A DNA stretch of 64,000 nt, taken from NCBI RefSeq assembly GCF_014196765.1, contig NZ_JACIEE010000012.1, positions 1-64,000 on the forward strand. The letters are read 5' to 3'. The stretch is from Mycoplana azooxidifex. Lineage in GTDB: Bacteria > Pseudomonadota > Alphaproteobacteria > Rhizobiales > Rhizobiaceae. Made by a program: the position numbers and the translations under genes. Each line of letters begins with the position of its first letter. The stretch's first letter is position 1. The notes under the pieces are model-generated. The model saw nothing but the letters and a program-made list of their open reading frames with translations, did no database searches and was not told the DNA's origin. Below are positions 1 through 64,000 of this stretch, piece after piece.

Positions 1-42
1 ACCCGCACAGCGCTTTAGGATATCAATCCCCGCGCGAGTTCA

Positions 43-855
43 TCAGCTCGCAATCTCAAACCTGAGCATGTCCGGTCTTTTGGGGGCAACTCCACAGTAT
101 CCGTATCCGTAGCGATAGGGGGCGGTGGCCGCTGCGCCGATGGCGACTCCCGTCACAAGTCCGGCACCGGCATACCACGCACCATGATAGTCTGGAGCAT
201 GCCAATAATTGGCATGGACGTCGTTGATATGAACGTCTCGATTGCCTCCAGCGAACCCGCCGCGGAAGCCGCCGCCGTCAACGCCGCCGCCATGAAAGCC
301 CCCGCCCGCAAAGCCTCCACCACCGAAGCCCCCCCCACCGAAGGAAAAGCCGCCGCGGTCGATGAACAATGCGGCAGGACCGCTTCCGCCCGACAGACTT
401 CCTTCAAGGACTGCCACCTCGAACGTCAGGTTCCCACCCTCGAGCTTTGGATTCATAATCGTGATGACGGCGTCTTCGACCTTCGACCCGTTCCCACCCA
501 GCACGGAAATGGTGGCATTGGGTGGATCATCGGCGAAACTGCCTTTGCCTTGGTCCCATTGCATGACGAACTGCTCAGTCGTGAGGTGACCGGCCGCACG
601 AATTGGCCGATCGGCGAAGACGATCGAATTCATCGAAACGCCGGACATCGTCAATGTGGTCCCCTCAAGTTTTGCGCCCGCGGAGTTCAGCACGTACAGC
701 GATGGGACTGGCCCTGTAGGTGTTACCTGGCCGATCGTCTTGGCAAGCGGAACGTGCGGCTTGACCTCGGCGTCTTGCGCCAAAGCCGCGTGTGGGATGA
801 GATATTGGCTTGCGGCAAGAAAAAACGAAAGAAAGACAGCAGCTTTGGGGGCCAT
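43..855 (-). CDS. secreted glycine-rich protein
   Basis: A 270-residue protein with a clear Sec signal peptide (about residues 1-26, cleaved near AHAALAQD-like sequence), so it should be exported. The middle part (about 30-160) is a plain soluble segment. From about residue 168 to 210 there is a low-complexity run of GGGF/GGGG repeats, followed by a His/Tyr-rich tail with a small hydrophobic stretch and one Cys. GGAGGT lies just upstream of the ATG. It is the last gene of a minus-strand run behind the HAD phosphatase, 59 bases downstream of it. I do not recognise a family and propose no function beyond an envelope or periplasmic protein. Confidence 0.7.
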   Translation of the reverse strand: MAPKAAVFLSFFLAASQYLIPHAALAQDAEVKPHVPLAKTIGQVTPTGPVPSLYVLNSAGAKLEGTTLTMSGVSMNSIVFADRPIRAAGHLTTEQFVMQWDQGKGSFADDPPNATISVLGGNGSKVEDAVITIMNPKLEGGNLTFEVAVLEGSLSGGSGPAALFIDRGGFSFGGGGFGGGGFAGGGFHGGGVDGGGFRGGFAGGNRDVHINDVHANYWHAPDYHGAWYAGAGLVTGVAIGAAATAPYRYGYGYCGVAPKRPDMLRFEIAS

Positions 856-914
856 ACCTACCTCCTGCGTTTCAGGGTAATTTGAAATCCACGTCGCGAT
901 GCGAAACTGCTCGA

Positions 915-1937
915 TTAGTCCGCGAACATACGCTTCCAGTCGTCCTTCATGCTGATCACGACCCAGCCGTTCTTCATCGCTTCGTCGTAAAGTTCCTGCG
1001 TGAACGTGCCGACCTTGGTGTCGGGGAGGCCCTTCGCCGGGCCATAGGCGTATTCCCGATCTGCATCGTCATGCAGCACGAGCGCTGAGAGCCGTGGGCC
1101 ATCGCCCGCTTCGGTATATTCCAGCATCTCTTTGTCACCGGTCGAATTGCCGAAAGCGATGAGCGGTCGTCGTCCGACCATCAAATGGATGCCCTCCGGT
1201 TTGCCCGCATTGTTATCGTTAAGAAGAAGCTTGGGGTCCTTGGTCAGGGCCGGCTTGCCGTCCTTTGCATAGCCATAGGTCGTTCCGCCGGCTGTCCCAA
1301 CCACCTGCTCGGGGGGAATCCCGTAGGTGCTTTGGGAATAGACGCGGACGAAATCCTGCCCACCGCCGGTCACAATGTAGGTCTTGAAGCCGTTGGCGCG
1401 CAGATAACCGAGGAACTCCTGCATCGGCTGGTAGGTGAGGGCCGTATAGGGACGTTTCCACCGCGGGTCCTTAGCCGATGCCATCCATTTTCCAACTTCG
1501 GCCTGGAACTCATCGACCGTCATCCCGGAAAGGGTGGCAGCGAGGAGCTTTTCGAGTTCGGCCATAGGAAGCTTCGCGATCGCTTCCCGATCACCGGTGA
1601 GCACGGTCTTGAAGGGCTCGACGTCCTTCAGTTCCGGTTTCGCCTCCACCAGTGCCGGAACCCGATCCAGGCAATAGATCACCTGGCTGTACATCGGATG
1701 CTCAACCCAAAGCGTGCCGTCCTGATCGAAGGTAGCAATCCTTGCCTCGGGGGCCACGAATGTCTGCTTCGTCTCGTCCGTTGTGGCTTCCACGAACTCG
1801 ACGATGGCCTGCTTTGTCACGGTGTCGTTCCAGGACGGCAGCGGGTCGTTCTGGGCCTGCGCCATGGAAGATGCAAACGACACGCATAATCCGAGAGACA
1901 ATCCGATCAAGTTCTGAAACACAGATTTCGAGAGCAT
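915..1937 (-). CDS. HAD-family periplasmic phosphatase
   Basis: 340 residues with an N-terminal signal peptide (ends near SSMAQAQ, residues 20-29) and a haloacid-dehalogenase core. Motif I, FDQDGTLW, lies at residues 70-77, with Asp71 as nucleophile and Asp73 as acid/base. Motif II is seen as YIVTGGG and the later acidic motif as FGNSTGDKEM. It probably removes phosphate from a small molecule or phosphoserine-like substrate in the periplasm; the substrate cannot be read from sequence. GGGAGGA precedes the ATG. It sits 80 bases downstream of the arylsulfatase on the same strand, a pairing that suggests joint scavenging of esterified sulfate and phosphate (inference). Confidence 0.85.
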   Translation of the reverse strand: MLSKSVFQNLIGLSLGLCVSFASSMAQAQNDPLPSWNDTVTKQAIVEFVEATTDETKQTFVAPEARIATFDQDGTLWVEHPMYSQVIYCLDRVPALVEAKPELKDVEPFKTVLTGDREAIAKLPMAELEKLLAATLSGMTVDEFQAEVGKWMASAKDPRWKRPYTALTYQPMQEFLGYLRANGFKTYIVTGGGQDFVRVYSQSTYGIPPEQVVGTAGGTTYGYAKDGKPALTKDPKLLLNDNNAGKPEGIHLMVGRRPLIAFGNSTGDKEMLEYTEAGDGPRLSALVLHDDADREYAYGPAKGLPDTKVGTFTQELYDEAMKNGWVVISMKDDWKRMFAD

Positions 1938-2017
1938 TTTCCAATCCTCCCAATCGGTATGCGCGAGCTGACGGACGCCCCGAGAGGCGTCCGCTGCGAC
2001 ATTCCTGTTCGCCGGCG

Positions 2018-3724
2018 TCAGTCGTGCCCTGTCTTCATCTCTCGAACTTGCTGCATGACCTGTTCAAGATTGTAACTTGCAGGGTCCTGCATCGGTGGAA
2101 ACTTGACGTAGGTCTCAAGGTGCCTCAGCCACAACTGCTGCCCGATGGGAAGCATGTTCCAGTCATAGACATAGGCCGTCGATGGAGAGGCGATCGCGCC
2201 GCCCATTCCGAACAGTGTCTTGATCTGCTGTCCGACCGAGGTTTCGAACGGATCGCGCTTGATGTTGACGACCTGTGTCCATGAGTACGGCATCACGCCG
2301 GCAATGAAACCTGCCGGATCGTCGGATACCATGGCGAAATACATCTTCCAGTTCTTGTAGCGGACCGCGGACGGCTCCTTGCCGGAATAGTACAGGAACG
2401 TGTCGCGTGCCGACTTGTCCGACTTTCCTTCGAGGTAGGCCCGTTGGTTGACGCCGTCGAGCGTGGTCTTGGCGAGGCCAGGATACTTGCCTTCCTCGAG
2501 CGTCGCCTTCAGTTCATCACCCTTGGGCCCGCCAGCAATGTCTACGAAGGTGGGCAGCCAGTCCAGCGAGGCAAAGATGTCGTTCTTCACCGTTCCGGGC
2601 TCGATGTGGCCGGGCCAGCGCACGACTAGCGGCGCTCGCATCCCTCCCTCCCAGGTGCTCAGCTTGCCGCCCTTGAAGGGCGTGGTTCCGCCGTCAGGAA
2701 AGGTGATCGTCTCGGCACCGTTGTCTGTCGTGAAGACGACTATGGTGTTGTCGAGCTCGCCCATCTCCTCAAGCTTCTTCAGCACATAGCCGATGTTGTC
2801 ATCCATCTGCTTCATGCCCGCTTCGTTAGCGCCCCAGTCCTTACCGCCGGGCTCGCCAATCATATTCTGGTACTTGTCCGACAAGACGGTCGTGACGTGC
2901 ATACGCGCAGGATTGTACCAGACGAAGAAGGGCTTCTTGGTCTTCTCGGGGTCGTTCCTGTCGAGGAAGTCGATAACCTTCCCCGAAATCTCTTCGTCAA
3001 TTGTCTTGGAACGTTCGAGTGTCAGCGGCCCTTCGTCCTTGCACGTCTGATTGGCCGCCGTCCCGTCAGAGGACGTGCATGCCAGCATCGGGCGGGGTGG
3101 CGTCAGGCAGGTCGTGGTTGCCGGGTCGACTGCCGCTGGATTTTCTGTAAGCCCCGGGATCGGGGTGTTCTTGCAAGGCGGCGCGAGGGTCTGTTCGGTT
3201 GGCGTCTTGTTGATATCGGGGAAGCTCACACCCTGCATGGCATCGAGGTGATAAAGATACCCCCAGAACTCCTGGAAGCCATGGGCGGTCGGAAGAGACT
3301 CGGTGTGGTCGCCCAGATGGTTCTTGCCGAACTCGCCAGTGTTGTAGCCGAGATCGTGCAGGAAACGGGCAAGCGTCGGCGTGCCGGTCCGAAGATAGGA
3401 CGGGCTTCCGGGAATTTCCGGCAGGACCATGCCAACCCGCACCGGCTGCATGCCAGTGATGAAGGCGGTGCGACCAGCCGTGCAGCTTTGCTCGGCGTAG
3501 TAGGTCATGAATTTCGCACCCTCATTGCCGATGCGATCGATGTTGGGCGTTTCCCCCACCATCAGGCCCTGGTGATAGATGCTGGGCTGCATCCAGCCGA
3601 TATCGTCGCCCATGATGAACAGGATGTTGGGCTTGGTTTCCTGCGCTCGGGCGCTCGTCGCGCCGCCCAGAATACTGGTCGCCGCCAATACTGCTGCAAT
3701 GCATGTCGCTCTTGTACGAGGCAT
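2018..3724 (-). CDS. arylsulfatase (sulfatase family, exported)
   Basis: 568 residues from the preferred ATG at 3724, chosen because GGAGGA lies 8 bases upstream and a signal peptide follows directly (ends near TSARAQ, residue 27). An upstream in-frame ATG at 3847 would add 41 residues that hide the signal. Features of type I sulfatases: metal-binding Asp40-Asp41 in IMGDDIGW, and the formylglycine site CTAGR with Cys81, which must be oxidised by a formylglycine-generating enzyme or anSME encoded elsewhere. It hydrolyses sulfate esters in the periplasm. It is the first gene of the minus-strand cluster; the upstream side is interrupted by the IS256 element. Confidence 0.9.
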   Translation of the reverse strand: MPRTRATCIAAVLAATSILGGATSARAQETKPNILFIMGDDIGWMQPSIYHQGLMVGETPNIDRIGNEGAKFMTYYAEQSCTAGRTAFITGMQPVRVGMVLPEIPGSPSYLRTGTPTLARFLHDLGYNTGEFGKNHLGDHTESLPTAHGFQEFWGYLYHLDAMQGVSFPDINKTPTEQTLAPPCKNTPIPGLTENPAAVDPATTTCLTPPRPMLACTSSDGTAANQTCKDEGPLTLERSKTIDEEISGKVIDFLDRNDPEKTKKPFFVWYNPARMHVTTVLSDKYQNMIGEPGGKDWGANEAGMKQMDDNIGYVLKKLEEMGELDNTIVVFTTDNGAETITFPDGGTTPFKGGKLSTWEGGMRAPLVVRWPGHIEPGTVKNDIFASLDWLPTFVDIAGGPKGDELKATLEEGKYPGLAKTTLDGVNQRAYLEGKSDKSARDTFLYYSGKEPSAVRYKNWKMYFAMVSDDPAGFIAGVMPYSWTQVVNIKRDPFETSVGQQIKTLFGMGGAIASPSTAYVYDWNMLPIGQQLWLRHLETYVKFPPMQDPASYNLEQVMQQVREMKTGHD

Positions 3725-3889
3725 TTCCTGATCCTCCACGAAAAACTTGCAAGGTGAAAATGACCAAACCTGGCCCAAAGCGTATGAACGTTGGATGCGA
3801 GGCGGTACGATAGTTGCGACGCGTTGACTCCTGCGCCACAACGGCAACGAACTGTCCGAAATTCAACGCGGGGTAGCGTCCGCGCACGT

Positions 3890-5273
3890 GGTGTAATTTC
3901 GGGGGCGCTTTGAGTGGACACGGCGGTTGAGATTGATGCGCCGTTTTCGCGAGACGTCAGGTGGGCACCGGGCCCGTCGGAGAAGGTGGAGTTGCGAGAC
4001 TTCAACCAGACCGAAAGGAAGACCCGATGACCGACGACAGACTACCCCTTGCCGAGCTTGCCGCGAAGAGTGGCGACAGCGATTTTCTTCGCGCCATTGC
4101 CGAAAGCGTGCTGCAACTGATCATGGAGGCCGATGTTGACGGCCTGATCGGTGCGTGCCGCTATGAACGGGGCGATGGCCGCCAGACCTGGCGCAATGGT
4201 TACCGCGAGCGTGCGCTCGACACCCGGCTCGGCACGCTGAACCTGAAGATACCGAAGATGCGCTCCGGAGCCTACTTTCCCGGCTTTCTGGAGCCGAGGA
4301 AGATGGTGGAGAAGGCGCTGGTGGCGGTGATCCAGGAGGCATGGATCAACGGGGTATCGACCCGCAAGGTCGATGAACTGGTGCAGGCCATGGGGATGAC
4401 GGGCATCTCCAAATCGTCCGTGTCGAAGCTATGCAAGGACATCGACGAGCGGGTGAACGCCTTCCTCAAGCGCCCGCTTTCCGGTGATTGGCCGTATCTG
4501 TGGCTCGATGCGACGTACCTGAAGGTGCGCGAGGGCGGCCGCATCGTCTCGGTCGCGGCGATAATCGCGGTGGCCGTCAATACGGACGGGAAGAGGGAGA
4601 TCGTCGGCCTGCACATCGGCCCTTCCGAAGCCGAGCCGTTCTGGACGAGCTTCCTGCGCGATCTGGTGCGCCGGGGCCTCACCGGCGTCAAGCTGGTCAT
4701 CTCCGATGCTCATGAAGGGCTGAAGGCCGCCATCACCCGCATCCTCAGCGCGACATGGCAGCGCTGCCGCGTTCATGCCATGCGCAATGCGCTGGCCTAT
4801 GTTCCCAAGGGGCAGAACACCATGGTCGCCGCCGCGATCCGGCAAGCCTTCATCCAGCCAGACCACGACAATGCCGTGCAGACCTGGCGGCATGTCGCCG
4901 ACCAACTCCGCGCCAGATGGCCCAAGCTCGGCACCTTCATGGACAACGCCGAGGCCGATGTACTCGCCTACATGGCCTTTCCCGCGCAGCACCGCACCAA
5001 GCTGCATTCCACCAACCCGCTGGAGCGGCTGAACAAGGAAGTGAAGCGCCGCGCCGATGTCGTCGGCATCTTCCCGAACGAAGACAGCATCGTGCGCCTG
5101 ATCGGTGCGGTCCTGCTCGAAGCCAATGACGAATGGCAGCTTCAGCACCGATACATGCAGGTCGAGGCGATGGCCGAGCTCAACACACCAACCATCGAGG
5201 AGGAAATCCCCCTGCAAATTACACCCAGAGCCGCCTGATCATGACGGCCCGGAACCACACCCGAAATTACACC
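3890..5273 (+). mobile_element. IS256-family insertion sequence
   Basis: Element bounded by perfect 14-bp inverted repeats GGTGTAATTTCGGG at 3890-3903 and its complement at 5260-5273, containing one transposase gene. The flanking 8-mers (GCGCACGT on the left, AACTTGAC on the right) do not match, although IS256-family elements normally make 8-9 bp target duplications. Either the true tips lie slightly outside the repeat I used, or the element has recombined or lost one original flank since insertion. Confidence 0.85.
4027..5238 (+). CDS. IS256-family transposase (mutator type, DDE)
   Basis: 403 residues, full length for the family (about 400). The start ATG at 4027 follows a GAAAGGAAGA ribosome site; earlier in-frame ATGs lack one. 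Mutator-type DDE catalytic residues are visible: Asp in LWLDATYLKV, Asp in LVISDAHEGL, and Glu in STNPLERLNKEV. The N-terminal third carries the usual DNA-binding part. It looks intact and potentially active, cutting and joining the 14-bp ends at 3890 and 5273. Confidence 0.95.
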   Translation: MTDDRLPLAELAAKSGDSDFLRAIAESVLQLIMEADVDGLIGACRYERGDGRQTWRNGYRERALDTRLGTLNLKIPKMRSGAYFPGFLEPRKMVEKALVAVIQEAWINGVSTRKVDELVQAMGMTGISKSSVSKLCKDIDERVNAFLKRPLSGDWPYLWLDATYLKVREGGRIVSVAAIIAVAVNTDGKREIVGLHIGPSEAEPFWTSFLRDLVRRGLTGVKLVISDAHEGLKAAITRILSATWQRCRVHAMRNALAYVPKGQNTMVAAAIRQAFIQPDHDNAVQTWRHVADQLRARWPKLGTFMDNAEADVLAYMAFPAQHRTKLHSTNPLERLNKEVKRRADVVGIFPNEDSIVRLIGAVLLEANDEWQLQHRYMQVEAMAELNTPTIEEEIPLQITPRAA

Positions 5274-5704
5274 AACTTGACGGACGCGGCCCAAGGCGCT
5301 TACGCTTCAAATCAATGGTGAAGCCGTCGGACTGCGTAGATTACGTTCCTGGTAGCTGCATACGCGCGTATAGCAAAAAATATGCCTGTGAGTGCGTCGA
5401 GAGGCCGCTCGCGCACGCAGTAATCATGGCACTGACACGAAACATTTCAAGACGTGCATTCTCGCTAAAGACGCACGTGGTAGTCGATCGTCTGGCCTTT
5501 GCCCGCTTTGATGGGCAAAGAGTACCGCTAATGGAGTACTCGGTGCACCGCTGCGTCCCGATTGAGACGTCGCCGGGTTCGGGTTCGCCATTCCGGCCTT
5601 CGCCTGGCAGTGAAAACGTCGCGCCGGACCGGCCAGCGGACGCGAACACCCGAGCACCCTTCCCGCAAAAACACCCGCGTCGATAAGCGAGGAGAGTACA
5701 GGTC
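5274..5704. other. gap between IS256 and the XRE gene
   Basis: 430 bases with only overlapping, non-conserved reading frames in both directions. I see no recognisable gene. The last 20 bases hold the GAGGAG ribosome site of the downstream XRE gene. Confidence 0.5.
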
Positions 5705-5959
5705 GTGAGTGCTGGCCAGCTGACATTCCTTGATCCATCCATCGCTCGTGCGGCGAGAGCCCATACCGGACTAACCCAGATAGATCTTGGAAGGGCCGCG
5801 GGTGTGGCGTCGCGCACGGTGCACAAGTTGGAGAAGGATGGATGGGTCGCCGAGGAATCCATGACGAAGATACTTGGGGCGCTTAGCCGAGAGGGTATCG
5901 TGATGCTGCATGACGAGAGAGGTATGATATACGGACGCCAGGGACCGGGACGGTCCTGA
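5705..5959 (+). CDS. small XRE-family HTH regulator
   Basis: 84 residues starting at GTG 5705, preceded by GAGGAG 10-15 bases upstream. Residues about 12-68 form a Cro/C1-type helix-turn-helix (TGLTQIDLGRAAGV then SRTVHKLEKDG), followed by a short basic tail. It is a stand-alone DNA-binding protein of a size typical of small repressors or antitoxin-like regulators. No toxin partner is seen nearby: the next 200 bases are empty and then come remnants. Its target is unknown. Confidence 0.75.
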   Translation: MSAGQLTFLDPSIARAARAHTGLTQIDLGRAAGVASRTVHKLEKDGWVAEESMTKILGALSREGIVMLHDERGMIYGRQGPGRS

Positions 5960-6171
5960 GGGCGGCGCGGGCGCGATCACGTCGACAAGCGCACGAGGCA
6001 TCGCAGTTCCACCGCCGCCGGGAAGTCAATCAGACCGGCCAGGGTGAGGGATCGACGCTGTGTCCTTCCAGACCTGCCGGCTCGGTGACGGCACCTCCCG
6101 CTAAAATACCACGCGCGATGGACTTCGAACGCGGCATCCAGCGCGTGCGTCCAATCGGCTATTTGGAACGA

Positions 6172-6534
6172 CTACAAGCCGTATCGTCGTATTCGATGAT
6201 CCGGTATGCGCTCCCGCCGTGAATATGATGACGTCGCCGAACCGATATAGGCTCCGGCCATCATCGCGCCGATAAACAAGGCGCGCAGATGGTTCCTGAT
6301 AATGTCGACCTTGTGCTGGTCCACAGCGGCAAATTTTTCGACCGTCTCGATGTACATGGCGTCGTTAGCTTCCTGCTCGTTAGACAGTTTCTTTGCCGTC
6401 GGGTCTATACGGAGGCGTTGGATTTCGATGTTCAGCGAGGTTGGCGCGGATGTATTGGACAATCCGACAGCATCGCTGTCGCTAAAATGTGGCTCCACCG
6501 GGCGACGCACATATGCGGCGCTCATGGTCAACAC
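6172..6534 (-). pseudogene. formate/nitrite transporter (FNT) N-terminal remnant
   Basis: The reading frame encodes about 120 residues. The segment ETVEKFAAVDQHKVDII followed by LRALFIGAMMAGAYIG resembles the N-terminal cytoplasmic stretch and first membrane helix of formate/nitrite channels. After GAYIG the similarity stops and a short unrelated tail (about 20 residues) leads to a stop, so roughly three quarters of a normal 270-residue channel is missing. Assignment rests on that helix motif only. It cannot be a functional pentameric channel. Confidence 0.5.
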
Positions 6535-6878
6535 ATAGCCGCGCTCAGTCAGGGCCCTTTTCCAGGAGAACCTTCAGTGAAGATCACCTATCACGTCGGC
6601 CAACAGACCATCGAGATGCTGGCGCTGGGCCGCGGCCTTGGCCGCCTTGAGCGCCTGCTGGTAACGTCGCGAATGGTTCGGACCAGACGTTGTCGAGGCG
6701 ATACGCGTAACCGCCGTCGTCGCGACGCCGAGATCACCTACCAGGCCGCTGACGGCACCTGGCGGAACGAACACGCTCTGGGCGGTGACAGGCCGGAGAC
6801 CGCCGTGGTAGATGACGGCTAGGGGTATTTCTCCGTTACCGGGGAAGAGCTTTCGTTCGACTATTCCGGCACTGGCGA
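6535..6878. other. gap between FNT remnant and sensor kinase
   Basis: 344 bases. A plus-strand frame (about 6577-6822) has conserved-looking pieces (ITYQAADGTW, GYFSVTGEELSFDYSG) but is interrupted by a stop near 6821, so it may be a broken small gene. I do not recognise the family. Confidence 0.3.
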
Positions 6879-9425
6879 CTACGCGCCGAGCGCCGCTGCG
6901 CGAGGCAGGTCCTCTTGCTCTTCAACCGACAACGGCATGACGATCTCGAAAATCGCACCGCCGTCCTCGTGGTTTCGGGCGGTCAGCGAGCCGCCGTGGG
7001 CTTCGACGATCGTCTTGCAGATCGCGAGACCCATCCCCATGCCTTCATTCCTGGTCGTGAAGAAGGGGCTGAAGAGTTTCGCCAGGTTTTCCGGCGCGAT
7101 CCCGGTGCCGTGGTCACGGACTTCCAGACGCACCATGTCGGATTCGGTGGCCGCCAGCGAGATTGTCAGGTCGCGCAGATCGGTCGGCACGCCGCCCATC
7201 GCATGCAAACCGTTCGTGACGAGATTCGCGATCACCTGCTGCATCTCGACCCTGTCTGCCAACACGACCGGTTCATCGATCGAGAAATCAGTCGTCACCT
7301 TTGTGGACGCGGACATCAATTCGCGGTCCAGCAACCCGAGGACGTCCGTGACGATGTTCCTGAGGTCGATGCTTTCGAGTCTCCTCTTTGTTCCACGGAC
7401 CTGCTCGCGGGTGCGCTGGATGATCTCGCTCGCCCGCATGCTGTGCTTGATCGCGCGCTCCGCCGCCGTCGAGGCGGCCTTGATGTCCGGCGGGTTCGCC
7501 TGAAGCCAGCGTACGCAAGCCTGGGCGCTCATGACCACAGCGCCGATCGGCTGGTTCACTTCGTGGGCGATCGACGCGGAGATCGCGCCAACCGTGGCGA
7601 CCCGGCCCACCCTTGCGAGTTCGCCCTGCGCCGCCATCAGCGCCTCCTTGGCCTGTTCGCGCTGGGTGACGTCGATCATCGCGCATGCGACACGGTCGAA
7701 CGCGTCCCTGTCCTGCGGGAATGCGATGACAAAGATCACGATGACTTCGTTGCCCGGACTCCTAAGAAGGCGCGCTTCCATTTCTACCCGGTCGTCGCCC
7801 GAGCACATACCAAGAATGATGGCTTCGACCAGCTCGCTGTGCGGCGGAAGAAAGCGGTCAATCGAGCCGAGGGCCTCCCGCTCGTTCTCACGTCCGAGGA
7901 GCAGGACGGTGGCTTCGTTGACGTCAACGAACCTCACGAGCTTCGAGCACTGGTCGACGAACTCCGGCGTCGCATCGAGATATGCCCGCAGCTTGGCCGG
8001 GGGATAGGCGCGCACCGCCTCCAACCGCTTCCACAGGAGGGAAAGGTCGACCTCGCAAAGCGAGACATGGTTCTGCGCGAAAATGGAGCGGTATCTCGTC
8101 TCGCTCTGGGCCAGCGCTTCGAGCGCCTTGCGTCTGGCGCTCGCGTCGAACGCTATAAGGCTCAGTCCGCCCGTGATCGCGAGATAGAAACCGACCGCTA
8201 CCAGTCCGCTGTACTGGGCAAGGGCCTGGGAGACCACCGGGGTCAACGCCCCGCCGATGATACCGCCGATATTGAAGGCCACCGACGTCCCGGAATAGCG
8301 GACCCGGGTCGGGAACAGGCCGGGCAGCCATGCTCCGAGAGGTCCGTTCACGAAGCCCATCACCCAGAGCGAGAATGCCAGGTAGAGGAAGATGACCAGC
8401 AGCGACCCGCTTCCCAGCATAGGAGCGAGCACGACGCCGGAGACTATGGTGCCGACGCAGCCAAAGATTAGGATTCGCTCGGGATCGATCCTGTCGGAAA
8501 GCCAGCTCGCCACCACGATGCCAGCAGCCATGAAGAGGATCGCGCCCAATTCCACCATAAGGAACGATGATCGCGTATAGCCGAGCTCCGACGTGCCGTA
8601 TCCAAGGGCAAAGGCCGTTACGACATAATAGAGCGAGAAGCAGGCGACGACGCCGAACGCGCCGGATATCACCTGGTCCATATGAAGTCGGAAGATGTCG
8701 AGCAAAGGTACGCGGGAAGGCTTCGACTTGCTGATGGCAGCGTGGAAGTCCCGCGTCTCGACGAGGTTGAAGCGGATCCAGATGCCCATCCACACCAAGG
8801 GGGCGCTCAAGAGGAACGGCACCCGCCATCCCCAGTCGGAGAACTGCTCCGGCGACAGCGTCAGGGTCAGAACCAGGAACAGGCTGTTCGCCAACACGAA
8901 ACCGATCGGCGCGCCGAGCGGGGCGAACATCGCGTATCGCGCTCGCCACCCTTTCGGCGCGTTTTCAAGAGCGAGAAGCGCCGCGCCCGTCCATTCGCCG
9001 CCGAGCGCCAGTCCCTGGCCGAACCTCAGCAGACACAGAAGAGCCGGAGCGAGCCAGCCTGCGACCGCGTAGGTAGGCAGCAGACCGATCGCCGCAGTCG
9101 ATGCGCCCATGAGAAGAAGCGATGCGACCAGGGTCGCCTTGCGCCCTACCCGGTCGCCGAAGTGTCCGAAAACCGCGCCGCCCAGCGGCCGGGCTATGAA
9201 CGCGATACCGAAACTCGCGTAGGCTCCGATCAACTCCATCGATGACACTGACGCCGGAAAGAAGAGCGGGCCGAATACGAGACTGGCCGCGGTCGCATAG
9301 ATGTAGAAGTCGTAGAACTCGACCGATGTGCCGACCAGACTGGCCATCAGGATCCGGAACGTCATTCCGCTCGGCATCGGTTCGTCGCCGACATAGGTAC
9401 TGTCGGACGGAGGTCTGGTTTTCAT
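6879..9425 (-). CDS. MFS transporter fused to PAS-histidine kinase
   Basis: 848 residues from ATG 9425 (an in-frame ATG at 9473 would add 16). Residues 15-430 form a 12-helix major facilitator of the metabolite:H+ symporter (MHS/ProP-ShiA) type, with the loop GHFGDRVGRKATL. Residues 435-580 look like a PAS sensor, about 610-680 a HisKA dimerisation domain with His621 in IAHEVNQPIGA, and 720-835 a HATPase with DHGTGIAPE and GMGMGLAI. The protein probably senses, and may transport, a small carboxylate- or betaine-like solute and phosphorylates the divergent response regulators. Transporter-kinase fusions recall CbrA or PutP-type sensors, but those use SSS transporters; here the transporter is an MFS. 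The ligand is unknown. Confidence 0.88.
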   Translation of the reverse strand: MKTRPPSDSTYVGDEPMPSGMTFRILMASLVGTSVEFYDFYIYATAASLVFGPLFFPASVSSMELIGAYASFGIAFIARPLGGAVFGHFGDRVGRKATLVASLLLMGASTAAIGLLPTYAVAGWLAPALLCLLRFGQGLALGGEWTGAALLALENAPKGWRARYAMFAPLGAPIGFVLANSLFLVLTLTLSPEQFSDWGWRVPFLLSAPLVWMGIWIRFNLVETRDFHAAISKSKPSRVPLLDIFRLHMDQVISGAFGVVACFSLYYVVTAFALGYGTSELGYTRSSFLMVELGAILFMAAGIVVASWLSDRIDPERILIFGCVGTIVSGVVLAPMLGSGSLLVIFLYLAFSLWVMGFVNGPLGAWLPGLFPTRVRYSGTSVAFNIGGIIGGALTPVVSQALAQYSGLVAVGFYLAITGGLSLIAFDASARRKALEALAQSETRYRSIFAQNHVSLCEVDLSLLWKRLEAVRAYPPAKLRAYLDATPEFVDQCSKLVRFVDVNEATVLLLGRENEREALGSIDRFLPPHSELVEAIILGMCSGDDRVEMEARLLRSPGNEVIVIFVIAFPQDRDAFDRVACAMIDVTQREQAKEALMAAQGELARVGRVATVGAISASIAHEVNQPIGAVVMSAQACVRWLQANPPDIKAASTAAERAIKHSMRASEIIQRTREQVRGTKRRLESIDLRNIVTDVLGLLDRELMSASTKVTTDFSIDEPVVLADRVEMQQVIANLVTNGLHAMGGVPTDLRDLTISLAATESDMVRLEVRDHGTGIAPENLAKLFSPFFTTRNEGMGMGLAICKTIVEAHGGSLTARNHEDGGAIFEIVMPLSVEEQEDLPRAAALGA

Positions 9426-9633
9426 GGACGTCGATCCCGGAAATGCTTGTTTCTTTCGGCCCTCCCAAACCAATGGAACTGTACAATAATGGCCAACTGC
9501 CAGAACCTATCCTTATGGCTAGGTCGAGATTTTGGCACGCGCGTAGTAGTTATCCGCTGGTACAAGCGCGCAGTGTCCGTCGTGATACGATCGGCATGCG
9601 GCAATTCCAACGATTACTTCGAGGTCTTCGCCG

Positions 9634-10293
9634 ATGTCGGCTGCACTTGGTATTCGGGCCCACGACGCCTCGGCGGTCAAAGCCGACACGCCACTGGTTG
9701 TCGTCGTGGACGACGACGACGGGATGCGTGACGGCGTTAGGGATGTCCTGCGCTCGGTCGGCATCGATTCACTCGGGTTCGCTTCGACGACGGATCTCCT
9801 GGCTGAGCCGCTGCCCGACCGTCCGGGTTGTCTGATCCTCGACGTCCGTCTGCCCGGTCTGAGCGGGCTGGACCTCCAGACCAAGTTAAATGGCATGGGC
9901 AACAAACTTCCGATTGTCTTCATGACCGGGTACGCCGACGTCCCGATGAGCGTGCGTGCGATGAAAGCCGGGGCGACCGATTTCCTAACCAAGCCTTTCA
10001 GGGATCAGGAGATGCTCGACGCTGTCTCCGTGGCGATAGAACGCGACAGATCCCGACGTCTTGAACTCAGCGCCGCCAACGAGGCGGTCAAGTCCGCCTC
10101 ATCGCTTACTCCCCGTGAGCAGGAGGTGATGGAAGCCGTGGTCAGGGGGCTTCTGAACAAACAGGTCGCCCATCTCCTCGACATTTCCGAAGTCACGGTG
10201 AAAATCCACCGCGGCAACGTCATGCGGAAGATGAACGTGACGTCGCTCGCCGATCTGGTCCGCAAGGTCGAAATCCTCAAGTCTCTGGCCTGA
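9634..10293 (+). CDS. FixJ/NarL-type response regulator
   Basis: 219 residues. Receiver domain about 20-140 with acidic pocket VVVDDDDG, phospho-acceptor Asp70 in LILDVRLPG, and Lys in TKPFRDQE. LuxR-type HTH about 150-210 (LTPREQEVMEAVVRGLLNKQ, EVTVKIHRGNVMRKM). The linker and receiver style match FixJ/TodT regulators rather than NarL. GAGG sits 8 bases before the ATG. It is divergent from the MFS-kinase with a 208-base spacer, so it is the most likely cognate regulator. It probably controls uptake or catabolic genes not identifiable here. Confidence 0.92.
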   Translation: MSAALGIRAHDASAVKADTPLVVVVDDDDGMRDGVRDVLRSVGIDSLGFASTTDLLAEPLPDRPGCLILDVRLPGLSGLDLQTKLNGMGNKLPIVFMTGYADVPMSVRAMKAGATDFLTKPFRDQEMLDAVSVAIERDRSRRLELSAANEAVKSASSLTPREQEVMEAVVRGLLNKQVAHLLDISEVTVKIHRGNVMRKMNVTSLADLVRKVEILKSLA

Positions 10294-10432
10294 GTCCCTC
10301 CCCCGGCTTTGCCGTGGCGACCGACGACTTGGCAGCTGACGAGGGCTACCCATACAATCGTATTATTACAAATTCCCGCCAGTCCATCTAACTAGATGTC
10401 ACAGCCCGTAAGTCGGGGAAAAGGAACATCAG

Positions 10433-10795
10433 GTGTCTGGCGACAAAAAATCCGTAGCCATCGTCGACGACGACGAAGCGCTCCTCGAGGCCACATCCGG
10501 CTTTCTCGAGTCCATGGGCTATGACGCCCTCCCCTTTAGCTCTGGGCGTGAGTTTCTCGCCTATGATAATCTCGACTTTGTCTCGTTGCTGTTGACTGAC
10601 ATCAACATGCCGGAGATGACCGGGCTGGAGCTGCTGGAAATCGTGAAGCAGCGCTGGCCGGACATGCCGATCATCATGATGACGGCACTCAAAGACGAGG
10701 TTATCAGAAGGCGCGCGATCGCGGGCGGAGCCACGGAGCTTCTCCAGAAACCGATACTCGCCGACGATCTGATCAGATGCATCGAAGAGGCCTGA
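10433..10795 (+). CDS. single-domain response regulator (FixJ-type receiver)
   Basis: 120 residues starting at GTG 10433 with AAAGGAA 10 bases upstream. A receiver only: acidic pair AIVDDDEA, phospho-acceptor Asp56 in LLLTDINMPEMTG, Thr in MMTALKDE, Lys in LQKPILADDL. There is no output domain, so it may compete for phosphate with the upstream regulator, act as a phosphate sink, or work by protein contact. It lies 139 bases behind the FixJ-like gene and may share its promoter or have its own. Confidence 0.88.
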   Translation: MSGDKKSVAIVDDDEALLEATSGFLESMGYDALPFSSGREFLAYDNLDFVSLLLTDINMPEMTGLELLEIVKQRWPDMPIIMMTALKDEVIRRRAIAGGATELLQKPILADDLIRCIEEA

Positions 10796-11010
10796 TTTAA
10801 GGGGTTGGGTCGGTCAGGCGTCCGATTGGTCGTCTGACCGCACAGCTGTCTGTCTTTACGGCACCCGTAGCGTGTACGCCAAAAACGCCAGCTCGCGAGC
10901 TGAAAACCACTGATGTGGAACGACAGCAGTCCAACGGCCATGCGAGCGAACATTGCTTTCGACGATATTCGTTTGGAAATCAGGTCTCTTGTAAAAAAAA
11001 GGTCCCAGGA

Positions 11011-11057
11011 GGAGCGCCAAATGGCCGACAGGTTGTCCCTGTCGGCCATTTGCTCCG
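11011..11057 (-). terminator. strong hairpin and T-tract after the DUF992 gene
   Basis: A perfect 14-bp inverted repeat (arms 11019-11032 and 11038-11051, AAATGGCCGACAGG and complement) with a 5-base loop, extended by GGAGC/GCTCC outer pairing. Read on the minus strand, it follows the stop at 11077 and is followed about 10 bases later by eight T residues (complement of the A-run at 10993-11000). That fits an intrinsic terminator for the DUF992 gene, although the T-tract is farther away than usual. Confidence 0.6.
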
Positions 11058-11076
11058 CGTAGCGAAACTTCGGGTT

Positions 11077-11544
11077 TTACAACGCGGCCTTCAGTCGAAG
11101 CTGGGTTATACCCACCGAAATGTCGAGACCTTCCTGCCCACCGACAGCGACTGGCTGGAGGGAAAATGTTCCGTGTGTGCCGCCTGTCAGGATAACAGCG
11201 CCTCCGCCGACGCCAACCGCCGCCGACGCCTCGACGCCCCGATAAATGCCTTCGAGGTCGTAGGAAGGCTGCCTGCTGACGGCGTCCACCGCCCAGATAA
11301 GATTTGCCTTTTCGATCTCACCGATGTCAAAGCCGAAATTGTCGATCGATCCTGTGTATCTGACGGGCGTCCCCGGCTCGGACGGGTGGAAGACACAATC
11401 GACGTCTTGCTTGAAACCGATGATCTCCCCTTCGGAGCGCGAGAGGTCGCATTCCAGCCGCCCGGCGACGAAATGCTCGGACGCGGCTAGGGAAGGCTGG
11501 ATGGAGATCGCAGAAATTGACACGACTAGGGCAGTAAGGCGCAT
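11077..11544 (-). CDS. DUF992 secreted protein
   Basis: 155 residues from ATG 11544 (a TTG at 11559 would add five). Signal peptide about 1-20, ending near PSLAAS. The mature part matches the DUF992 pattern common in Rhizobiales: a Cys-containing first strand (GRLECDLS), DVDCVFHP, YTGSIDNFGFDIG, then GVEASAAVGVGGGAVILTGG and a C-terminal SLQPVAVGGQEGLDISVG. Two Cys residues could pair after export. The family has no established function; it is a small periplasmic beta-rich protein. It ends before the strong hairpin at 11011-11057. Confidence 0.85.
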   Translation of the reverse strand: MRLTALVVSISAISIQPSLAASEHFVAGRLECDLSRSEGEIIGFKQDVDCVFHPSEPGTPVRYTGSIDNFGFDIGEIEKANLIWAVDAVSRQPSYDLEGIYRGVEASAAVGVGGGAVILTGGTHGTFSLQPVAVGGQEGLDISVGITQLRLKAAL

Positions 11545-11717
11545 GGAGTTCTCTTTCAAAACGGAATTGCATTTGATCCGCTAGACCGCGCTCGTCATGG
11601 CGGTTGTCGCGCGGACAACGAGGTTGGCAACGCGGGTGGAAGCCGTTGCCGACCGTGGGAAGTTGTCATTCCGGAACCCGGTCAGCTTGTCGATTTCGGC
11701 TCCCCTGCTCTCGCAGG

Positions 11718-12269
11718 TCAGTTGAAGCGTGCGGTATTCGCCTCTTGACGTGTGGCCGATGGGACCCGCGTGCCGGACGGACGCTGGACGCCTTGGGAAG
11801 AACGACGCCAGCGGTTCGGTGTCGTGCCGAAGACCTTACGGAAGGTCTTGCAAAGGTGAGCTTGGTCGGCCATCCCGCAATCGAGCGCAATCTCGCTGAG
11901 CGCGGCGTCGGTTTCGGTGATAAGCTCCTTTGCAAGCTCCATACGTCGGCGCAGCACATAGTTGTACGGGCTTTCCTTGTACGCCGACTTGAAGACCCTG
12001 GAGAAGTAGGTCTTGCTGAGCTTCGTAAGGGCTGCAAGCTCCTCGACCTTGATCGTCTCCGTGAGGTGTTCCTCGATGAATTGCATGATCTTGCGACGCT
12101 GCCAGGGCAGAAGAAGGTCACGCTGGACAACATCTGAGGAAAGGTCAGGAAGCGAGATCGGGGCCTGGACGGCGGCAGGAACAGCGGCCGACAGGTCGAT
12201 ATCCGAGTCGATTGCCAGCGAAGCTGCTTCGATGATCTTGAGGTTCTTGGTGGGGGCGTAGGCATTCAT
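11718..12269 (-). CDS. AraC-family regulator, short form
   Basis: 183 residues from ATG 12269, chosen for GGAGAG 7 bases upstream; the frame is open further but without a good ribosome site. Residues about 75-175 hold two HTHs of the AraC type (IKVEELAALTKLSKTYFSRVFK and LSEIALDCGMADQAHLCKTF, ending TTPNRWRR). The N-terminal part (1-70) is short and lacks a cupin-like effector domain, so ligand sensing is doubtful. Rhizobial regulators of this size are often linked to stress or virulence genes; the target here is unknown. Confidence 0.85.
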   Translation of the reverse strand: MNAYAPTKNLKIIEAASLAIDSDIDLSAAVPAAVQAPISLPDLSSDVVQRDLLLPWQRRKIMQFIEEHLTETIKVEELAALTKLSKTYFSRVFKSAYKESPYNYVLRRRMELAKELITETDAALSEIALDCGMADQAHLCKTFRKVFGTTPNRWRRSSQGVQRPSGTRVPSATRQEANTARFN

Positions 12270-12573
12270 CGGTGCTCTCCGGGATTTGAATTTCGATGAG
12301 CAGATGTTGCCTTTCCGGCCACCTGAAATCTGTTCGGACCACCGTGTGTCGAGACCATACCTTCTGGTTATACGCGGCAGGCCAAAGCGTGATCTCGGTC
12401 TCAGAACCGTTGAGAATTTTGAGTAGGAGAGGTCAATGGCTGGCTGTGAAGCCACGGGCGCGATGAATCAGAACGGCACGGCCGACGCCTGCACCCGCAG
12501 CCGGAATGTGCAAGAAAAATGATCCGTGCCGGGAATACATGACCACAAGTCAGGTCAGAGGAACGACGTCGAG
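12270..12573. other. gap upstream of the AraC gene
   Basis: 304 bases of promoter region for the AraC-type gene and leader of the MocA-like fragment. I see no other gene. A good AGAGGA ribosome site occurs just before ATG 12574. Confidence 0.45.
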
Positions 12574-12708
12574 ATGCGGTCGAGAGTGGCGATTGCGATA
12601 CTTGCCGCTGGACGTTCGACACGAATGGGCAGCTTCAATAAGCTCCTGTCCATATTCGTCGATGTATCGAAAGCGGTGTTTTCCTCGCACATTGGCCAAG
12701 CGTGGTAG
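12574..12708 (+). pseudogene. MocA/MobA-like nucleotidyltransferase, N-terminal remnant
   Basis: 45 residues beginning MRSRVAIAILAAGRSTRMG then SFNKLLSIF, which is the nucleotide-binding signature (LAAGxSxRMG...KLL) of molybdenum-cofactor cytidylyl/guanylyltransferases. It has a normal ribosome site (AGAGGA). After KLLSIF the similarity ends and a stop follows at 12706-12708, so about 150 residues of the usual protein are missing. A matching C-terminal part of the same family occurs at about 20535-20863. Confidence 0.6.
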
Positions 12709-12783
12709 ACCGTTCCGAAAGCTGCCGCTGCGACATAGATGGCAAGAATGCGCCAATAGCAGACGTCACTCCGGTCTCATTCG

Positions 12784-13583
12784 CTATCGCGGCCCGAATG
12801 CTTGGATCAAAAAGTCAACGAACACCCTGATTTTCTGCGGGATGTGGCGGCGCTGGGCGTAGAAGGCAACAGGGAATAACCCTGTCCTGTGATGCACGCA
12901 TTCCTCACTGCCCGGGCAGAGTTCATCGTCAGGCGTTGCGGGACCTCGAAGTCGATAAACTTCCCATCGTGAGAGAACCTATGCATGTGCCCCCACTCAC
13001 CGCTGACCTGCGTCACAGATGGCCAGGATGTGATCTCATCAAGGGTTTTGGGAGGCCTGTGCCTTTCGCAGAACTCCGGCGACGCGACGAACACGATCCT
13101 TTGCGTGAAAATCTTCCGGGCAATCAGGGAAGTGTCGCTCAACGGTCCTACGCGGATCGCCACGTCGAACTGCTCGCCAATCAGATCGACCAATCGATTG
13201 CCGAAGTCGATCGAAATATCGAGCTGCGGGAAGCGCCGGCTGAACTCGGGAATCGCAGGTGCCAGGCACTCGTTGCCGAACGCCGTGACGCAGGAGACGC
13301 GCAACCGACCTTTCGGAGTTTCGTGACGCTCGCGGACCGCACTCCGCATCAGGTCGAGTTCCTCCAGGACCCCTACGCTCTTCTGAACGAACTCCGTCCC
13401 GGCATCCGTCAGGTTGAGTTGCCGGGTGGTACGGTTGAACAGTCGGACGCCGAGATCGGCCTCGAGCTCGGCCACGATCCGGCTCACCGAGGCCGCGGAA
13501 AGGCGGAGGTCCCGGCTAGCGGAAGAGAAACTATTGTGCCGCGCGACCGCGACGGCGACCTTCATGGCTTCGACAATGTCCAT
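12784..13583 (-). pseudogene. LysR-family regulator with 3' deletion/frameshift
   Basis: The frame from ATG 13583 gives 258 residues: HTH 1-60 (MDIVEAMKVAVAVARHNSF, SAASVSRIVAELEADLGV), then an effector domain. It breaks off after ACITGQGYSLLP into an unrelated tail ending at 12807. In another frame the sequence GLFPVAFYAQRRHIPQK then IRVFVDFLIQAFG, a typical LysR C-terminus, runs to a stop at 12784. The usual ~20-25 residues between these parts are absent, so the gene has an out-of-frame deletion near 12870-12890. DNA binding may survive. It is divergent from the oxidoreductase gene, its likely former target. Confidence 0.8.
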
Positions 13584-13688
13584 CGGCTATTCTTCCGAAT
13601 TCCAAAACAATGTTTCTCGAGTGGGACGGATTAACACGGAAGGCAAGCGCATGCATCAATGCCGGCAGCATTCACGATGGAGAGAAAG

Positions 13689-14693
13689 ATGGCCACCAAT
13701 CCAAGCTGGGTACTGAAGTCCTATCCTTCCGCCATGCCAACGGTGGAAAACTGGACGCTGGAGGATCGTATGGTGCCCCAGGCGAACGATGGCGAACTGC
13801 TGGTCAAGACGCTCTGGCTCTCGGTGGACCCCTATATGCGCGGCCGGATCAGCCCGGCAAAGAATTACGCCACGGGCTTCAAGCTGGGTGACCTCATGCG
13901 CGGGGGCGGAATTGGCGAGGTCGTTGCCTCCGAGTCCTCGGAGTTCAGGCCGGGTGACATCGTGACCAGCGACTATTTCGGATGGCAGCCTTTCAGCGTC
14001 ATCCGGGCCGCAACGGCAAAGACCGTAGCGACCGGGGAAGCACCGATACAGGCAGCGCTGAGCTACCTCGGCATGCCGGGTCTCACCGCCTACTTCGCCC
14101 TACTCAGGACAGGGCGTCCGAAGGCAGGTGAAACGGTCCTGATCTCGGCGGCGTCGGGAGCGGTCGGGCAGATTGCGGGCCAGGTCGCGCGTATCAAGGG
14201 CTTCGATCCCGTGGCCATTGCCGGATCGGACGCGAAGCTGGAATGGTGCAAGGAGCTCGGATATCGGACGGGTATCAATCATCGCACCTCGGCCGATCTC
14301 ATAGCAGACGTCGCCGCGGCATGTCCCAAAGGGGTGGATGTCTTCATCGACAACACGGCCGGCCCCATTCACGACGCCGCGATGTCCAACCTGAACACAT
14401 TCGGCAGGGTGGTCGTGGTTGGGACGATCGCTCTGGCCGACCGCTTCGACCAGCCCGATATCGGCCTGAGGCACCTCAGGAGAACGCTCATCACCCGCGC
14501 CCGGATAGAAGGGTTCCTGCTCGACGACCACGAGGCCGAATATCAAACAGCAATCGCCGATCTGTTGTTGTGGCACAGGCAGGGGCTGCTCCAGACGAGG
14601 GAGGATGTCGCCGAAGGGATCGAGACCGTGCCCCACGCCCTTGTCAGGATGCTGAAGGGAGAGAACTTCGGAAAGCAGTTGGTCAAATTGTGA
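13689..14693 (+). CDS. NADP-dependent medium-chain oxidoreductase (leukotriene B4 DH/curcumin reductase type)
   Basis: 334 residues from ATG 13689, preceded by GGAGAG; an earlier ATG at 13659 lacks a site. Zinc-free medium-chain dehydrogenase/reductase: N-terminal VDPYMRGRI signature of the NADP-dependent alkenal double-bond reductase subfamily, and Rossmann motif SAASGAVGQIAGQVARIKG. It probably reduces alpha,beta-unsaturated carbonyls using NADPH. Divergent from the damaged LysR gene with a 105-base spacer, the usual arrangement for regulation by an electrophile-responsive LysR. Confidence 0.9.
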   Translation: MATNPSWVLKSYPSAMPTVENWTLEDRMVPQANDGELLVKTLWLSVDPYMRGRISPAKNYATGFKLGDLMRGGGIGEVVASESSEFRPGDIVTSDYFGWQPFSVIRAATAKTVATGEAPIQAALSYLGMPGLTAYFALLRTGRPKAGETVLISAASGAVGQIAGQVARIKGFDPVAIAGSDAKLEWCKELGYRTGINHRTSADLIADVAAACPKGVDVFIDNTAGPIHDAAMSNLNTFGRVVVVGTIALADRFDQPDIGLRHLRRTLITRARIEGFLLDDHEAEYQTAIADLLLWHRQGLLQTREDVAEGIETVPHALVRMLKGENFGKQLVKL

Positions 14694-14939
14694 TGCGGGA
14701 ATGATCGGAACCGTTCGCGCTCGGCATGACACAATGGGGCCAATAGGCCAATAGGAGTCCAACCCTCAGGTCTTCATAGCGCCCTTATAGTGGTCATCGA
14801 GCCACCGGTCGCTGTTGCTGCAAAGCGGACATGACGCAGCAGCCACGCGGGGCGGAGTTGCGCCATCAGCGGACATTGCTTCCCGCACGCCTGGTCGTTT
14901 TCCTTCGCCGTGGTTCAAGCTGTGACTGCGCCTCTTTCG

Positions 14940-15308
14940 CTACGCGGCATCAAGATGATCATCGCGGGCTACTAGGTTGCGTCGAGTAAGCCACCCGTGA
15001 CCCCAGTCCCGCAGCCCGAGCAGAATGGGCGCGAGCGTTCTGCCTTCCTCGGTTATCGAATACTCCACCTTGGGCGGGATGACCGCGAACACCTTCCGTG
15101 CCACAAGCCCATCGTCCTCAAGCTCTCTAAGCTGCTTGATCAGAAGACGCTGGGAGCAGTCTCCCAGCTCTCGCTTCAGGGCATTGAACCGGAGTGTCCC
15201 CTTCAAAAGGTGATACAGGATCATGCCCTTCCATTTGCCGCTGATAAGATTGAGCGCCGCGTACATCGTGCAGCCGGGTACCTCGTCGTAGTTCCGATCC
15301 TTGTTCAT
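14940..15308 (-). CDS. HxlR-family regulator
   Basis: 122 residues. Winged helix of the HxlR/YodB type: near-N-terminal Cys in VPGCTMYAALNLISGKWK, recognition region LRFNALKRELGDCSQRLLIKQLRELE and wing VEYSITEEGRTLAPIL. Members sense quinones, aldehydes or hypochlorite by thiol chemistry at the N-terminal Cys. Divergent from the quinone-oxidoreductase-like gene at 15449; the 140-base spacer contains a dyad at 15325-15340 that could be its operator. Confidence 0.9.
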   Translation of the reverse strand: MNKDRNYDEVPGCTMYAALNLISGKWKGMILYHLLKGTLRFNALKRELGDCSQRLLIKQLRELEDDGLVARKVFAVIPPKVEYSITEEGRTLAPILLGLRDWGHGWLTRRNLVARDDHLDAA

Positions 15309-15324
15309 TCCGACCTCGTTTACG

Positions 15325-15340
15325 GTATACTTCTGTACAC
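15325..15340. promoter_or_regulatory. possible HxlR operator
   Basis: Imperfect dyad GTATACTTCTGTACAC between the divergent hxlR-type gene and the oxidoreductase. The arms pair at five of six positions around a 4-base centre. Position and symmetry fit an HxlR/YodB-type site; binding is inferred. Confidence 0.4.
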
Positions 15341-15448
15341 TATGTGCATTCGATTACCGTATTTTCAGTTTCGCTTCCAGTTGCGAAATGCGTCCGACCA
15401 TTCGCGCTGCGTTCAAGGCGTGAAGAAGAGATACAAGGAACATGCAAC

Positions 15449-16438
15449 ATGACGAGAGTTGCTCGCTTTCATGAATACGGGGAACCCGATGTTCTCCAGA
15501 TCGACGACATCGACGTTTCCGCCCCGGCAAGCGACGAGGTGCAAATCGCAGTCAAGGCCATCGGTCTTAACCGCGCCGAGGTGATGTTTCGCCGCCACGC
15601 ATATCTGCAGGAGGCCGAGTTCCCTTCGATGCTCGGTTATGAAGCGTCAGGAACGATCACCGCGATCGGAGATGCGGTTACGGGCTTTGCCGAAGGCGAC
15701 GCGGTCAGCGTCATTCCAATTCTCGACATGGCACGCTGGGGCACCTACGGCGAGGTCATCAACGTGCCCGGCCGTCACGTCGTGAAGCACCCGGAGAACC
15801 TGTCGTTCGAACAGGCGGCTGCATCGTGGATGCAGTATGTCACGGCCTGGGGCGCGCTGATCGAACAGGCAAAGCTCACGACGAATGAGTTCGTGATCGT
15901 GTCTGCGGCATCAAGCAGTGTCGGCGTCGCCGCAATCCAGATCGGTCGCAGCGTCGGCGCGACGGTGATTGCCACAACGCGGACAAGGTCGAAGGTGGAA
16001 GCCCTGATCAAGGCAGGCGCGCATCATGTCATCGCGATGGAAGAAGACGATCTTGCAGCCCGCGTTACGGAATTCACCGAGGGCAAAGGCGCGCGCGTTG
16101 TGTTCGATCCCATTGGCGGCCCGGCCATCGCGCAGCTTGCGGACTGCATGGCGGTTGGCGGTATCCTGCTTGAATACGGTGCTCTCAGCCCGGACGAAGG
16201 CCCGTTCCCCCAGTTCGCCGTCCTTGGCAAGAGCCTGACATTGAAGGGGTATCTCTACACGGAGATTGTCTCTGACGACGCGATCCTTTCCCGCGCGAAG
16301 ACCTTCATCAATGACGGGCTGCGCTCTGGGTCTCTCGATCCATTGATCTCGCGCACGTTCGGCTTTGATGACATTCGCGAAGCGACGCGCTTCTTGGAAA
16401 GCAACGAGCAGATCGGCAAGATCGTCGTCACTGTCTAA
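15449..16438 (+). CDS. zinc-free quinone oxidoreductase/alcohol dehydrogenase family protein
   Basis: 329 residues from ATG 15449 (AAGGA upstream); the open frame upstream has no ribosome site. Medium-chain reductase of the quinone oxidoreductase class: N-terminal GroES-like domain 1-120 (GLNRAEVMFRRHAYL), NADPH-binding VSAASSSVGVAAIQIGRSVG about 152-171, no structural-zinc cysteines. It probably reduces quinones or enals with NADPH. Paired divergently with the HxlR gene; 65 bases later comes the F420-reductase-like gene on the same strand, separated by a hairpin at 16446-16477. Confidence 0.9.
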   Translation: MTRVARFHEYGEPDVLQIDDIDVSAPASDEVQIAVKAIGLNRAEVMFRRHAYLQEAEFPSMLGYEASGTITAIGDAVTGFAEGDAVSVIPILDMARWGTYGEVINVPGRHVVKHPENLSFEQAAASWMQYVTAWGALIEQAKLTTNEFVIVSAASSSVGVAAIQIGRSVGATVIATTRTRSKVEALIKAGAHHVIAMEEDDLAARVTEFTEGKGARVVFDPIGGPAIAQLADCMAVGGILLEYGALSPDEGPFPQFAVLGKSLTLKGYLYTEIVSDDAILSRAKTFINDGLRSGSLDPLISRTFGFDDIREATRFLESNEQIGKIVVTV

Positions 16439-16445
16439 CCCGCCA

Positions 16446-16477
16446 CGGCTATGGCGGAGTTTCTCCCGCCATAGCCG
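16446..16477 (+). terminator. intergenic hairpin
   Basis: Perfect 12-bp stem CGGCTATGGCGG/CCGCCATAGCCG with an 8-base loop between the two oxidoreductase genes. There is no T-tract on either side, so it may be an attenuating or mRNA-stabilising structure rather than a true terminator. Confidence 0.45.
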
Positions 16478-16503
16478 CGAAACAACAGGATGGAAACACG
16501 ATC

Positions 16504-17250
16504 ATGAAAATAGGAATTCTTGGCGTCGGCCACATCGGAAAGACCCTGGTTCGTACTCTCAGCGAGGCAGGGCATGATGTGAAGGTCGCAAATTCGCGCG
16601 GGCCGGAGACAATCCCTTCCGAGGTGCTTGCCTTTGGCGGCAGGGCAGTCACTGCTGAGGAAGCTGTGAAAGACGCAGATGCGATCATCCTCTCAATCCC
16701 GCTGAACCGCATACCGGGCATCGCGCCATTGCTGGCGACCGTGCCCGAGGACACGGTGGTGATCGACACCTCGAACTACTATCCAATGCGGGACGACAAG
16801 ATCACAGAGATCGAAGAGGGTAAGGTCGAAAGCGTCTGGGTCTCCGAGCAACTAGGCCGCCCGATCGTGAAAGCGTGGAACGCAATCGGCTCGGACTCCT
16901 TTGCGCGGAAAGGCAAGCCCAAGGGGAGCGCTGATCGGATCGCCATCCCTGTTGCGGCTGACCGGGACCGGGATCGCGAGGTGGGGCTGAGACTCGTCGA
17001 AAGCTCGGGTCTCGATGCGGTTTACTCCGGCACGATTGCCGAATCCTGGCGGCAGCAGCCCGGCGCTCCCGGCTACTGCACCGACCTTACCCGTGAAGAG
17101 ATGCCCGATGCGCTGGCGAAGGCCGAGAAAGCTCGACTGCCAAGGCGGCGTGATCTTGTTGTCGCGGCCATTCAGGAAAGGGTCGGCGACGCAACGACTA
17201 ATCCGGACGCAGACTTTGGTGTCCGCCTGGCTCGGGCTATCTGCATGTGA
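16504..17250 (+). CDS. NADPH-dependent F420 reductase-like oxidoreductase
   Basis: 248 residues. N-terminal Rossmann fold with ILGVGHIGKTLVRTLSEAGH and a phosphate-binding NSRGPET loop that suggests NADP(H). The body matches the NAD(P)-binding/coenzyme F420-dependent NADP oxidoreductase family, common in bacteria that lack F420 and there of unknown substrate. Downstream of the quinone oxidoreductase on the same strand; the two may answer the same HxlR regulator. No membrane segments. Confidence 0.85.
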   Translation: MKIGILGVGHIGKTLVRTLSEAGHDVKVANSRGPETIPSEVLAFGGRAVTAEEAVKDADAIILSIPLNRIPGIAPLLATVPEDTVVIDTSNYYPMRDDKITEIEEGKVESVWVSEQLGRPIVKAWNAIGSDSFARKGKPKGSADRIAIPVAADRDRDREVGLRLVESSGLDAVYSGTIAESWRQQPGAPGYCTDLTREEMPDALAKAEKARLPRRRDLVVAAIQERVGDATTNPDADFGVRLARAICM

Positions 17251-17358
17251 CGCCATGCCTGGCCGCTTTTCAGCCGCCAGCCATGCAGTCCCCAATTTCG
17301 ACATGTCGGCTTAGGGCCGACGGCAGTCTTCCCCTTCGCGCCAAAAGCAGTCATTGAG

Positions 17359-18171
17359 TTAGCGGTGTCGCCAGACCTTCGCCGCCGAGATCAGCAGGAT
17401 CGCAGCGAGGGCGGGCAGCAGGAACGCGTTCGGCACTATGCCTAGCAGGAGGCCGCCGACGAAGATACCGACAATCGAGCCCGCCGCCATGACCAGTAGG
17501 AAGATCTTGTTACGGCCGAGAACCGAAAAACTCTGATCGCGGCTGTAGCGGGTGAATCCGACCAGCATCGTAGGCAGGCTCACGGCCAGGGAGAGGCTTC
17601 CGGCCAATTTGATATCCGCCCCGAAAAGCAGGACCAGCGTCGGGATCAGCAGCTCGCCGCCCGCCACGCCGAGCAGGGAAGCCACGATTCCGATGATGAA
17701 GCCTGCCACCACGCCTGCGATCATCTGGGCCACGCCCGTGAGAAGCGCTTGGCCTGCTGTCGCGTCATGGCCGATCACCAGGATGACGGCGATCGCAACC
17801 AGCATCGCGGCAATCACCTTGTAGAGGGTCGCAGACTTCAGACGAGTTGCCCATCCAGCCCCAAGCCACGCCCCGAGCAGGCTGCCGGCGAGCAGATTTA
17901 CGATGATTGGCCAATTCTCGACGATTGTGCCGAAGGGCACTGTCGTGGCCCGGAACGGGAGAGCGGTGGCAACGACGACCAGGCTCATGGCCTTGTTCAG
18001 GATGACCGCCTCAAGGGCCGCAAAATTGAACAGGCCAATCAGGAGAGGCAGCCGGAATTCAGCTCCTCCGAGGCCAATCAACCCACCGAGGGCACCGATA
18101 ATTCCACCACCCGCAAAGGCCATTGGGAGATTTTGAAATGTAGGCGGTAAGGCGGGCAGATTCTGAGACAT
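17359..18171 (-). CDS. TauE/SafE-family permease
   Basis: 270 residues with about eight predicted membrane helices and the family's paired glycine-rich repeats: GGIIGALGGLIGLGGAEFRL near residue 22 and GIVASLLGVAGGELLIPTL near 160. The family exports sulfite, sulfoacetate or other small organosulfur anions; the substrate here is not defined. Ribosome site is weak (AGCGGA). The start lies close to an IS66 remnant, so its native promoter may have been lost. No sulfur gene is adjacent. Confidence 0.85.
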   Translation of the reverse strand: MSQNLPALPPTFQNLPMAFAGGGIIGALGGLIGLGGAEFRLPLLIGLFNFAALEAVILNKAMSLVVVATALPFRATTVPFGTIVENWPIIVNLLAGSLLGAWLGAGWATRLKSATLYKVIAAMLVAIAVILVIGHDATAGQALLTGVAQMIAGVVAGFIIGIVASLLGVAGGELLIPTLVLLFGADIKLAGSLSLAVSLPTMLVGFTRYSRDQSFSVLGRNKIFLLVMAAGSIVGIFVGGLLLGIVPNAFLLPALAAILLISAAKVWRHR

Positions 18172-18239
18172 CGATATAGTCCGCTGAAGATATCGCCATC
18201 CCTAGCTGAGCCATCAGAAATCACCAAGATGAGATTGGA

Positions 18240-18500
18240 TTGCAAAGGCCGCTTCGGGCCGACGGCAGACTTTAGCCGTCTTAGATGCCAGGCGGCGCGG
18301 CCGACCCAGTCGGCAAGAGTCGACCGGTCGAGATCGATCCCCTGGCGTTTGTAGATTTGCGCCTGCCTGTAGAGCGGCAAGTGATCGGCATTACTTCGAG
18401 ACCAGCACCTGGGCGACGGTCGCCTCGGTCGGAATGCCGCCCTCGATCAGCCGCGCGGGTGCTGCAGCCTGGACGACGACTTCACCTTTACCGCTCCCGA
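18240..18500 (-). pseudogene. IS66 TnpB/TnpC fused remnant
   Basis: Reading the minus strand from 18500: VIGPSGAVKV (start of IS66 TnpB) runs straight into APARLIEGGIPTEATVAQVL, an internal part of TnpC. After one extra base at about 18388 the frame continues as HLPLYRQAQIYKRQGIDLD then RSTLADWVGRAAWHL. It stops matching near 18245. So nearly all of TnpB and most of TnpC are deleted. The remnant is inactive. Confidence 0.75.
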
Positions 18501-18508
18501 CGGCCCGA

Positions 18509-18958
18509 TCACGTCTGCGCCTTCACGGCCTGATTGACGGTGGCAATCGTGGCCGCATCCGCGCCGGAAGCGACCCTGATGATCGCCCCGCCGATCTCTA
18601 ATTCGATTGCGCCACTGCCCGGCTTCTTTCTCGAGGCACGCGCTCGTTCCGGTTCGTTTGCGTCAAGCGTCGCAGACGGCTCCAGCACCGCTGGCGCAAA
18701 CATCGGAACGTCCTCGAGGACGCGCGCAGCATCGAGCGGCTTGCGAGCGCGCCGACGCCAGGTGAACAATTGCTGCGGGGTCAATCCATGACGCCGCGCC
18801 ACGGCGCAGACCTTCACACCCGGCTCGTAACTCTCGGCGACGATCTCAGCCTTGCTCTCGTCGCTCCACTCGCGGCGTCGGCCGCTGCCCGTGAAAACCT
18901 CGAACCGGCGCACCGGCTCTTCATCGCTGGATGTAAGCGTAAGCTGTGAAATCGACAT
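18509..18958 (-). CDS. IS66 TnpA-like accessory protein (remnant element)
   Basis: 149 residues from ATG 18958 (MSISQLTLTSSD). Contains the TnpA helix-turn-helix (REWSDESKAEIVAESYEPGV, CAVARRHGLTPQQLFTWRR) and a C-terminal acidic/basic part with EIGGAIIRVASGAD. TnpA is an accessory DNA-binding protein of IS66 elements. The gene itself is intact but its TnpB and TnpC partners are mostly gone (18240-18500), so it has no transposition role here. Confidence 0.85.
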   Translation of the reverse strand: MSISQLTLTSSDEEPVRRFEVFTGSGRRREWSDESKAEIVAESYEPGVKVCAVARRHGLTPQQLFTWRRRARKPLDAARVLEDVPMFAPAVLEPSATLDANEPERARASRKKPGSGAIELEIGGAIIRVASGADAATIATVNQAVKAQT

Positions 18959-19306
18959 ATGTCCAAACCCTCGTTCGGGCTCAACATCGTCAATCACGCC
19001 GTGATCCGGAAGGTGGGTGCCAAACACCGCTCTGATGTCCATTGTCAATGCATTGGGCACGAAGAAGCTGCCGCTCTCGCGAACGGGCCTCTCATGATGA
19101 TCGCGTATGGGTGGAGGCGAACTCGAGGACGTCGGTGATCAAGCTCTGATGCGCGGGTTGGATACCGCATTCCCGATTGTGCGTCCGGGGCTGTTCCTAT
19201 CTTACTGCGGGCGTCGGACAATGCCGGCCATAAAGCGTCTGACGGATGTTCCCCTGCCGTTGTCCCGCCTCCGCCCATGCGCGAGGTGTAAGTTCGCTGC
19301 AGTGAC

Positions 19307-20330
19307 CTATGTCCTGATTGCCTGCGCCTCCCTTGCAACGGCCCACATGAAGCCGGCCAATTCTCGGGCAATTGCGGTGCAAACCACCGTCGTCCGTTTT
19401 CCCCGTGCGACCAGCAGGCGATATCGAGCCGTTAACCGGCTCTGAGTCTTCCACGCGATCTCTCTGACTGCCGGCGACGCTTCCGCCAGACGGTCTAGCT
19501 TTCTCGCGCCGACTTTCGGCGGGTGCCGGTAAGTCCACGCGCTCTCGACCAGCATGTGCCGAACCCGGCCGTTGCCTGCCTTTGTGATCGAGCCCCCGTC
19601 TGACGGTCTCACCCGTGGATCGCTCACCAGGGACCAAGCCGAGATAGCCCATCAATTGGCGCGGACTCTCGAAACGGCTGACGTCGCCGACTTCCGTGGC
19701 GAATGTAACGGCGACGATCAGATCAACCCCTCGCAGCGTCTGCAGAGCTCGAATGACCGGAGCCAGAGACCAGTTCGGGACAAATTCCTCAATTACCGTC
19801 TCCAGGCGTCCGACGCGCTCTTTCGAGACGCGCACCGCCTCGACCATTTCCTGCAAGGCGATCTGATGCGCCGGATGATCGAACTGTTGCTCCTGGAGCC
19901 AGCAAAGGTATCGCATAAAAGCGCTGATCTGTTGCCGGTGAACCCGCAACGTCTCGACAGCCGCAGCCCGGGCGCGGACGAGGTCGCGCATCGCCTCATG
20001 GCCCTCGTCGGGAACCCACACCGCCGTGAGCTCGCCGGCCCTCAATAGCCGGGCGAGCGCGAGTGCATCTCGACGGTTGGTCTTTACTCTGTCGCCCGGC
20101 TTCCTGGGGATCAATGATGGAACGACGACCACACGTTCATGGCCGAGCGATCGGATCAGCCGATGCAGCCCGTATCCGGTTGGTCCGGCCTCGTAGCAGA
20201 ATTGAGCGCGGTCAAACTTTGCAGCTATCCGCTGGATGATGCGGCGCATGCTCGTATCAGACGCGTCAACCTCACCCCAGAAGCGAACCTCTCCCTCCCG
20301 GCCGGATTTTACTCCGCCGCCTGGCCTTAA
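19307..20330 (-). pseudogene. IS110-family transposase, frameshifted and 5'-truncated
   Basis: The N-terminal RuvC-like DEDD part is read from about 20330 (EVRFWGEVDASD, FCYEAGPTGYGLHR, KTNRRDALALARLL) and the helix-hairpin part ends LMGYLGLVPGERSTGETVRRG. At about 19595 the frame shifts: the correct continuation SITKAGNGRVRHMLVESAW runs in another frame to the stop at 19307. The first conserved Asp (start of the DEDD domain) is missing at the 5' end, where the sequence meets the MocA-like remnant. Inactive. Confidence 0.85.
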
Positions 20331-20489
20331 TTTGCTCCGGCGTTGACACCGATTCCAACGAACACTTCTCTATAATCTGCCACGGCTTGTCCTCCTGTGA
20401 TGAGGATCGGCTCGGCCTGTCCGAGCAACCCTCGGAAGACCAGTGTAGGGGCGAGCCACCTCAGCCACGAAGACGACGATGTATCATTG

Positions 20490-20863
20490 GTGCGGCTGTC
20501 AACTTCCCGAGCGCTAGCCTCCGGAAGAGGCCTGGTGGATATGCCTCTGCTGAGCGAAGCCCACTTCGTGTCGATGATCGATGCCTTCATAGGAAATAAG
20601 GGGTTGTCATTGTGCGTGCCACCGCATTCGGCGAGCCCGGAAATCCGGTCATTTTGCCGAGATCGCTATTCTCGAATCTCTCGAAGCTAGACGGCGATGC
20701 AGGGGCGCGTCGGATTATCGCCGCAAGCGGGATACCAGTAATAGATATAGAGATCGGGTGCGCCGTGGACACGCCCGAAGCCCTGGAGGCGGCAGTAGGT
20801 ATTTGGCCCGAGACTGATTGCCATCGTCTCGAGCAGACGACGCGCTCCTGCTCGCAAATTTAG
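20490..20863 (+). pseudogene. MocA/MobA-like nucleotidyltransferase, C-terminal remnant
   Basis: LVDMPLLSEAHFVSMIDAF is read from 20535 in one frame, then after a shift at about 20600 VRATAFGEPGNPVILPRSLF, LDGDAGARRIIA and AVDTPEALEAA in another. These are the substrate and Mg-binding motifs (xDMPL, GNPV, GDxGAR, DTPEA) of molybdenum cofactor cytidylyltransferases. The N-terminal nucleotide-binding part is absent here but present at 12574-12708. Both fragments are on the plus strand, 7.8 kb apart. Confidence 0.7.
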
Positions 20864-20903
20864 CGTCGCGCACGCCTCTGACCAAAGGCACCTTGCGCAT
20901 ATC

Positions 20904-21278
20904 TCATTTGGTCGGGAGTGTCCGTGCAGTGAGTTTGTTTCCGTCGGGATCGCGAAGATATGCAACGAATGACCCGTTAGGGCGCGCGGTTGGTGGGCTC
21001 TCGATCGAGATGCCACCGCTCGCGATACCGGCTGCATGCCAGGCGAGAACATGACGTTGGCTTGTGGCGACGATACCGATAGTCGCGCCGTTGGCTACGG
21101 TTGCAGGATTGCCGTCGATTGGTTTCGTGATCATAAGCCGACCGCCCTCGTGGAGATAGATGAGCCTACCCCTCGCATCCACCTCGCCAGGCGCGCCATC
21201 TAGTGCGTGGAACGTGGCATCGTAGAACGTCCTGGCCCGCTCCAAATCATTGCTTCCAATCATGATGTGAGTGAACAT
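20904..21278 (-). CDS. VOC/glyoxalase-family protein
   Basis: 124 residues from ATG 21278, preceded at ideal distance by GGAGGA; the longer frame to 21329 is not needed. Vicinal-oxygen-chelate fold with first strand MFTHIMIGSNDLERARTFYD and last strand FVAYLRDPDGNKLTA. His in THIMIGS and the downstream acidic residue would bind a divalent metal. The family covers glyoxalases, fosfomycin or bleomycin resistance and dioxygenases; nothing here decides among them. The neighbours are not functionally linked. Confidence 0.85.
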   Translation of the reverse strand: MFTHIMIGSNDLERARTFYDATFHALDGAPGEVDARGRLIYLHEGGRLMITKPIDGNPATVANGATIGIVATSQRHVLAWHAAGIASGGISIESPPTARPNGSFVAYLRDPDGNKLTARTLPTK

Positions 21279-21362
21279 CTTTCCTCCTATGCCGTTTCGG
21301 GCGGCTCCCACGGACGCTAGCCCAGCCATTGTTGAGTCGTCTGGTCACGGCTGACCCAAAAC

Positions 21363-23120
21363 CTATTTCCTGGCTAACGATGACATAAGCCAGTCGAGTT
21401 CCGTGCGAGCGGACGAGAGCACGCTTGCATAGGAACTGACGGTCGTCATGTCACTCCCATATCTCTTGTCCATAGAGGCTGCGGAGCCCTTACCGATCAT
21501 CAAGATCCTCAACGGGCTGCTTGAGGTGATGGTCCCTGATAAGTCATCACGATATTGCTCGGCTTGAGCGATGTCTTCCCGAGAAATCGGATGGTTGGGA
21601 CGTTTGAACTCAATCAGCAGATAGCTGTCAGCTAGATCCTGCGACAGCAGAAGATCAGGCCGTTTCGAGGCCCGTTCGCCCGTAAATTTCTTATCACTAT
21701 ATTTCGCGATGACCCGTTTCAGGGTGACGTTTGATGACATCAGAGCGTATTGGCGGCCAAGAAGCCACAAATTCGTCTCGAAGGCCTTATGGACGTCCTT
21801 TTCGAGGGTCGCTTCGTTGTCGATAAGCTCCTCGAGGTAGTCCAGAAATCTCATTCGTCTGGTCGCTTGAGCAGCGATCCCAGAGAGCTCAACCATACCA
21901 AAATCTTCGAGCGCCGCTGCAAAGGAACTGACATCTGTGCGGTCGGTGGCATTTATCCGCTCGAAGACGGCCCAGTAGGCGTCATGCTCCATGGCGTCGA
22001 GCGCGACCTCCGCGATCGTCGCAATGCGGTCTTCGCTTTCCCGATAGAATCGCTGCAGGATCCGGTGGAGGGCTTCCTCAGCGTAGCGTCGGCGGTGTTC
22101 TGGGAGGTCTTTCAGCCTAGCGTCCAGCTGCTTCTTCAATCGAGCTAGCTGAAGGCTCATATCGCGAGAGTGGCTCTCCCTAAGGCCTTCTTTGACGATG
22201 GATTTCACATAAGATTGGATTTCTTGGAACGCCTTGCTGTTCTCGACCACCCCGCCCCAATCGGCAGTTACGAAATGGTCGTTACCCTCGAGCTCCACCT
22301 CTCCGTAGACTCGTTTCGACAGCTTGAAGGGAATTTCCTCGTCATCATCTAGGCCGAACATCATCGGCTTCCCGACGACCTTCCCGTCCACTTTCAGGAC
22401 GATACCCGGAGCCTTTGGAGCCTTTTTCCCGTCCGCGATCGTGAACTTCAATCGAACTGAGCCGCTCTCAGTAAGCGTCTGCTCGACTTCCCGCGATACA
22501 CCAGGAACATCGTCGACGGATAGCTGCGCCTCGTTCACGAATACTCTGAAGGAATCCTCCCGGCCGTACTCATGCACGAGGATTTCTCGAAAGCGGTCCG
22601 GCGTTGGGAAATTCAAACGGCTATCAAGACCCGACAGGATGATTGTCGTGCCTGCACGAGCTTCGCCTGCATCCTCCTCGATGAATGGTAGCGGCACTGC
22701 TTCCAAGTCGTTCTCATTCTCGGCCAGGACGAGCTTGTCGATGGTCAGGCTGCATTTCCGACCTCGAGCGACCGCTGAGACATCCATCCGGCTGGCCAAC
22801 GATAGGCCAGCGAACTTACCAATACCCTTGCGGCCCTTGACCTTCCGCTTGAGGAGCGGCGTACGTTCACCTGTACGCGCCCGTTTGTCACTGGCGATGT
22901 TCAGGTACTCGTTTCGCATTTCCAGGGACGTCATTCCCGAACCGTCGTCGCGCACGGTGATCGGATCAGCCGACAACGGCGTCGGCAGCGTGATCCAAAC
23001 ATTCTTCGCGTCAGCGTCCCACGCGTTGTCGACAAGTTCTTTCAAGGCGGCTTCGCTAGATCGATAGGTTTCACCCAAAAGCCTGGTCAGTCGTGTATTC
23101 ACCGAAAAATGCACGTCCAT
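21363..23120 (-). CDS. GHKL (Hsp90-like) ATPase with C-terminal PD-(D/E)XK-like domain
   Basis: 585 residues. N-terminal GHKL ATPase: N-box EAALKELVDNAWDADA near residue 24-38, G1 VRDDGSGM near 57, G2 KGRKGIGKFAGLS near 95. The middle part (about 300-400) is charged and helical. The C-terminal part has RPDLLLSQDL with Asp489 followed by LLIEFKRP with Glu504 and Lys506, the spacing expected for a PD-(D/E)XK nuclease fold. ATPase-switched nuclease architecture recalls MORC- or MutL-like and Shedu/DUF4263-type defence proteins. It is a single gene with no modification partner. A role in defence or DNA processing is inferred; the domains are seen. Confidence 0.8.
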   Translation of the reverse strand: MDVHFSVNTRLTRLLGETYRSSEAALKELVDNAWDADAKNVWITLPTPLSADPITVRDDGSGMTSLEMRNEYLNIASDKRARTGERTPLLKRKVKGRKGIGKFAGLSLASRMDVSAVARGRKCSLTIDKLVLAENENDLEAVPLPFIEEDAGEARAGTTIILSGLDSRLNFPTPDRFREILVHEYGREDSFRVFVNEAQLSVDDVPGVSREVEQTLTESGSVRLKFTIADGKKAPKAPGIVLKVDGKVVGKPMMFGLDDDEEIPFKLSKRVYGEVELEGNDHFVTADWGGVVENSKAFQEIQSYVKSIVKEGLRESHSRDMSLQLARLKKQLDARLKDLPEHRRRYAEEALHRILQRFYRESEDRIATIAEVALDAMEHDAYWAVFERINATDRTDVSSFAAALEDFGMVELSGIAAQATRRMRFLDYLEELIDNEATLEKDVHKAFETNLWLLGRQYALMSSNVTLKRVIAKYSDKKFTGERASKRPDLLLSQDLADSYLLIEFKRPNHPISREDIAQAEQYRDDLSGTITSSSPLRILMIGKGSAASMDKRYGSDMTTVSSYASVLSSARTELDWLMSSLARK

Positions 23121-23254
23121 CGAAATGCGTTCCCCAACCCGTGTAGATTAGAGGTAGCAGAAGAAATAAGTCTCTGTAACCTTTGCAGATGAGCCCCCAC
23201 AGGAAACAACGGGGCTCGGACATTGTGAGAAGCGGAGCGTGCGGCTCTTGATAT

Positions 23255-25159
23255 TCACGAGGGACGATCGGGTCCGCCACTCCTTGGCACATGAATAGAC
23301 CCTACGTCAGACGCGTTCCAACCCCGCGCTACCATCTCGTCATAGCCAGAACGATATCCCATCATCGCGTTTTCGATTACCTTGCCGATGTCGTTGAAAC
23401 CAGCAACGAATTCTGGATTGCTCGCGGCTGGCGTATCAACGTCCACTAATGTGGCCATCCGAGCCAAGCCCGCTGTGTCCTGCTCGACAAAGACGATCTT
23501 CCGCTTTTCAACCTCGTAAGGATGCATGCCGAGAGCCTCCAAAGCCATACCTGCGGCTTGAACCGAACCATCAAACATCTCACGGACGATACGATCCGCT
23601 CCCGCATCGAGGAGCTTGTAGTGATGCAGACGATCGTATGCGCGGACGATGATCTGGATGCCGGGATTACTCCGGCGGGCGTAGGACACGATTTCGGTCG
23701 CTCTATCGGGGTCGTCTATGGCCACGATAAGCAGCGCAGCGTGGGCAAGCCCGGCCGATTCCAGTAGGTCCGGCCGCCCTGCGTCGCCAAAGAAAGACTT
23801 CACTCCGAATTTTCGAACGTTGTCGACAACGTCCGCCCTGTAGTCCAGGACGACAGGCTTGTAACCGTTTGCAAGAAGCATCCGGTTCACGATCTGTCCA
23901 AAACGCCCGACTCCTGCAAGGATGATCGTGCCGGCATCGGGCTGGTCGGCGTCCCTCTGATGTCGTCCCCGTCTCTCAAGCATGACAACGATCCTGTTGG
24001 ACAGCGCGAAAAGAAGGGGGGTGAGGACCATGCTGAAGGTAATGATCAGGACCGATACCGACACGGTTGGGGGCGAGAGCAGTCCGCGGTCTCCGCCGAT
24101 CGTCAGCAGTACGAAACCGAATTCACCTGCCTGCGCGAGCCCGAGGGTGAAGAGCCATCCGGCGGGCCCACGGATGCGGAAAAACCAGGCCAGCGGCAGA
24201 AGGATGAGCGCCTTGATCGCTATTAGGCCAAACGTGGCGGCGGCTACCGTCAACCAGTTTGCTAATAGGATCTCGGGGTCTATCTTCGCGCCGATAGTCA
24301 TAAAAAACAGCCCGAGCAAAAGCCCCTTGAAAGGCTCGATATCGTTTTGCAGCTCGTGCTTGAACTCGCTGTTCGCGAGCACGACACCTCCCAAGAATGC
24401 GCCGAGCGCGGGCGAAAGGCCTACAGCCGACATCAGGACGGTGATACCCACCACGACCAGAAGCGCGGCAGCGGTGAATACCTCGCGAAGTCCAAGGAGC
24501 GCTATGGTCCTGAAGACCGGGCGCGATAGGAAGTGTGCCGCGGCCACGACCACGCCCACTGCTGCGAGAGTAAGGATCGCCGAGGCCCATCCGGGCAGGT
24601 TTTCCAGGAGTGCGGCATCGCCGTGTCCGGACGATGCACCTTGGCCGCTTCCGGCGATCAACGGGATACACGCGAGCATTGGGATCACCGCAAGGTCTTG
24701 GAACAGGAGCACCGCGAAGCTTGCCTGACCCCCGTCGGACTTGAGTAGGCCTTTCTCCTCGAGCGTCTGCAACACGATCGCCGTGGAGGACAGTGATGCC
24801 ACGAAGCCGAAAAGAAGCCCCTGCTGCCAGTTGAAGCCAAGAGCGAGCCCCGCCGCTGCCACGGCACCGACCGTCGCGAGAACCTGGAGCCCACCGAGGC
24901 CGAGTAGCTTGCCTCGGAGCCGCCACACCATCTGAGGATCGATTTCGAGGCCGATGAGGAAAAGCATCATCACGATGCCGAATTCGGAAAACTGCTCGAG
25001 ATACCCCGATCCGGCTATCGAGATCTGGAAGACGGGGCCGATCACAACCCCGGCGGCAATGTAGCCTACGACCGACCCAAGGCCCACCCGTTGCGATACT
25101 ATGACGGCAAGGACCGCCGCGGCGAGGTAGCAAAGTGCATAGAATGCCAAGCCTTCCAA
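23255..25159 (-). CDS. KefB/KefC-type K+/H+ antiporter (CPA2) with RCK domain
   Basis: 634 residues. Residues 1-385 form the CPA2 membrane domain of about 12 helices (GYIAAGVVIGPVF, FLIGLEIDPQM). Residues about 410-530 form a TrkA-N/RCK nucleotide-binding domain (ILAGVGRFGQIVNRMLLANG). It is a glutathione-regulated-type potassium efflux antiporter that protects against electrophiles by acidifying the cytoplasm. It lies 3 bases behind the KefF/KefG-like gene, so the two are one operon; the quinone-reductase partner is the classical activator of Kef channels. Confidence 0.9.
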   Translation of the reverse strand: MEGLAFYALCYLAAAVLAVIVSQRVGLGSVVGYIAAGVVIGPVFQISIAGSGYLEQFSEFGIVMMLFLIGLEIDPQMVWRLRGKLLGLGGLQVLATVGAVAAAGLALGFNWQQGLLFGFVASLSSTAIVLQTLEEKGLLKSDGGQASFAVLLFQDLAVIPMLACIPLIAGSGQGASSGHGDAALLENLPGWASAILTLAAVGVVVAAAHFLSRPVFRTIALLGLREVFTAAALLVVVGITVLMSAVGLSPALGAFLGGVVLANSEFKHELQNDIEPFKGLLLGLFFMTIGAKIDPEILLANWLTVAAATFGLIAIKALILLPLAWFFRIRGPAGWLFTLGLAQAGEFGFVLLTIGGDRGLLSPPTVSVSVLIITFSMVLTPLLFALSNRIVVMLERRGRHQRDADQPDAGTIILAGVGRFGQIVNRMLLANGYKPVVLDYRADVVDNVRKFGVKSFFGDAGRPDLLESAGLAHAALLIVAIDDPDRATEIVSYARRSNPGIQIIVRAYDRLHHYKLLDAGADRIVREMFDGSVQAAGMALEALGMHPYEVEKRKIVFVEQDTAGLARMATLVDVDTPAASNPEFVAGFNDIGKVIENAMMGYRSGYDEMVARGWNASDVGSIHVPRSGGPDRPS

Positions 25160-25162
25160 GGG

Positions 25163-25765
25163 TCAGTTCCTTACCAGGTCAGTGAGATCGAAGCTGTCGA
25201 ATGTCGGCCTCTGACGGAGGGCAGCGAGATCGAAGCGATCATCGCGCAACGCGGCCAAAAGCTGGGGATAGGCCCGGATGTGAAGCTGCGCGCCAGTGTC
25301 GTCGATATGGTTTGCGGAATGAAGGACGAACGGGGGAAGATACTCCATCCCGCAAAGCCCGGCCGTCTGCTCGAGCGGATAGAGGAAATTCCGTATTTCC
25401 CGTCGGTTGCCGCCCTCTTCTGAATAGTCAGACTTGCTCCCACCAGTGGTGATGCAGGCGATCGCGTATTTTTCGGACAGCGTCTTCCCTTTCGGGCCGT
25501 ACGCAAAGCCGTATTCAAGAACCAGGTCCTGCCACTGCTTGAGAAGGGCCGGCGTCGAATACCAGAAAAGCGGAAACTGGAAGACGATCACGTCGTGCTG
25601 CATAAGTCGACGTTGTTCCCGGTCTACGTCGATCGAGAAACGCGGGTATTCCGCATAGAGATCGACAAACGTCACCCCGCCCAGTTGCCTTGCACCGGAC
25701 GCCATAGCCACGTTGACACTGGATTTCCGCTGCGCCGGATGCGCAAACAGAACTAGAACTCGCAT
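25163..25765 (-). CDS. KefF/KefG-like NAD(P)H quinone oxidoreductase subunit
   Basis: 200 residues, flavodoxin-like fold of the NQO2/MdaB/KefF class. VLVLFAHPAQRKSSVN forms the FMN phosphate site, FQFPLFWYSTPALLKQWQD the central strand and helix, and TTGGSKSDYSEEG the flavin loop. It reduces quinones with NAD(P)H and, as ancillary protein, activates the adjacent Kef antiporter. First gene of the operon, 3 bases before the antiporter start. Confidence 0.9.
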   Translation of the reverse strand: MRVLVLFAHPAQRKSSVNVAMASGARQLGGVTFVDLYAEYPRFSIDVDREQRRLMQHDVIVFQFPLFWYSTPALLKQWQDLVLEYGFAYGPKGKTLSEKYAIACITTGGSKSDYSEEGGNRREIRNFLYPLEQTAGLCGMEYLPPFVLHSANHIDDTGAQLHIRAYPQLLAALRDDRFDLAALRQRPTFDSFDLTDLVRN

Positions 25766-25987
25766 CGCTTTAGTTCCCCATTGATAGTGATACTGAGCGT
25801 CTTGCTGTCGCCGCCCGTCGCCATCATCCCCGGGACGCGAGACGTTTTATTGCAGGATCGCGCACTTATCGCGCTGCGTTCCAGGCCGACGCGCGGCTCA
25901 GACTTCCTCGGCAGGGGCGAAATTTCCGCCTGAAACACCCTGGGGACATAGTTCGCGATACTTCCCGGAAATCCAGTTCCTGATCTC

Positions 25988-26825
25988 CTACCCGTACTCG
26001 ACGGCCGCGTCCTCCCATATCAGATGACCGCCCTCCAACAGGACTTCTCGGCTACGTGGAATACGGTCCACGAGGTGCTCGCCGTTGGCAGGCTGGACGA
26101 GCGGACCCTGACGACCCGCCAGCACCAGTACCGGCGTCTCTACTTTCGTCAAAAGTCCTTTCAGAACCGGGAGTTCTTCCGGGTAGGCGCGGATAAAGTT
26201 GGCCGCATTATCGAAGCGCGCGGCTGCCGAAGAATGCCAGTAATCCTCGACTACGGACGGTGGCGGCGGCCTTGCTGCCGGCTCCGACACGAAAGCAACC
26301 GCGAGATCGCCGCCCTCGGCATCGGCGAACGCACCGAATGGAGACTGCATGAGTTCGATCAGCCGCCCGGCGACAAGTTCGACGCCTACCGCCCCGCTTC
26401 CGACGACAAGGCTCTCAAACAGGTCCGGACAATCCACGGCCGCGAAAAGCATCGCGGGCTCCCCACATCGGGTCCGACGCCATGCATCCTCTCGATTCCG
26501 AGAGTACGAGCGGCCCTCACGATGGAAACGTGCCATCCCGGATGGCGACATCAAATCGGAACGGCCGCGACATCTCGAATCCCGGAAGGTCGATGGCCAC
26601 GTACGGTGCAACGGCACCGATAACAGGCAGGACGTCCCTGAAGGCGTAGATGCTTTCCGGCCAAGGGCTCGACAGAACGGCCGGAATCCCACCAGGACGT
26701 CCACCCGTAGCCACATGAACGTTGACGTCGTCGATCTCGCTCCGGTGGGACGCGGGCGCGCCCCTCGCCTGAGCTCGCGGCCAGTCTGGCGAGCGGTGAT
26801 GCCTCGAGATTGTCCGATCGTGCAA
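25988..26825 (-). pseudogene. alpha/beta hydrolase, frameshifted
   Basis: The front part (GRPGGIPAVLSSPWPES, VAIDLPGFEMS) is read in the frame ending at 26517. The rest (LFESLVVGSGAVG, VVEDYWHSSAAARFDN, ETPVLVLAGRQGPLVQ, VLLEGGHLIWEDA) is read in the frame ending at 25988. No frame joins them and the nucleophile-elbow region between them is damaged. The pattern is an epoxide-hydrolase or haloalkane-dehalogenase-like alpha/beta hydrolase that has decayed. Confidence 0.7.
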
Positions 26826-27120
26826 TGGCAGGCAACGATCGCCGGGACGCTATCCTACAAATGACAAAAGGTCGGCGGCCCATATTAGCCTCGTGCAGGG
26901 TACGGTCCCTGCAACTGGTGAGCGTCGACAAATGAAAACCGCTCTCTCCGCTCGGCTTCACAGCAATGCTGGCGTTCCCCGCTCTCGCGTTGAAGCGGGC
27001 AGCAGCACATACAACGGCCAGCCGCGTCGGCGTCAGCCATTGGGGACGATCGTACTATAGGGCAACGCGTCAGCGGCTTACGGTCGTAATGGAGGACATC
27101 GCAAACCGACAGGTGACGAC

Positions 27121-27390
27121 ATGGCTGTAAAACGCGCAGAAACCTCTTTTATTTTCCGGCAGGTTCCGTTCGGACGCATCAAACAGCGCTCGTCCTTTCG
27201 TCGACATACCGCCGCGAACGATAACATTTTGAGTTCACAGGACGTCCAGGCGACATCGCCGGATGACTCGCCATCACTGACCGATGTTTTCCCGATACTG
27301 GTCCTTATGGCGATGTCCGGCGGGACCATCTACTTCATATCCACCGTTCTTTCCGGTTACCTGGCAGCTTTCCCGCTGCTCTATCCGTGA
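27121..27390 (+). CDS. small hypothetical protein with one membrane segment
   Basis: 89 residues. The N-terminal half is basic and polar with AANDNI, a motif often seen in rhizobial small proteins; the C-terminal 35 residues contain one hydrophobic helix (FPILVLMAMSGGTIYFIST). Ribosome site is weak. It lies 260 bases before the Hsp70-AAA gene on the same strand but is probably not part of that operon. I do not recognise a family. Confidence 0.4.
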   Translation: MAVKRAETSFIFRQVPFGRIKQRSSFRRHTAANDNILSSQDVQATSPDDSPSLTDVFPILVLMAMSGGTIYFISTVLSGYLAAFPLLYP

Positions 27391-27652
27391 TCGTCACGAC
27401 GAGCGATGTCGAGATCTCAGCCTTTCGACGGCAACACGCCAACATCGACGTTTTCACGGCCGTCTCGGAGGGAAGAAGCTAACGGGTCGCGATCGGGCTC
27501 CGTGGCGGTTCCAAGATCCGACATAAGTCGGCCGACTTGTGGATAGCTGGCCAATTGCACAACGAGAACTGTTGTCGCATGTCGCCATACTACCCGCCCT
27601 AGTATATCGAGAAACGATAACGAGTGCATGACTCTGAAAGGCCGCCGAGTCG

Positions 27653-30619
27653 ATGTCCGACAATGCTTTCAAGTTTCTCCTTCAAGACGATAGCCAGCCG
27701 TTCTTTCCGTCGCGATGTTACGTGGTCGCGGACCCGGCGGTGGCGGAACGCGACCAGTGGTCAGTAGAACTTGACGAACCTGTCGGGGAACGTTGGGTCC
27801 ACCGCATCGACGATATCAAGGACTGGATGCTGCACGGGGAAAAAGATACCCGGCAAATGATCTTTGATCGTAACGACCGTTTCACGCCTTTCCGAACCCT
27901 GCATCGTGACGAGGTTTTCAGGGCATACTTACGAAAGCTCCTGGATCGTCTGCCGCCTGAATATGAGTCGCATCGTAAACACGCGCTCATGCCGTCTATC
28001 GCGGAAGAGAAAACGCGCAACCGATATAAAGACGCCGTCGAAGCGGCAATCCCGGGCATCACTCTGCTCCCGGAGCCAGAGATGGTGGCGGAATACTTCC
28101 GTCTAGTGAAAGGCACGCTCGAGCTTGAGGAGCGTAGGAACAACGTCATCCTCGTAGTTGATGTCGGCGCTTCGACGGCCAACATGACGCTTATCGTCAG
28201 TCGCCGGGACCAGAAAATTGTTTCGGCAGGGAAAAAGGGCACTCAACGCGACCTCCGACTTCGAGCGCTTCGAGGTGACAGCGTCGGCCATGCGGGGCGC
28301 TGGGTAGATATCCGTCTCGCCGGAATGCTAGGAATGCCCGAAACCGCGGAAGCATTGCGAGAAGTCGAGAGTGCCAAGATAAGGGTCAGCCTGAGTGGAA
28401 AATCGACCGCGTTCGAAAGCGGCACTACGACCAAACCATCATCGTTGACGCGAAAGACATTGTCGTCCGTCTCGAAGGAACTGTGGTTTCACCTGCGGCC
28501 GCTCTTCGAGAAGCTCTGCGAACGGCTTTATGAAAACCAGACGTCTTCAATCGATGCGAAACGGTTGAGCGCAGATCGAATGGAGGAGCTGGGCGTCAAG
28601 GCACCTCAGGAAGCATATCGTCTGATCGACACGGTTCTTCTCGCGGGAGGCACCAGCCTTTTGCCGGGTTTCGATGAAGCGATGATGGAAACACTCTTCC
28701 CGGAGGGCGAGCATCCAAAGGTGCTTCGCGTGGGAAGTTCCTTTGCGATAGCCGCCGCAGCGGGGGGGCTCGCCCATATCCTGCAGAACTACGACCCTCC
28801 CCGGCTTCGCAGCCGCCGGGCTGACAACAACGAGGTTCGCTCCGCTCCTCTGGAATCGACGCTTCCCGACTCTCTTCTGCTCGGCATCAAGCAGCCTGGC
28901 GAACTGGAGCAGCGTATAGCGGTACTAGATGCAAACGATCCGTTCGTGGATGACGGCGGTGTGAGGCCCATCGAAGGACTTCCGGCTCTTGCAGCCGGCT
29001 CTCATCCGAAAATGCGCCTGGTCCCCGGTTTGGGGGCGGGATTGTCGGCGCGGCAAGGACGTCCTTTCAAAGCTATGGACGTAAGGCAGTCTCCTGGCAA
29101 GATGTCGTTGAAATGGGACCCCGACGAGGAAAAGGCCTTTATCCTTTCAGACCAGATCGACGGGACCGGGTATCTGTGGATCGAGGGCAAGGACTTCCGA
29201 AAGCGCTCGGAGCCTGCCTTGACGCCGTTCGAGGGCGAACTGGCGACAGGCGATCTCGCCATCGATGGAGCGGAAGACGTTATCCTAGACCTCGGAATGT
29301 CGAAGATCGTCGTGATGACCGCGCAACGCGGCAGGACCTCCGCCAGCGAGCTTGAACATTTGATGCGCGATGGCATCGGCAGAGGTCCCGGCGAGAGTGC
29401 TTCGCCAGCAGCCGTTACTGTATCGACATCGGAACTTGTGGATTCAATCGACGATCAACCTCCCGCAGCACCGAAAGGGAAGGAAGAAAAGTCACGTGAC
29501 CAGGATGGCAAGGCGTCGGCAAACAATCCTGCCCGCTTGAAAGACGCTGCCGCGCCCCCGCAATCCGCTACCGCACCCAAGGATGGATCCGTTGCGATTA
29601 CCCCCGGTGTCGATCGGGCTAGCCACGTTTCAAACGAATGGGGCAACCGGGTATCGGAAACTGTTTTTTCGAACGCTCTTTTGTCCTTGAAGGAAGCCGT
29701 GATCCGAAACGAGCCGACGTTTAACTTCGATGACGTCGTCGTGACTTTGTTGGCGCTGACCGTCCGACCCGTCGTTTTGCTCGCGGGCCCTCCTGGTTGC
29801 GGGAAATCGTCGTTGGTCAGGATGATCGCCCGCATGTTGGGCATGACACGTGGCGAGACTTTCCACGAGATCGCGGTCCAGGCGCACTGGGAAAACGACG
29901 GCGTGCTGTTCGGCGACTCTGGCCTACTTCGGCCAGTGCTCGGCGAAACGTCGAACCAGCACCTGATCCTCTTCGACGAATTCAACCTCACCCGGCCCGA
30001 GTATTATCTTTCCCGGTTTTTCCATGCTTTGGACGGCGGTCATGGACATCTCGAAAGCGGGCTCAGCATCGCACCGTGCCGAATACTCGGGACGATGAAT
30101 GTCGACGACTTCTCCCGCCCTCCATCGCCAAAGGTCATCGACCGCTGCTTCCTACTGGAACTTGCCCAAATCCCGTGGCACAGCGAATCAGGCGGGATGG
30201 TGGAGCTTCGAGATGTCGATCCCCTCCCCGGTCTCCCGGTGGTGAGCTATGGTGGAGCGGGCAAGGATGAGCGCATCGAGCGTATCCTCGATGCGCTTCA
30301 TGTGGCGGTCCATGAACACGGTCTTCGTCATGACCTTCTGCCGTCCCGTCGCGTGTTGGGCGACATCAGGTCGATACTTAATCTACATCACCAACTGGAT
30401 CTGCAGGCTAAAGGTTTGCTGGACCGTGGTGAGCTCGTCGACCGGATCGTCGCGAGCCGCATTCTCGTGAAGCTATCGGGCGCAATCGATCAAGTGCAGC
30501 CCGCTCTGGAAGCGTTGGAGCGGGCGGCCAACGGATTGGACGAGCTGGTGAGAACTAAGGCTCGGTTGAAACTCGCCCGACATCAGGCGCGTCTCGGGTT
30601 CGTATCCCCTTGGCAGTAG
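27653..30619 (+). CDS. Hsp70/actin-like ATPase fused to McrB-type AAA+ domain
   Basis: 988 residues. Residues 20-375 resemble an Hsp70/actin-fold ATPase: LLPEPEMVAEYF at 138-149, phosphate-loop VVDVGASTANMTL at 168-180, and adenosine-site LLAGGTSLLPGFDE at about 335. The N-terminal DxGTT loop expected before residue 20 is not seen. Residues 380-570 resemble the substrate-binding side (SLLLGIKQPG); 570-660 is a Pro/Ser/Lys-rich linker. Residues 690-985 are a McrB-like AAA+: Walker A GPPGCGKS 712-719, Walker B LILFDEFN with Asp775-Glu776, and signature GTMNVDD at 813-819. Overlaps the next gene by 10 bases. Inferred to be the motor/sensor part of a defence complex. Confidence 0.85.
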   Translation: MSDNAFKFLLQDDSQPFFPSRCYVVADPAVAERDQWSVELDEPVGERWVHRIDDIKDWMLHGEKDTRQMIFDRNDRFTPFRTLHRDEVFRAYLRKLLDRLPPEYESHRKHALMPSIAEEKTRNRYKDAVEAAIPGITLLPEPEMVAEYFRLVKGTLELEERRNNVILVVDVGASTANMTLIVSRRDQKIVSAGKKGTQRDLRLRALRGDSVGHAGRWVDIRLAGMLGMPETAEALREVESAKIRVSLSGKSTAFESGTTTKPSSLTRKTLSSVSKELWFHLRPLFEKLCERLYENQTSSIDAKRLSADRMEELGVKAPQEAYRLIDTVLLAGGTSLLPGFDEAMMETLFPEGEHPKVLRVGSSFAIAAAAGGLAHILQNYDPPRLRSRRADNNEVRSAPLESTLPDSLLLGIKQPGELEQRIAVLDANDPFVDDGGVRPIEGLPALAAGSHPKMRLVPGLGAGLSARQGRPFKAMDVRQSPGKMSLKWDPDEEKAFILSDQIDGTGYLWIEGKDFRKRSEPALTPFEGELATGDLAIDGAEDVILDLGMSKIVVMTAQRGRTSASELEHLMRDGIGRGPGESASPAAVTVSTSELVDSIDDQPPAAPKGKEEKSRDQDGKASANNPARLKDAAAPPQSATAPKDGSVAITPGVDRASHVSNEWGNRVSETVFSNALLSLKEAVIRNEPTFNFDDVVVTLLALTVRPVVLLAGPPGCGKSSLVRMIARMLGMTRGETFHEIAVQAHWENDGVLFGDSGLLRPVLGETSNQHLILFDEFNLTRPEYYLSRFFHALDGGHGHLESGLSIAPCRILGTMNVDDFSRPPSPKVIDRCFLLELAQIPWHSESGGMVELRDVDPLPGLPVVSYGGAGKDERIERILDALHVAVHEHGLRHDLLPSRRVLGDIRSILNLHHQLDLQAKGLLDRGELVDRIVASRILVKLSGAIDQVQPALEALERAANGLDELVRTKARLKLARHQARLGFVSPWQ

Positions 30620-32256
30620 AGGCTTCTTCCATCGTCGCAGTTCGGGTCGCGGACGCCGACGGTGTCTACAAGGAGCTTCCGTGGAACCCTACAACGCGGT
30701 ATCTGATCAGGGACGACAAGCCCTTTCTTGATGTTCTGGTTCGCGGGGCGCTTCTCAACGCCAGAGCGGACCTCAAAGACGAATCGAAACTCCGTGATTT
30801 GAAGGAGACCGAGGAAAGCGGAGCCAGATGGCAGAGATGGGACCTCGAGACCTATCTCGCTAGATTCCGCCGCTTCGGCGAGATAAATCTCGAACTCAAA
30901 GTTCCGAAAAGCTCTGCGTTGCACTGCTACATAATCCCGACCGCATTGCTAGACCTCCGGGATGTCATAGCCATGGTCGATGACATCGAAAGCGAGCTGG
31001 GAATAGTCGCGGCCTGGGATGTCGACAGCCCGAAGCCGGAAAGATCGTGGAGCCGGGGAACCGATCGGAGAGGTTCGACTACGGCCCTTGAACTAATTCG
31101 GGAGGCAACTGAGGAGCTGGCTGCGGCAACCTCTCTCCGACGGGAGCCGTTCATCGAGCTGGGGCCTCGCTCCAGACGAAACTTGCCTCTTCCGGAAAAC
31201 GCGGTCGTATCGCATTGGGCAGCCAGGAGATGCGCGCAGCTCCGAGATTGCGCGGCCGTCTGCATCGCTGAGATGCAGTCGCTCGAGGACAGGGCGGCGC
31301 GCGGACACGCCGAAAGGCGACGAGAGAGGATAGAGGACAGGCTCGCCACGCTGAAATCGGTAAAGACGAAACTGGAACATCTGACCAGTATCATCGCACG
31401 GTTTGGTAATGACGGCTCGGAACTAAACACTCTCGTTTACCCCACGCCCCTGTTTCATCGTGACCACCGCCTCAGGCTTCTGTTGCGCGCGTTCTCGCCG
31501 CTTATCTCAGAGACCATCGCCGAATCCGAGGCACTGCGATCGCGGTATCCCCCAATCCTTTTGACCAAGCTCTGGGAATTCTGGGGGGCTGTATGGCTTG
31601 TGAAGGTGTTTCGCGACCTTGGATTTACAGGACATTGCATTACGGAGCTGAAAAATGCGCCGGGTGCATGTTCCTGGCGTCTGCGAAAAGCGAATGTGCA
31701 AATCGAACTCGATTTCGAGGCCGAGCCGAACTACGTCGACTATTCCAAGATACCGCCCCCGCACGAGCGAGCGGTACCCGTCTTGGAGTGGGCGGCGCTG
31801 AACCAGGAAATGGATCCTGAGCGACCGTTCCTGGGACTGGAAGAGAAATGCTCTCCGGACTACATGCTGAGGATAACTGTCGGAAACGAACGTTTTCTCG
31901 TCGTCGGCGACGCGACCCTCGCGAGCGCGGAGTACCATCACAAAGACCCAAAGCCGAAAACGGTCGAAAAGTATCGCCGCACGCTCGGCTGGTCCATCGA
32001 TGGCGGAATAGTAAGATGCCACCCGATGGGCGGCTTTGTCATTTTTCCTCCACCTTCCGCATCCTGGAAAGAGTTCGAGGTCATTCCCGGAGCGGCAGAC
32101 TGCGTGATATTCGCACCGGGGCCGAGAGATGCAGAGGTTGCGAGGCACCGACTGCTAGGTCTTCTGGTGGCAGTTTCGCCGGACCTCAAAGCCAATTTGA
32201 TGACTCAGGATTTGGCTCAAGGACCGGAGTATCGCGCGGACGAGATTGATGCATAG
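30610..32256 (+). CDS. DUF2357/McrC-like putative nuclease partner
   Basis: 548 residues from a TTG at 30610, overlapping the previous gene by 10 bases (translational coupling); no ATG gives a better start. The helical centre (300-345) contains LTKLWEFWGAVWLVKVFRDLGF, the pattern seen in DUF2357/DUF524 nucleases that accompany McrB-like AAA+ proteins. The C-terminal part has SPDYMLRITVG with Asp417 then LVVGDATLAS with Asp434, fitting a PD-(D/E)XK core, but the usual catalytic Lys is Thr436. It should be the effector of the AAA partner. The fold call is by motif and context; cleavage activity is uncertain. Confidence 0.72.
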   Translation: MAVEASSIVAVRVADADGVYKELPWNPTTRYLIRDDKPFLDVLVRGALLNARADLKDESKLRDLKETEESGARWQRWDLETYLARFRRFGEINLELKVPKSSALHCYIIPTALLDLRDVIAMVDDIESELGIVAAWDVDSPKPERSWSRGTDRRGSTTALELIREATEELAAATSLRREPFIELGPRSRRNLPLPENAVVSHWAARRCAQLRDCAAVCIAEMQSLEDRAARGHAERRRERIEDRLATLKSVKTKLEHLTSIIARFGNDGSELNTLVYPTPLFHRDHRLRLLLRAFSPLISETIAESEALRSRYPPILLTKLWEFWGAVWLVKVFRDLGFTGHCITELKNAPGACSWRLRKANVQIELDFEAEPNYVDYSKIPPPHERAVPVLEWAALNQEMDPERPFLGLEEKCSPDYMLRITVGNERFLVVGDATLASAEYHHKDPKPKTVEKYRRTLGWSIDGGIVRCHPMGGFVIFPPPSASWKEFEVIPGAADCVIFAPGPRDAEVARHRLLGLLVAVSPDLKANLMTQDLAQGPEYRADEIDA

Positions 32257-32357
32257 GCGATCTTTGGCATAGCTAAGTCGATCCATCCGCTGACGCGGGG
32301 CTACGGAAGCCAAGACCTGTGGCGTTCGCAGCCTTGAGGAGCCGTTTGAAGGTCGCA

Positions 32358-32560
32358 CTATTCTTCATATCCCCTTTCGGTACGCTCGGGCCAGTTCGTA
32401 TCGACATGCGCTTCCACAGACATGCCCGGACCGAGCCTGTCGAGATCGGGTTCGCCCGGGTCGATCTTTATGCGCACCGCGATACGTTGCGGGATCTTCG
32501 TGAAATTGCCGATCGCGTTGTCAGTACGGAGGACGGAAAATTCGGAACCGGCCGCCGGCG
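32358..32560 (-). pseudogene. HlyD/EmrA membrane-fusion protein, C-terminal remnant
   Basis: The minus-strand frame contains ISPAAGSEFSVLRTDNAIG then NFTKIPQRIAVRIKIDPGEP and LGPGMSVEAHVDTNWP. This is the highly conserved last part of EmrA-type periplasmic adaptor proteins. Upstream (higher coordinates) the similarity ends at about 32560, so roughly 300 residues are missing. No partner transporter is present. Confidence 0.75.
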
Positions 32561-32920
32561 AAATGTCTTCCACATACAGGGTTTGACAGGCCACCACGAT
32601 GGCAATCGGCGACCGCATCGGGGACTCGAGTTGTGAAGGCGACATAATCGGAGATCGTGCAACTTCTGTTAAGCGACAAGCCGCTCGCCTGCATTATCAG
32701 TGCCGGATACGTCGGCGCTATTGAGACGCTTGGTGATGCCGCCGCGGTAGCGGATCGAAGCGAGAGGACCTTGGCTCCTGCCGGCTCAGCAAGCGCACCC
32801 TGCGAGGTTCGATTCTCCTCCGTCATGAGCGGGTGGTGCCCGATCCTACAATAATCCCCCGACGCCATCCGTAAGGTTCCGATGCATGCCGAGACCCGGC
32901 ACGAATAGATGGAGCGACTC

Positions 32921-33889
32921 GTGACCTACGAACTTTCCCGCCGACAGACACTCATTGCAGGGGCAGCCGTCTCTTTTTCCATGTTTGTGCCGGTCGCCGA
33001 CGCAGCCGACAAAAAGAGCAACGCAGCGATCGAAGGAGAATTCGAAATGACCGAAGCATTCGTAAAGACCAAGGAAGGCGTCGAACTGTACTATAAGGAC
33101 TGGGGCCCCAAGGACGCTCAGCCGATCGTCTTCCACCACGGCTGGCCGCTGTCGTCGGACGACTGGGACACCCAGATGCTGTTCTTCGTTCAGCACGGCT
33201 ACCGCGTCGTTGCCCATGACCGTCGTGGCCATGGCCGTTCGTCGCAGGTCGCCGATGGCCACACGATCGAGCAGTATGCGGCAGACGCCAACGCCGTTTA
33301 CGAGCACCTGAACCTCAAGAACGCGGTTCACATCGGTCATTCCACGGGCGGCGGCGAAGTCGCGCGTTACGTCGCGAAATATGGCGAGCCGCAGAAGCGC
33401 GTCGCCAAGGCGGTCCTCGTCAGTGCTATCCCGCCGCTCATGGTCAAGACTGAGTCGAACCCCGGAGGCCTACCGATCGAAGTCTTCGACGGCCTGCGCA
33501 ACGGTCTCGCCGCCAACCGCGCGCAGTTCTATCTCGACGTTGCATCCGGCCCGTTCTACGGCTTCAACCGTGAAGGCGCGAAGGTCTATCCGGGCGTCAT
33601 CCAGAATTGGTGGCGGCAGGGCATGATCGGTGGCGCAAAGGCCCACTATGACGGCATCAAGGCCTTCTCCGAGACCGACCAGACCGACGATCTCAAGAAG
33701 ATCACGGTGCCGACCCTGGTCATGCACGGCGACGACGATCAGATCGTCCCGATCGACGACGCGGCGCGCTTGTCCGTCAAGCTCCTCAAGAACGGCACCC
33801 TCAAGGTATATCCGGGCTACCCGCACGGCATGCTGACGACGCACGCGGACGTCATCAACCCGGACCTTCTGGCTTTCGTAAAGGGTTGA
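32921..33889 (+). CDS. exported alpha/beta hydrolase (non-heme haloperoxidase type)
   Basis: 322 residues from GTG 32921 (GGAG six bases upstream; ATG 32909 would add four). The leader [16 protein letters not shown] is a Tat-like signal (RR followed by a hydrophobic stretch) ending near VADAAD. The mature part has the alpha/beta-hydrolase triad: Ser in GHSTGGG, Asp in HGDDDQIVP, His in GYPHGM. It resembles cofactor-free chloroperoxidases/perhydrolases. A cytoplasmic homologue would start at [11 protein letters not shown], so the signal is an addition. A hairpin at 33911 follows. Confidence 0.9.
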
Positions 33890-33910
33890 TACCCGACCGT
33901 CAGCAGACCG

Positions 33911-33937
33911 CGGCCACGCAGGGTATCTGCGTGGCCG
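33911..33937 (+). terminator. hairpin after the haloperoxidase gene
   Basis: Perfect 11-bp stem CGGCCACGCAG/CTGCGTGGCCG with a 5-base loop, 22 bases beyond the stop codon. No T-run follows, so it is a weak or Rho-assisted terminator candidate. Confidence 0.5.
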
Positions 33938-34444
33938 ACGATCGGGCGCGACCCGACCTACTGATACCTTCCCGGATCGCACCCCCGCCAGATATCCGAT
34001 CTCGATCTGGACCATGCAATCAAGTATTGGACCATGAAGGAGTTCGCCATCTTGGCGGACTCGTAGACGGCGATGCAATGAGATCGGCTCCGCGTTTGGT
34101 GGAGTTGCCGTCGCGCTGCGCCAATCCGGTGCAAATAGCCGGAGCCTGTCCCGCCGCCGGAAACGACTGCCCAGTCCCCCGCAGCGGCACTGGGCGTCCG
34201 TCCATCGTCAGCGAGCGGAAACCGTGTGCGAAAGCCGACCCTGAGCGGGCGGAAGCTTCGATGGAGTTACAAAGACCAACTCGGTCTTCCCGATGTATCG
34301 CTGCCGCCGCTCGTTTCGCGGCACGTCAGCATGTAATTCTTGGATTGATAACCCTCGAACGAGGGGCATCGCCGACACAGATTTCTTGAAAACACCCTAA
34401 GAGCCGTTAGGAAGTGGCTAGGCATTCGCTCGCGTTCCACGCTG
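33938..34444. other. gap between haloperoxidase and MBL hydrolase
   Basis: About 500 bases between the convergent haloperoxidase and MBL genes. Overlapping frames exist but none shows family motifs, a good ribosome site or consistent composition. I see nothing else in it. Confidence 0.5.
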
Positions 34445-35308
34445 TCACTCCATTTCGCAGACGAATCCTGCCTCCTGGGGCCTTCCGACCCGGCAGCAGA
34501 AAGGTCGCGCGAAATGAACAGGCATGAGCCACGTCCCGGTTTCGCTGAGATTCTCGAGGACGCCGATGCGCGTGGGGACCGCTTGCTCCGGCGCTTCGCA
34601 GGCAGCCGAGTTCCAGCTCGGAAAATAAACCTGTATCGGATGGTGGATGATGTCTCCCGAGAACACCGCCTTTTCATTGCCCGAAGACAGCGTCACGTGA
34701 CAATGGGCCGATGTGTGGCCGGGACTCGTTTCGATGTAGAGTTCGTCGCAAAGCTGGAACGGAGCGTCGATAAGCAACCACTGGTCGCTCTCGAGTATCG
34801 GCTGGATCGTGTCGGCGATCAGGTTCAAGTGGTCGGCCGACGGGCTTCCTTCGCCGACGAGGCGCTCGAACTCGCCGCGCGACACCACGTATTTGGCGTT
34901 GCGAAAAGTCGGCACCCATCTCCCGTCGAGAAGGCGGGTGTTCCAGCCCGCGTGATCGATGTGCAGATGTGTGCAGAACACAAAATCGACGTCGTCCGGA
35001 TCGACCCCGGCTGCCGTGAGGTTCTCCAGATATGGTGAGTTCATCATGGAGAAGAACGGACTGTCGGGGCGATGCTTGTGATTGCCGCTGCAGGTATCCA
35101 CGAGGACGGTCAGATTAGGCAGTTTGATGACCCAGCTGTGTATGGAGCCGACCAGTCTGCCCTCGTTCGGCGCATAATGGTCCGGCACCATCCAATGAAG
35201 GTGCTTGTCCACGAGCCGGGCGTCCCAATCCGGCAGGAACGCTTTTGGAGGAAAACCGAGCCCGTGATACTCCTCGACCCGTAGGACCTCCGCGTTACCG
35301 ATCCGCAT
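34445..35308 (-). CDS. MBL-fold metallo-hydrolase (possible quorum-quenching or ester lactonase type)
   Basis: 287 residues, ATG with GGGGGAC upstream. Metallo-beta-lactamase fold: VLVDTCSGNHKHRP, metal-binding FCTHLHIDHAGWN (HxHxDH about residues 114-119), later His in SPGHTSAHCHV and Asp in FSGDIIHHP. The arrangement fits AHL-lactonase-like and related hydrolases with two metals. No signal peptide, so cytoplasmic. Divergent from the large wHTH-ATPase regulator, which may control it. Confidence 0.9.
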   Translation of the reverse strand: MRIGNAEVLRVEEYHGLGFPPKAFLPDWDARLVDKHLHWMVPDHYAPNEGRLVGSIHSWVIKLPNLTVLVDTCSGNHKHRPDSPFFSMMNSPYLENLTAAGVDPDDVDFVFCTHLHIDHAGWNTRLLDGRWVPTFRNAKYVVSRGEFERLVGEGSPSADHLNLIADTIQPILESDQWLLIDAPFQLCDELYIETSPGHTSAHCHVTLSSGNEKAVFSGDIIHHPIQVYFPSWNSAACEAPEQAVPTRIGVLENLSETGTWLMPVHFARPFCCRVGRPQEAGFVCEME

Positions 35309-35482
35309 GCATTGTCCCCCGTTTCTGTCAGATCAGTTAGTCCGGGCGACCTGGGTTCTTCAACCTACCTCTATGGCTAGGTATTTCCGAGTGATCGTGA
35401 AGCGTAAGGTCAGCTTGCAGAACTGCTTGTGGTTGCTTGCCCGCCGCTTGCTGGTTATTCGAGGAGGTTCCGGAACATCCTG

Positions 35483-38224
35483 ATGTCTACGATGCGATTT
35501 CTTGATTTCGAACTGGATATTTCCCGTCGGTTCCTGACGCACCGGGGCGAACCTGTGAAAGTCGGCTCGCGCGCGCTCGATATTCTCGCCGTACTGGCAT
35601 CGCGGTCGGGGGAGGTCATCTCCGCGAACGAGATTCTGCAAGCCGTGTGGCCAGGCAGCGCTTCCGCTGAAAATTCCCTCCGTGTACATCTGGTGGCGTT
35701 GAGAAAGGCGCTTTCGATCGGCGATGCCGACAGCCTCGTTCAGAGCGTCGCTGGCCGCGGGTACATCCTGTCGGCCACGGTAAAAACAGATGTGTCGAAC
35801 CCCGAGACCGGGCAGCCCGTGCCCCGTGGCAAAGGCAACCTGCCAGGCAGAAATACGAGCGTGATCGGTAGGGAGAATTTCATCAGGCGGTGCCTCGATC
35901 TCAGGCAGTCGCGGGTGATGACGATCGTCGGGACCGGAGGCATCGGAAAGACCACCGTGGCTTTGGAACTCGCGCATCTCCTCAGTGACGAATACGAAGC
36001 CGTGTACTTCCTAGACCTCGCGGCGCTCAGTTCGCCGGCTAGTATCGGGCCAACCCTGGCGTCCTTGCTTGGTCTTTCGGTCTACGGCGACGATCCACTG
36101 CCCGGGATCACGGCGGCTTTATCGGATCGGAGGATCATGATCGTCTTCGATAACTGCGAGCATGTGATCACGGATACCGCCCAGATTGTCGAAAGCATTA
36201 CCAGAACGTGCCCTAACGTAACCGTACTTGCGACGAGCCGGGAGCCTCTTTCTATTCATGCCGAAACCATAAGGCGTCTCGGTTCGCTGGATGTCCCCGA
36301 GGAAGGCGAGGTTTCTGCAGATGCTTTACAGCGATCCGCCGTGGCTCTTTTCATGGACAGGATGGAGCATTCGTTCGAGATCGGCGCTCCGCTCGACAGC
36401 GAACAGACGGCGATCGTCGCGGCGATCGTCAGAAGACTGGAAGGCATCCCGCTCGCGATCGAGTTCGCTGCGACCCGCGTGGTTGACCTTGGCCTGAAAG
36501 AGCTTCTTGCCTCGTTGGACCGGCCGTTGACGGTTTTGAGACGTGGGCGGCGCACCGCGCCCCGCCGCCAACAGACCCTTCAGGCGACACTCGACTGGAG
36601 TTACGGCTTTCTCACCGACAACGAGAAGTTCGCGCTACAGGCACTATCCGTGTTCGCATACTCCTTCTCGCGGGAAGGCGCGTATGTGGTGTGCGGGCTG
36701 TCTCTCGGGAAAGAGGAGACCGAAGACGCGATCTGGGGGCTACAATCGAAATCCCTTCTGGCGAGGTCAGAGTCGGGAACAGCGTTGCGCCTGCTTGAGA
36801 CCACGAGGGAGTACGCGACGATCAAACTGGCCGCCTCCGGACAACAGGCGGAAGCGCGGCTGGCTCATGCCTCGCTTCTGCTCGTCCGGATGCGGCAAGC
36901 CGAGCTGCTATGGGACAAGCTCTCTACATCTCAGTGGATGAATGGATACGGGATACTTATTCACGACCTGCGTCTCGCTCTCGCCTTTTGCGAGGAGACA
37001 GGAAACTTCCACCTTCTCCATCAGCTTCTTGCCGCATCCGGGCTCCTCTGGACGCAACTGGGACTGATGAATGAACAGTTCCGGCATATCGAAAGAGCCG
37101 TTAAGGCGTTCGACGATGCGCCGACGACCGACACACTGGTGGAATCCCAGTTACGGTCGGCCTATGGCTCTATCGCTTACAACGTCCATAGCGTCGCCGG
37201 CGACATCGAGGCCCGACGACAGTTCGAACTGGCTGCCATGCTCGCGCGGTCCCTGGACGACGGCACCAAACTGCTTAGGGCAGGCAGCGGAATTTGCGCA
37301 CTTCTCACCACTCAGGGCAGCTATCACGAGGCCAATGACGTCGCGCTTGGATTGGTTCGAGATCTCGGACCGATTGCAGAGCCGGCAGTCGATCGGATTC
37401 TTGCCCACAACAACCACTATCTCGGACGCCATGACGACGCTTACGCCCACGCGCGTCGTGCGTTGGATGCGAACGGTCTCGCGGTCCGCGGGACACTCAC
37501 AAGCGGCGCGAGTTTCGGTCAGAAGACGCTGTCGTTGATGGTGATGGCGAAAACTGCCTATCTTAGGGGTCAGATCGACAAATCTCTGGAACATCTGGAT
37601 GAACTGACGTCGGACGTCCTCGCCGTGAAGCATCCGATATCGACCTGCCTCGGTCTCGCAGTCGGGGCCTGCCCGATATATTTCGGTCTGGGCAGGCAGG
37701 ATCAAGCCCACCGCTTTCTGGACATTCTAAGGGACATCTCGACAAGGAACTCATTGGTTCGCTGGCAGGAGTGGGTGGATGGGTTCGATTTCGCTCTAAG
37801 GGCAGCCCACCCCGATGACGAGGGTGTCATATCGAGCCTTCGTCGTGGTGGAAACGGACCGCGCCTCGAGAATATCGTGACAGTCGCCGGAAAGAAGGCG
37901 GGCATCGACCTGATCGAGCTAGCCCTTGCGGGAGAAGCGGGATGGTGCCAAGCGGAGCTTCTGAGGCTCAAAGGGGAAATACTGCTCGATCATGGAGAAA
38001 CAGGCGGCAGAGACCTGCTTCTCGAGGGCTATGAAATCGCCAAGCTTCAAAGCGCCCTGACTTGGCAATTGAAATGCGCGACCAGCCTCGCGAAGCACGC
38101 CACGTTCAAGACGCTCTCGGCAGATCGCGAGAGGATCGATCGCACTTTGGCACTCTTCCCGGCCCACTTGGCAGAAGCGGAAACACATCTGAGGCTGCCG
38201 AGCATGGTTGGACGACACGCATAG
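35483..38224 (+). CDS. wHTH-NB-ARC-TPR-like large transcriptional regulator
   Basis: 913 residues from ATG 35483; GAGGAGG lies about 15 bases upstream, so the start is uncertain by a few codons. Residues 5-98 form an OmpR/SARP-type winged helix (RALDILAVLASRSGEVIS, SVAGRGYILSATV). Residues about 140-420 are an NB-ARC/STAND ATPase (GTGGIGKTTVALELA, MIVFDNCEHVI, VLATSREPLS, GIPLAIEFAATRV). The rest (450-900) is helical and TPR-like. Ligand sensing in the C-terminal part probably switches the ATPase and thereby DNA binding. Targets may be the divergent MBL gene or the exported hydrolase downstream. Confidence 0.88.
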   Translation: MSTMRFLDFELDISRRFLTHRGEPVKVGSRALDILAVLASRSGEVISANEILQAVWPGSASAENSLRVHLVALRKALSIGDADSLVQSVAGRGYILSATVKTDVSNPETGQPVPRGKGNLPGRNTSVIGRENFIRRCLDLRQSRVMTIVGTGGIGKTTVALELAHLLSDEYEAVYFLDLAALSSPASIGPTLASLLGLSVYGDDPLPGITAALSDRRIMIVFDNCEHVITDTAQIVESITRTCPNVTVLATSREPLSIHAETIRRLGSLDVPEEGEVSADALQRSAVALFMDRMEHSFEIGAPLDSEQTAIVAAIVRRLEGIPLAIEFAATRVVDLGLKELLASLDRPLTVLRRGRRTAPRRQQTLQATLDWSYGFLTDNEKFALQALSVFAYSFSREGAYVVCGLSLGKEETEDAIWGLQSKSLLARSESGTALRLLETTREYATIKLAASGQQAEARLAHASLLLVRMRQAELLWDKLSTSQWMNGYGILIHDLRLALAFCEETGNFHLLHQLLAASGLLWTQLGLMNEQFRHIERAVKAFDDAPTTDTLVESQLRSAYGSIAYNVHSVAGDIEARRQFELAAMLARSLDDGTKLLRAGSGICALLTTQGSYHEANDVALGLVRDLGPIAEPAVDRILAHNNHYLGRHDDAYAHARRALDANGLAVRGTLTSGASFGQKTLSLMVMAKTAYLRGQIDKSLEHLDELTSDVLAVKHPISTCLGLAVGACPIYFGLGRQDQAHRFLDILRDISTRNSLVRWQEWVDGFDFALRAAHPDDEGVISSLRRGGNGPRLENIVTVAGKKAGIDLIELALAGEAGWCQAELLRLKGEILLDHGETGGRDLLLEGYEIAKLQSALTWQLKCATSLAKHATFKTLSADRERIDRTLALFPAHLAEAETHLRLPSMVGRHA

Positions 38225-38415
38225 GAGGACGATGAGGTCCAAGGATAGATCGGCAGAAAGGGATGAAGCCGCTTATCCATGTCCCCTGGACAGGTATGCG
38301 ACGCCTCGGTCGATGCCAGTGCCGATGATCGCACCGTTCTGACCGATCGTACAATATTTAGGCTGCGTCCTTGGGCTTCCTGTCAGGGTCGAAACAATTC
38401 AGACGAGGAAATCCC

Positions 38416-39192
38416 ATGTTCAAGAAATTGCTTTCATTCGCATTGCTGGCCACTTCGTTGATGGGGGCAGCCGCGTACGCTGCCGACACGAAGCCGACCA
38501 TCGTCCTAGTCCACGGCGCTTTCGCCGATGCCTCCAGCTGGACTGGCGTAATCGGGAAGCTCGAGGCCGACGGATATCGGGTTGTGGCCGTTGCCAACCC
38601 GCTGCGTAGCGTCAAGGGCGACAGCGCATATCTCAAGCGGATCATCTCGAACCTCGACACACCCGTCGTACTGGTCGGCCATTCCTACGGCGGCGCGGTG
38701 ATTTCCGAAGCCGCGACAAAGGGCGAGAAGATCAAGTCACTCGTTTACGTCTCTGCGTTCGCTCCCGAAATCGGGGAGTCCGCCCTCGAACTCAGTGGCA
38801 AATTTCCGGGAAGCACCCTCTCCCCGACGCTCGCCAAGCCTGTCGAGCTGGAGAACGGCGCAAAGGACCTCTACATCCGGCAGGACAGGTTCCACAAGCA
38901 GTTCGCCGCGGACGTTTCCGCGAAGGCCGCGGCCGCCATGGCTGCCTCGCAGCGCCCCGTAACCGATGTCGCCCTCGGCGAAGCCGCTACCAACGCCGGG
39001 TGGAAGGAAATCCCCTCGTGGTCGATTTTCGGCTCGGCCGACAAGAACATCCCGCCGGAAGCGATGAAGTGGATGGCCAAGCGGGCGAACGCGAAGGAGA
39101 CCGTCGAGGTCGAGGGCGCGTCGCACGTCGTCATGGTGTCCCATCCCGACCGTGTCGCCAAGGTGATCGAGGACGCCGCCAGGGGCCGTTGA
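38416..39192 (+). CDS. exported alpha/beta hydrolase (salicylate-esterase-like)
   Basis: 258 residues from ATG 38416 with GAGGAAAT upstream. Signal peptide 1-23 (ends AAYAAD). Short alpha/beta hydrolase of the plant methylesterase/EstC-like class: oxyanion region VLVHGAFADASSW, nucleophile elbow VGHSYGGAVISEAA, acid FGSADKNIP, catalytic His in GASHVVMVSHP. Probably cleaves small esters in the periplasm. A GC-rich hairpin at 39201-39233 follows the stop. It lies behind the large regulator with a 190-base gap. Confidence 0.88.
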   Translation: MFKKLLSFALLATSLMGAAAYAADTKPTIVLVHGAFADASSWTGVIGKLEADGYRVVAVANPLRSVKGDSAYLKRIISNLDTPVVLVGHSYGGAVISEAATKGEKIKSLVYVSAFAPEIGESALELSGKFPGSTLSPTLAKPVELENGAKDLYIRQDRFHKQFAADVSAKAAAAMAASQRPVTDVALGEAATNAGWKEIPSWSIFGSADKNIPPEAMKWMAKRANAKETVEVEGASHVVMVSHPDRVAKVIEDAARGR

Positions 39193-39200
39193 GGCTGACT

Positions 39201-39233
39201 GCCGGGCCTTTGCCGCTTGAGGCGGGGCCCGGC
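39201..39233 (+). terminator. GC-rich hairpin after hydrolase gene
   Basis: Arms GCCGGGCC (39201-39208) and GGCCCGGC (39226-39233) with an inner GCCGC/GGCGG pairing. It starts 9 bases after the stop. No T-tract, so the terminator call is moderate. Confidence 0.5.
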
Positions 39234-39295
39234 TAAACGATCGGGGTGATCAAGGGCCGACAGTAGCGACGTCGCGGCCTCCAATAGGCAGTGAA

Positions 39296-39990
39296 CTATT
39301 CGCCGAATGGAGAACGCCGAGAGAGTTTGTGTTTCGCCATCAAGCCGCGACTTTGTTGCGGCCACTTCTTTGCCCTGTACATGGCCTCGTCGGCGCGGCG
39401 TAATGTCTCCGCGAGAGGCTCTGCTTCTGACGCGGTCGCAACCCGATGCTCGCGGTTACCCTGATGGAACGACCCTCGAACACCACGGGTGCGTCGCATA
39501 CTAAATTCCGCATTTTCTCGGCCCGGTCCCCGACGTCGAGCGAGCCGGACGACGTCAGCACGATCGCGAATTCCTCGCCACCGATCCGACCGATGAACTC
39601 GCCTTCGCTGATTGCGGTCAGTATCCGGTGATGGAACGCCCTGAGAACAGCATCTCCGGCAGCATGACCAAAGGTGTCGTTGACGTCTTTGAAATCGTCG
39701 AGGTCAACGACGAGAACGGCCTCGGGCGATCTTTCCTCGCAACGCTTGAAGGAACCGCTTCGGTTCAGCGCGCCGTCAGCGGGTTCGAACGTCTTGAGTT
39801 CTTCCTGCATGACGTCTCCGTCGCGCGAACGGCAGGCCATAGCGGCCGCGGCGCGTAGGTTCGGGATTGAGGATTGGTGAGCTTCATATGGCGGTGCTCC
39901 CGCGTCCCGGCAAAGGTATAGCTCGGATGCGTGCCGGACGTGGGAGAAAACAACACCGCCGGCGGCGATGGCGGGCCACGGCGTTTTCAA
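39296..39990 (-). pseudogene. GGDEF diguanylate cyclase, frameshifted
   Basis: The frame from 39990 contains a GGDEF domain: VVDLDDFKDVNDTFGHAAGD (substrate/metal loop) and the active site IGGEEFAIVL. After IRVTASIGL the frame is lost; the true continuation VATASEAEPLAETLRRADEA then MYRAKKWPQQSRG runs in another frame to the stop at 39296. The single-base shift is near 39445. The functional start is probably ATG 39810. Without the last helices the enzyme is likely inactive or impaired. Confidence 0.8.
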
Positions 39991-39997
39991 ACGCGCC

Positions 39998-40025
39998 TTG
40001 CTGCGACCACAATCCGTGCCTATAT
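39998..40025 (+). promoter_or_regulatory. possible sigma-70 promoter of small RNA
   Basis: TTGCTG (39998-40003) and CTATAT (40020-40025) separated by 16 bases, close to the rhizobial housekeeping promoter pattern (CTTGAC - 17 - CTATAT). There is no protein start downstream before the terminator at 40142. Confidence 0.45.
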
Positions 40026-40031
40026 ATGTCC

Positions 40032-40173
40032 CATCGGCATTGCTGATGAGCGCTGAGACAAATTCGGCGCTCGCAACTGCCGCGTCGCTTCAAACTTTTG
40101 ACCACGGATGTACTGGCACGGGTGATTGGGCGATGATGAGGAAGGTCGGTGCGGTTTCGCCCCGGCCTTTTTT
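40032..40173 (+). ncRNA. candidate trans-acting small RNA
   Basis: A stretch of about 140 bases with no good reading frame, placed between a promoter-like site (39998-40025) and an excellent intrinsic terminator (40142-40173). An internal hairpin GAGCGC/GCGCTC occurs at 40048-40072. The layout is that of rhizobial intergenic sRNAs. I cannot assign it to a named family. The transcript start is estimated from the -10 position. Confidence 0.45.
40142..40173 (+). terminator. intrinsic terminator with T6
   Basis: Stem AAGGTCGG/CCGGCCTT (one G-U pair) extended by GCG/CGC around a GTTT loop, with six T residues at 40168-40173. The best intrinsic terminator in the window; no protein gene ends before it on this strand, which supports an RNA gene upstream. 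Confidence 0.75.
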
Positions 40174-40376
40174 GTTTCTCGTCTGGTGTTCGCCGATGGC
40201 GACGAAACTCTACGTGCGTCGGACGGGCACGCTCGCCAAGAAAAGACTGTTACAGAAGCAAAACGTCTATGTGATGCCTCAAATTAGCGCGGAGGCGCGG
40301 GCTCTAAGCGGAGGCACGTGCCGCAAGAACAAGCCGCGTTTTGTAGCGCGGCCTGTATGAATGGCACCGGAATGCG

Positions 40377-40580
40377 TCAGAGCGCCGTGACGTTCTCGGC
40401 CTTGCTCTTGCCGGTCTTTCGATCCTGGCCGATTTCGAATTCTACTTTCTGGCCCTCGCGCAGCGTGCCGCCGCGTTGAAGTGCCGAGACGTGTACGAAA
40501 ACGTCCTGGCCGCCATTTTCTGGGGTAATGAAACCAAACCCCTTGTCGTCATTGAAAAATTTCACGGTTCCTGTCGGCAT
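40377..40580 (-). CDS. cold-shock protein (CspA family)
   Basis: 67 residues, the normal length. Single OB-fold cold-shock domain with RNP1 KGFGFITP and RNP2 DVFVHVSAL. Binds single-stranded RNA/DNA and melts secondary structure. AGGAT precedes the ATG. Rhizobia carry several copies; this one sits between a sRNA-like locus and an ADH remnant with no operon partners. Confidence 0.95.
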
Positions 40581-40688
40581 GTTCGTATCCTGGCTCGGTT
40601 GTTACATTGCGTCGAACCGTGCGCTTTTGGCCGGGGCACAGCAACCCTTCGAAGCGCTGTGTCGCGTTCCGATGTTCAGGTATCCGTA

Positions 40689-40907
40689 CACCAAGAATTC
40701 ATGTTCACGCGTTCGATGTACGGCACGGCCGACATGCAAGAACAGGGCGAGCTTCTGACGAAGGTCGCCGAACTGATCGACAGCGGGGCGATCAAGACCA
40801 CTGTCACGGAAGTCCTGCGGCCCATCAACGCGGAGAACCTCAAGAAGGCCCACGCGACGCTGGAGAGCGGGAAGGCCAAAGGCAAGATAGTGCTCGAGGG
40901 CTTTTGA
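40689..40907 (+). pseudogene. alcohol dehydrogenase-like C-terminal remnant
   Basis: HQEFMFTRSMYGTADMQEQG then LLTKVAELIDSGAIKTTVTE, INAENLKKAHATLESGKAKG and KIVLEGF. This is the C-terminal 73 residues of a zinc-type quinone/alcohol dehydrogenase (medium-chain reductase). The first ~260 residues are missing; sequence upstream of 40689 shows no similarity. The remnant ends in a normal stop and is followed by a hairpin at 40934. Confidence 0.75.
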
Positions 40908-40933
40908 AGCCGGAAGGTATTTCGATGGAGAAG

Positions 40934-40961
40934 CCGCCGGGACCGAGCCAGGTCCCGGCGG
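40934..40961. terminator. hairpin between convergent genes
   Basis: Perfect 11-bp stem CCGCCGGGACC/GGTCCCGGCGG with a 6-base loop, between the ADH remnant and the convergent alpha/beta hydrolase. Possibly bidirectional; no clear T-tract. Confidence 0.5.
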
Positions 40962-41035
40962 TCGGTGATGTCGCGCAGTAAAAGCCTATGCCGCAATTCG
41001 CGCGACGAGCACATCGTGATGCTCGCGCGGGTTCG

Positions 41036-41890
41036 TCAGAGGATGTTCTTCACGAAGGAGGTGACGGTCTCCGCGCAGAATATCGGCTCCTGGTGATGTG
41101 GGCCGTGTCCTGCCTGCGGGATCGTCACCAGATGCAGCGACTTCCACTTCGTGGTCAGCGGTAGCCAGTTCCCGATCGGGCATGCGATGTCGTGATCGCC
41201 GCTGATGACGAGAACCGGGTTCTTGCCCGCGGCCAGCGCCGCCATCTCCGTACCCTCCGGATCGGGATAGATCGTCGAGCGGTCCTTTGCCTCGCTGAGA
41301 AGCTTCATAAAGACGGTCTCGGGAATCTGCGGGGAGCGGTCGGCATCACGGCTTTCGATGCGCTCAAGCGAACGCTTTGCCGCTTCCCGGCTGCTTTCCG
41401 ACTTTGGCTCGAAGAACAGGATCGTCTGGTCTTCCAAACCATTGTTTGGGTGCATTGCCGTTTCCATGAACAACCGCTCACCGCTCACTTCGGGTTTTCC
41501 GGGAGGAGCCGTGCCGATCAGCACGGTGTGGGAGACCAATTCCGGATGGGTGGCCGTGAACTTTTGGGCAACGACCCCGCCGAGCGACCACCCGCCGATC
41601 ACGACCTTCTCGAAGCCGAGGAAGTCGATGAGATCTCTGGCGTCCTTGACCAGAGAAGCCCGGTCGTAGATCGGATGTCCGGTGGATGCTCCCAGTCCCG
41701 TATAATCGAATATGACGACTTCGAAACTCTTTGCCAGCTCGTCGAGGAACAGCGGATCCCAGGAATCCATTGTTCCGCGGAACCTGATGTTCAATACGAG
41801 GGGCGTGCCCTTTCCGAACCTTCTGTAGGCGATCTTACGATCTTCGAGGTCGGCAAACTTAGTCGATGTCGTCGAGGCGGCCTCAGTCAT
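41036..41890 (-). CDS. cytoplasmic alpha/beta hydrolase
   Basis: 284 residues, ATG with AAGGAG nine bases upstream. Alpha/beta-hydrolase core: VVIFDYTGLGAST, nucleophile elbow GGWSLGGVVAQKF (Ser in GWSLGG), acid LVISGDHDIACPI, His in PQAGHGPHHQEP. No signal peptide. Similar to rhizobial hydrolases induced by stress or by TetR-type regulators. Substrate unknown. Flanked by unrelated remnants. Confidence 0.88.
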   Translation of the reverse strand: MTEAASTTSTKFADLEDRKIAYRRFGKGTPLVLNIRFRGTMDSWDPLFLDELAKSFEVVIFDYTGLGASTGHPIYDRASLVKDARDLIDFLGFEKVVIGGWSLGGVVAQKFTATHPELVSHTVLIGTAPPGKPEVSGERLFMETAMHPNNGLEDQTILFFEPKSESSREAAKRSLERIESRDADRSPQIPETVFMKLLSEAKDRSTIYPDPEGTEMAALAAGKNPVLVISGDHDIACPIGNWLPLTTKWKSLHLVTIPQAGHGPHHQEPIFCAETVTSFVKNIL

Positions 41891-42053
41891 AGCAGTTCTC
41901 CTTTGTTTGGTAGAGGAAACCGTTTCCGGGCTGCCGCTTATTGTACGATGTAGTCGCGGGGATCTGATCTGTCCCCGCGAGTATCCTCTCTCAATCGATG
42001 CTAAGTGCGCAGAATCCGCTTTAATGAGCCCCGAAGAGCCACAATGAAGACCA

Positions 42054-42944
42054 CTATTTGACGGGATCGCTCTTGAACGCAGAAAGGTTTTCTTTCAGCC
42101 AGGCGTATGCTGACCGAGGTGGTTGACCGGTGAGTTCGAAGACTGTGGATGTCGTTTCCGACTGTACGGACAGTTCGAACAGCTGGTCGAGACCAAGTTG
42201 AAGGTCCGCCATCATCTCGCTCAGCCCCGAATTCAAAAGCACCTCTCGGTGTTCTCCGGGGGTGCGGTGATTGTATGAAATCTGCTCGCCGAGCAGTCGC
42301 GATAGTTCGGCAGCGACATCAGGCATGCTTACTGCTGCTGGTCCTGTGAGATGATAGGCGCGCTGCGCTTGGAGGTTCGCCCTATCGAGAAGTACCGCAC
42401 GCGCGACGTCTGCGACGTCGCGCGTGTCGATGAGGTTGACGCGTCCTTCGCCTGCGGCCCCGCCCCATGCGCCTTGGGCGACAAATGCAGCCCTGCTCCT
42501 CAATATATCGACGAAAGTGGATGGACGAAGGAGCGTGTACCCAACATCGCGTGTAGCAAGATGCGCCTCGATCTGTGCATGCCAGTCGAACGGGTGAAGC
42601 CTTACAGGCGGCCCCATAACTGAGACTTTCACGATGTGCGCGACTCCGGCATCGACCGCCGCATCGATCAGAGCGATTTCGTTCTCTACCTGCCGTCCGT
42701 AGGTGCCGTGCACAACGAAAAGCTTATCGGCTCCTTCTACAGCCTTCGACAGCGTCGACGGCTTTTCGAAGTCGACTACCGTCGGTGTAATCCCGCGCGG
42801 CAAGCGATCCGTGGACGGATCACGCGAAAGCGCCACGAGTTCGACATCATCGGTTACGAGATTCGAGAGTAGTGCAGAACCAATTCGGCCTGTCGCGCCC
42901 GCAACCGAGATGCGCAAAGCGCCTTTAGAGAGTATGTCGGACAT
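42054..42944 (-). CDS. NmrA/NAD(P)-binding family protein (atypical SDR)
   Basis: 296 residues from ATG 42944; the longer frame to 43058 has no ribosome site. Rossmann fold with ISVAGATGRIGSALLSNL, then VVDFEKPSTLSKAVEGADKL and VKVSVMGPPVRLHPFDWHAQ, of the NmrA/QOR2 class that bind NAD(P) and act as reductases or redox sensors. The catalytic Tyr-Lys pair of classical SDRs is not evident. No operon partner is adjacent; the next minus-strand gene is 310 bases upstream. Confidence 0.85.
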   Translation of the reverse strand: MSDILSKGALRISVAGATGRIGSALLSNLVTDDVELVALSRDPSTDRLPRGITPTVVDFEKPSTLSKAVEGADKLFVVHGTYGRQVENEIALIDAAVDAGVAHIVKVSVMGPPVRLHPFDWHAQIEAHLATRDVGYTLLRPSTFVDILRSRAAFVAQGAWGGAAGEGRVNLIDTRDVADVARAVLLDRANLQAQRAYHLTGPAAVSMPDVAAELSRLLGEQISYNHRTPGEHREVLLNSGLSEMMADLQLGLDQLFELSVQSETTSTVFELTGQPPRSAYAWLKENLSAFKSDPVK

Positions 42945-43254
42945 AATGTACCTTTTTGATGATCTGTGGCGACGGTAAGTGCCCGTCGCTGGGTGCGAAA
43001 AATTTAGACGGTTTGCATAAGTCGAATGAGCGCATGCTTGACAGCCGAGCCGTGACATAAACCGACGCTGTTCCGGGATACGCCTTAGACGGCGTCGCGT
43101 TACGACTGATGCTGGGACGACTTTCCATCGGGTCGCCCACTACAAGGGTGCCCGACCTTCCGCCCGAGGTTGATCCATGGGTTACATGGCATTTTTGCCT
43201 GGTTCGAATTCGGTTTTCATAACCCCGAATCTTCAAGGCGAACTGAATTACGAC
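42945..43254. other. gap upstream of the NmrA-like gene
   Basis: 310 bases between two minus-strand genes. Presumably holds the promoter of the NmrA-like gene. I see no gene or clear repeat. Confidence 0.4.
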
Positions 43255-43440
43255 CTAGTCGATGCGCCCGGACGCGGGCGGGTCACTCGCAGGGAACGAC
43301 TCGATCAGGGCCTCTTCGAGTAGTTCGTCGGAAGTCGATCGAGGTAAAGACTGCATTTCAAGGCCCAAATCTTCGAACTCAGGCAGCGTTTCCGCCCCGT
43401 CACGCAGAGTTTCGAAAGCATCATCTGTCGTTTTGGTCAT
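43255..43440 (-). CDS. small acidic conserved hypothetical protein
   Basis: 61 residues from ATG 43440 (GGAGAA upstream); a longer frame to 43503 has no support. Acidic, no signal or membrane helix, ending DELLEEALIESFPASDPPA with SGRID. That tail is widespread in small proteobacterial proteins of unknown function. Divergent from the nitrile-hydratase-like operon with a 200-base spacer. Confidence 0.65.
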   Translation of the reverse strand: MTKTTDDAFETLRDGAETLPEFEDLGLEMQSLPRSTSDELLEEALIESFPASDPPASGRID

Positions 43441-43644
43441 CGCAAGTTCTCCTTTCGAGGAAGATCTGGCCATGTGGCGCTTCTCCCGTATTGGAAGATT
43501 CAACCTCCACGGACTGTGGCGGTGGCTCGAGAGCGCGGCGCGTGAGTGACATTAATGGCAGGAGGGATCCTTCAATACCCTTTCAGGCACCGAATTTTAC
43601 AATAACCGCACCTGCCGCGGGCCTACACCTCCTCAAGAGATTTG

Positions 43645-44001
43645 ATGGAGGGTTCGTTGTTAGCAAAAATCGAGAAAATAAGCGGGGTTGTTCCGGCCGA
43701 AGGCGAAGTTCCGCTCTTCAACGAGGGTGAAGCGGTTGCGATCGCAATGCGTTCGCCGATCGGGCACTACAGGATGCCGACGTATCTTCGCGGTAAGCGC
43801 GGGAAGGTCGAAGCAATCATACCTGGAATGGCCGTGGACAATGAGGAAGAGGGGTATGGCCGCAACGCGGGGTCCAAGGGCCATTACTATAGAGTGGCAA
43901 TCCCGATGACCGAGGTTTGGCCGGACTACATCGGTTCGGCGAATGACGGCCTTCGAATCGAAGTCTTCGAAAACTGGCTGGAGAAACCGTCCGATGTCTG
44001 A
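43645..44001 (+). CDS. nitrile hydratase beta, C-terminal half as a separate subunit
   Basis: 118 residues (ATG 43645; a TTG at 43657 with GGAGGG six bases before it is an alternative start). SH3-like barrel of the NHase beta chain: GHYRMPTYLRGKRGKVEAI, then YYRVAIPMTEVWPDY and LRIEVFENWLEKP at the end. In thiocyanate hydrolase the same half is an independent subunit. It should pack against the alpha-type subunit and shape the active site. Stop overlaps the next start by 8 bases. Confidence 0.85.
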   Translation: MEGSLLAKIEKISGVVPAEGEVPLFNEGEAVAIAMRSPIGHYRMPTYLRGKRGKVEAIIPGMAVDNEEEGYGRNAGSKGHYYRVAIPMTEVWPDYIGSANDGLRIEVFENWLEKPSDV

Positions 44002-44635
44002 CCACGACCACGACCACGACCACGACCATGCGCCTCTCACCGTAGATGAAAAGCCAGGCTATTTTGATGTCATGGAGACGGCGGTTAGAGAGCTTCTGAT
44101 AGAACGGAAGCTTTTCGGAGCCGATGAAATCCGTCGCCAAATCGAAGTACTCGACTCGCGCACCCCAGCTCTTGGCGCAAAGGTTGTAGCAAGGGCCTGG
44201 ACGGACCCCGACTTCAAGTCCCGCCTTCTCGAGAATGGGCGTACCGGGTGCGAGGAACTGGGCATTACTTTCTACGACGACACCCAGTTGATCGTTTTGG
44301 AGAACACGCCCGACGTACATAATCTCATCGTGTGCACGTTGTGCTCGTGTTACCCACGCCCGGTACTTGGTCTCCCACCCGACTGGTACAAGCTTAAACC
44401 CTATCGTGCCCGCGCGGTTTACGAACCGCGAGCTGTCCTGGAGGAATTCGGGACCTCGATACCCCACGAGGTCGAGATACGAGTCAGCGACTCTACGGCA
44501 ATCATTCGTTACCTCGTTCTGCCGATGCGGCCGGAAGGAACCGAGCATCTCAATGAAGCGCAACTGGCCGACCTGGTCACTCGTGATGCCATGATTGGGG
44601 TCATCCAGGTGGAATACAAAAAGGAGGCAGCGTGA
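43994..44635 (+). CDS. nitrile hydratase alpha / thiocyanate hydrolase gamma-type subunit (Co type)
   Basis: 213 residues. The N-terminus is an HD repeat (MSDHDHDHDHDH), then the NHase alpha fold. The metal site VCTLCSCYPRP has the Thr of cobalt enzymes (iron enzymes have Ser), with the two Cys destined for sulfinic/sulfenic oxidation. IRYLVLPMRPEGTEHLNEAQ and VTRDAMIGVIQVE complete the C-terminus. It hydrates nitriles to amides or hydrolyses thiocyanate; the three-gene layout favours the second fold arrangement, but the substrate is open. Overlaps its neighbours on both sides. Confidence 0.9.
   Translation: MSDHDHDHDHDHAPLTVDEKPGYFDVMETAVRELLIERKLFGADEIRRQIEVLDSRTPALGAKVVARAWTDPDFKSRLLENGRTGCEELGITFYDDTQLIVLENTPDVHNLIVCTLCSCYPRPVLGLPPDWYKLKPYRARAVYEPRAVLEEFGTSIPHEVEIRVSDSTAIIRYLVLPMRPEGTEHLNEAQLADLVTRDAMIGVIQVEYKKEAA
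44000..44030 (+). repeat. hexanucleotide repeat coding for (His-Asp)n
   Basis: About five copies of GACCAC in frame at the 5' end of the alpha-type gene. Prone to slippage, which would change the length of the metal-binding leader without shifting the frame. Confidence 0.7.
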
Positions 44636-44979
44636 TGGTGTCTGAAAATCTTGTGAGGAAACTCCCCAACGATATCGGTGGCGACGAAGCGGGCAAAATC
44701 GAACGCGTCGAGCATGAGTTGCTTCCTTGGGAAAAGCGATGCCATGCGTTGGCCGATGTCCTCGACTTCCACAAAATCATCAACACCGAAGAGAAGCGAC
44801 GCGGCGTGGAATCTCTGGGTGCGGAGATGGTTGGGAAGCTATCTTACTACGAACGATGGATCGTCGCGTTCGCCAATATTCTTTTCCAAAAAGGCATTCT
44901 GACGCCTGGAGAACTGGCGATGAAGATGTCGGAGGTCGAAGGAAGGTTCTCTGATGTTCCAAACGCGCACCATAGCTAG
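44635..44979 (+). CDS. nitrile hydratase beta, N-terminal half as a separate subunit
   Basis: 114 residues from ATG 44635, AAGGAGG seven bases upstream; the preceding stop TGA shares one base with this ATG. Helical: HELLPWEKRCHALADVL then GKLSYYERWIVAFANILFQK and KGILTPGELAMKM, matching the N-terminal half of NHase beta (thiocyanate hydrolase beta). Together with 43645-44001 it would rebuild one beta chain around the alpha-type subunit. Confidence 0.85.
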   Translation: MVSENLVRKLPNDIGGDEAGKIERVEHELLPWEKRCHALADVLDFHKIINTEEKRRGVESLGAEMVGKLSYYERWIVAFANILFQKGILTPGELAMKMSEVEGRFSDVPNAHHS

Positions 44980-45700
44980 ACCGGGCAGCCAAGGCACCGT
45001 TCCGAGCTTCTTCGAGAACAATCCCGAGCTGCCAGTTCTTCGCCGGGCGTTTGTAGAAGCCGTGGGAACAGCATTCCTTGTTATCGCGGTGGTCGGTTCG
45101 GGTATCACGGCATCCAGGCACGTCCCAGCCGAACAGTTGGCGGCATCCCTAATGGTTGCGGTCTCGATAGCAGGCGCGCTAGTGGGCCTGATAGTTGCCC
45201 TGGGAAAAGTGTCCGGGGGGCATTTCAACCCGTTGATCACCTTTGCCCAATGGCTGAACAAGGAACGCAGCACCGGCTGCACCGTATTGTACATCGTGGG
45301 ACAGGTAGTCGGTGGCGCTCTTGGCGCGATCCTTGCAGCTACGATGTTCGGCTCCCCTATGCGCACTGATTTAGATGCCCTCCCTTCGTTCGGGAACTTT
45401 CTGAGTGAACTTGTTGCAGCCGCTGGGTTGATGACAGTAGTCTTGGGGTGCGCGCGCAGTACCAAATGGGAAACCGGACCGTTCGCTGTCGGAGCTTGGT
45501 TGGTGGCGGCTATCATCGCCACCCCTTCCACTTCCTATGCGAACCCTGCGGTCACACTTGCCGCGATATTCGCAGCGGGCCTCGTCGGCCTTTCGCCACT
45601 GACATCGCTTGCGTTCGTTCTGGCACAAATAGCCGGAATGTTCGTCGCCATGGGTATCAACAAGGTAGCCTTTACCAGAGACGCCGTAGTTACTGAATAG
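44954..45700 (+). CDS. aquaporin (MIP family), variant first NPA
   Basis: 248 residues, overlapping the previous gene by 26 bases; GGAAGG six bases before ATG. Six membrane helices. The first half-helix motif is GGHFNPLITFA (Asn-Pro-Leu), the second YANPAVTLAAIF (canonical NPA). The unusual Leu and the operon position suggest conduction of a solute other than water, perhaps the enzyme's uncharged substrate or product such as ammonia, amide or nitrile (inference). Confidence 0.88.
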   Translation: MFQTRTIARPGSQGTVPSFFENNPELPVLRRAFVEAVGTAFLVIAVVGSGITASRHVPAEQLAASLMVAVSIAGALVGLIVALGKVSGGHFNPLITFAQWLNKERSTGCTVLYIVGQVVGGALGAILAATMFGSPMRTDLDALPSFGNFLSELVAAAGLMTVVLGCARSTKWETGPFAVGAWLVAAIIATPSTSYANPAVTLAAIFAAGLVGLSPLTSLAFVLAQIAGMFVAMGINKVAFTRDAVVTE

Positions 45701-45838
45701 GTGACGACGTCCTGGTCAACCTTCTTCCGCGGCGAGCGCGCGCCTTTCTGCATTTGATTTTTGGGGGAGCAGGTCGCTCCCGCAATCGCGCGATGGCCAT
45801 AACATCTATTACAAGCCCCACCCTCTTGGAGAACAGCA

Positions 45839-46516
45839 ATGCATATCGAACCCGGAATAGTAGACGGTGCCAAAATCGTACTCAGCTATGCGACAGCAGG
45901 TTTCTCAGGCCTCTTCACCCTCAAGTTGGCATCGAGCGATATCAACAAACGCGGCGCTTTGTCATTTGTGGTGAGAAGTGCGATCACGACCGCTCTGGCC
46001 TTCTGCTTCTTCGAAGTCCTGCCACACTATCCTGTCGGGGTCTCGGAGGTACATCTGATCCTCGGCTCAACCCTTTTCCTTCTGTTCGGGATGGCCCCGG
46101 CGGCGACCGGGCTGGGGCTGGGTTTGCTGGCTCAAGGCCTGCTTTTTGCGCCATACGATCTGCCGCAATACGGGATGAATGTGACGACGCTTCTCGTGCC
46201 GCTCTTCGCTCTCCGGATGGTTGCCTCACAAGCGATTGCGCCGGGAATTCGGTATGTTGACCTCAAGTATCGCCAGGCTCTTGCTCTCTCCGTGACCTAT
46301 CAAGCGGGCATCGTCGCATGGGTTGCATTCTGGGCGCTGTATGGCCATGGCATTAGCGTGGACAACCTCGCGTCCATCGGAGCTTTCGGACTGTCGTACA
46401 TGCTGGTGATCGTGATCGAACCGTTGGCGGATATCGTCGTCCTCGCTATAGCAAAGTCGAATGCGACTATATCGCGTAGCTCGTTCTTCGAACCCCGACT
46501 GCTCGGGCGAGCCTGA
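45839..46516 (+). CDS. CbiM-like cobalt ECF transporter component
   Basis: 225 residues, GGAG eight bases before ATG. Starts MHIEPGIVDGAKIVLSYA, the His3-containing N-terminus of CbiM-family S components, followed by six membrane helices. His near the N-terminus is a Co2+ ligand in CbiM. No CbiN, CbiQ or CbiO gene follows, so it may share an energising module encoded elsewhere. Its place behind a Co-type nitrile hydratase set points to cobalt supply for that enzyme. Confidence 0.8.
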   Translation: MHIEPGIVDGAKIVLSYATAGFSGLFTLKLASSDINKRGALSFVVRSAITTALAFCFFEVLPHYPVGVSEVHLILGSTLFLLFGMAPAATGLGLGLLAQGLLFAPYDLPQYGMNVTTLLVPLFALRMVASQAIAPGIRYVDLKYRQALALSVTYQAGIVAWVAFWALYGHGISVDNLASIGAFGLSYMLVIVIEPLADIVVLAIAKSNATISRSSFFEPRLLGRA

Positions 46517-47205
46517 TCATCTTCACCAATTTAAGCACAGGTCTGCGACTTTTGCGTTGCAATTTGGGCAACTGTCAGCGTCTTATCCAAATCAAATCGC
46601 GGTAGGGTGCGGCACTTCGCACCTTATCACTGCAACGCCGGTTCCGACCGCGTATCTTGACGTGCCAAGGATGACGCTCCTGACAGGTATGCGAACCCCT
46701 GTTGCTAACCTTGATCGTTCTTAGGCTATATTCCTGAACCCTTCGTCTACAAACCAATCATCGGATGAAAGGGCATCGCACATCGCGTATTGCCAGCTAT
46801 TCGGGCGGACTCGGTATCGGTTCCGGTCGCCCTCCAGATATCCTTGGACCGGAGCAGGCCCACCGCGGTCGTACAATTCGCCGAGCGTCGGCTTCAAGAT
46901 GGGCAGTTCATCGTTTGCGTTCGAGGCGAATAGTACGGCTAGACCACAGACCGCGACATGGCGCTTGCCCCTCTCCTGATCGACAGATGGCCAAGCTGTC
47001 GGAGGGTCCGCACGAAATACAATTGTCACTGGCGGTCCTCTGTCAACCACCGCTCGGAGCCAGTGCACTTCGAGAAGGCGACGATTACCCAGCGACAAAT
47101 CCGTACGACTGGATTGCGCCCGCATGTCAGCGTAGGGACCAGCTTGGTCGCTTCCCGAAAGCAGACGTCGCCAGCGACAAGTCTCGACGACAGCGCCCTG
47201 TTGGG
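46517..47205. other. gap between CbiM-like and RraA-like genes
   Basis: About 690 bases. A minus-strand frame 46721-47209 (162 residues, GTG overlapping the RraA stop as GTGA) could be a coupled small gene, but its composition is Arg/Trp-rich and I recognise no family. Otherwise nothing is seen. Confidence 0.35.
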
Positions 47206-47880
47206 TCACAGCAAAATTTCGCAGCCTCCCTTGGCGAGAGCGGCATCGACCCAGCCACGATCGTTCTTGCCCAGGCGGATGTTCTCCATCTGTCTCGTCT
47301 CCGCCTCGTGCTTCTTCGACGCAGCGGTGAAAAGCGTCTCGGCGTCATCAATGGGAACGCTGAGCAACCCGTCCGGATCGCCGCAGATAAGGTCGCCTGG
47401 GTGGATGACCATGCCGTCGATCGCAATGGGGACGTTTACCTCACCGGGGCCGTCCTTGTAGGGGCCACGATGCGTCACGCCGCATGCAAAAACCGGGAAT
47501 GATCCCGCGCTGAGCTCCGCGCTGTCACGGATCGCGCCAAAAATTACGATGCCGCCAAGCCCACGCTGCTGTGCATGGGCAACCATTAGTTCACCGATGA
47601 TCGCGTTTGTCGTATCGCCGCCGGCATCGACGACAACGATATCGCCGGGCTCGGCAATATCCAGTGCCTTGTGCACCATAAGGTTGTCGCCTGGACGCGA
47701 TTTGACGGTGATCGCGGGCCCCGTCATCGTCCCCCCAGTGTAGAACGGCCGAAGCGCCGAACCACCAGCGGTCATCCGCGCCATCACGTCACTGACGTTT
47801 GCAACGGGCAGCGAACGGAATGCCTCTACCCATCGAGCGTCAACCTTACGCGCCCTTTTACATACGCGAAATCCAACCAT
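47206..47880 (-). CDS. RraA-like aldolase (hydroxy-oxo-acid lyase type)
   Basis: 224 residues from ATG 47880, AAGGAGG five bases upstream. RraA/HMG-CHA aldolase fold: ANVSDVMARM near the N-terminus, active-site GDIVVVDAGGDTTNAIIGEL and GIVIFGAIRDSAEL with the Arg-Asp pair that binds Mg2+ and a carboxylate. Members of this subgroup are 4-hydroxy-4-methyl-2-oxoglutarate / oxaloacetate-type lyases rather than RNase E inhibitors. 11 bases behind the dehydrogenase gene; part of the hydroxy-acid locus. Confidence 0.9.
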   Translation of the reverse strand: MVGFRVCKRARKVDARWVEAFRSLPVANVSDVMARMTAGGSALRPFYTGGTMTGPAITVKSRPGDNLMVHKALDIAEPGDIVVVDAGGDTTNAIIGELMVAHAQQRGLGGIVIFGAIRDSAELSAGSFPVFACGVTHRGPYKDGPGEVNVPIAIDGMVIHPGDLICGDPDGLLSVPIDDAETLFTAASKKHEAETRQMENIRLGKNDRGWVDAALAKGGCEILL

Positions 47881-47891
47881 AGGTGCCTCCT

Positions 47892-48920
47892 TCAACTCTG
47901 GGCTGATTGTCTCTGAACAAGTTCCTGGTTCGCGAGGGCCCGTCTTTCGAAGCCGTTGCCCGCGAGAACGCCGAGAATGTGGTTTACGCTCTGGAGCGCC
48001 ATGTTGCGGAGCGCAGAGCGACTGGCCCCGCCGACATGCGGCGTGGCGATGAGGTTTGGTAGACCCCAGAGAGGATTGTCCTTCGCCGGGGGTTCCTCCT
48101 CGAAGCTGTCGAGTGCCGCCCCTGCGATTAGGTTGTCACGCAGCGCCGCAACCAGTGCGGCTTCGTCGACGACAGCACCCCGCGCCGTGTTCACCAGAAA
48201 GGCCGAAGGCTTCATGACGCGGAGCGTCTTCTCGTTGATCAGGTGCCGTGTCTGCGGCATCAGCGGGCAGTGCAGGCTGACGACATCGGCCTCCCGGAGG
48301 ACGCTCTCTAGGTCATCGCTGACTGAAATGTCGCCGATACCTTTGGCAAACGGGTCGTAGGCGATGACGCGCATGCCGAGTGCCTGCGCGAGGGTGGCTG
48401 CGCGCTGACCGATCTCACCGAAACCGATGACGGCGAAGACGGCTCCAGCCAGGTCGCGCCCCACATACTTCGTCTTCGGCCAGTCTCCGCCCTTCACGGC
48501 AATGTTCAGGACAGTGATGTCTTTCATCAGCGAGACGGTGTGCGCGATCGCCAGTTCGGCTACGGATTGAGCGTTCGCCGCAAGGGCTCTGAGGACCGGA
48601 ACGCCCCTTGCGGTCGCTGCGGCCAGATCGATGTTGTCGACGCCGCTGCCATGCTTGGCGATCACCTGCAGTTTGGGGGATGCGTTGATGACCTCGGCGA
48701 TGATCTGCCCCTGCCGGACAAGAACTGCCTGGACCTCATGCTCCCGGGCGATTTGCGCAAGGTCCGCTGAACTGGAGTATGCGGGCGCATAGATCGCCTC
48801 CACGCCCGCTTCTGCGAGCAGATCGCGTGCCTCCTGCACAAGTTGCGCGCCCGTGACCATCACCTTGGGGTGTGTTTCCTGGCGTTCCAAAGGAGCGGTA
48901 CGCGTCTCAACAACATTCAC
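47892..48920 (-). CDS. D-2-hydroxyacid dehydrogenase
   Basis: 342 residues from GTG 48920, chosen for GGAGGA seven bases upstream; the frame is open to 49037 but runs through the divergent promoter. NAD-binding GFGEIGQRAATLAQALGM, catalytic Arg in VNTARGAVVDEAAL, Glu in the following loop, His in ATPHVGGAS. Oxidises or reduces a 2-hydroxy/2-oxo acid. First gene of the minus-strand operon, divergent from the IclR gene. Confidence 0.9.
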   Translation of the reverse strand: MNVVETRTAPLERQETHPKVMVTGAQLVQEARDLLAEAGVEAIYAPAYSSSADLAQIAREHEVQAVLVRQGQIIAEVINASPKLQVIAKHGSGVDNIDLAAATARGVPVLRALAANAQSVAELAIAHTVSLMKDITVLNIAVKGGDWPKTKYVGRDLAGAVFAVIGFGEIGQRAATLAQALGMRVIAYDPFAKGIGDISVSDDLESVLREADVVSLHCPLMPQTRHLINEKTLRVMKPSAFLVNTARGAVVDEAALVAALRDNLIAGAALDSFEEEPPAKDNPLWGLPNLIATPHVGGASRSALRNMALQSVNHILGVLAGNGFERRALANQELVQRQSAQS

Positions 48921-49012
48921 GATTTCATCCTCCACTGGCCGGTCATTGGAGCGACAGCCCGCGCCCCGTTGACGAAACTCATTTATCGCGTATTGTACTA
49001 AATGAAAAGGTG

Positions 49013-49027
49013 TTGTACCAAGTACAA
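49013..49027. promoter_or_regulatory. palindrome, likely IclR operator
   Basis: TTGTACCAAGTACAA, perfect 6-bp arms around three bases, with an additional half-site TTGTAC at 48993-48998. It lies in the 134-base region between the divergent dehydrogenase operon and the IclR gene, where an IclR protein would control both. Binding is inferred. Confidence 0.55.
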
Positions 49028-49054
49028 CGTACATCACCTTTATGGGAGGTTTTC

Positions 49055-49753
49055 ATGCCTGGGAATTCGAGTGGCGTCGCTGCAGTCGAGCGCGCCGCCT
49101 CATTGTTGGAAGCGTTCACCGACCGCGACTTCTCCCTGTCGCTGGGCGAACTCGCGCGTCGCGTCGAGCTGGACAAGTCGACGGTGCTTCGCATTGCCCG
49201 TTCGCTGGCCAAGCACGGACTACTGCTGCGCAACGAAGACGCTAGCTGGCGTCTCGGACCGAAGCTCATGAAGCTCGGCAACATCTATCAATCGACATTC
49301 CGCGCATCCGACATCATCGAGCCGCTTTTGGCCGAGGTTGTCGAAAAGACCGGCGAGAGCGCCGCGGTCTATGTGCGTGAAGGACAGGAGCGGGTCTGCC
49401 TGTTCAGGCACGATTCCCACCAGTCAATTCGGCATGCAGCTCGTATCGGCGATACAATGCCACTAGATCGCGGCGCTCCGGGGCGCGTGATCCTCGCGTT
49501 CGGCGGGCGATCCGGCGAGGTTTACGATCAGATACGTGACGCCGGCTTTCACGTCACTTGCGGCGAGCGCGATCCGCAGGTCGCCAGCATCGCCGTTCCA
49601 ATCTATCGCGACGGGCCCAATCTTTTCGGCTCGATGGCCGTAACGGGACCTCCCGCCCGCTTCGACGGCGAAGCCGTTCAACGTCATCTCGAAATTCTTC
49701 GGCAGGCCGCGAGAAAGCTCTCGACTGCCATGGGTGGAGAACCCGGAACATAA
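49055..49753 (+). CDS. IclR-family regulator
   Basis: 232 residues from ATG 49055 (GGGAGG upstream). N-terminal winged helix (ERAASLLEAFTDRDFSLSLG, LARRVELDKSTVLRIARSL), C-terminal GAF-like effector domain (SAAVYVREGQERVCLFRHDS, MPLDRGAPGRVILAF). Binds a small carboxylate and controls adjacent transport and catabolic genes. Followed 41 bases later by the TctC-type gene, so it may be cotranscribed with the transporter. Confidence 0.92.
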   Translation: MPGNSSGVAAVERAASLLEAFTDRDFSLSLGELARRVELDKSTVLRIARSLAKHGLLLRNEDASWRLGPKLMKLGNIYQSTFRASDIIEPLLAEVVEKTGESAAVYVREGQERVCLFRHDSHQSIRHAARIGDTMPLDRGAPGRVILAFGGRSGEVYDQIRDAGFHVTCGERDPQVASIAVPIYRDGPNLFGSMAVTGPPARFDGEAVQRHLEILRQAARKLSTAMGGEPGT

Positions 49754-49794
49754 CGCGGGGCCGGGCCCGCAACGCTCCAATGGAGGATTGGATA

Positions 49795-50754
49795 ATGAAG
49801 AACTCGTGTTTGAAACTCGCGCTCGCGGCGGTCGCACTCACCGCCACGGTCTCTGCTGCCTACGCCGACTGGCCGAATGACCGCCCGATCCAGATGATCG
49901 TGGCATTCGCGCCGGGCGGCAGCACCGATGTCATGGCGCGAGCGATCGAACCGTTCCTCGAGAAGGAGCTGGGGGCCGACATCGTCATCGAAAACCGCCC
50001 GGGCGCATCAGGGGAGATCGCCTACACCGCGCTCTCGAAGGCAAAGGCGGACGGATACACGTTCTCCTACATCAACACCCCCGGCTTCCTATCGATGCAG
50101 GTCCAGCGCAAGCTCGGCTATGATCCGAAGAGCATCAAGCCGATCGCCCGCATCGTCGACGACCCGACGGCGATCGTTGTCCCGGCGGCTTCCGAAATCA
50201 AAACACTGAAGGACTTCGTCGAAGCAGCGAAAGCCAATCCGGGCGCGGTCTCCTACGGTTCCTCCGGGGTGGGCACCGACGACCATCTCGCGATTATTCT
50301 GCTTGGCTCTGCGACCGGCGCGACCTTCACGCACATTCCGTTCAACGGCGCGGGCGAAACACGCACGGCAGTGCTCGGTGCGCAGGTCACGGGCGGCGGC
50401 CTCAACATCAGCGAGTTTGCGGGCAATGACACGTCCGGCCTGCGCATGATCGCGCACTTCGGCACGGAACGTTCGCCCCAACTGCCGGACGTGCCCACCG
50501 CGAAGGAGTCCGGCTTCGACGTCGAGATGACATCGGAACGGGGTGTGGCAGCACCGCGTGACGTGCCTGATGACATTACGCAGAAGTTCTCCGACGCGAT
50601 GAAGCGCGTGCTCGACGATCCGGAATTCCAAAAGCAGGCCCAGCAACTGGCTCTGCCGCTGGCGTACCTCTCCGGACCCGACTGGGAAGCGCAGATGCCA
50701 ACCCGTCTCGAGCGGTTCCAGAAAATCTGGAACGAAACCCCGTGGGTTCAATGA
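49795..50754 (+). CDS. tctC: TTT-family substrate-binding protein (Bug/TctC)
   Basis: 319 residues from ATG 49795 with GGAGGA upstream. Signal peptide 1-24 (ends AAYADWP). Bug fold: IVAFAPGGSTDVMARAI, VIENRPGASGEIAY, THIPFNGAGETRTAVLGAQV. Captures a carboxylate in the periplasm and delivers it to TctA/TctB. Stop overlaps the TctB start (ATGA). Ligand probably a hydroxy-dicarboxylate given the enzymes around it. Confidence 0.93.
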   Translation: MKNSCLKLALAAVALTATVSAAYADWPNDRPIQMIVAFAPGGSTDVMARAIEPFLEKELGADIVIENRPGASGEIAYTALSKAKADGYTFSYINTPGFLSMQVQRKLGYDPKSIKPIARIVDDPTAIVVPAASEIKTLKDFVEAAKANPGAVSYGSSGVGTDDHLAIILLGSATGATFTHIPFNGAGETRTAVLGAQVTGGGLNISEFAGNDTSGLRMIAHFGTERSPQLPDVPTAKESGFDVEMTSERGVAAPRDVPDDITQKFSDAMKRVLDDPEFQKQAQQLALPLAYLSGPDWEAQMPTRLERFQKIWNETPWVQ

Positions 50755-51212
50755 TGACCGGCTCCTCCAAGAACCATCGGGATTACCCCGATCTGTTGGC
50801 GGGTGGTCTGATGACGGGTTTGGGAGCGCTTGGCCTTTGGGCCGGGCGCGACCTGGCCTTCGGCACTCCGGCCATGATGGGCTCCGGATTTCTGCCGAAC
50901 GTCCTCTGTGGCGTCCTGATCGCCATAGGCCTCTTTGTCTTTCTAAAAGCAATGACGAAGTCCTACGAACCGATCGGCGACAGCAACATCAAGCCCTTGC
51001 TGATCCTGATCGCGGCGATAGCGGGTTTCGCATTCCTTGCCGAGAGTTTTGGGTTCGTGGTTTCCACGGTCTGGCTGCTGGTGATCGGCAGCCTCGCCGA
51101 TCAGGAATCGCGATGGAAGGAGATAGCCGTTTCCACCCTGCTCCTGACGGCGTTCGGAGCTCTCGTCTTCATCTACGGTCTGGGCGTTCAGATGCCGGTC
51201 CTGCCCTTCTGA
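50751..51212 (+). CDS. tctB: TctB-family small permease subunit
   Basis: 153 residues from the overlapping ATG 50751. Four membrane helices (LLAGGLMTGLGALGLWA, NVLCGVLIAIGLFVFL, LLILIAAIAGFAFLA, VSTLLLTAFGALVFI). Small membrane subunit of tripartite tricarboxylate transporters. 25 bases before TctA. Confidence 0.9.
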   Translation: MMTGSSKNHRDYPDLLAGGLMTGLGALGLWAGRDLAFGTPAMMGSGFLPNVLCGVLIAIGLFVFLKAMTKSYEPIGDSNIKPLLILIAAIAGFAFLAESFGFVVSTVWLLVIGSLADQESRWKEIAVSTLLLTAFGALVFIYGLGVQMPVLPF

Positions 51213-51237
51213 GCGGCATAGCCGAAGGACTACAATC

Positions 51238-52746
51238 ATGGCTTTTCTCGATGTCTTGATGTTGGGCTTTTCGGAAGCCTTCACACCCACGAACTTGCTG
51301 TTCTGCTTCATCGGTGCGCTACTCGGCACGCTGATCGGCGTATTGCCGGGTATCGGTCCGACCGCGACTGTCGCAATCCTGCTTCCTGTCACGTTCTTTC
51401 TGCCGCCTCTGGGAGCCCTGATCATGCTCGCGGGCATCTTCTACGGGGCACAATACGGTGGATCGACCACCGCGATCCTGGTCAACCTGCCCGGAGAAGC
51501 GTCCGCAGTGGTGACCGCGATCGACGGCTACCAAATGGCAAGGAAGGGACGAGCGGGTGCGGCGCTCGCAATCGCCGCCCTGGGTTCGTTCTTTGCCGGG
51601 ACAGTTGCGACAATCGGCCTTGCAGTCGCAGGCCCCACCTTGTCTTCCTTTGCCCTGTCGTTCGGTCCGGCGGAATACGTGGCGCTATGCATCTTCGGTC
51701 TTCTTGCCGCGACGATCTTGGCCCACGGGTCGGTCGTCAAAGCGATCGGGATGGTCTGTCTCGGGCTCGTCCTCGGCATGGTCGGCATCGATGTCAACAG
51801 CGGGGCGACGCGGCTGACCTTCGGCTCGACCGAACTCTACGACGGCATCGATTTCGTCGTCATCGCAGTCGGCCTTTTCGGCGTCGCCGAAATTGCCAGC
51901 AACCTCGAGTTCAAGGAAGCACGGGGTGTCCTGCAGAGCACGATCGGTCGCCTCTGGCCGACAAGGCAGGAGTTCAAGGAAAGCTGGGCTGCCGTTCTGC
52001 GCGGCACAGCCGTCGGAACGATCCTCGGAGTCCTGCCGGGTGGGGGAGCCACCTTGAGCGCCTTCAGCGCCTACTCGGTTGAGAAGAAGATATCGAAGAC
52101 TCCGGAGAAATTCGGACACGGTGCGATAGCAGGGGTCGCCGGGCCGGAGGCTGCGAACAACGCTGGCGCGCAGTCATCGTTCATTCCGCTGCTAACCCTC
52201 GGTATTCCCTCGAACTCGATCATGGCCATGATGCTGGGTGCAATGACGATCCACGGCATCACCCCTGGACCGTCGGTCATTCAGAACCAGCCGGAATTGT
52301 TCTGGGGACTGGTCGCGTCCATGTGGCTCGGCAATGCCATGTTGCTGGTGATCAATCTGCCGCTGATCGGCATCTGGGTGCGGCTCCTGAAGGTGCCTTA
52401 CCGTCTGCTCTATCCGGCCATCCTGCTATTTTGCTGCATCGGCGTCTACAGCGTCAACAACCGAGGCTTCGACGTCGCGCTCGTGATCCTGTTCGGTATC
52501 CTCGGCTACGTGCTGCGCAAGGCGAAGTGCGAGGCGGGTCCACTGCTGCTGGGCTTCGTGCTCGGTCCGCTCCTTGAAACGAACCTGCGCCGCGCCCTGC
52601 TTCTGTCGCAGGGCGACCCGCTCGTCTTTGTCGAACGTCCGATCAGCGCGGTGTTGCTGCTGATCACCGCGGGCATGCTTCTGACCCTGATCCTTCCTGC
52701 CATCAGGAAAGGACGCAAGGAAGCCTTCGAGGCAAGCGAAGACTAA
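51238..52746 (+). CDS. tctA: TctA-family large permease subunit
   Basis: 502 residues, about 12 membrane helices. Conserved TctA segments GVLPGIGPTATVAILLPVTF near residue 40, YGGSTTAILVNLPGEASAVV near 80, and LGVLPGGGATLSAFSAYSVE near 275. AAGGA 8 bases upstream. Uses the ion gradient to import the substrate bound by TctC. A hairpin at 52757-52789 follows. Confidence 0.93.
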   Translation: MAFLDVLMLGFSEAFTPTNLLFCFIGALLGTLIGVLPGIGPTATVAILLPVTFFLPPLGALIMLAGIFYGAQYGGSTTAILVNLPGEASAVVTAIDGYQMARKGRAGAALAIAALGSFFAGTVATIGLAVAGPTLSSFALSFGPAEYVALCIFGLLAATILAHGSVVKAIGMVCLGLVLGMVGIDVNSGATRLTFGSTELYDGIDFVVIAVGLFGVAEIASNLEFKEARGVLQSTIGRLWPTRQEFKESWAAVLRGTAVGTILGVLPGGGATLSAFSAYSVEKKISKTPEKFGHGAIAGVAGPEAANNAGAQSSFIPLLTLGIPSNSIMAMMLGAMTIHGITPGPSVIQNQPELFWGLVASMWLGNAMLLVINLPLIGIWVRLLKVPYRLLYPAILLFCCIGVYSVNNRGFDVALVILFGILGYVLRKAKCEAGPLLLGFVLGPLLETNLRRALLLSQGDPLVFVERPISAVLLLITAGMLLTLILPAIRKGRKEAFEASED

Positions 52747-52756
52747 ACAAAAATCT

Positions 52757-52789
52757 GCGGTGCAGGACCGTTTCGCCTTCCTGCACCGC
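52757..52789 (+). terminator. intercistronic hairpin after tctA
   Basis: Perfect 11-bp stem GCGGTGCAGGA/TCCTGCACCGC with an 11-base loop. No T-tract; may reduce read-through into the oxidase gene or stabilise the upstream mRNA. Confidence 0.5.
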
Positions 52790-52818
52790 GCCCCATAAGT
52801 CGCTGAAAGACGTTGGCC

Positions 52819-53997
52819 ATGTCACCCTCCCGAACTGGCGGCTGTACCAGCCGTGTCCTGAGAGACTTCCTTTGTCTCGATGACTTTGAAAACAGAGCGC
52901 GACGTCACCTTCCCAGACCGCTGTTCGGCTACATCGCCGGCGCAAGCGAGCGCAATTCGTCTTTGCGAATGAACGAGGAAGCTTTCCAGAAGTACGCCTT
53001 CAAGCCGCGTGTCCTGCGAGATGTCTCCGCCCGCTCGACGGAAACGACGCTCTTCGGAAAAACCTACGCTGCGCCGTTTGGAATTGCCCCGATGGGTATC
53101 AGCGCGTTGATGGCCTACCGTGGCGATCTTGTGCTGGCGGAAGGTGCCGCACAGGCAGGCATTCCAATGATCATGAGCGGCTCCTCACTGATCCCGTTGG
53201 AAGACGTCGCAGCCGCCTCGCCGGATGCCTGGTTCCAGGCATATCTGCCGGGAGAGCCCGATCGCATCGATGCCCTTGTGGATCGTGTTGCCGCCGCAGG
53301 ATATGAAACGCTTCTGCTCACCGTGGACACGGCCACCCTGGCAAATCGCGAGAACAACATCCGTGCGGGGTTTTCCACCCCCTTGCGGCCGAGCATACGC
53401 CTCGCCTGGCAAGGCATCTCTCACCCGCGGTGGACGATCGGAACGTTCATCAGGACCATCGTCAGGCACGGAATACCGCATTTCGAGAACTCCTATGCGA
53501 CACGCGGCGCACCGATCATCGCCTCGAACGTTATGCGCGACTTCGGCAAGCGCGATCATCTGAACTGGACCCATCTCGAGCGCATACGCCGCCGCTGGAA
53601 GGGCAAGCTCGTGGTGAAAGGGATCATGCATCCGGACGACGCGGCACTGGCTGCGGAGACTGGCGCTGACGGCATCATCGTTTCAAATCACGGCGGCCGA
53701 CAGCTCGATGGAACGGCCGCGCCGCTACGAGTTTTGCCAGATATCGCTGGACGTGTATCGATTCCGGTCATGATCGATGGCGGAGTTCGGCGTGGAACCG
53801 ACGTTTTGAAGGCTCTGGCGCTCGGAGCAAGCTTTGTCTTCGTTGGACGCCCCTTCCTGTACGCCGCCGCCGTCGCTGGCCTGCCTGGAGTACGACGCTG
53901 CGCTGAAATTCTCAGATCGGAGACTGATCGCGATATGGCGCTCATGGGCATCGCATCGCTATCCCAGCTTGCGGAGGAAGGCCTGATCGATGGCTGA
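52819..53997 (+). CDS. FMN-dependent alpha-hydroxy-acid oxidase/dehydrogenase
   Basis: 392 residues from ATG 52819 (weak ribosome site). TIM barrel of the glycolate oxidase/L-lactate dehydrogenase family: GYIAGASERN, FGIAPMGISALMAYRGDL, VKGIMHPDDA with the flavin-contacting Lys, catalytic SNHGGRQLDGT (His-Gly-Gly-Arg), and VMIDGGVRRGTDVLKALALG binding the phosphate. Oxidises an L-2-hydroxy acid to the 2-oxo acid. Together with the D-specific dehydrogenase and the RraA-like lyase it could channel both enantiomers of the imported acid. Confidence 0.92.
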   Translation: MSPSRTGGCTSRVLRDFLCLDDFENRARRHLPRPLFGYIAGASERNSSLRMNEEAFQKYAFKPRVLRDVSARSTETTLFGKTYAAPFGIAPMGISALMAYRGDLVLAEGAAQAGIPMIMSGSSLIPLEDVAAASPDAWFQAYLPGEPDRIDALVDRVAAAGYETLLLTVDTATLANRENNIRAGFSTPLRPSIRLAWQGISHPRWTIGTFIRTIVRHGIPHFENSYATRGAPIIASNVMRDFGKRDHLNWTHLERIRRRWKGKLVVKGIMHPDDAALAAETGADGIIVSNHGGRQLDGTAAPLRVLPDIAGRVSIPVMIDGGVRRGTDVLKALALGASFVFVGRPFLYAAAVAGLPGVRRCAEILRSETDRDMALMGIASLSQLAEEGLIDG

Positions 53998-54387
53998 GTT
54001 CTGCTCCACGGCGGCTCAGGCGGCGAGCCAACATGGATCACGGGGGGCAGAGACTATTAGGTCCGCGGCCTCGAAAGATAACAACAACGCCTTCCTCTTC
54101 GTGCTCCCATCTCGGCCGTAGAGTCCGCCCAAGCGGCGTCTCCAAAGCGGACAATGCAGAGCAGTCGCGAGCCTTGATATCGCGCGAAGCTCCCGGACGT
54201 CGCTGCCGGAGGGATGTTTTCCCGCCTCGTTCGATTTCGACGACTACTGGATGCGCCCCGACAAGGGCGTGATGTAATCGAGGTTTCTCGCCCCGCGTAT
54301 GATGGGCGCTCAGTTGGCGTTCGATTTGAGTGAGCACGGTCGCGAGTACCTGACGTCGCACCCGTGACAAAGGCCAACGGATGGCGC
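53998..54387. other. gap between oxidase and DUF6634-like gene
   Basis: 390 bases between convergent genes. Several overlapping frames exist, all without motifs. I see nothing else in it. Confidence 0.45.
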
Positions 54388-54732
54388 TCATCCGGCCTTC
54401 CACTGGGGATAGGGCTCCTGCAGTCGGTAGACCCTGCTGCGGCATCTGGCCCACGTCATACCGCGGTCGAGCTGCAGCAGTGGAGAGGTACGGCCAAAGC
54501 CTCCTTCGACGATGAACGGATGGCCTTCGAAGTTTCCGAAAATATGCCGATACCGTTCGCCTGATGTGTAAATCACCTCTTCGATCTTCCAGTGGGTAAT
54601 CAGCGGAGCCGCCGAAAGCTCCTCCTGTGTTGGCGGGGTGCCGGAAGCGATCTGTTCGAGCATGAGATTGTAATCTCGCAAATAGGTCTCGAGCGTCCTG
54701 CCGTCGGGCGCGGTCATTTCCCAATCGTTCAT
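54388..54732 (-). CDS. DUF6634-like small protein
   Basis: 114 residues from ATG 54732, which overlaps the stop of the upstream gene as ATGA; GGGAG is close by. Pattern: DLETYLRD-like helix, PPTQEELSAAPLITHW, then IFGNFEGHPFIVEGG and RGMTWARCRSRVYRLQEP. This order (short helical start, APxxxxW, GHP, W-ART-SR-YRL) resembles the rhizobial DUF6634 family. Function unknown. Translational coupling suggests it works with the AAA protease. Confidence 0.6.
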   Translation of the reverse strand: MNDWEMTAPDGRTLETYLRDYNLMLEQIASGTPPTQEELSAAPLITHWKIEEVIYTSGERYRHIFGNFEGHPFIVEGGFGRTSPLLQLDRGMTWARCRSRVYRLQEPYPQWKAG

Positions 54733-56720
54733 CGCTTCAGCTCCCACCGGGGTTTCGCGCGCAAGGGCCAGCGCGACGAGCCCTCTCGTCCCGGGACAGG
54801 CCGGGCAAGCCTGTCACCGCTGACCGACAGCAGGTTCCGCACTTCCGCGCCGCTAGCGCTCCCTCGCTCCATTAGCATGGCCGCAAGAACGTCGAGCTCG
54901 TCCCGGTACTCTGCCAGGATCGCTTCCGTTTTATCGAGAGACGACTTGAGGCGGTGATCGACAGCTCGCCAGAGTCTTGGGTCCCGAGCTCGCAGGTCTT
55001 CCAACGCGCGTTGGCCGCTTCCCATGTCGAGTACAAGGCTTTCCCCGAAGCCATATTGGCGCTCGACGGCCGTCGCGAGCTCTGTGGCGATGCGAAGGTC
55101 CGAATTCTGCGCGCCACCCCCGCTTGTCGAATGATGGCCGAACACTACCCGCTCTGCGGCAATTCCGCCCATATGCACGCCAATACGGGCCATCAGGCTG
55201 TCCTCCGTCTCGCAAACGCTCTGCCTCCGGCGATATTCCACGTGGCCCAGCGTGCTTCCCGTATCGTCGAGCGCGATCCGCCGATTGATGACCACCCAAA
55301 GCAGCTCGTCAGGGCTCGCGACCAGTGTCACGAGAGCGTGGCCTGCTTCATGGATCGCGACCCGCCGCAGCTCGGCGTCGGACAGCATCCGACTTGGCGG
55401 AAGCGCGTCCAGCAAGTCCTTCTCCTCGAGCGCACGCCCCTCCCTCCTCACACGACGGCGAGCTCCCCGGGCGATAAGCTCGATGTTGGCCCCGGCGTAT
55501 CCAGCGCTCATCTCCCGGAACTGCCGTAGGTCGTCAGGCGCGGTCAGCCCGCGGAGGTGCTGCCGCAGGATGGCTTCGCGCGCGGCCCCGTCGGGAAGCG
55601 GAATTCCGATAAGCCTTTCCAGCCGTCCCGGCCTTAGCAGTGCCGAATCGATCGCCTCGGGGAAGTTCGTTGCCGCGACCACCACCACACCCGGCCTTCC
55701 GGCCGGAGGATCGAGGCACTCGAGTAGGGCGTTGATGACCTGACGCTTGTAGTCGAGATTGTCCCCGGCTGTGTCGCTACTGCGGTCCCCAAAGGCGTCG
55801 AACTCGTCGATGAAAAGGATGCAGGGCGCGTGTTTGTCGGCCAGTTCGAACGCCTGCCGCATGGCTTTGAGCATATCCCCGAGGTGCCCCTTTGCCTGCC
55901 ACCTGGCCGACGATGTCTCGATGATCGGCACGCCACATGTCGCGGCCAGGATCCGACCGTAGGTGGTTTTGCCCGTCCCGGGTCGACCACAGAGAACCGC
56001 GCCGCGATCGACGTCCTGCCAATCGATCTTGCCCGACTGCCATGCGGCGAGATCTTCGGCGAGCTGGATGCCCCAGTCGGCGGCCTCACCATACCCGGAC
56101 ATCTCGTGGAGGGTCCTGTCTGCCTTGTTCGGTTGCGGTGGGCGCACGCTGGCCTTGGCAGCTTGAGCGGCCTCGACTCTCCGCAGACGCCCGATAGCTG
56201 AACGCAGGGTCCGGTGTTCGTTCACTGCCATCTTTACCCGTTCGAAATCAAGACCGGCGAGGTACTCGGCGTCCTCCCTCGTCATATCCTTGAGGCCGAT
56301 CTCCCTGGCGGCGGCAAGGTAGTGGGCGGGCCTTGGCGGTTCCAGTACGATCTCGACGTCGGCGATCAACCTGATGTTAGGGTCAAGCGCATCGAGATCG
56401 CTGCAGAGAAGCACCGTGCGTTTTGCATCGAAAACCTTCCTCAGGGAATTCACGATCGAGATTTCATCCAGGCGCGCGATGAACAAACGGTCGTTGCCGT
56501 ACTCGTCGTACTGCGCTTCCGATTGCATAAGCTCCGTGATCGCCAACTGGAAAAAGATGCTTTCGCCGTTGAAACCATATGGCATCTGCAGCAATGCCTT
56601 AAACCGGGCATCGGGATGGTTGAGGAACGGTCGGAGGGCCTTCCTAACGGAACACATGATTACTGCGGTCGGGAAAGAGGGCTTGTGGTGGGCAGGCGAA
56701 ATGGGGCGTTTGGTGATCAT
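54729..56720 (-). CDS. soluble FtsH-like AAA+ metalloprotease
   Basis: 663 residues. About 1-205 is a family-specific N-terminal region without membrane helices (FtsH has two). AAA+ core: Walker A GRPGTGKT 245-252, Walker B ILFIDEFDAF 301-310, sensor ATNFPEAIDSALLRPGRLER. Peptidase M41: zinc motif HEAGH 457-461, later Asp in SGGGAQNSDLRIA. So it unfolds and degrades cytoplasmic proteins using ATP. 39 bases behind a nuclease-fold gene and coupled to a DUF6634-like gene. Ribosome site is weak. Confidence 0.9.
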   Translation of the reverse strand: MITKRPISPAHHKPSFPTAVIMCSVRKALRPFLNHPDARFKALLQMPYGFNGESIFFQLAITELMQSEAQYDEYGNDRLFIARLDEISIVNSLRKVFDAKRTVLLCSDLDALDPNIRLIADVEIVLEPPRPAHYLAAAREIGLKDMTREDAEYLAGLDFERVKMAVNEHRTLRSAIGRLRRVEAAQAAKASVRPPQPNKADRTLHEMSGYGEAADWGIQLAEDLAAWQSGKIDWQDVDRGAVLCGRPGTGKTTYGRILAATCGVPIIETSSARWQAKGHLGDMLKAMRQAFELADKHAPCILFIDEFDAFGDRSSDTAGDNLDYKRQVINALLECLDPPAGRPGVVVVAATNFPEAIDSALLRPGRLERLIGIPLPDGAAREAILRQHLRGLTAPDDLRQFREMSAGYAGANIELIARGARRRVRREGRALEEKDLLDALPPSRMLSDAELRRVAIHEAGHALVTLVASPDELLWVVINRRIALDDTGSTLGHVEYRRRQSVCETEDSLMARIGVHMGGIAAERVVFGHHSTSGGGAQNSDLRIATELATAVERQYGFGESLVLDMGSGQRALEDLRARDPRLWRAVDHRLKSSLDKTEAILAEYRDELDVLAAMLMERGSASGAEVRNLLSVSGDRLARPVPGREGSSRWPLRAKPRWELKR

Positions 56721-56759
56721 TTTTGTCTCTCTGAAATCCGGCTGGAAGGGCGCTTGATT

Positions 56760-57362
56760 TCAGGGACGTATTCGGCGCACCGTGGTCTCGGGTCCGAGTA
56801 AGGCTTCGTCGAGATCGACCTCGATGAAACCGGAAAGGATGAGCGACGCGATCCCGGCGACGGGCTTGGTCTCCTGGATCGCGCCGAGGCACTCGGCAAG
56901 CGTCAGGCTCCCGTTTTCGTCGAGAGCGGCCAGCAAGCGGACCCGGTCTCCAAGGCTCGTGCGCCATCTTCCATATTGAAGGAGGTCACGCGTGTTCTGA
57001 AGCCGATAACCGTCGTAGACCTCGGCACGGGACAGCTGGCGATACTCACCTGGTAGTCGTTCGCGGAAGGTCATATCTGACGCTTTCCGGTCCGGCGCGT
57101 CCAGAAAGCGTTGGTGGCCGTCCGCGTACATGACAAGGAAATCTGGCGTTCCCTGTTCCGCATTCCCTCCCCTATTGAGTGGCTGGCATTGCCAGGACGA
57201 GACATTCTGATCGACGTCCAGCAGGCAGGCGACATCGCGCGCCGCCTGGGTTCGAAACAAAGCAGGACCATCGCATTTGATTGTAGCCAGGGGATGAAAG
57301 CTGGTGTTCGCGGGAAGCTTCTCCCGCGCGGCGTCAGCCGCGGAACGCTCATAGGTTCGCAT
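56760..57362 (-). CDS. TnsA-like nuclease-fold protein
   Basis: 200 residues from ATG 57362 (a start at 57386 is also possible). The N-terminal 110 residues resemble the TnsA-type endonuclease domain: helix with ARDVACLLDVDQNVSSW, then strand QGTPDFLVMYADGHQRFLD. The PDF Asp is present, but the following ExK-like position reads DAPD, so catalysis is questionable. The C-terminal part is a winged-helix-like helical segment (SLTLAECLGAIQETKPVAG). First gene of the AAA-protease operon. Function unknown; it may bind DNA or a partner rather than cut. Confidence 0.55.
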   Translation of the reverse strand: MRTYERSAADAAREKLPANTSFHPLATIKCDGPALFRTQAARDVACLLDVDQNVSSWQCQPLNRGGNAEQGTPDFLVMYADGHQRFLDAPDRKASDMTFRERLPGEYRQLSRAEVYDGYRLQNTRDLLQYGRWRTSLGDRVRLLAALDENGSLTLAECLGAIQETKPVAGIASLILSGFIEVDLDEALLGPETTVRRIRP

Positions 57363-57688
57363 GACTTCCTCAATACAAATAGCCATTGACGACGGGGCCG
57401 CTGTGCGGTCAGCAGGTCAACGTATTCGTATCGAGTGGGTCAGCGATTTAAACATGGAAAGAACAATTAGGGAACAAACGCATTGGAGTCAACTGGGCTA
57501 CCCCCACAATTTTCCACTGCCTCTTTCGGTTCCTAGCTAACCCGGATTCGAGTTTGACGGGGCAAGCTCCACCGGACTGTGGGCTCGCGCGCGGGTTACC
57601 GACTTGTGTCGCCGCCCACGGATCGTGGAAATCGAAATATGATACCGAAGGAAACATTGTCCCATAGTGGGCAAGATCGCTCCGTCCC
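57363..57688. other. gap upstream of the TnsA-like operon
   Basis: About 325 bases that must contain the operon promoter. I see no gene or clear repeat. Confidence 0.4.
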
Positions 57689-58747
57689 TTACAGCGGATC
57701 GCGACTGATAGCCGGCAGGCTACCGACGGCGAGAATTCGCCTCCGATACTTGGGCATCGCGCGCCCGAGTGGTTTCCACTCGCTGGTATACAAGCTCCGA
57801 CAGGTCCACTGGTCGGTCTGAGCGTCCACCCGCGTGAGAACCTCTTCGAGATAGTCAGCATCGTGCATAAGCTCGAACGCCGTGAAGGGCTCATTGACCC
57901 CGTCATGGATTTGGCACCAATATCCGAGCGCGTCGGTGGACGCGAATGCCTCGCCGAGCGTCATTTCCACCGGTCGGTGCGTTGGGCGGTCGACAGCTTT
58001 GCCCCTGAAAATGCCCGGTGATTCCTTCAAGGCTTGCGATCTCGCTCTCAGTTCTCCAAGAAGGGTACCGTCGCCCAACTGCTTGTAGGAGACGGCGGGA
58101 TCTTCGTTGCTTCCGGCATCCACGGACCGTGCGGGGGCGTCGGGCCCGTTGACGTTCGAATAGACGATCGGCAAACGCTGATCGTCTACAGGAAACCAGA
58201 CAACGCCTTCAAGAGCATGCATCCCGCACGCTGCCGAGATTTTCCCCGGCTCGAGCTTCAGCTCCGCGTGGCCTTGGAGATTCGCAGCATCTTCGTCGAG
58301 CCCCTGCCCTCCTCCCGCGAAAAATCCGCTGCCGTTGTTATATCCCTCCTTGTCCCAGTCGAAGATTTCAGAAGCATAACGCTGCGTGACGACATTCCCG
58401 TCGGCCGCAACCAGATGTACCAAGTAGGCTTCGAACCTCGGTTCCTGATCTGGATCGACGTGATGCCATTTTCCCGACAGGACGACCGCGGCCGTATCCG
58501 CCAGCCTCAACGCTCCCGCCCCCTTGAGGATAGATGCCTCATAGTCGGCGATAAGCGCGGCAAGCTGGCCCTCCGGGTGGGATGCGACGCCACTGATATA
58601 GCCGTTGACGTTCGTTCCGATCACTTTAATGGCGGCATCCGGACCCGCGAATACCAATTGACCTTCGTACCAGCGAGTGTCGGGGTATGCGGCATCACGC
58701 TGGGGAGCTCGCTTGTATCGGGAGATGCGATAGAGATCGGACGTCAT
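57689..58747 (-). CDS. unrecognised protein, paralogue A
   Basis: 352 residues from ATG 58747 with AGGAAGC upstream. No signal or membrane helix. Recognisable landmarks: start SDLYRISRYKRAP, then LVFAGPDAAIKVIG, ASHPEGQLAALIADYEASIL, VLSGKWHHVDPDQEPRFEAY, GVVWFPVDDQRLPIVYSNVN, FRGKAVDRPTHRPVEMTL, TDALGYWCQIHDGVNEP and a C-terminal GSLPAISRDPL. The gene at 60705 repeats all of these, so the two are paralogues. I know no function for the family. Confidence 0.7.
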   Translation of the reverse strand: MTSDLYRISRYKRAPQRDAAYPDTRWYEGQLVFAGPDAAIKVIGTNVNGYISGVASHPEGQLAALIADYEASILKGAGALRLADTAAVVLSGKWHHVDPDQEPRFEAYLVHLVAADGNVVTQRYASEIFDWDKEGYNNGSGFFAGGGQGLDEDAANLQGHAELKLEPGKISAACGMHALEGVVWFPVDDQRLPIVYSNVNGPDAPARSVDAGSNEDPAVSYKQLGDGTLLGELRARSQALKESPGIFRGKAVDRPTHRPVEMTLGEAFASTDALGYWCQIHDGVNEPFTAFELMHDADYLEEVLTRVDAQTDQWTCRSLYTSEWKPLGRAMPKYRRRILAVGSLPAISRDPL

Positions 58748-58962
58748 TCGTTTAGCTTCCTGAAAGCCACGGACAGTCACGGTCGGCCGGACGGATTTCC
58801 GGCCGACGCCAGCTCTGCGGCGCTTGCTGGGGATGGGACCTGTGAGTAGGTCGATGATGAAATGCTGACCCGGATTTGATAGGCTGGCAACCCCGAACAC
58901 GCATTCTGTTCAAACCGCCTCATCCATCGATCCGCATCTTCCGTGCGCGCAGCAGCTGCCTT

Positions 58963-59472
58963 TCAGAAGGACGCCGACATGGTTGCCGACCCGTCCAGGA
59001 TAACCTGCTCGATGTCGTGCCGATCGCGGAGGAATCGCCGAATGAGATGGAGATTGACCAGAATTCCGGCCTGCCCGCCATTTTCGGCCAATTGCTCAAC
59101 AAGGAACCTGCGATCGAACGCGATCCCGAAATAGGCGTGGTTGTCGACGTCGATCCAGGTCGGATCGATCACCCGGCCGTTAAGGTCCACGAGCCAGGCG
59201 TGCTGCACGGGCATGACAAGCTCCGGGCCAACCGCGTATCCTTCGGCGTACAACACGTCATCTCGGACCGCGGCATAAGCCGTTGCGTTGTTGAAACAGT
59301 CACGAGGTTTCCCGCGCTTCAACCATGGCGTTCTATCGACGGATGGCTTGAACGCCCGGCCGTGCTTCAAAACCACGGTGGACGGCCCGAACGCCTGCTC
59401 CGTACTCGAGAGCAAGCCGACAAAATCCTTGATCTCTTCCACGAGGTCCGTGAACAACATGCCATCGGTCAT
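58963..59472 (-). CDS. transglutaminase-like cysteine-protease-fold protein
   Basis: 169 residues from ATG 59472; the longer frame has no ribosome site. Three landmarks fit a Cys-His-Asp triad: KPRDCFNNATAYAA, MPVQHAWLVDLNG, and VIDPTWIDVDNHAYFGIAF. The order and spacing resemble small transglutaminase-like/papain-like proteins of bacteria and mobile elements. It may cleave or modify a peptide; no target is evident. Same strand as its neighbours but with 100-215-base gaps. Confidence 0.5.
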   Translation of the reverse strand: MTDGMLFTDLVEEIKDFVGLLSSTEQAFGPSTVVLKHGRAFKPSVDRTPWLKRGKPRDCFNNATAYAAVRDDVLYAEGYAVGPELVMPVQHAWLVDLNGRVIDPTWIDVDNHAYFGIAFDRRFLVEQLAENGGQAGILVNLHLIRRFLRDRHDIEQVILDGSATMSASF

Positions 59473-59573
59473 TTCTGAATTCCCGTTTATCGACGTAGGC
59501 CGGACAGGGCTGCCACGAAATTCGACGGCAGCCCTGTCCGTGAACAGGATTGAAAAGGACGATCTGCGCCCGT

Positions 59574-60011
59574 CTAGTGACGGACGCGCCGCGACGGTCG
59601 CGCCTTGCGCATCACGGCCTTGAGGAAGTCTCGAAGGGCGTCCTCGCCACGTCGGCGGATATCCGCGGGAATGTCGACACGGAGGTCGGCGTGACTTTTT
59701 GCCAGGAAGCCGGCGAATTCGAGAGCCTCGCAATCGAGCGGCATGGGAAGCGCGAGCAGGATATCCGCGACGCCGATCTCCCCTTCGATCAACACGGCGA
59801 TCTCGTGACGGCCGAAGCTGCCGACACCCTTTCTCAGGGCCAATCCCTTATCGGAGGCGACGAGAAAATCTCCCTTGAGACTGCGGCTTTCGTCGCGGCG
59901 CGGCGCGAGCGACATCACGAACTGGAACAACGGAAACACGCCGTGCCGTTCGCTGTAGGCCTTCGTCCAGAGGGTGTTCAGGATTTCGTTGGAGAGCGAT
60001 CCGAGAGCCAT
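59574..60011 (-). CDS. hypothetical cytoplasmic protein
   Basis: 145 residues from ATG 60011 with AAAGGA seven bases upstream. Mixed alpha/beta with two beta-like segments (GDFLVASDKGLALRKGV, HEIAVLIEGEIGVADILLA) and a basic C-terminus. No signal, no motif I recognise. Likely cotranscribed with the transglutaminase-like gene 101 bases downstream. Confidence 0.6.
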   Translation of the reverse strand: MALGSLSNEILNTLWTKAYSERHGVFPLFQFVMSLAPRRDESRSLKGDFLVASDKGLALRKGVGSFGRHEIAVLIEGEIGVADILLALPMPLDCEALEFAGFLAKSHADLRVDIPADIRRRGEDALRDFLKAVMRKARPSRRVRH

Positions 60012-60704
60012 GTCATGTCCTTTCGTTGGCTGACGCAATACAAGTCCTGGGCCGTAAAGCCTCCTATGAACTTGCCTATGCAGACCAACAGAATGGACAT
60101 GAGAACTCCGTTCGAAACTCCGGCCGGTATACGCGAATTCCTGGATTTGAATAGATCGCCGGAGTGAGAAAGCGGCCGGCAATCCAGCTTATTCAGCGTA
60201 GACTGAACAATCGGTTAAAGTAATGCCGCGGTGGTTCTGTGGTGTCTCGCTTTGGAACACCCTTTGGCGCGCCTCGTAGCGATCGACTGCCTAGCCTTCC
60301 CAATCCATACCTCGAGCCCGCCGACCTAGTTTGACATAAGAGGACCGGCGGCCGCGCCGCAGGCACATCGCGCGAGGCCCGACATTCGCGCACGATTGAG
60401 AATCTGCCTCCGTGGAAAAGCTTCTGAGATACAGCCTTCCTGCTCCTGCGCCTCGCCCCATACTTCAACTGGCCTCTCTCTCGACACCCATCCTCGGCAA
60501 ACGGCCACTCGGTATGAACAGCATCAGCCTAAACGTCATGTCGCCATCGTTTCCGTGTGATCCATTTCGCTCTTGCGGGAGACGAAAATCCGGGAAACAC
60601 TTTCTATAGGGCCCGCCCGCAGGCAGCCAATCGAACAGACGAATGACGCAGCCCGCCAGGTACTCCGGCGAGCGCGGTATCGCTTTGCCAAAAGGAGCCA
60701 TCCA
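60012..60704. other. divergent intergenic region
   Basis: About 690 bases between the divergent genes at 60011 and 60705. It must hold two promoters; I see no gene, and AAAAGGAG at its right end is the ribosome site of the paralogue B gene. Confidence 0.45.
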
Positions 60705-61787
60705 GTGACTGAGACCCATCTCTATCGTTTGTCGCAGTTTCGACTTCCTGGGTTTAAGGCCGAATTGACCGACCGGTCGTCCTCAAATGTCACGGCCCGC
60801 CCGGTGTTTGCGGGACCCGATGCGGCTATCGAAATCGACGGAGATACTATCCGGGGGTTTGTCAACGGCGGGCCCTCGCACGACACCGGGCAACTTGCGA
60901 AGTTCATTGACCGCTATCGCAGAGAACTCGTAGCCGCGGCGGAAGCAAAGCGAACCGGGGAAACGCTGAAGATCATTTTCTCGGGCACCTGGCATCACAT
61001 CGACTTCGATGTCGCTCCCCGGTTCGAGGGGTGCCTGACGCACGTCGTCGCGCCGGACGGATCGGTCAAGACCACCCTCTACGAAGAGCGGGTGTTCGAA
61101 TGGGACGTTACGCCTTATCGCGCGGGCTACGGGTTCGTGACCTCGGTGCGCGGCGAGCTGGACGACATTGCCGACCATCTCGACGAGATGGCTGACCACG
61201 GGGTATCCAAAAGGCGCGGAGAATATAAGGGCGCGAGCGGGCTTGGCATGGTCGGCGGAATGATCTGGTCAACAAGTGACGAAGCTCACATTCCCATCTT
61301 GTATTCGGCAGCGACGGGCACTCACGAGATCGAGATGGAATACGAGCTGGACGAGGAAGAGGAGGAATACCTGTCGGGACAGCCGGTAATCGGAGATGGC
61401 TCGCTATCGGCCGCCATCGTGTCGAAGCTGAAGGACCTTGGAAAGCATGACGGCTGGTTTCGCGGAAAGGACATAGACCGGGCATCGCATCGACCGCGCA
61501 AGCTCAAGCTTTTCGAAGTTCCGGATGCGGTGGACGCGATCGGTTACTGGGTTCAATTCCGCACCGGCGGAGGCATCGTCTCGACGGAATTCAGGCTGTT
61601 CGGAGGCGTCCCGGAGTGGCCGCATGAGGTTCTCGAAAAGAGAGGCGACGTCGATGGCGGCGATGATCTACTCGGCAATCTATACGCCAGCGACTGGATC
61701 TACGAACCGACGATCAAAGCGCCGGATCAGGAAGTCAGGGTCCTGGCTCTCGGGCCGATTCCTCATATCTCGCTTGCGCCGCTCTGA
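60705..61787 (+). CDS. unrecognised protein, paralogue B
   Basis: 360 residues from GTG 60705, AAAGGAG eight bases upstream. Repeats the landmarks of the 57689-58747 protein: THLYRLSQFRLP, PVFAGPDAAIEIDG, SHDTGQLAKFIDRYRREL, FSGTWHHIDFDVAPRFEGC, GMIWSTSDEAHIPILYSAAT, FRGKDIDRASHRPRKLKLF, VDAIGYWVQFRTGGG and GPIPHISLAPL. An acidic insert (ELDEEEEEYLSG) is unique to this copy. No signal or membrane helix. Opposite strand to paralogue A, 2 kb away. Family and function unknown. Confidence 0.72.
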   Translation: MTETHLYRLSQFRLPGFKAELTDRSSSNVTARPVFAGPDAAIEIDGDTIRGFVNGGPSHDTGQLAKFIDRYRRELVAAAEAKRTGETLKIIFSGTWHHIDFDVAPRFEGCLTHVVAPDGSVKTTLYEERVFEWDVTPYRAGYGFVTSVRGELDDIADHLDEMADHGVSKRRGEYKGASGLGMVGGMIWSTSDEAHIPILYSAATGTHEIEMEYELDEEEEEYLSGQPVIGDGSLSAAIVSKLKDLGKHDGWFRGKDIDRASHRPRKLKLFEVPDAVDAIGYWVQFRTGGGIVSTEFRLFGGVPEWPHEVLEKRGDVDGGDDLLGNLYASDWIYEPTIKAPDQEVRVLALGPIPHISLAPL

Positions 61788-61807
61788 AATTAGTGGAGGG
61801 CGTACGC

Positions 61808-62017
61808 CTACTGCAGGGTCTTTTCGGCGAAGAGTGCCGGTCGCGTTTCCCTTTCCAGTTCCTCGGGTGAGGAAAGGACACGGAGGAACTCTTCCGTCGT
61901 GTAGATGCCGATCGGCAGTGCCGCGTCGAGTTTCTCTCGCAAATCCTCCGCGGAGGCGGAAGCCATGGCTTCAAAAAGCGCTCCCATACGCCTGTTGTGT
62001 TCCCCAATCGATCGCAC
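61808..62017 (-). CDS. small helical hypothetical protein
   Basis: 69 residues from GTG 62017 (ATG 61987 gives 59). Predicted helical, with MASASAEDLREKLDAALP and TTEEFLRVLSSPEEL. Convergent with paralogue B, 20 bases from its stop. No family recognised. Confidence 0.5.
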   Translation of the reverse strand: MRSIGEHNRRMGALFEAMASASAEDLREKLDAALPIGIYTTEEFLRVLSSPEELERETRPALFAEKTLQ

Positions 62018-62281
62018 TGCCGGTCATGAGTGCACCCGGTCGACGTCCTGGTTACCATTGAAGGGATCAACTCCGGCAGCGCCGACGCAGTGGTATGTTA
62101 CGGGCGCTACAATCACGCTTCGTCATCGACGGACCGGAGTTTGCAAGTCGACAACCTGCGAAATGACCGTGGACGACGACGCGACATAGGCGGAGCGGCG
62201 TGAACCAAATATTCGAAAACAAGGGGCTTGTCGGTTCGAAAAATCCGCGCCACGCTTGTTACACAATATGGAGAAAACGAG

Positions 62282-62677
62282 ATGGCCAAGGCCCAGAAAA
62301 AGCTTGAATACTGCGTTCCCCCGATCCTGGTAAGAGACCTGACCACACAGTGCGCTGCGCACTTCTTTCAGTGGTTCCGTTACGAATCCGAGGAGCATGT
62401 CAGGGACGTGAGGCGCTGTGGGCTACGTGGTAGCGGAGGCCTCGTCGAAGAGGTTGAGTGGTGGTTCGGATGCTGCAAAACCTCCGATGCTTGGGATGCC
62501 GAGCACGACGGCCCATGGGTCTACGACGAAGTTCCGGTGAAGGACGTCGCGGATGTAGTGTGGAAGCACACGAGAGGCTGGAGCTATCAGGATTTCCTCG
62601 ACTACGGTTACACGACCGTCGAACGGGACAAGCGCGACGCGGCCTACGCCCGGGCTGAATTGAAGATTTCCGCCTGA
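62282..62677 (+). CDS. hypothetical protein, Trp-rich
   Basis: 131 residues from ATG 62282, GGAGAA upstream. Rich in Trp, Tyr and acidic residues (HFFQWFRYESEEHVRDV, EEVEWWFGCCKTSDAWD, WKHTRGWSYQDFLDYGY). Two adjacent Cys. No signal. Compact alpha/beta protein of unknown family; an isolated gene. Confidence 0.6.
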   Translation: MAKAQKKLEYCVPPILVRDLTTQCAAHFFQWFRYESEEHVRDVRRCGLRGSGGLVEEVEWWFGCCKTSDAWDAEHDGPWVYDEVPVKDVADVVWKHTRGWSYQDFLDYGYTTVERDKRDAAYARAELKISA

Positions 62678-62866
62678 TTGATGTTGGGGATGCAAGCTGT
62701 GCCGCGGGGGGTACATTCCGCGATCGCTGCGTAAGAGTAACCCGCGCGCAATCTAACTAGCTTCCACGAGTCTACGCGCCTTCAACGGTCGATCGACTAT
62801 CGCCAAAAACGTAGGCGGATCGAGGCCGATCGCACTGGACTAAGGTTGCCGCCATGACGTCTGTTC

Positions 62867-63114
62867 GTGACCACGCCTCCCGAACTGATCGAGGACATCA
62901 TCGAGTGCGGCCTCGAAGAAGGCGGCTGGGTTTATGAAGTCGAGCACTTCAAGTTTCAGTGCGAGGCCGACGTCGACACGGACGACACGACCTCGGGTAC
63001 TGGACGCTCGAAGAAAACGGCCCGTGGTTCTACGATATCTCTGCCTAGATGGCCGATCTCCAGAAGCACATCAACGAGGTCGCCGCCGAGCTAAACCTGT
63101 TCAAGCGCAAGTAG
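62867..63114 (+). pseudogene. small gene broken by a frameshift
   Basis: The first part (PPELIEDIIECGLEEGGWV, YEVEHFKFQCEADVDTDDT) is read from 62867. After a shift near 62990 the sense continues as GYWTLEENGPWFYDISA to a stop at 63048. A short frame MADLQKHINEVAAELNLFKR follows at 63049-63114. Wording like EEGGWVYEV and EENGPWFYD suggests one small beta protein. The family is not recognised. Confidence 0.4.
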
Positions 63115-63772
63115 GCGCTGAAGACACCCACGGGCAAATTTTTGCCGCCGCGGGCGCGTTGCTCAGGCTCAGGACATTCATCTTGTGCGATGCCACGTTA
63201 ACCATTCGAGTGAATATCGAGACAGTCGCACCTTACTATCTGTAGTTTTCCGGCACGTCTCGAATTAAAAACCTCCGTTGGAAGCATTCTCCGGCAGAGA
63301 AATTTCCGGCCTAAAGGCCTTGGATGGAGACTACCGATGCGCATAGCGAAACTCATAGGACACGCTTCTCTCTAGCAGAGGTCTCCCGGTCGGAAACCTC
63401 GTGCGGCGAGACGGTCGCAGGTATCGAGGGGTCACGGGAATGCATCACTTCATCAACTACTGTCATTGCTATGAACGCGCCGATCGGATGGTTTCCTCGA
63501 CCGTCAGCAATCTGCGATACAATGCTTCCACTCCGCTCCTTCCAACGCCGCGAGGCTCAGGTTTTCGGACTTCGGCAACCAATTTCGCTGTGAGTGTTCT
63601 TTCGGCCGCCGGTCACGACACTCTCCCAGCTATGTCCTCTCTCAACTCCCCAGCCGACATCGAAATACGTCGGCCAGCGTGCCGTGGGTGATCCGCCTAA
63701 GCAGATCGCCTCGGTTTTGTCATGTCCGGGATTGGCTGTCCCGGTCAATGGATTCGCGTGGGGAGAAATTCC
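63115..63772. other. gap near the right end
   Basis: About 660 bases with overlapping frames of 90-110 residues on both strands, none with a motif or a convincing start. I see nothing supported. Confidence 0.4.
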
Positions 63773-63964
63773 ATGGACTACAAACTGATCCTCGACATTA
63801 TCCGTGAGCGGCGCGCGGGAATCGACGCCATCGTGTTGGCTTCCGAGCGACGCGGTATCGCCGGGCATGATGAAACGCGTACCCATCCCGTTCATGACTC
63901 AAGGCACGACCCTGTCTATGGTCTGGAAGAATGGGCCTGCGCAGCGATGCCGGGGCCATTCTGA
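63773..63964 (+). CDS. small hypothetical protein
   Basis: 63 residues from ATG 63773, chosen because GGGGAG lies a few bases upstream. Starts MDYKLILDIIRERRAGIDA and is basic. No family recognised; could also be spurious. Confidence 0.35.
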   Translation: MDYKLILDIIRERRAGIDAIVLASERRGIAGHDETRTHPVHDSRHDPVYGLEEWACAAMPGPF

Positions 63965-64000
63965 CATGCGCGGCCTGTTGCGTGTTCCGTTCTTCGCGGA

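Follow-up and report, generated by a model that had tools for sequence, protein, structure and literature searches.

Two overlapping genes of Mycoplana azooxidifex probably form an McrBC-like (Type IV restriction-like) defence module of the NxD kind, in which an Hsp70-like part would sense RNA or protein and DNA cutting would be weak, altered or absent. At the sequence level, our comparisons establish the three predicted domains of the pair, its NxD motif, its conserved overlap and its defence-gene surroundings. The initial annotation had presented this architecture as a candidate undescribed system, but Hsp70-McrB fusions have already been reported by Bell et al. (2024, eLife, PMC11090510), who describe them as the deepest-branching of the 'NxD' McrB GTPases. 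The same paper states that no NxD McrB GTPase had been characterised, and no experiment on this kind of system was found in the literature searched. The kind of system is known by sequence, and what is added here is a rare, Rhizobiales-heavy two-gene family with a predicted lysine-less partner.

Both genes, and all features located below, lie on the forward strand of the window, the whole 64,000-nucleotide stretch of DNA analysed. Gene 1 (27,653–30,619; 988 aa, ATG start) encodes an Hsp70-like nucleotide-binding domain, a beta-rich region, a linker and an NxD McrB-type AAA+ domain, while gene 2 (30,610–32,256; 548 aa, TTG start) encodes a DUF2357/McrC-like partner and overlaps gene 1 by 10 bp. 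The two open reading frames were found as first annotated, and the motif positions assigned to them were correct, both in gene 1 (Walker A, G712–S719; Walker B, D775–E776; GTMN, 813–816) and in the partner (LWEFW, 321–325; PD, 416–417; D434). Eleven gene 1 proteins were aligned, the other ten sharing 57–89% identity with the window protein. Full-length homologues of gene 1 occur at seven GTDB loci and in four of eight matched plasmid records, two of the four being from one strain. A gene 2 start codon preserving the 10-bp overlap is present at all ten loci read. In the public annotation of one locus (L023), a later start is given. The dN/dS ratio is 0.08–0.13 in six of ten comparisons, with dS near 3 in two of those six and the remaining four saturated. 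The full-length homologues, the kept overlap start and these dN/dS values indicate that both genes are real.

The McrB-type AAA+ GTPase domain of gene 1 (residues 660–988; 29,630–30,616) was confirmed as such by hhalign, which aligned it to 10 McrB-like proteins across 295 columns (E 9.6e-31), and by its grouping in a tree. It carries Walker A GPPGCGKS (residues 712–719; 29,786–29,809), Walker B LILFDEFN (771–778; 29,963–29,986) and the NxD signature GTMNVDD (813–819; 30,089–30,109). In NxD GTPases the NxxD signature is shortened to NxD, with E or D usually coming next. Here it takes the form N-[VI]-D-[DE] in all 11 gene 1 members and aligns ungapped with NxD references, which read N-x-D-E in 12 of 13 cases, one not being located. 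NxxD references read GTMNTAD[RQ]S in four of five, the E. coli protein being missed by the pattern. In a tree of 25 rows, from which L032 was omitted as its Walker A pattern was not found, five NxxD rows split at 100/100 from the 20 rows of NxD references and the present family. The eight rows of this family form a single group (100/100) on a long branch, which joins a flagged long branch, L026. The motor is accordingly assigned to the NxD type, grouping with NxD and not NxxD GTPases.

The N-terminal domain of gene 1 (residues 1–390; 27,653–28,822) is supported as a member of the Hsp70/actin superfamily, predicted to be closest to Hsp70. Residues 52–362 matched a set of 17 Hsp70 proteins in hhalign (Prob 96.4, E 1.4e-9), six of which had been selected for matching the gene 1 family; with the other 11, DnaK/YegD-type proteins retrieved by family and not by similarity, the match was Prob 91.1 and E 1.1e-6. 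The domain scored 78.5 against a maximum of 26.1 in 30 column shuffles, and negative controls comparing the partner or the McrB domain with Hsp70 gave Prob 0.3; the MreB control consisted of one sequence. Together these profile comparisons and controls uphold the Hsp70/actin-like region originally proposed. Against DnaK alone the domain gave Prob 1.6, and against YegD-type proteins alone Prob 47.1. The Pfam HSP70 model found no match in gene 1, the locus being unflagged in a scan of its own genome, and a PDB profile search with residues 1–579 found no Hsp70. The best curated model for gene 1 was the BeeR actin-like one, which scored 33 bits where its cut-off is 530. The domain contains a phosphate-2-like motif, ILVVDVGASTANMTLI (residues 166–181; 28,148–28,195), and an adenosine-like motif, DTVLLAGGTSLLPGF (residues 326–340; 28,628–28,672). 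The phosphate loop first noted at residues 168–180 is thus present as a motif, but it corresponds to phosphate-2, and no phosphate-1 motif stands at the N-terminus of any of the 11 aligned proteins.

Recognition of an unfolded or phage protein by the Hsp70-like domain, as initially suggested, seems unlikely; in that reading the McrB motor would remodel or unfold the target or trigger an abortive response. The relation of the domain to Hsp70 favours such a reading. CmdTAC reportedly senses through a chaperone. A role of chaperones in phage sensing is reported for other systems, DnaJ with bNACHT25 (PMC12169576) and CmdTAC (PMC11618068). Against this, the domain has no N-terminal phosphate-1 and gene 1 has no detectable Hsp70 substrate-binding domain, which makes an ordinary chaperone cycle unlikely, and the available text of Bell et al. 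(PMC11090510) favours RNA. That text argues for RNA binding by the Hsp70-like domains of these fusions because their ATPase motifs are degenerate, an argument that the missing phosphate-1 of gene 1 fits.

The place of the Hsp70 substrate-binding domain is occupied by a beta-rich region (residues 391–537; 28,823–29,263), which was modelled by AlphaFold as beta strands at low confidence and gave no profile match to Hsp70 (E 0.39). Behind it stands a conserved segment, DVILDLGMSKIVVMTA (residues 542–557; 29,276–29,323), which has a weak likeness to phosphate-1 and includes the conserved DLGMSKIVV at residues 546–554. We hold it improbable that the pair is a nuclease-free McrBC relative, in which a stand-alone GTP-driven ring, an Hsp70-derived pseudo-ATPase sensor and a non-cutting McrC would block phage by pulling on, remodelling or sequestering RNA or protein. 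The boldest version of this reading would have the Hsp70 domain circularly permuted, with phosphate-1 at residues 542–557 behind the beta-rich region, a suggestion made at the level of the motif that the profile tests do not bear out. The segment scored 17.7 as a phosphate-1 motif, five Hsp70 proteins scoring 48–54, and its score was equalled by 43 of 2,000 shuffles. It was the top site of the motif scan in 8 of 11 members, another site ranking first in the other three. Prepending the 546–554 segment raised no score, with hhalign or with NCBIfam profiles. A longer hhalign alignment obtained with the moved segment, and absent for two control segments, vanished after two Hsp70 sequences were added; with the enlarged Hsp70 set, all 44 prepended segments gave alignments starting at one and the same template column. 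Circular permutation of the Hsp70 domain is thus not supported by these sequence comparisons. A weak Hsp70 match within the linker (residues 545–645, E 0.028), obtained with the gene 1 profile against PDB, was judged to be chance; the matches of that profile were otherwise to AAA proteins.

The identity of gene 2 as a DUF2357/McrC-like partner was sustained by hhalign, in which residues 28–184 matched nine DUF2357-type proteins (E 3.1e-5), the score of 48.4 lying far above the maximum of 21.8 in 30 shuffles. The order of elements also agrees, the nuclease region being co-linear with that of DUF2357-type references and the LWEFW helix (residues 321–325; 31,570–31,584) aligning with LYExW of DUF2357 proteins. 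The nuclease half itself matched DUF2357-type proteins weakly (E 0.0063, Prob 6), and the Pfam DUF2357 model gave no match to the partner. Structure prediction, proposed at the outset for both proteins, yielded AlphaFold models too poor for use, with mean pLDDT of 41 for gene 1 and 56 for the partner. The best-scored part of the partner model is a long helical pair (residues 195–266; 31,192–31,407), with pLDDT of 77–91 in six of eight ten-residue blocks; Foldseek with this model returned nothing at E 0.001 or better.

The partner's PD-(D/E)xK core is degenerate (PD, residues 416–417; GDAT, 433–436; 31,855–31,917). The PD and the following Asp of the 'PD...D core' described initially are present, while the catalytic lysine is missing. 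Its position holds T, S or C in all eight intact partners, window included, and the PD...(D/E)-x-K pattern is absent, so that the nuclease site looks disabled from its sequence. An active nuclease with a rearranged site, using for example a lysine of the following helix, is a doubtful alternative; the pair would then be a Type IV restriction system that cuts DNA and has a chaperone-like sensor. It would account for the invariance of PD and the second Asp in 8/8 intact partners and of K448 in the alignment, and for the lack of a conserved nuclease gene beside the pair, since the module would otherwise be without a nuclease. It is opposed by the loss of the D-[AP]-K lysine in those same eight partners, whereas D-[AP]-K is kept in all ten reference DUF2357 proteins.

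Known systems share some of these features. As described in the available text of Bell et al. (PMC11090510), the Hsp70-McrB group likewise combines an Hsp70-like nucleotide-binding domain and an NxD McrB domain with an McrC-type partner, and its Hsp70 ATPase motifs are degenerate. The present family probably belongs to this group. An Hsp70-like substrate-binding domain is a further mark of the group; residues 391–537 here are beta-rich at low confidence and gave no profile match to Hsp70. Type III CoCoNuT systems (CnuD/CnuCD), in the same text (PMC11090510), share the NxD GTPase, an Hsp70-like component and a DUF2357 protein without the catalytic PD-(D/E)xK motif. Their Hsp70-like part is separate or on McrC, whereas here it is on McrB, and they include CnuH helicase and nuclease effector genes, none of which is conserved beside the present pair. 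CoCoNuTs are marked by a long coiled-coil McrB and linked nuclease or helicase genes, a pattern that the present pair does not appear to follow, its N-terminal region being Hsp70-like by profile and no third gene being conserved. A relation to CnuD was considered and set aside, the putative CnuD of L088 giving no significant blastp match (best listed E 0.17). Methyltransferase-adjacent NxD McrBC loci (L030–L033, L035, L085) also have a DUF2357 gene immediately after an McrB-like gene, but their McrB-like proteins are shorter (488–672 aa) and carry no annotated Hsp70 part, a methyltransferase gene adjoins, and the partner D-[AP]-K is intact. Canonical EcoKMcrBC shares the McrB-type AAA+ domain with an McrC-type partner, and has a DNA-reading N-terminal domain. 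In the 25-row tree it sides with NxxD proteins, apart from the present family at 100/100.

The two-gene family is rare. Six of the seven GTDB loci with gene 1 homologues are in Rhizobiales; in the class sample the only positive genome among 385 was the window's own, and in the order sample 3 of 397 were positive. There is no conserved third gene, no other gene cluster spanning more than 3 of 11 loci. A search for an empty insertion site located the downstream flank in only 3 of 61 genomes, the window's own included. Phage carriage of the pair was considered and dropped: gene 1 had no match among phage records, and when viral contigs were scanned with patterns, neither gene turned up a relative. 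Neighbouring genes encode an OLD-like nuclease with UvrD helicase, a NERD-kinase, HEPN, ImmA/IrrE and GHKL-Shedu proteins, all of which we take to be defence types. The neighbour test covered the flanks of 9 of 11 loci, leaving out the near-copies L003 and L022. From 84 flanking proteins called, 12 were removed (4 in L002 duplicating window genes, 2 IS21 genes and 6 others) and one (L008:7500-9071) was added, giving 73 to scan. These matched 151 PADLOC models, at least 25 of which, every model listed, were matched by the same two methyltransferases; 73 control proteins, taken from five stretches of 20 kb elsewhere in the same genome as the window, matched 9. The defence-type neighbours and this excess over the control bear out defence-gene surroundings. 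The PADLOC check suggested earlier was otherwise negative: the pair itself fits no model, its weak matches lying nearly all at the P-loop, with PDC-M61B matching residues 150–189 (E 0.0013).

That the pair is a stress-response or housekeeping assembly, placed by chance in variable islands and with no defence role, is very unlikely. No direct defence test was found and no PADLOC model fits the pair, which would suit such a role; set against it are the rare and patchy distribution of the pair, its presence on plasmids, a disrupted partner gene at 2 of 10 loci, and the defence-rich neighbours.

In the favoured reading, an NxD two-gene defence module, gene 1 would assemble into a ring that is powered by GTP and that the DUF2357-type partner stimulates. 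The Hsp70-like domain, lacking phosphate-1, would act as a binding or sensing module and not as a cycling chaperone. Its target would most likely be RNA or translation-related, following the available text of Bell et al. (PMC11090510). The lysine-less partner may bind nucleic acid or couple the motor to the target in place of the usual DNA cutting.

The pair is compact, comprising two genes in 4.6 kb with no conserved accessory gene, and its small size may place it among the Hsp70-McrB systems that are simplest to test. Should it prove protective while lacking a functional nuclease, defence by Type IV-like motors could extend beyond DNA cleavage, and a motor could have an Hsp70 fold built in as its infection sensor.

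Gene 1 (27653-30619, forward strand) and its partner, gene 2 (30610-32256, forward strand), are open reading frames overlapping by 10 bases, which confirms the two overlapping genes initially placed at 27653-32256. Stop codons lie in frame just 5' of the gene 1 ATG, and the closest homologues, at loci L002-L004, share this start and lack any open frame 5' of it; the gene 1 N-terminus is therefore not that of a truncated copy. The 10-bp overlap is possible in all ten loci read, with TTG, GTG or ATG as the partner's start codon, and the public annotation of the L023 partner places the start later than this codon. dN/dS was 0.08-0.13 in six of ten comparisons, the remaining four being saturated. 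The partner is broken in loci L023 (435 aa) and L024 (401 aa), the regions concerned being L023:18021-19328 and L024:17967-21423. The gene 1 frame, by contrast, stays open up to its end at both loci, and IS21-type genes directly follow the broken partner in L024.

The C-terminal motor of gene 1 is an McrB-type AAA+ domain, as first proposed. Residues 660-988 align with ten McrB-like proteins over 295 columns (E 9.6e-31), the match reaching the C-terminal tryptophan. Their signature, GTMNVDDFSRPPSPKVIDRC, lines up ungapped with NxD sequences such as GTVNVDETTYMFSPKVLDRA; the NxD form was located in 12 of 13 NxD references, and the NxxD form, GTMNTAD[RQ]S, in four of five NxxD references, the pattern missing the E. 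coli protein, which we take to be NxxD, in line with its tree position. In a tree of 25 rows, the five NxxD rows split from the 20 NxD and own-family rows at 100/100. The gene 1 family groups with NxD McrB; the tree supports no particular position for it inside NxD.

The proposed Hsp70-like region is borne out by profile-profile comparison, in which each E-value refers to one target. Residues 1-390 matched 11 DnaK and YegD-type proteins obtained by family search (Prob 91.1, E 1.1e-6); adding six Hsp70 proteins, themselves originally found through similarity to the gene 1 family, gave Prob 96.4 and E 1.4e-9. DnaK on its own reached a Prob of only 1.6, and YegD-type proteins on their own reached 47.1. 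Thirty column shuffles scored at most 26.1 against a real score of 78.5, unrelated domain pairs reached a Prob of at most 0.3, and MreB, a weak control as a single sequence, gave 4.3. The alignment crosses the phosphate-2 region (VVDVGASTANMTLI in gene 1 versus VYDLGGGTFDISVL in DnaK) and the adenosine motif DTVLLAGGTSLLPGF. The Pfam HSP70 model did not match gene 1 at E ≤10, nor did it flag the locus when run on the window's own genome. The top curated model is the actin-like BeeR (E 1.6e-8), which matches all 11 members far below its cut-off. No N-terminal phosphate-1 motif is seen across the 11 aligned proteins, and residues 391-537, the expected position of the substrate-binding domain, show no Hsp70 match. 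PDC-M61B of PADLOC weakly matches residues 150-189, the phosphate-2 region (E 0.0013), and this family might include another Hsp70-like defence protein.

A conserved stretch at residues 542-557, DVILDLGMSKIVVMTA, resembles phosphate-1. Were this likeness real, one might conjecture that the Hsp70 domain is circularly permuted. This stretch is the top phosphate-1 site in 8 of 11 members; its score is 17.7, versus 48-54 for five Hsp70 proteins, and when residues 1-579 of the window protein were shuffled, 43 of 2000 shuffles attained it. Profile tests gave no support to a relocated phosphate-1 or a permuted domain, and the string 'permut' is absent from Bell et al. (PMC11090510) and from the preprint of that paper, main text in both cases.

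The partner is of the DUF2357 type, as the initial annotation held, and its nuclease core fits that description in part: the PD is kept, while the lysine position is changed to T, S or C. Neither the Pfam DUF2357 model nor any PADLOC model matches gene 2. With hhalign, residues 28-184 matched nine DUF2357-type proteins (E 3.1e-5, Prob 72.9; shuffles at most 21.8 versus a real 48.4), and the nuclease half matched weakly (E 0.0063, Prob 6). Aligned together, 18 proteins prove co-linear (partner/reference: LWEFW/LYExW, PD/PD, YRRT/YRDA, VIFPP/ILYPG). D-[AP]-K is present in all ten references, versus D-A-[TSC] in all eight intact partners, window included. In the AlphaFold model (mean pLDDT 56) the N-terminus is beta-rich and a helical pair at 195-266 scores well. 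C343, C354, C414, C470, H471 and C498 are invariant in all eight partners; several surround the nuclease core, and they could form a metal or redox site.

The pair is the sole element common to all loci. Every other gene cluster covers at most three of 11; the three-locus clusters are those of the window, L002 and L003, which have common flanks, and a few further clusters link two loci. Twenty flanking proteins were scanned with Pfam. The scan found an OLD-like nuclease and a UvrD helicase at L005, DUF4365 at L006, a NERD-kinase at L007, an AAA_21 ATPase at L008, and an ImmA/IrrE regulator and a HEPN protein at L004. A GHKL (HATPase_c_3) ATPase whose C-terminal domain is Shedu SduA (21363-23120, reverse strand; Pfam E 3.7e-26, 2.3e-6) lies 4.5 kb upstream of the pair, a second candidate defence gene combining ATPase and nuclease. 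We take all these neighbours to be defence types. A histidine kinase, an integrase, a transposase and a transporter account for four more of the 20; the other eight gave no Pfam family. At E 1e-15, 151 PADLOC models were matched by 73 flanking proteins versus nine by 73 control proteins of the window's own genome, a contrast inflated because the same two methyltransferase-type proteins match at least 25 of the 151 models. Directly 3' of the partner in the Azospirillum locus is a 400-aa gene (L008:14614-15816) with no Pfam family; the ORFs called at the other loci include no relative. The ORF at 19197-20249 (reverse strand) presumably resembles an IS110-type transposase.

The family is sparsely distributed. 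A scan of the GTDB genome set, which detects close relatives only, found full-length gene 1 homologues at seven loci (six Rhizobiales, one Azospirillum). Four of eight matched plasmid records carry them, two being of one strain; phage records gave no gene 1 match, and no relative of either gene turned up when viral contigs were scanned by pattern. Of 101 relatives, 13 had a gene 1 match, full length in the own genome only and over P-loop stretches in the other 12. The partner profile matched the own genome alone among 385 in the class sample. The Hsp70-region profile matched three of 397 in the order sample, including a fragment close to the end of a contig; in the phylum sample, four of 398 matched, namely the own genome, this fragment again, L063, which is an ordinary Hsp70 protein, and genome G674. 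Across 369 genomes sampled from the class that includes genome G551, no match at E 1e-10 went beyond AAA.

On proteobacterial plasmids (L064-L066), Hsp70-family genes lie 3' of a DUF2760 gene: an unannotated Hsp70-like pair in L064, two consecutive genes in L065, and one near annotated anti-phage genes in L066. These may be a separate system. A Rhizobium leguminosarum operon (L088:2557-14419), adjoining a gene annotated as Shedu, matches the description of Type III-B CoCoNuT, an assignment made from gene order.

The initial annotation was right in its observation and mostly right in its anatomy; its suggestion of an undescribed architecture falls, since Hsp70-McrB fusions already appear in Bell et al. 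2024 (PMC11090510). There they form the deepest NxD group, with degenerate Walker A-like motifs and suggested RNA binding, and according to these authors NxD McrB is so far without a characterised example. In contrast to the systems in that text, the window pair has no nuclease gene conserved alongside. The available text of a 2025 preprint on YprA helicases (PMC12458937) does not contain 'Hsp70', and no named system with the Hsp70-McrB and DUF2357 architecture is among the literature matches listed. The system is not new as a kind. The pair is an unusually compact member of the known Hsp70-McrB kind, in which the nuclease site of the partner looks disabled.
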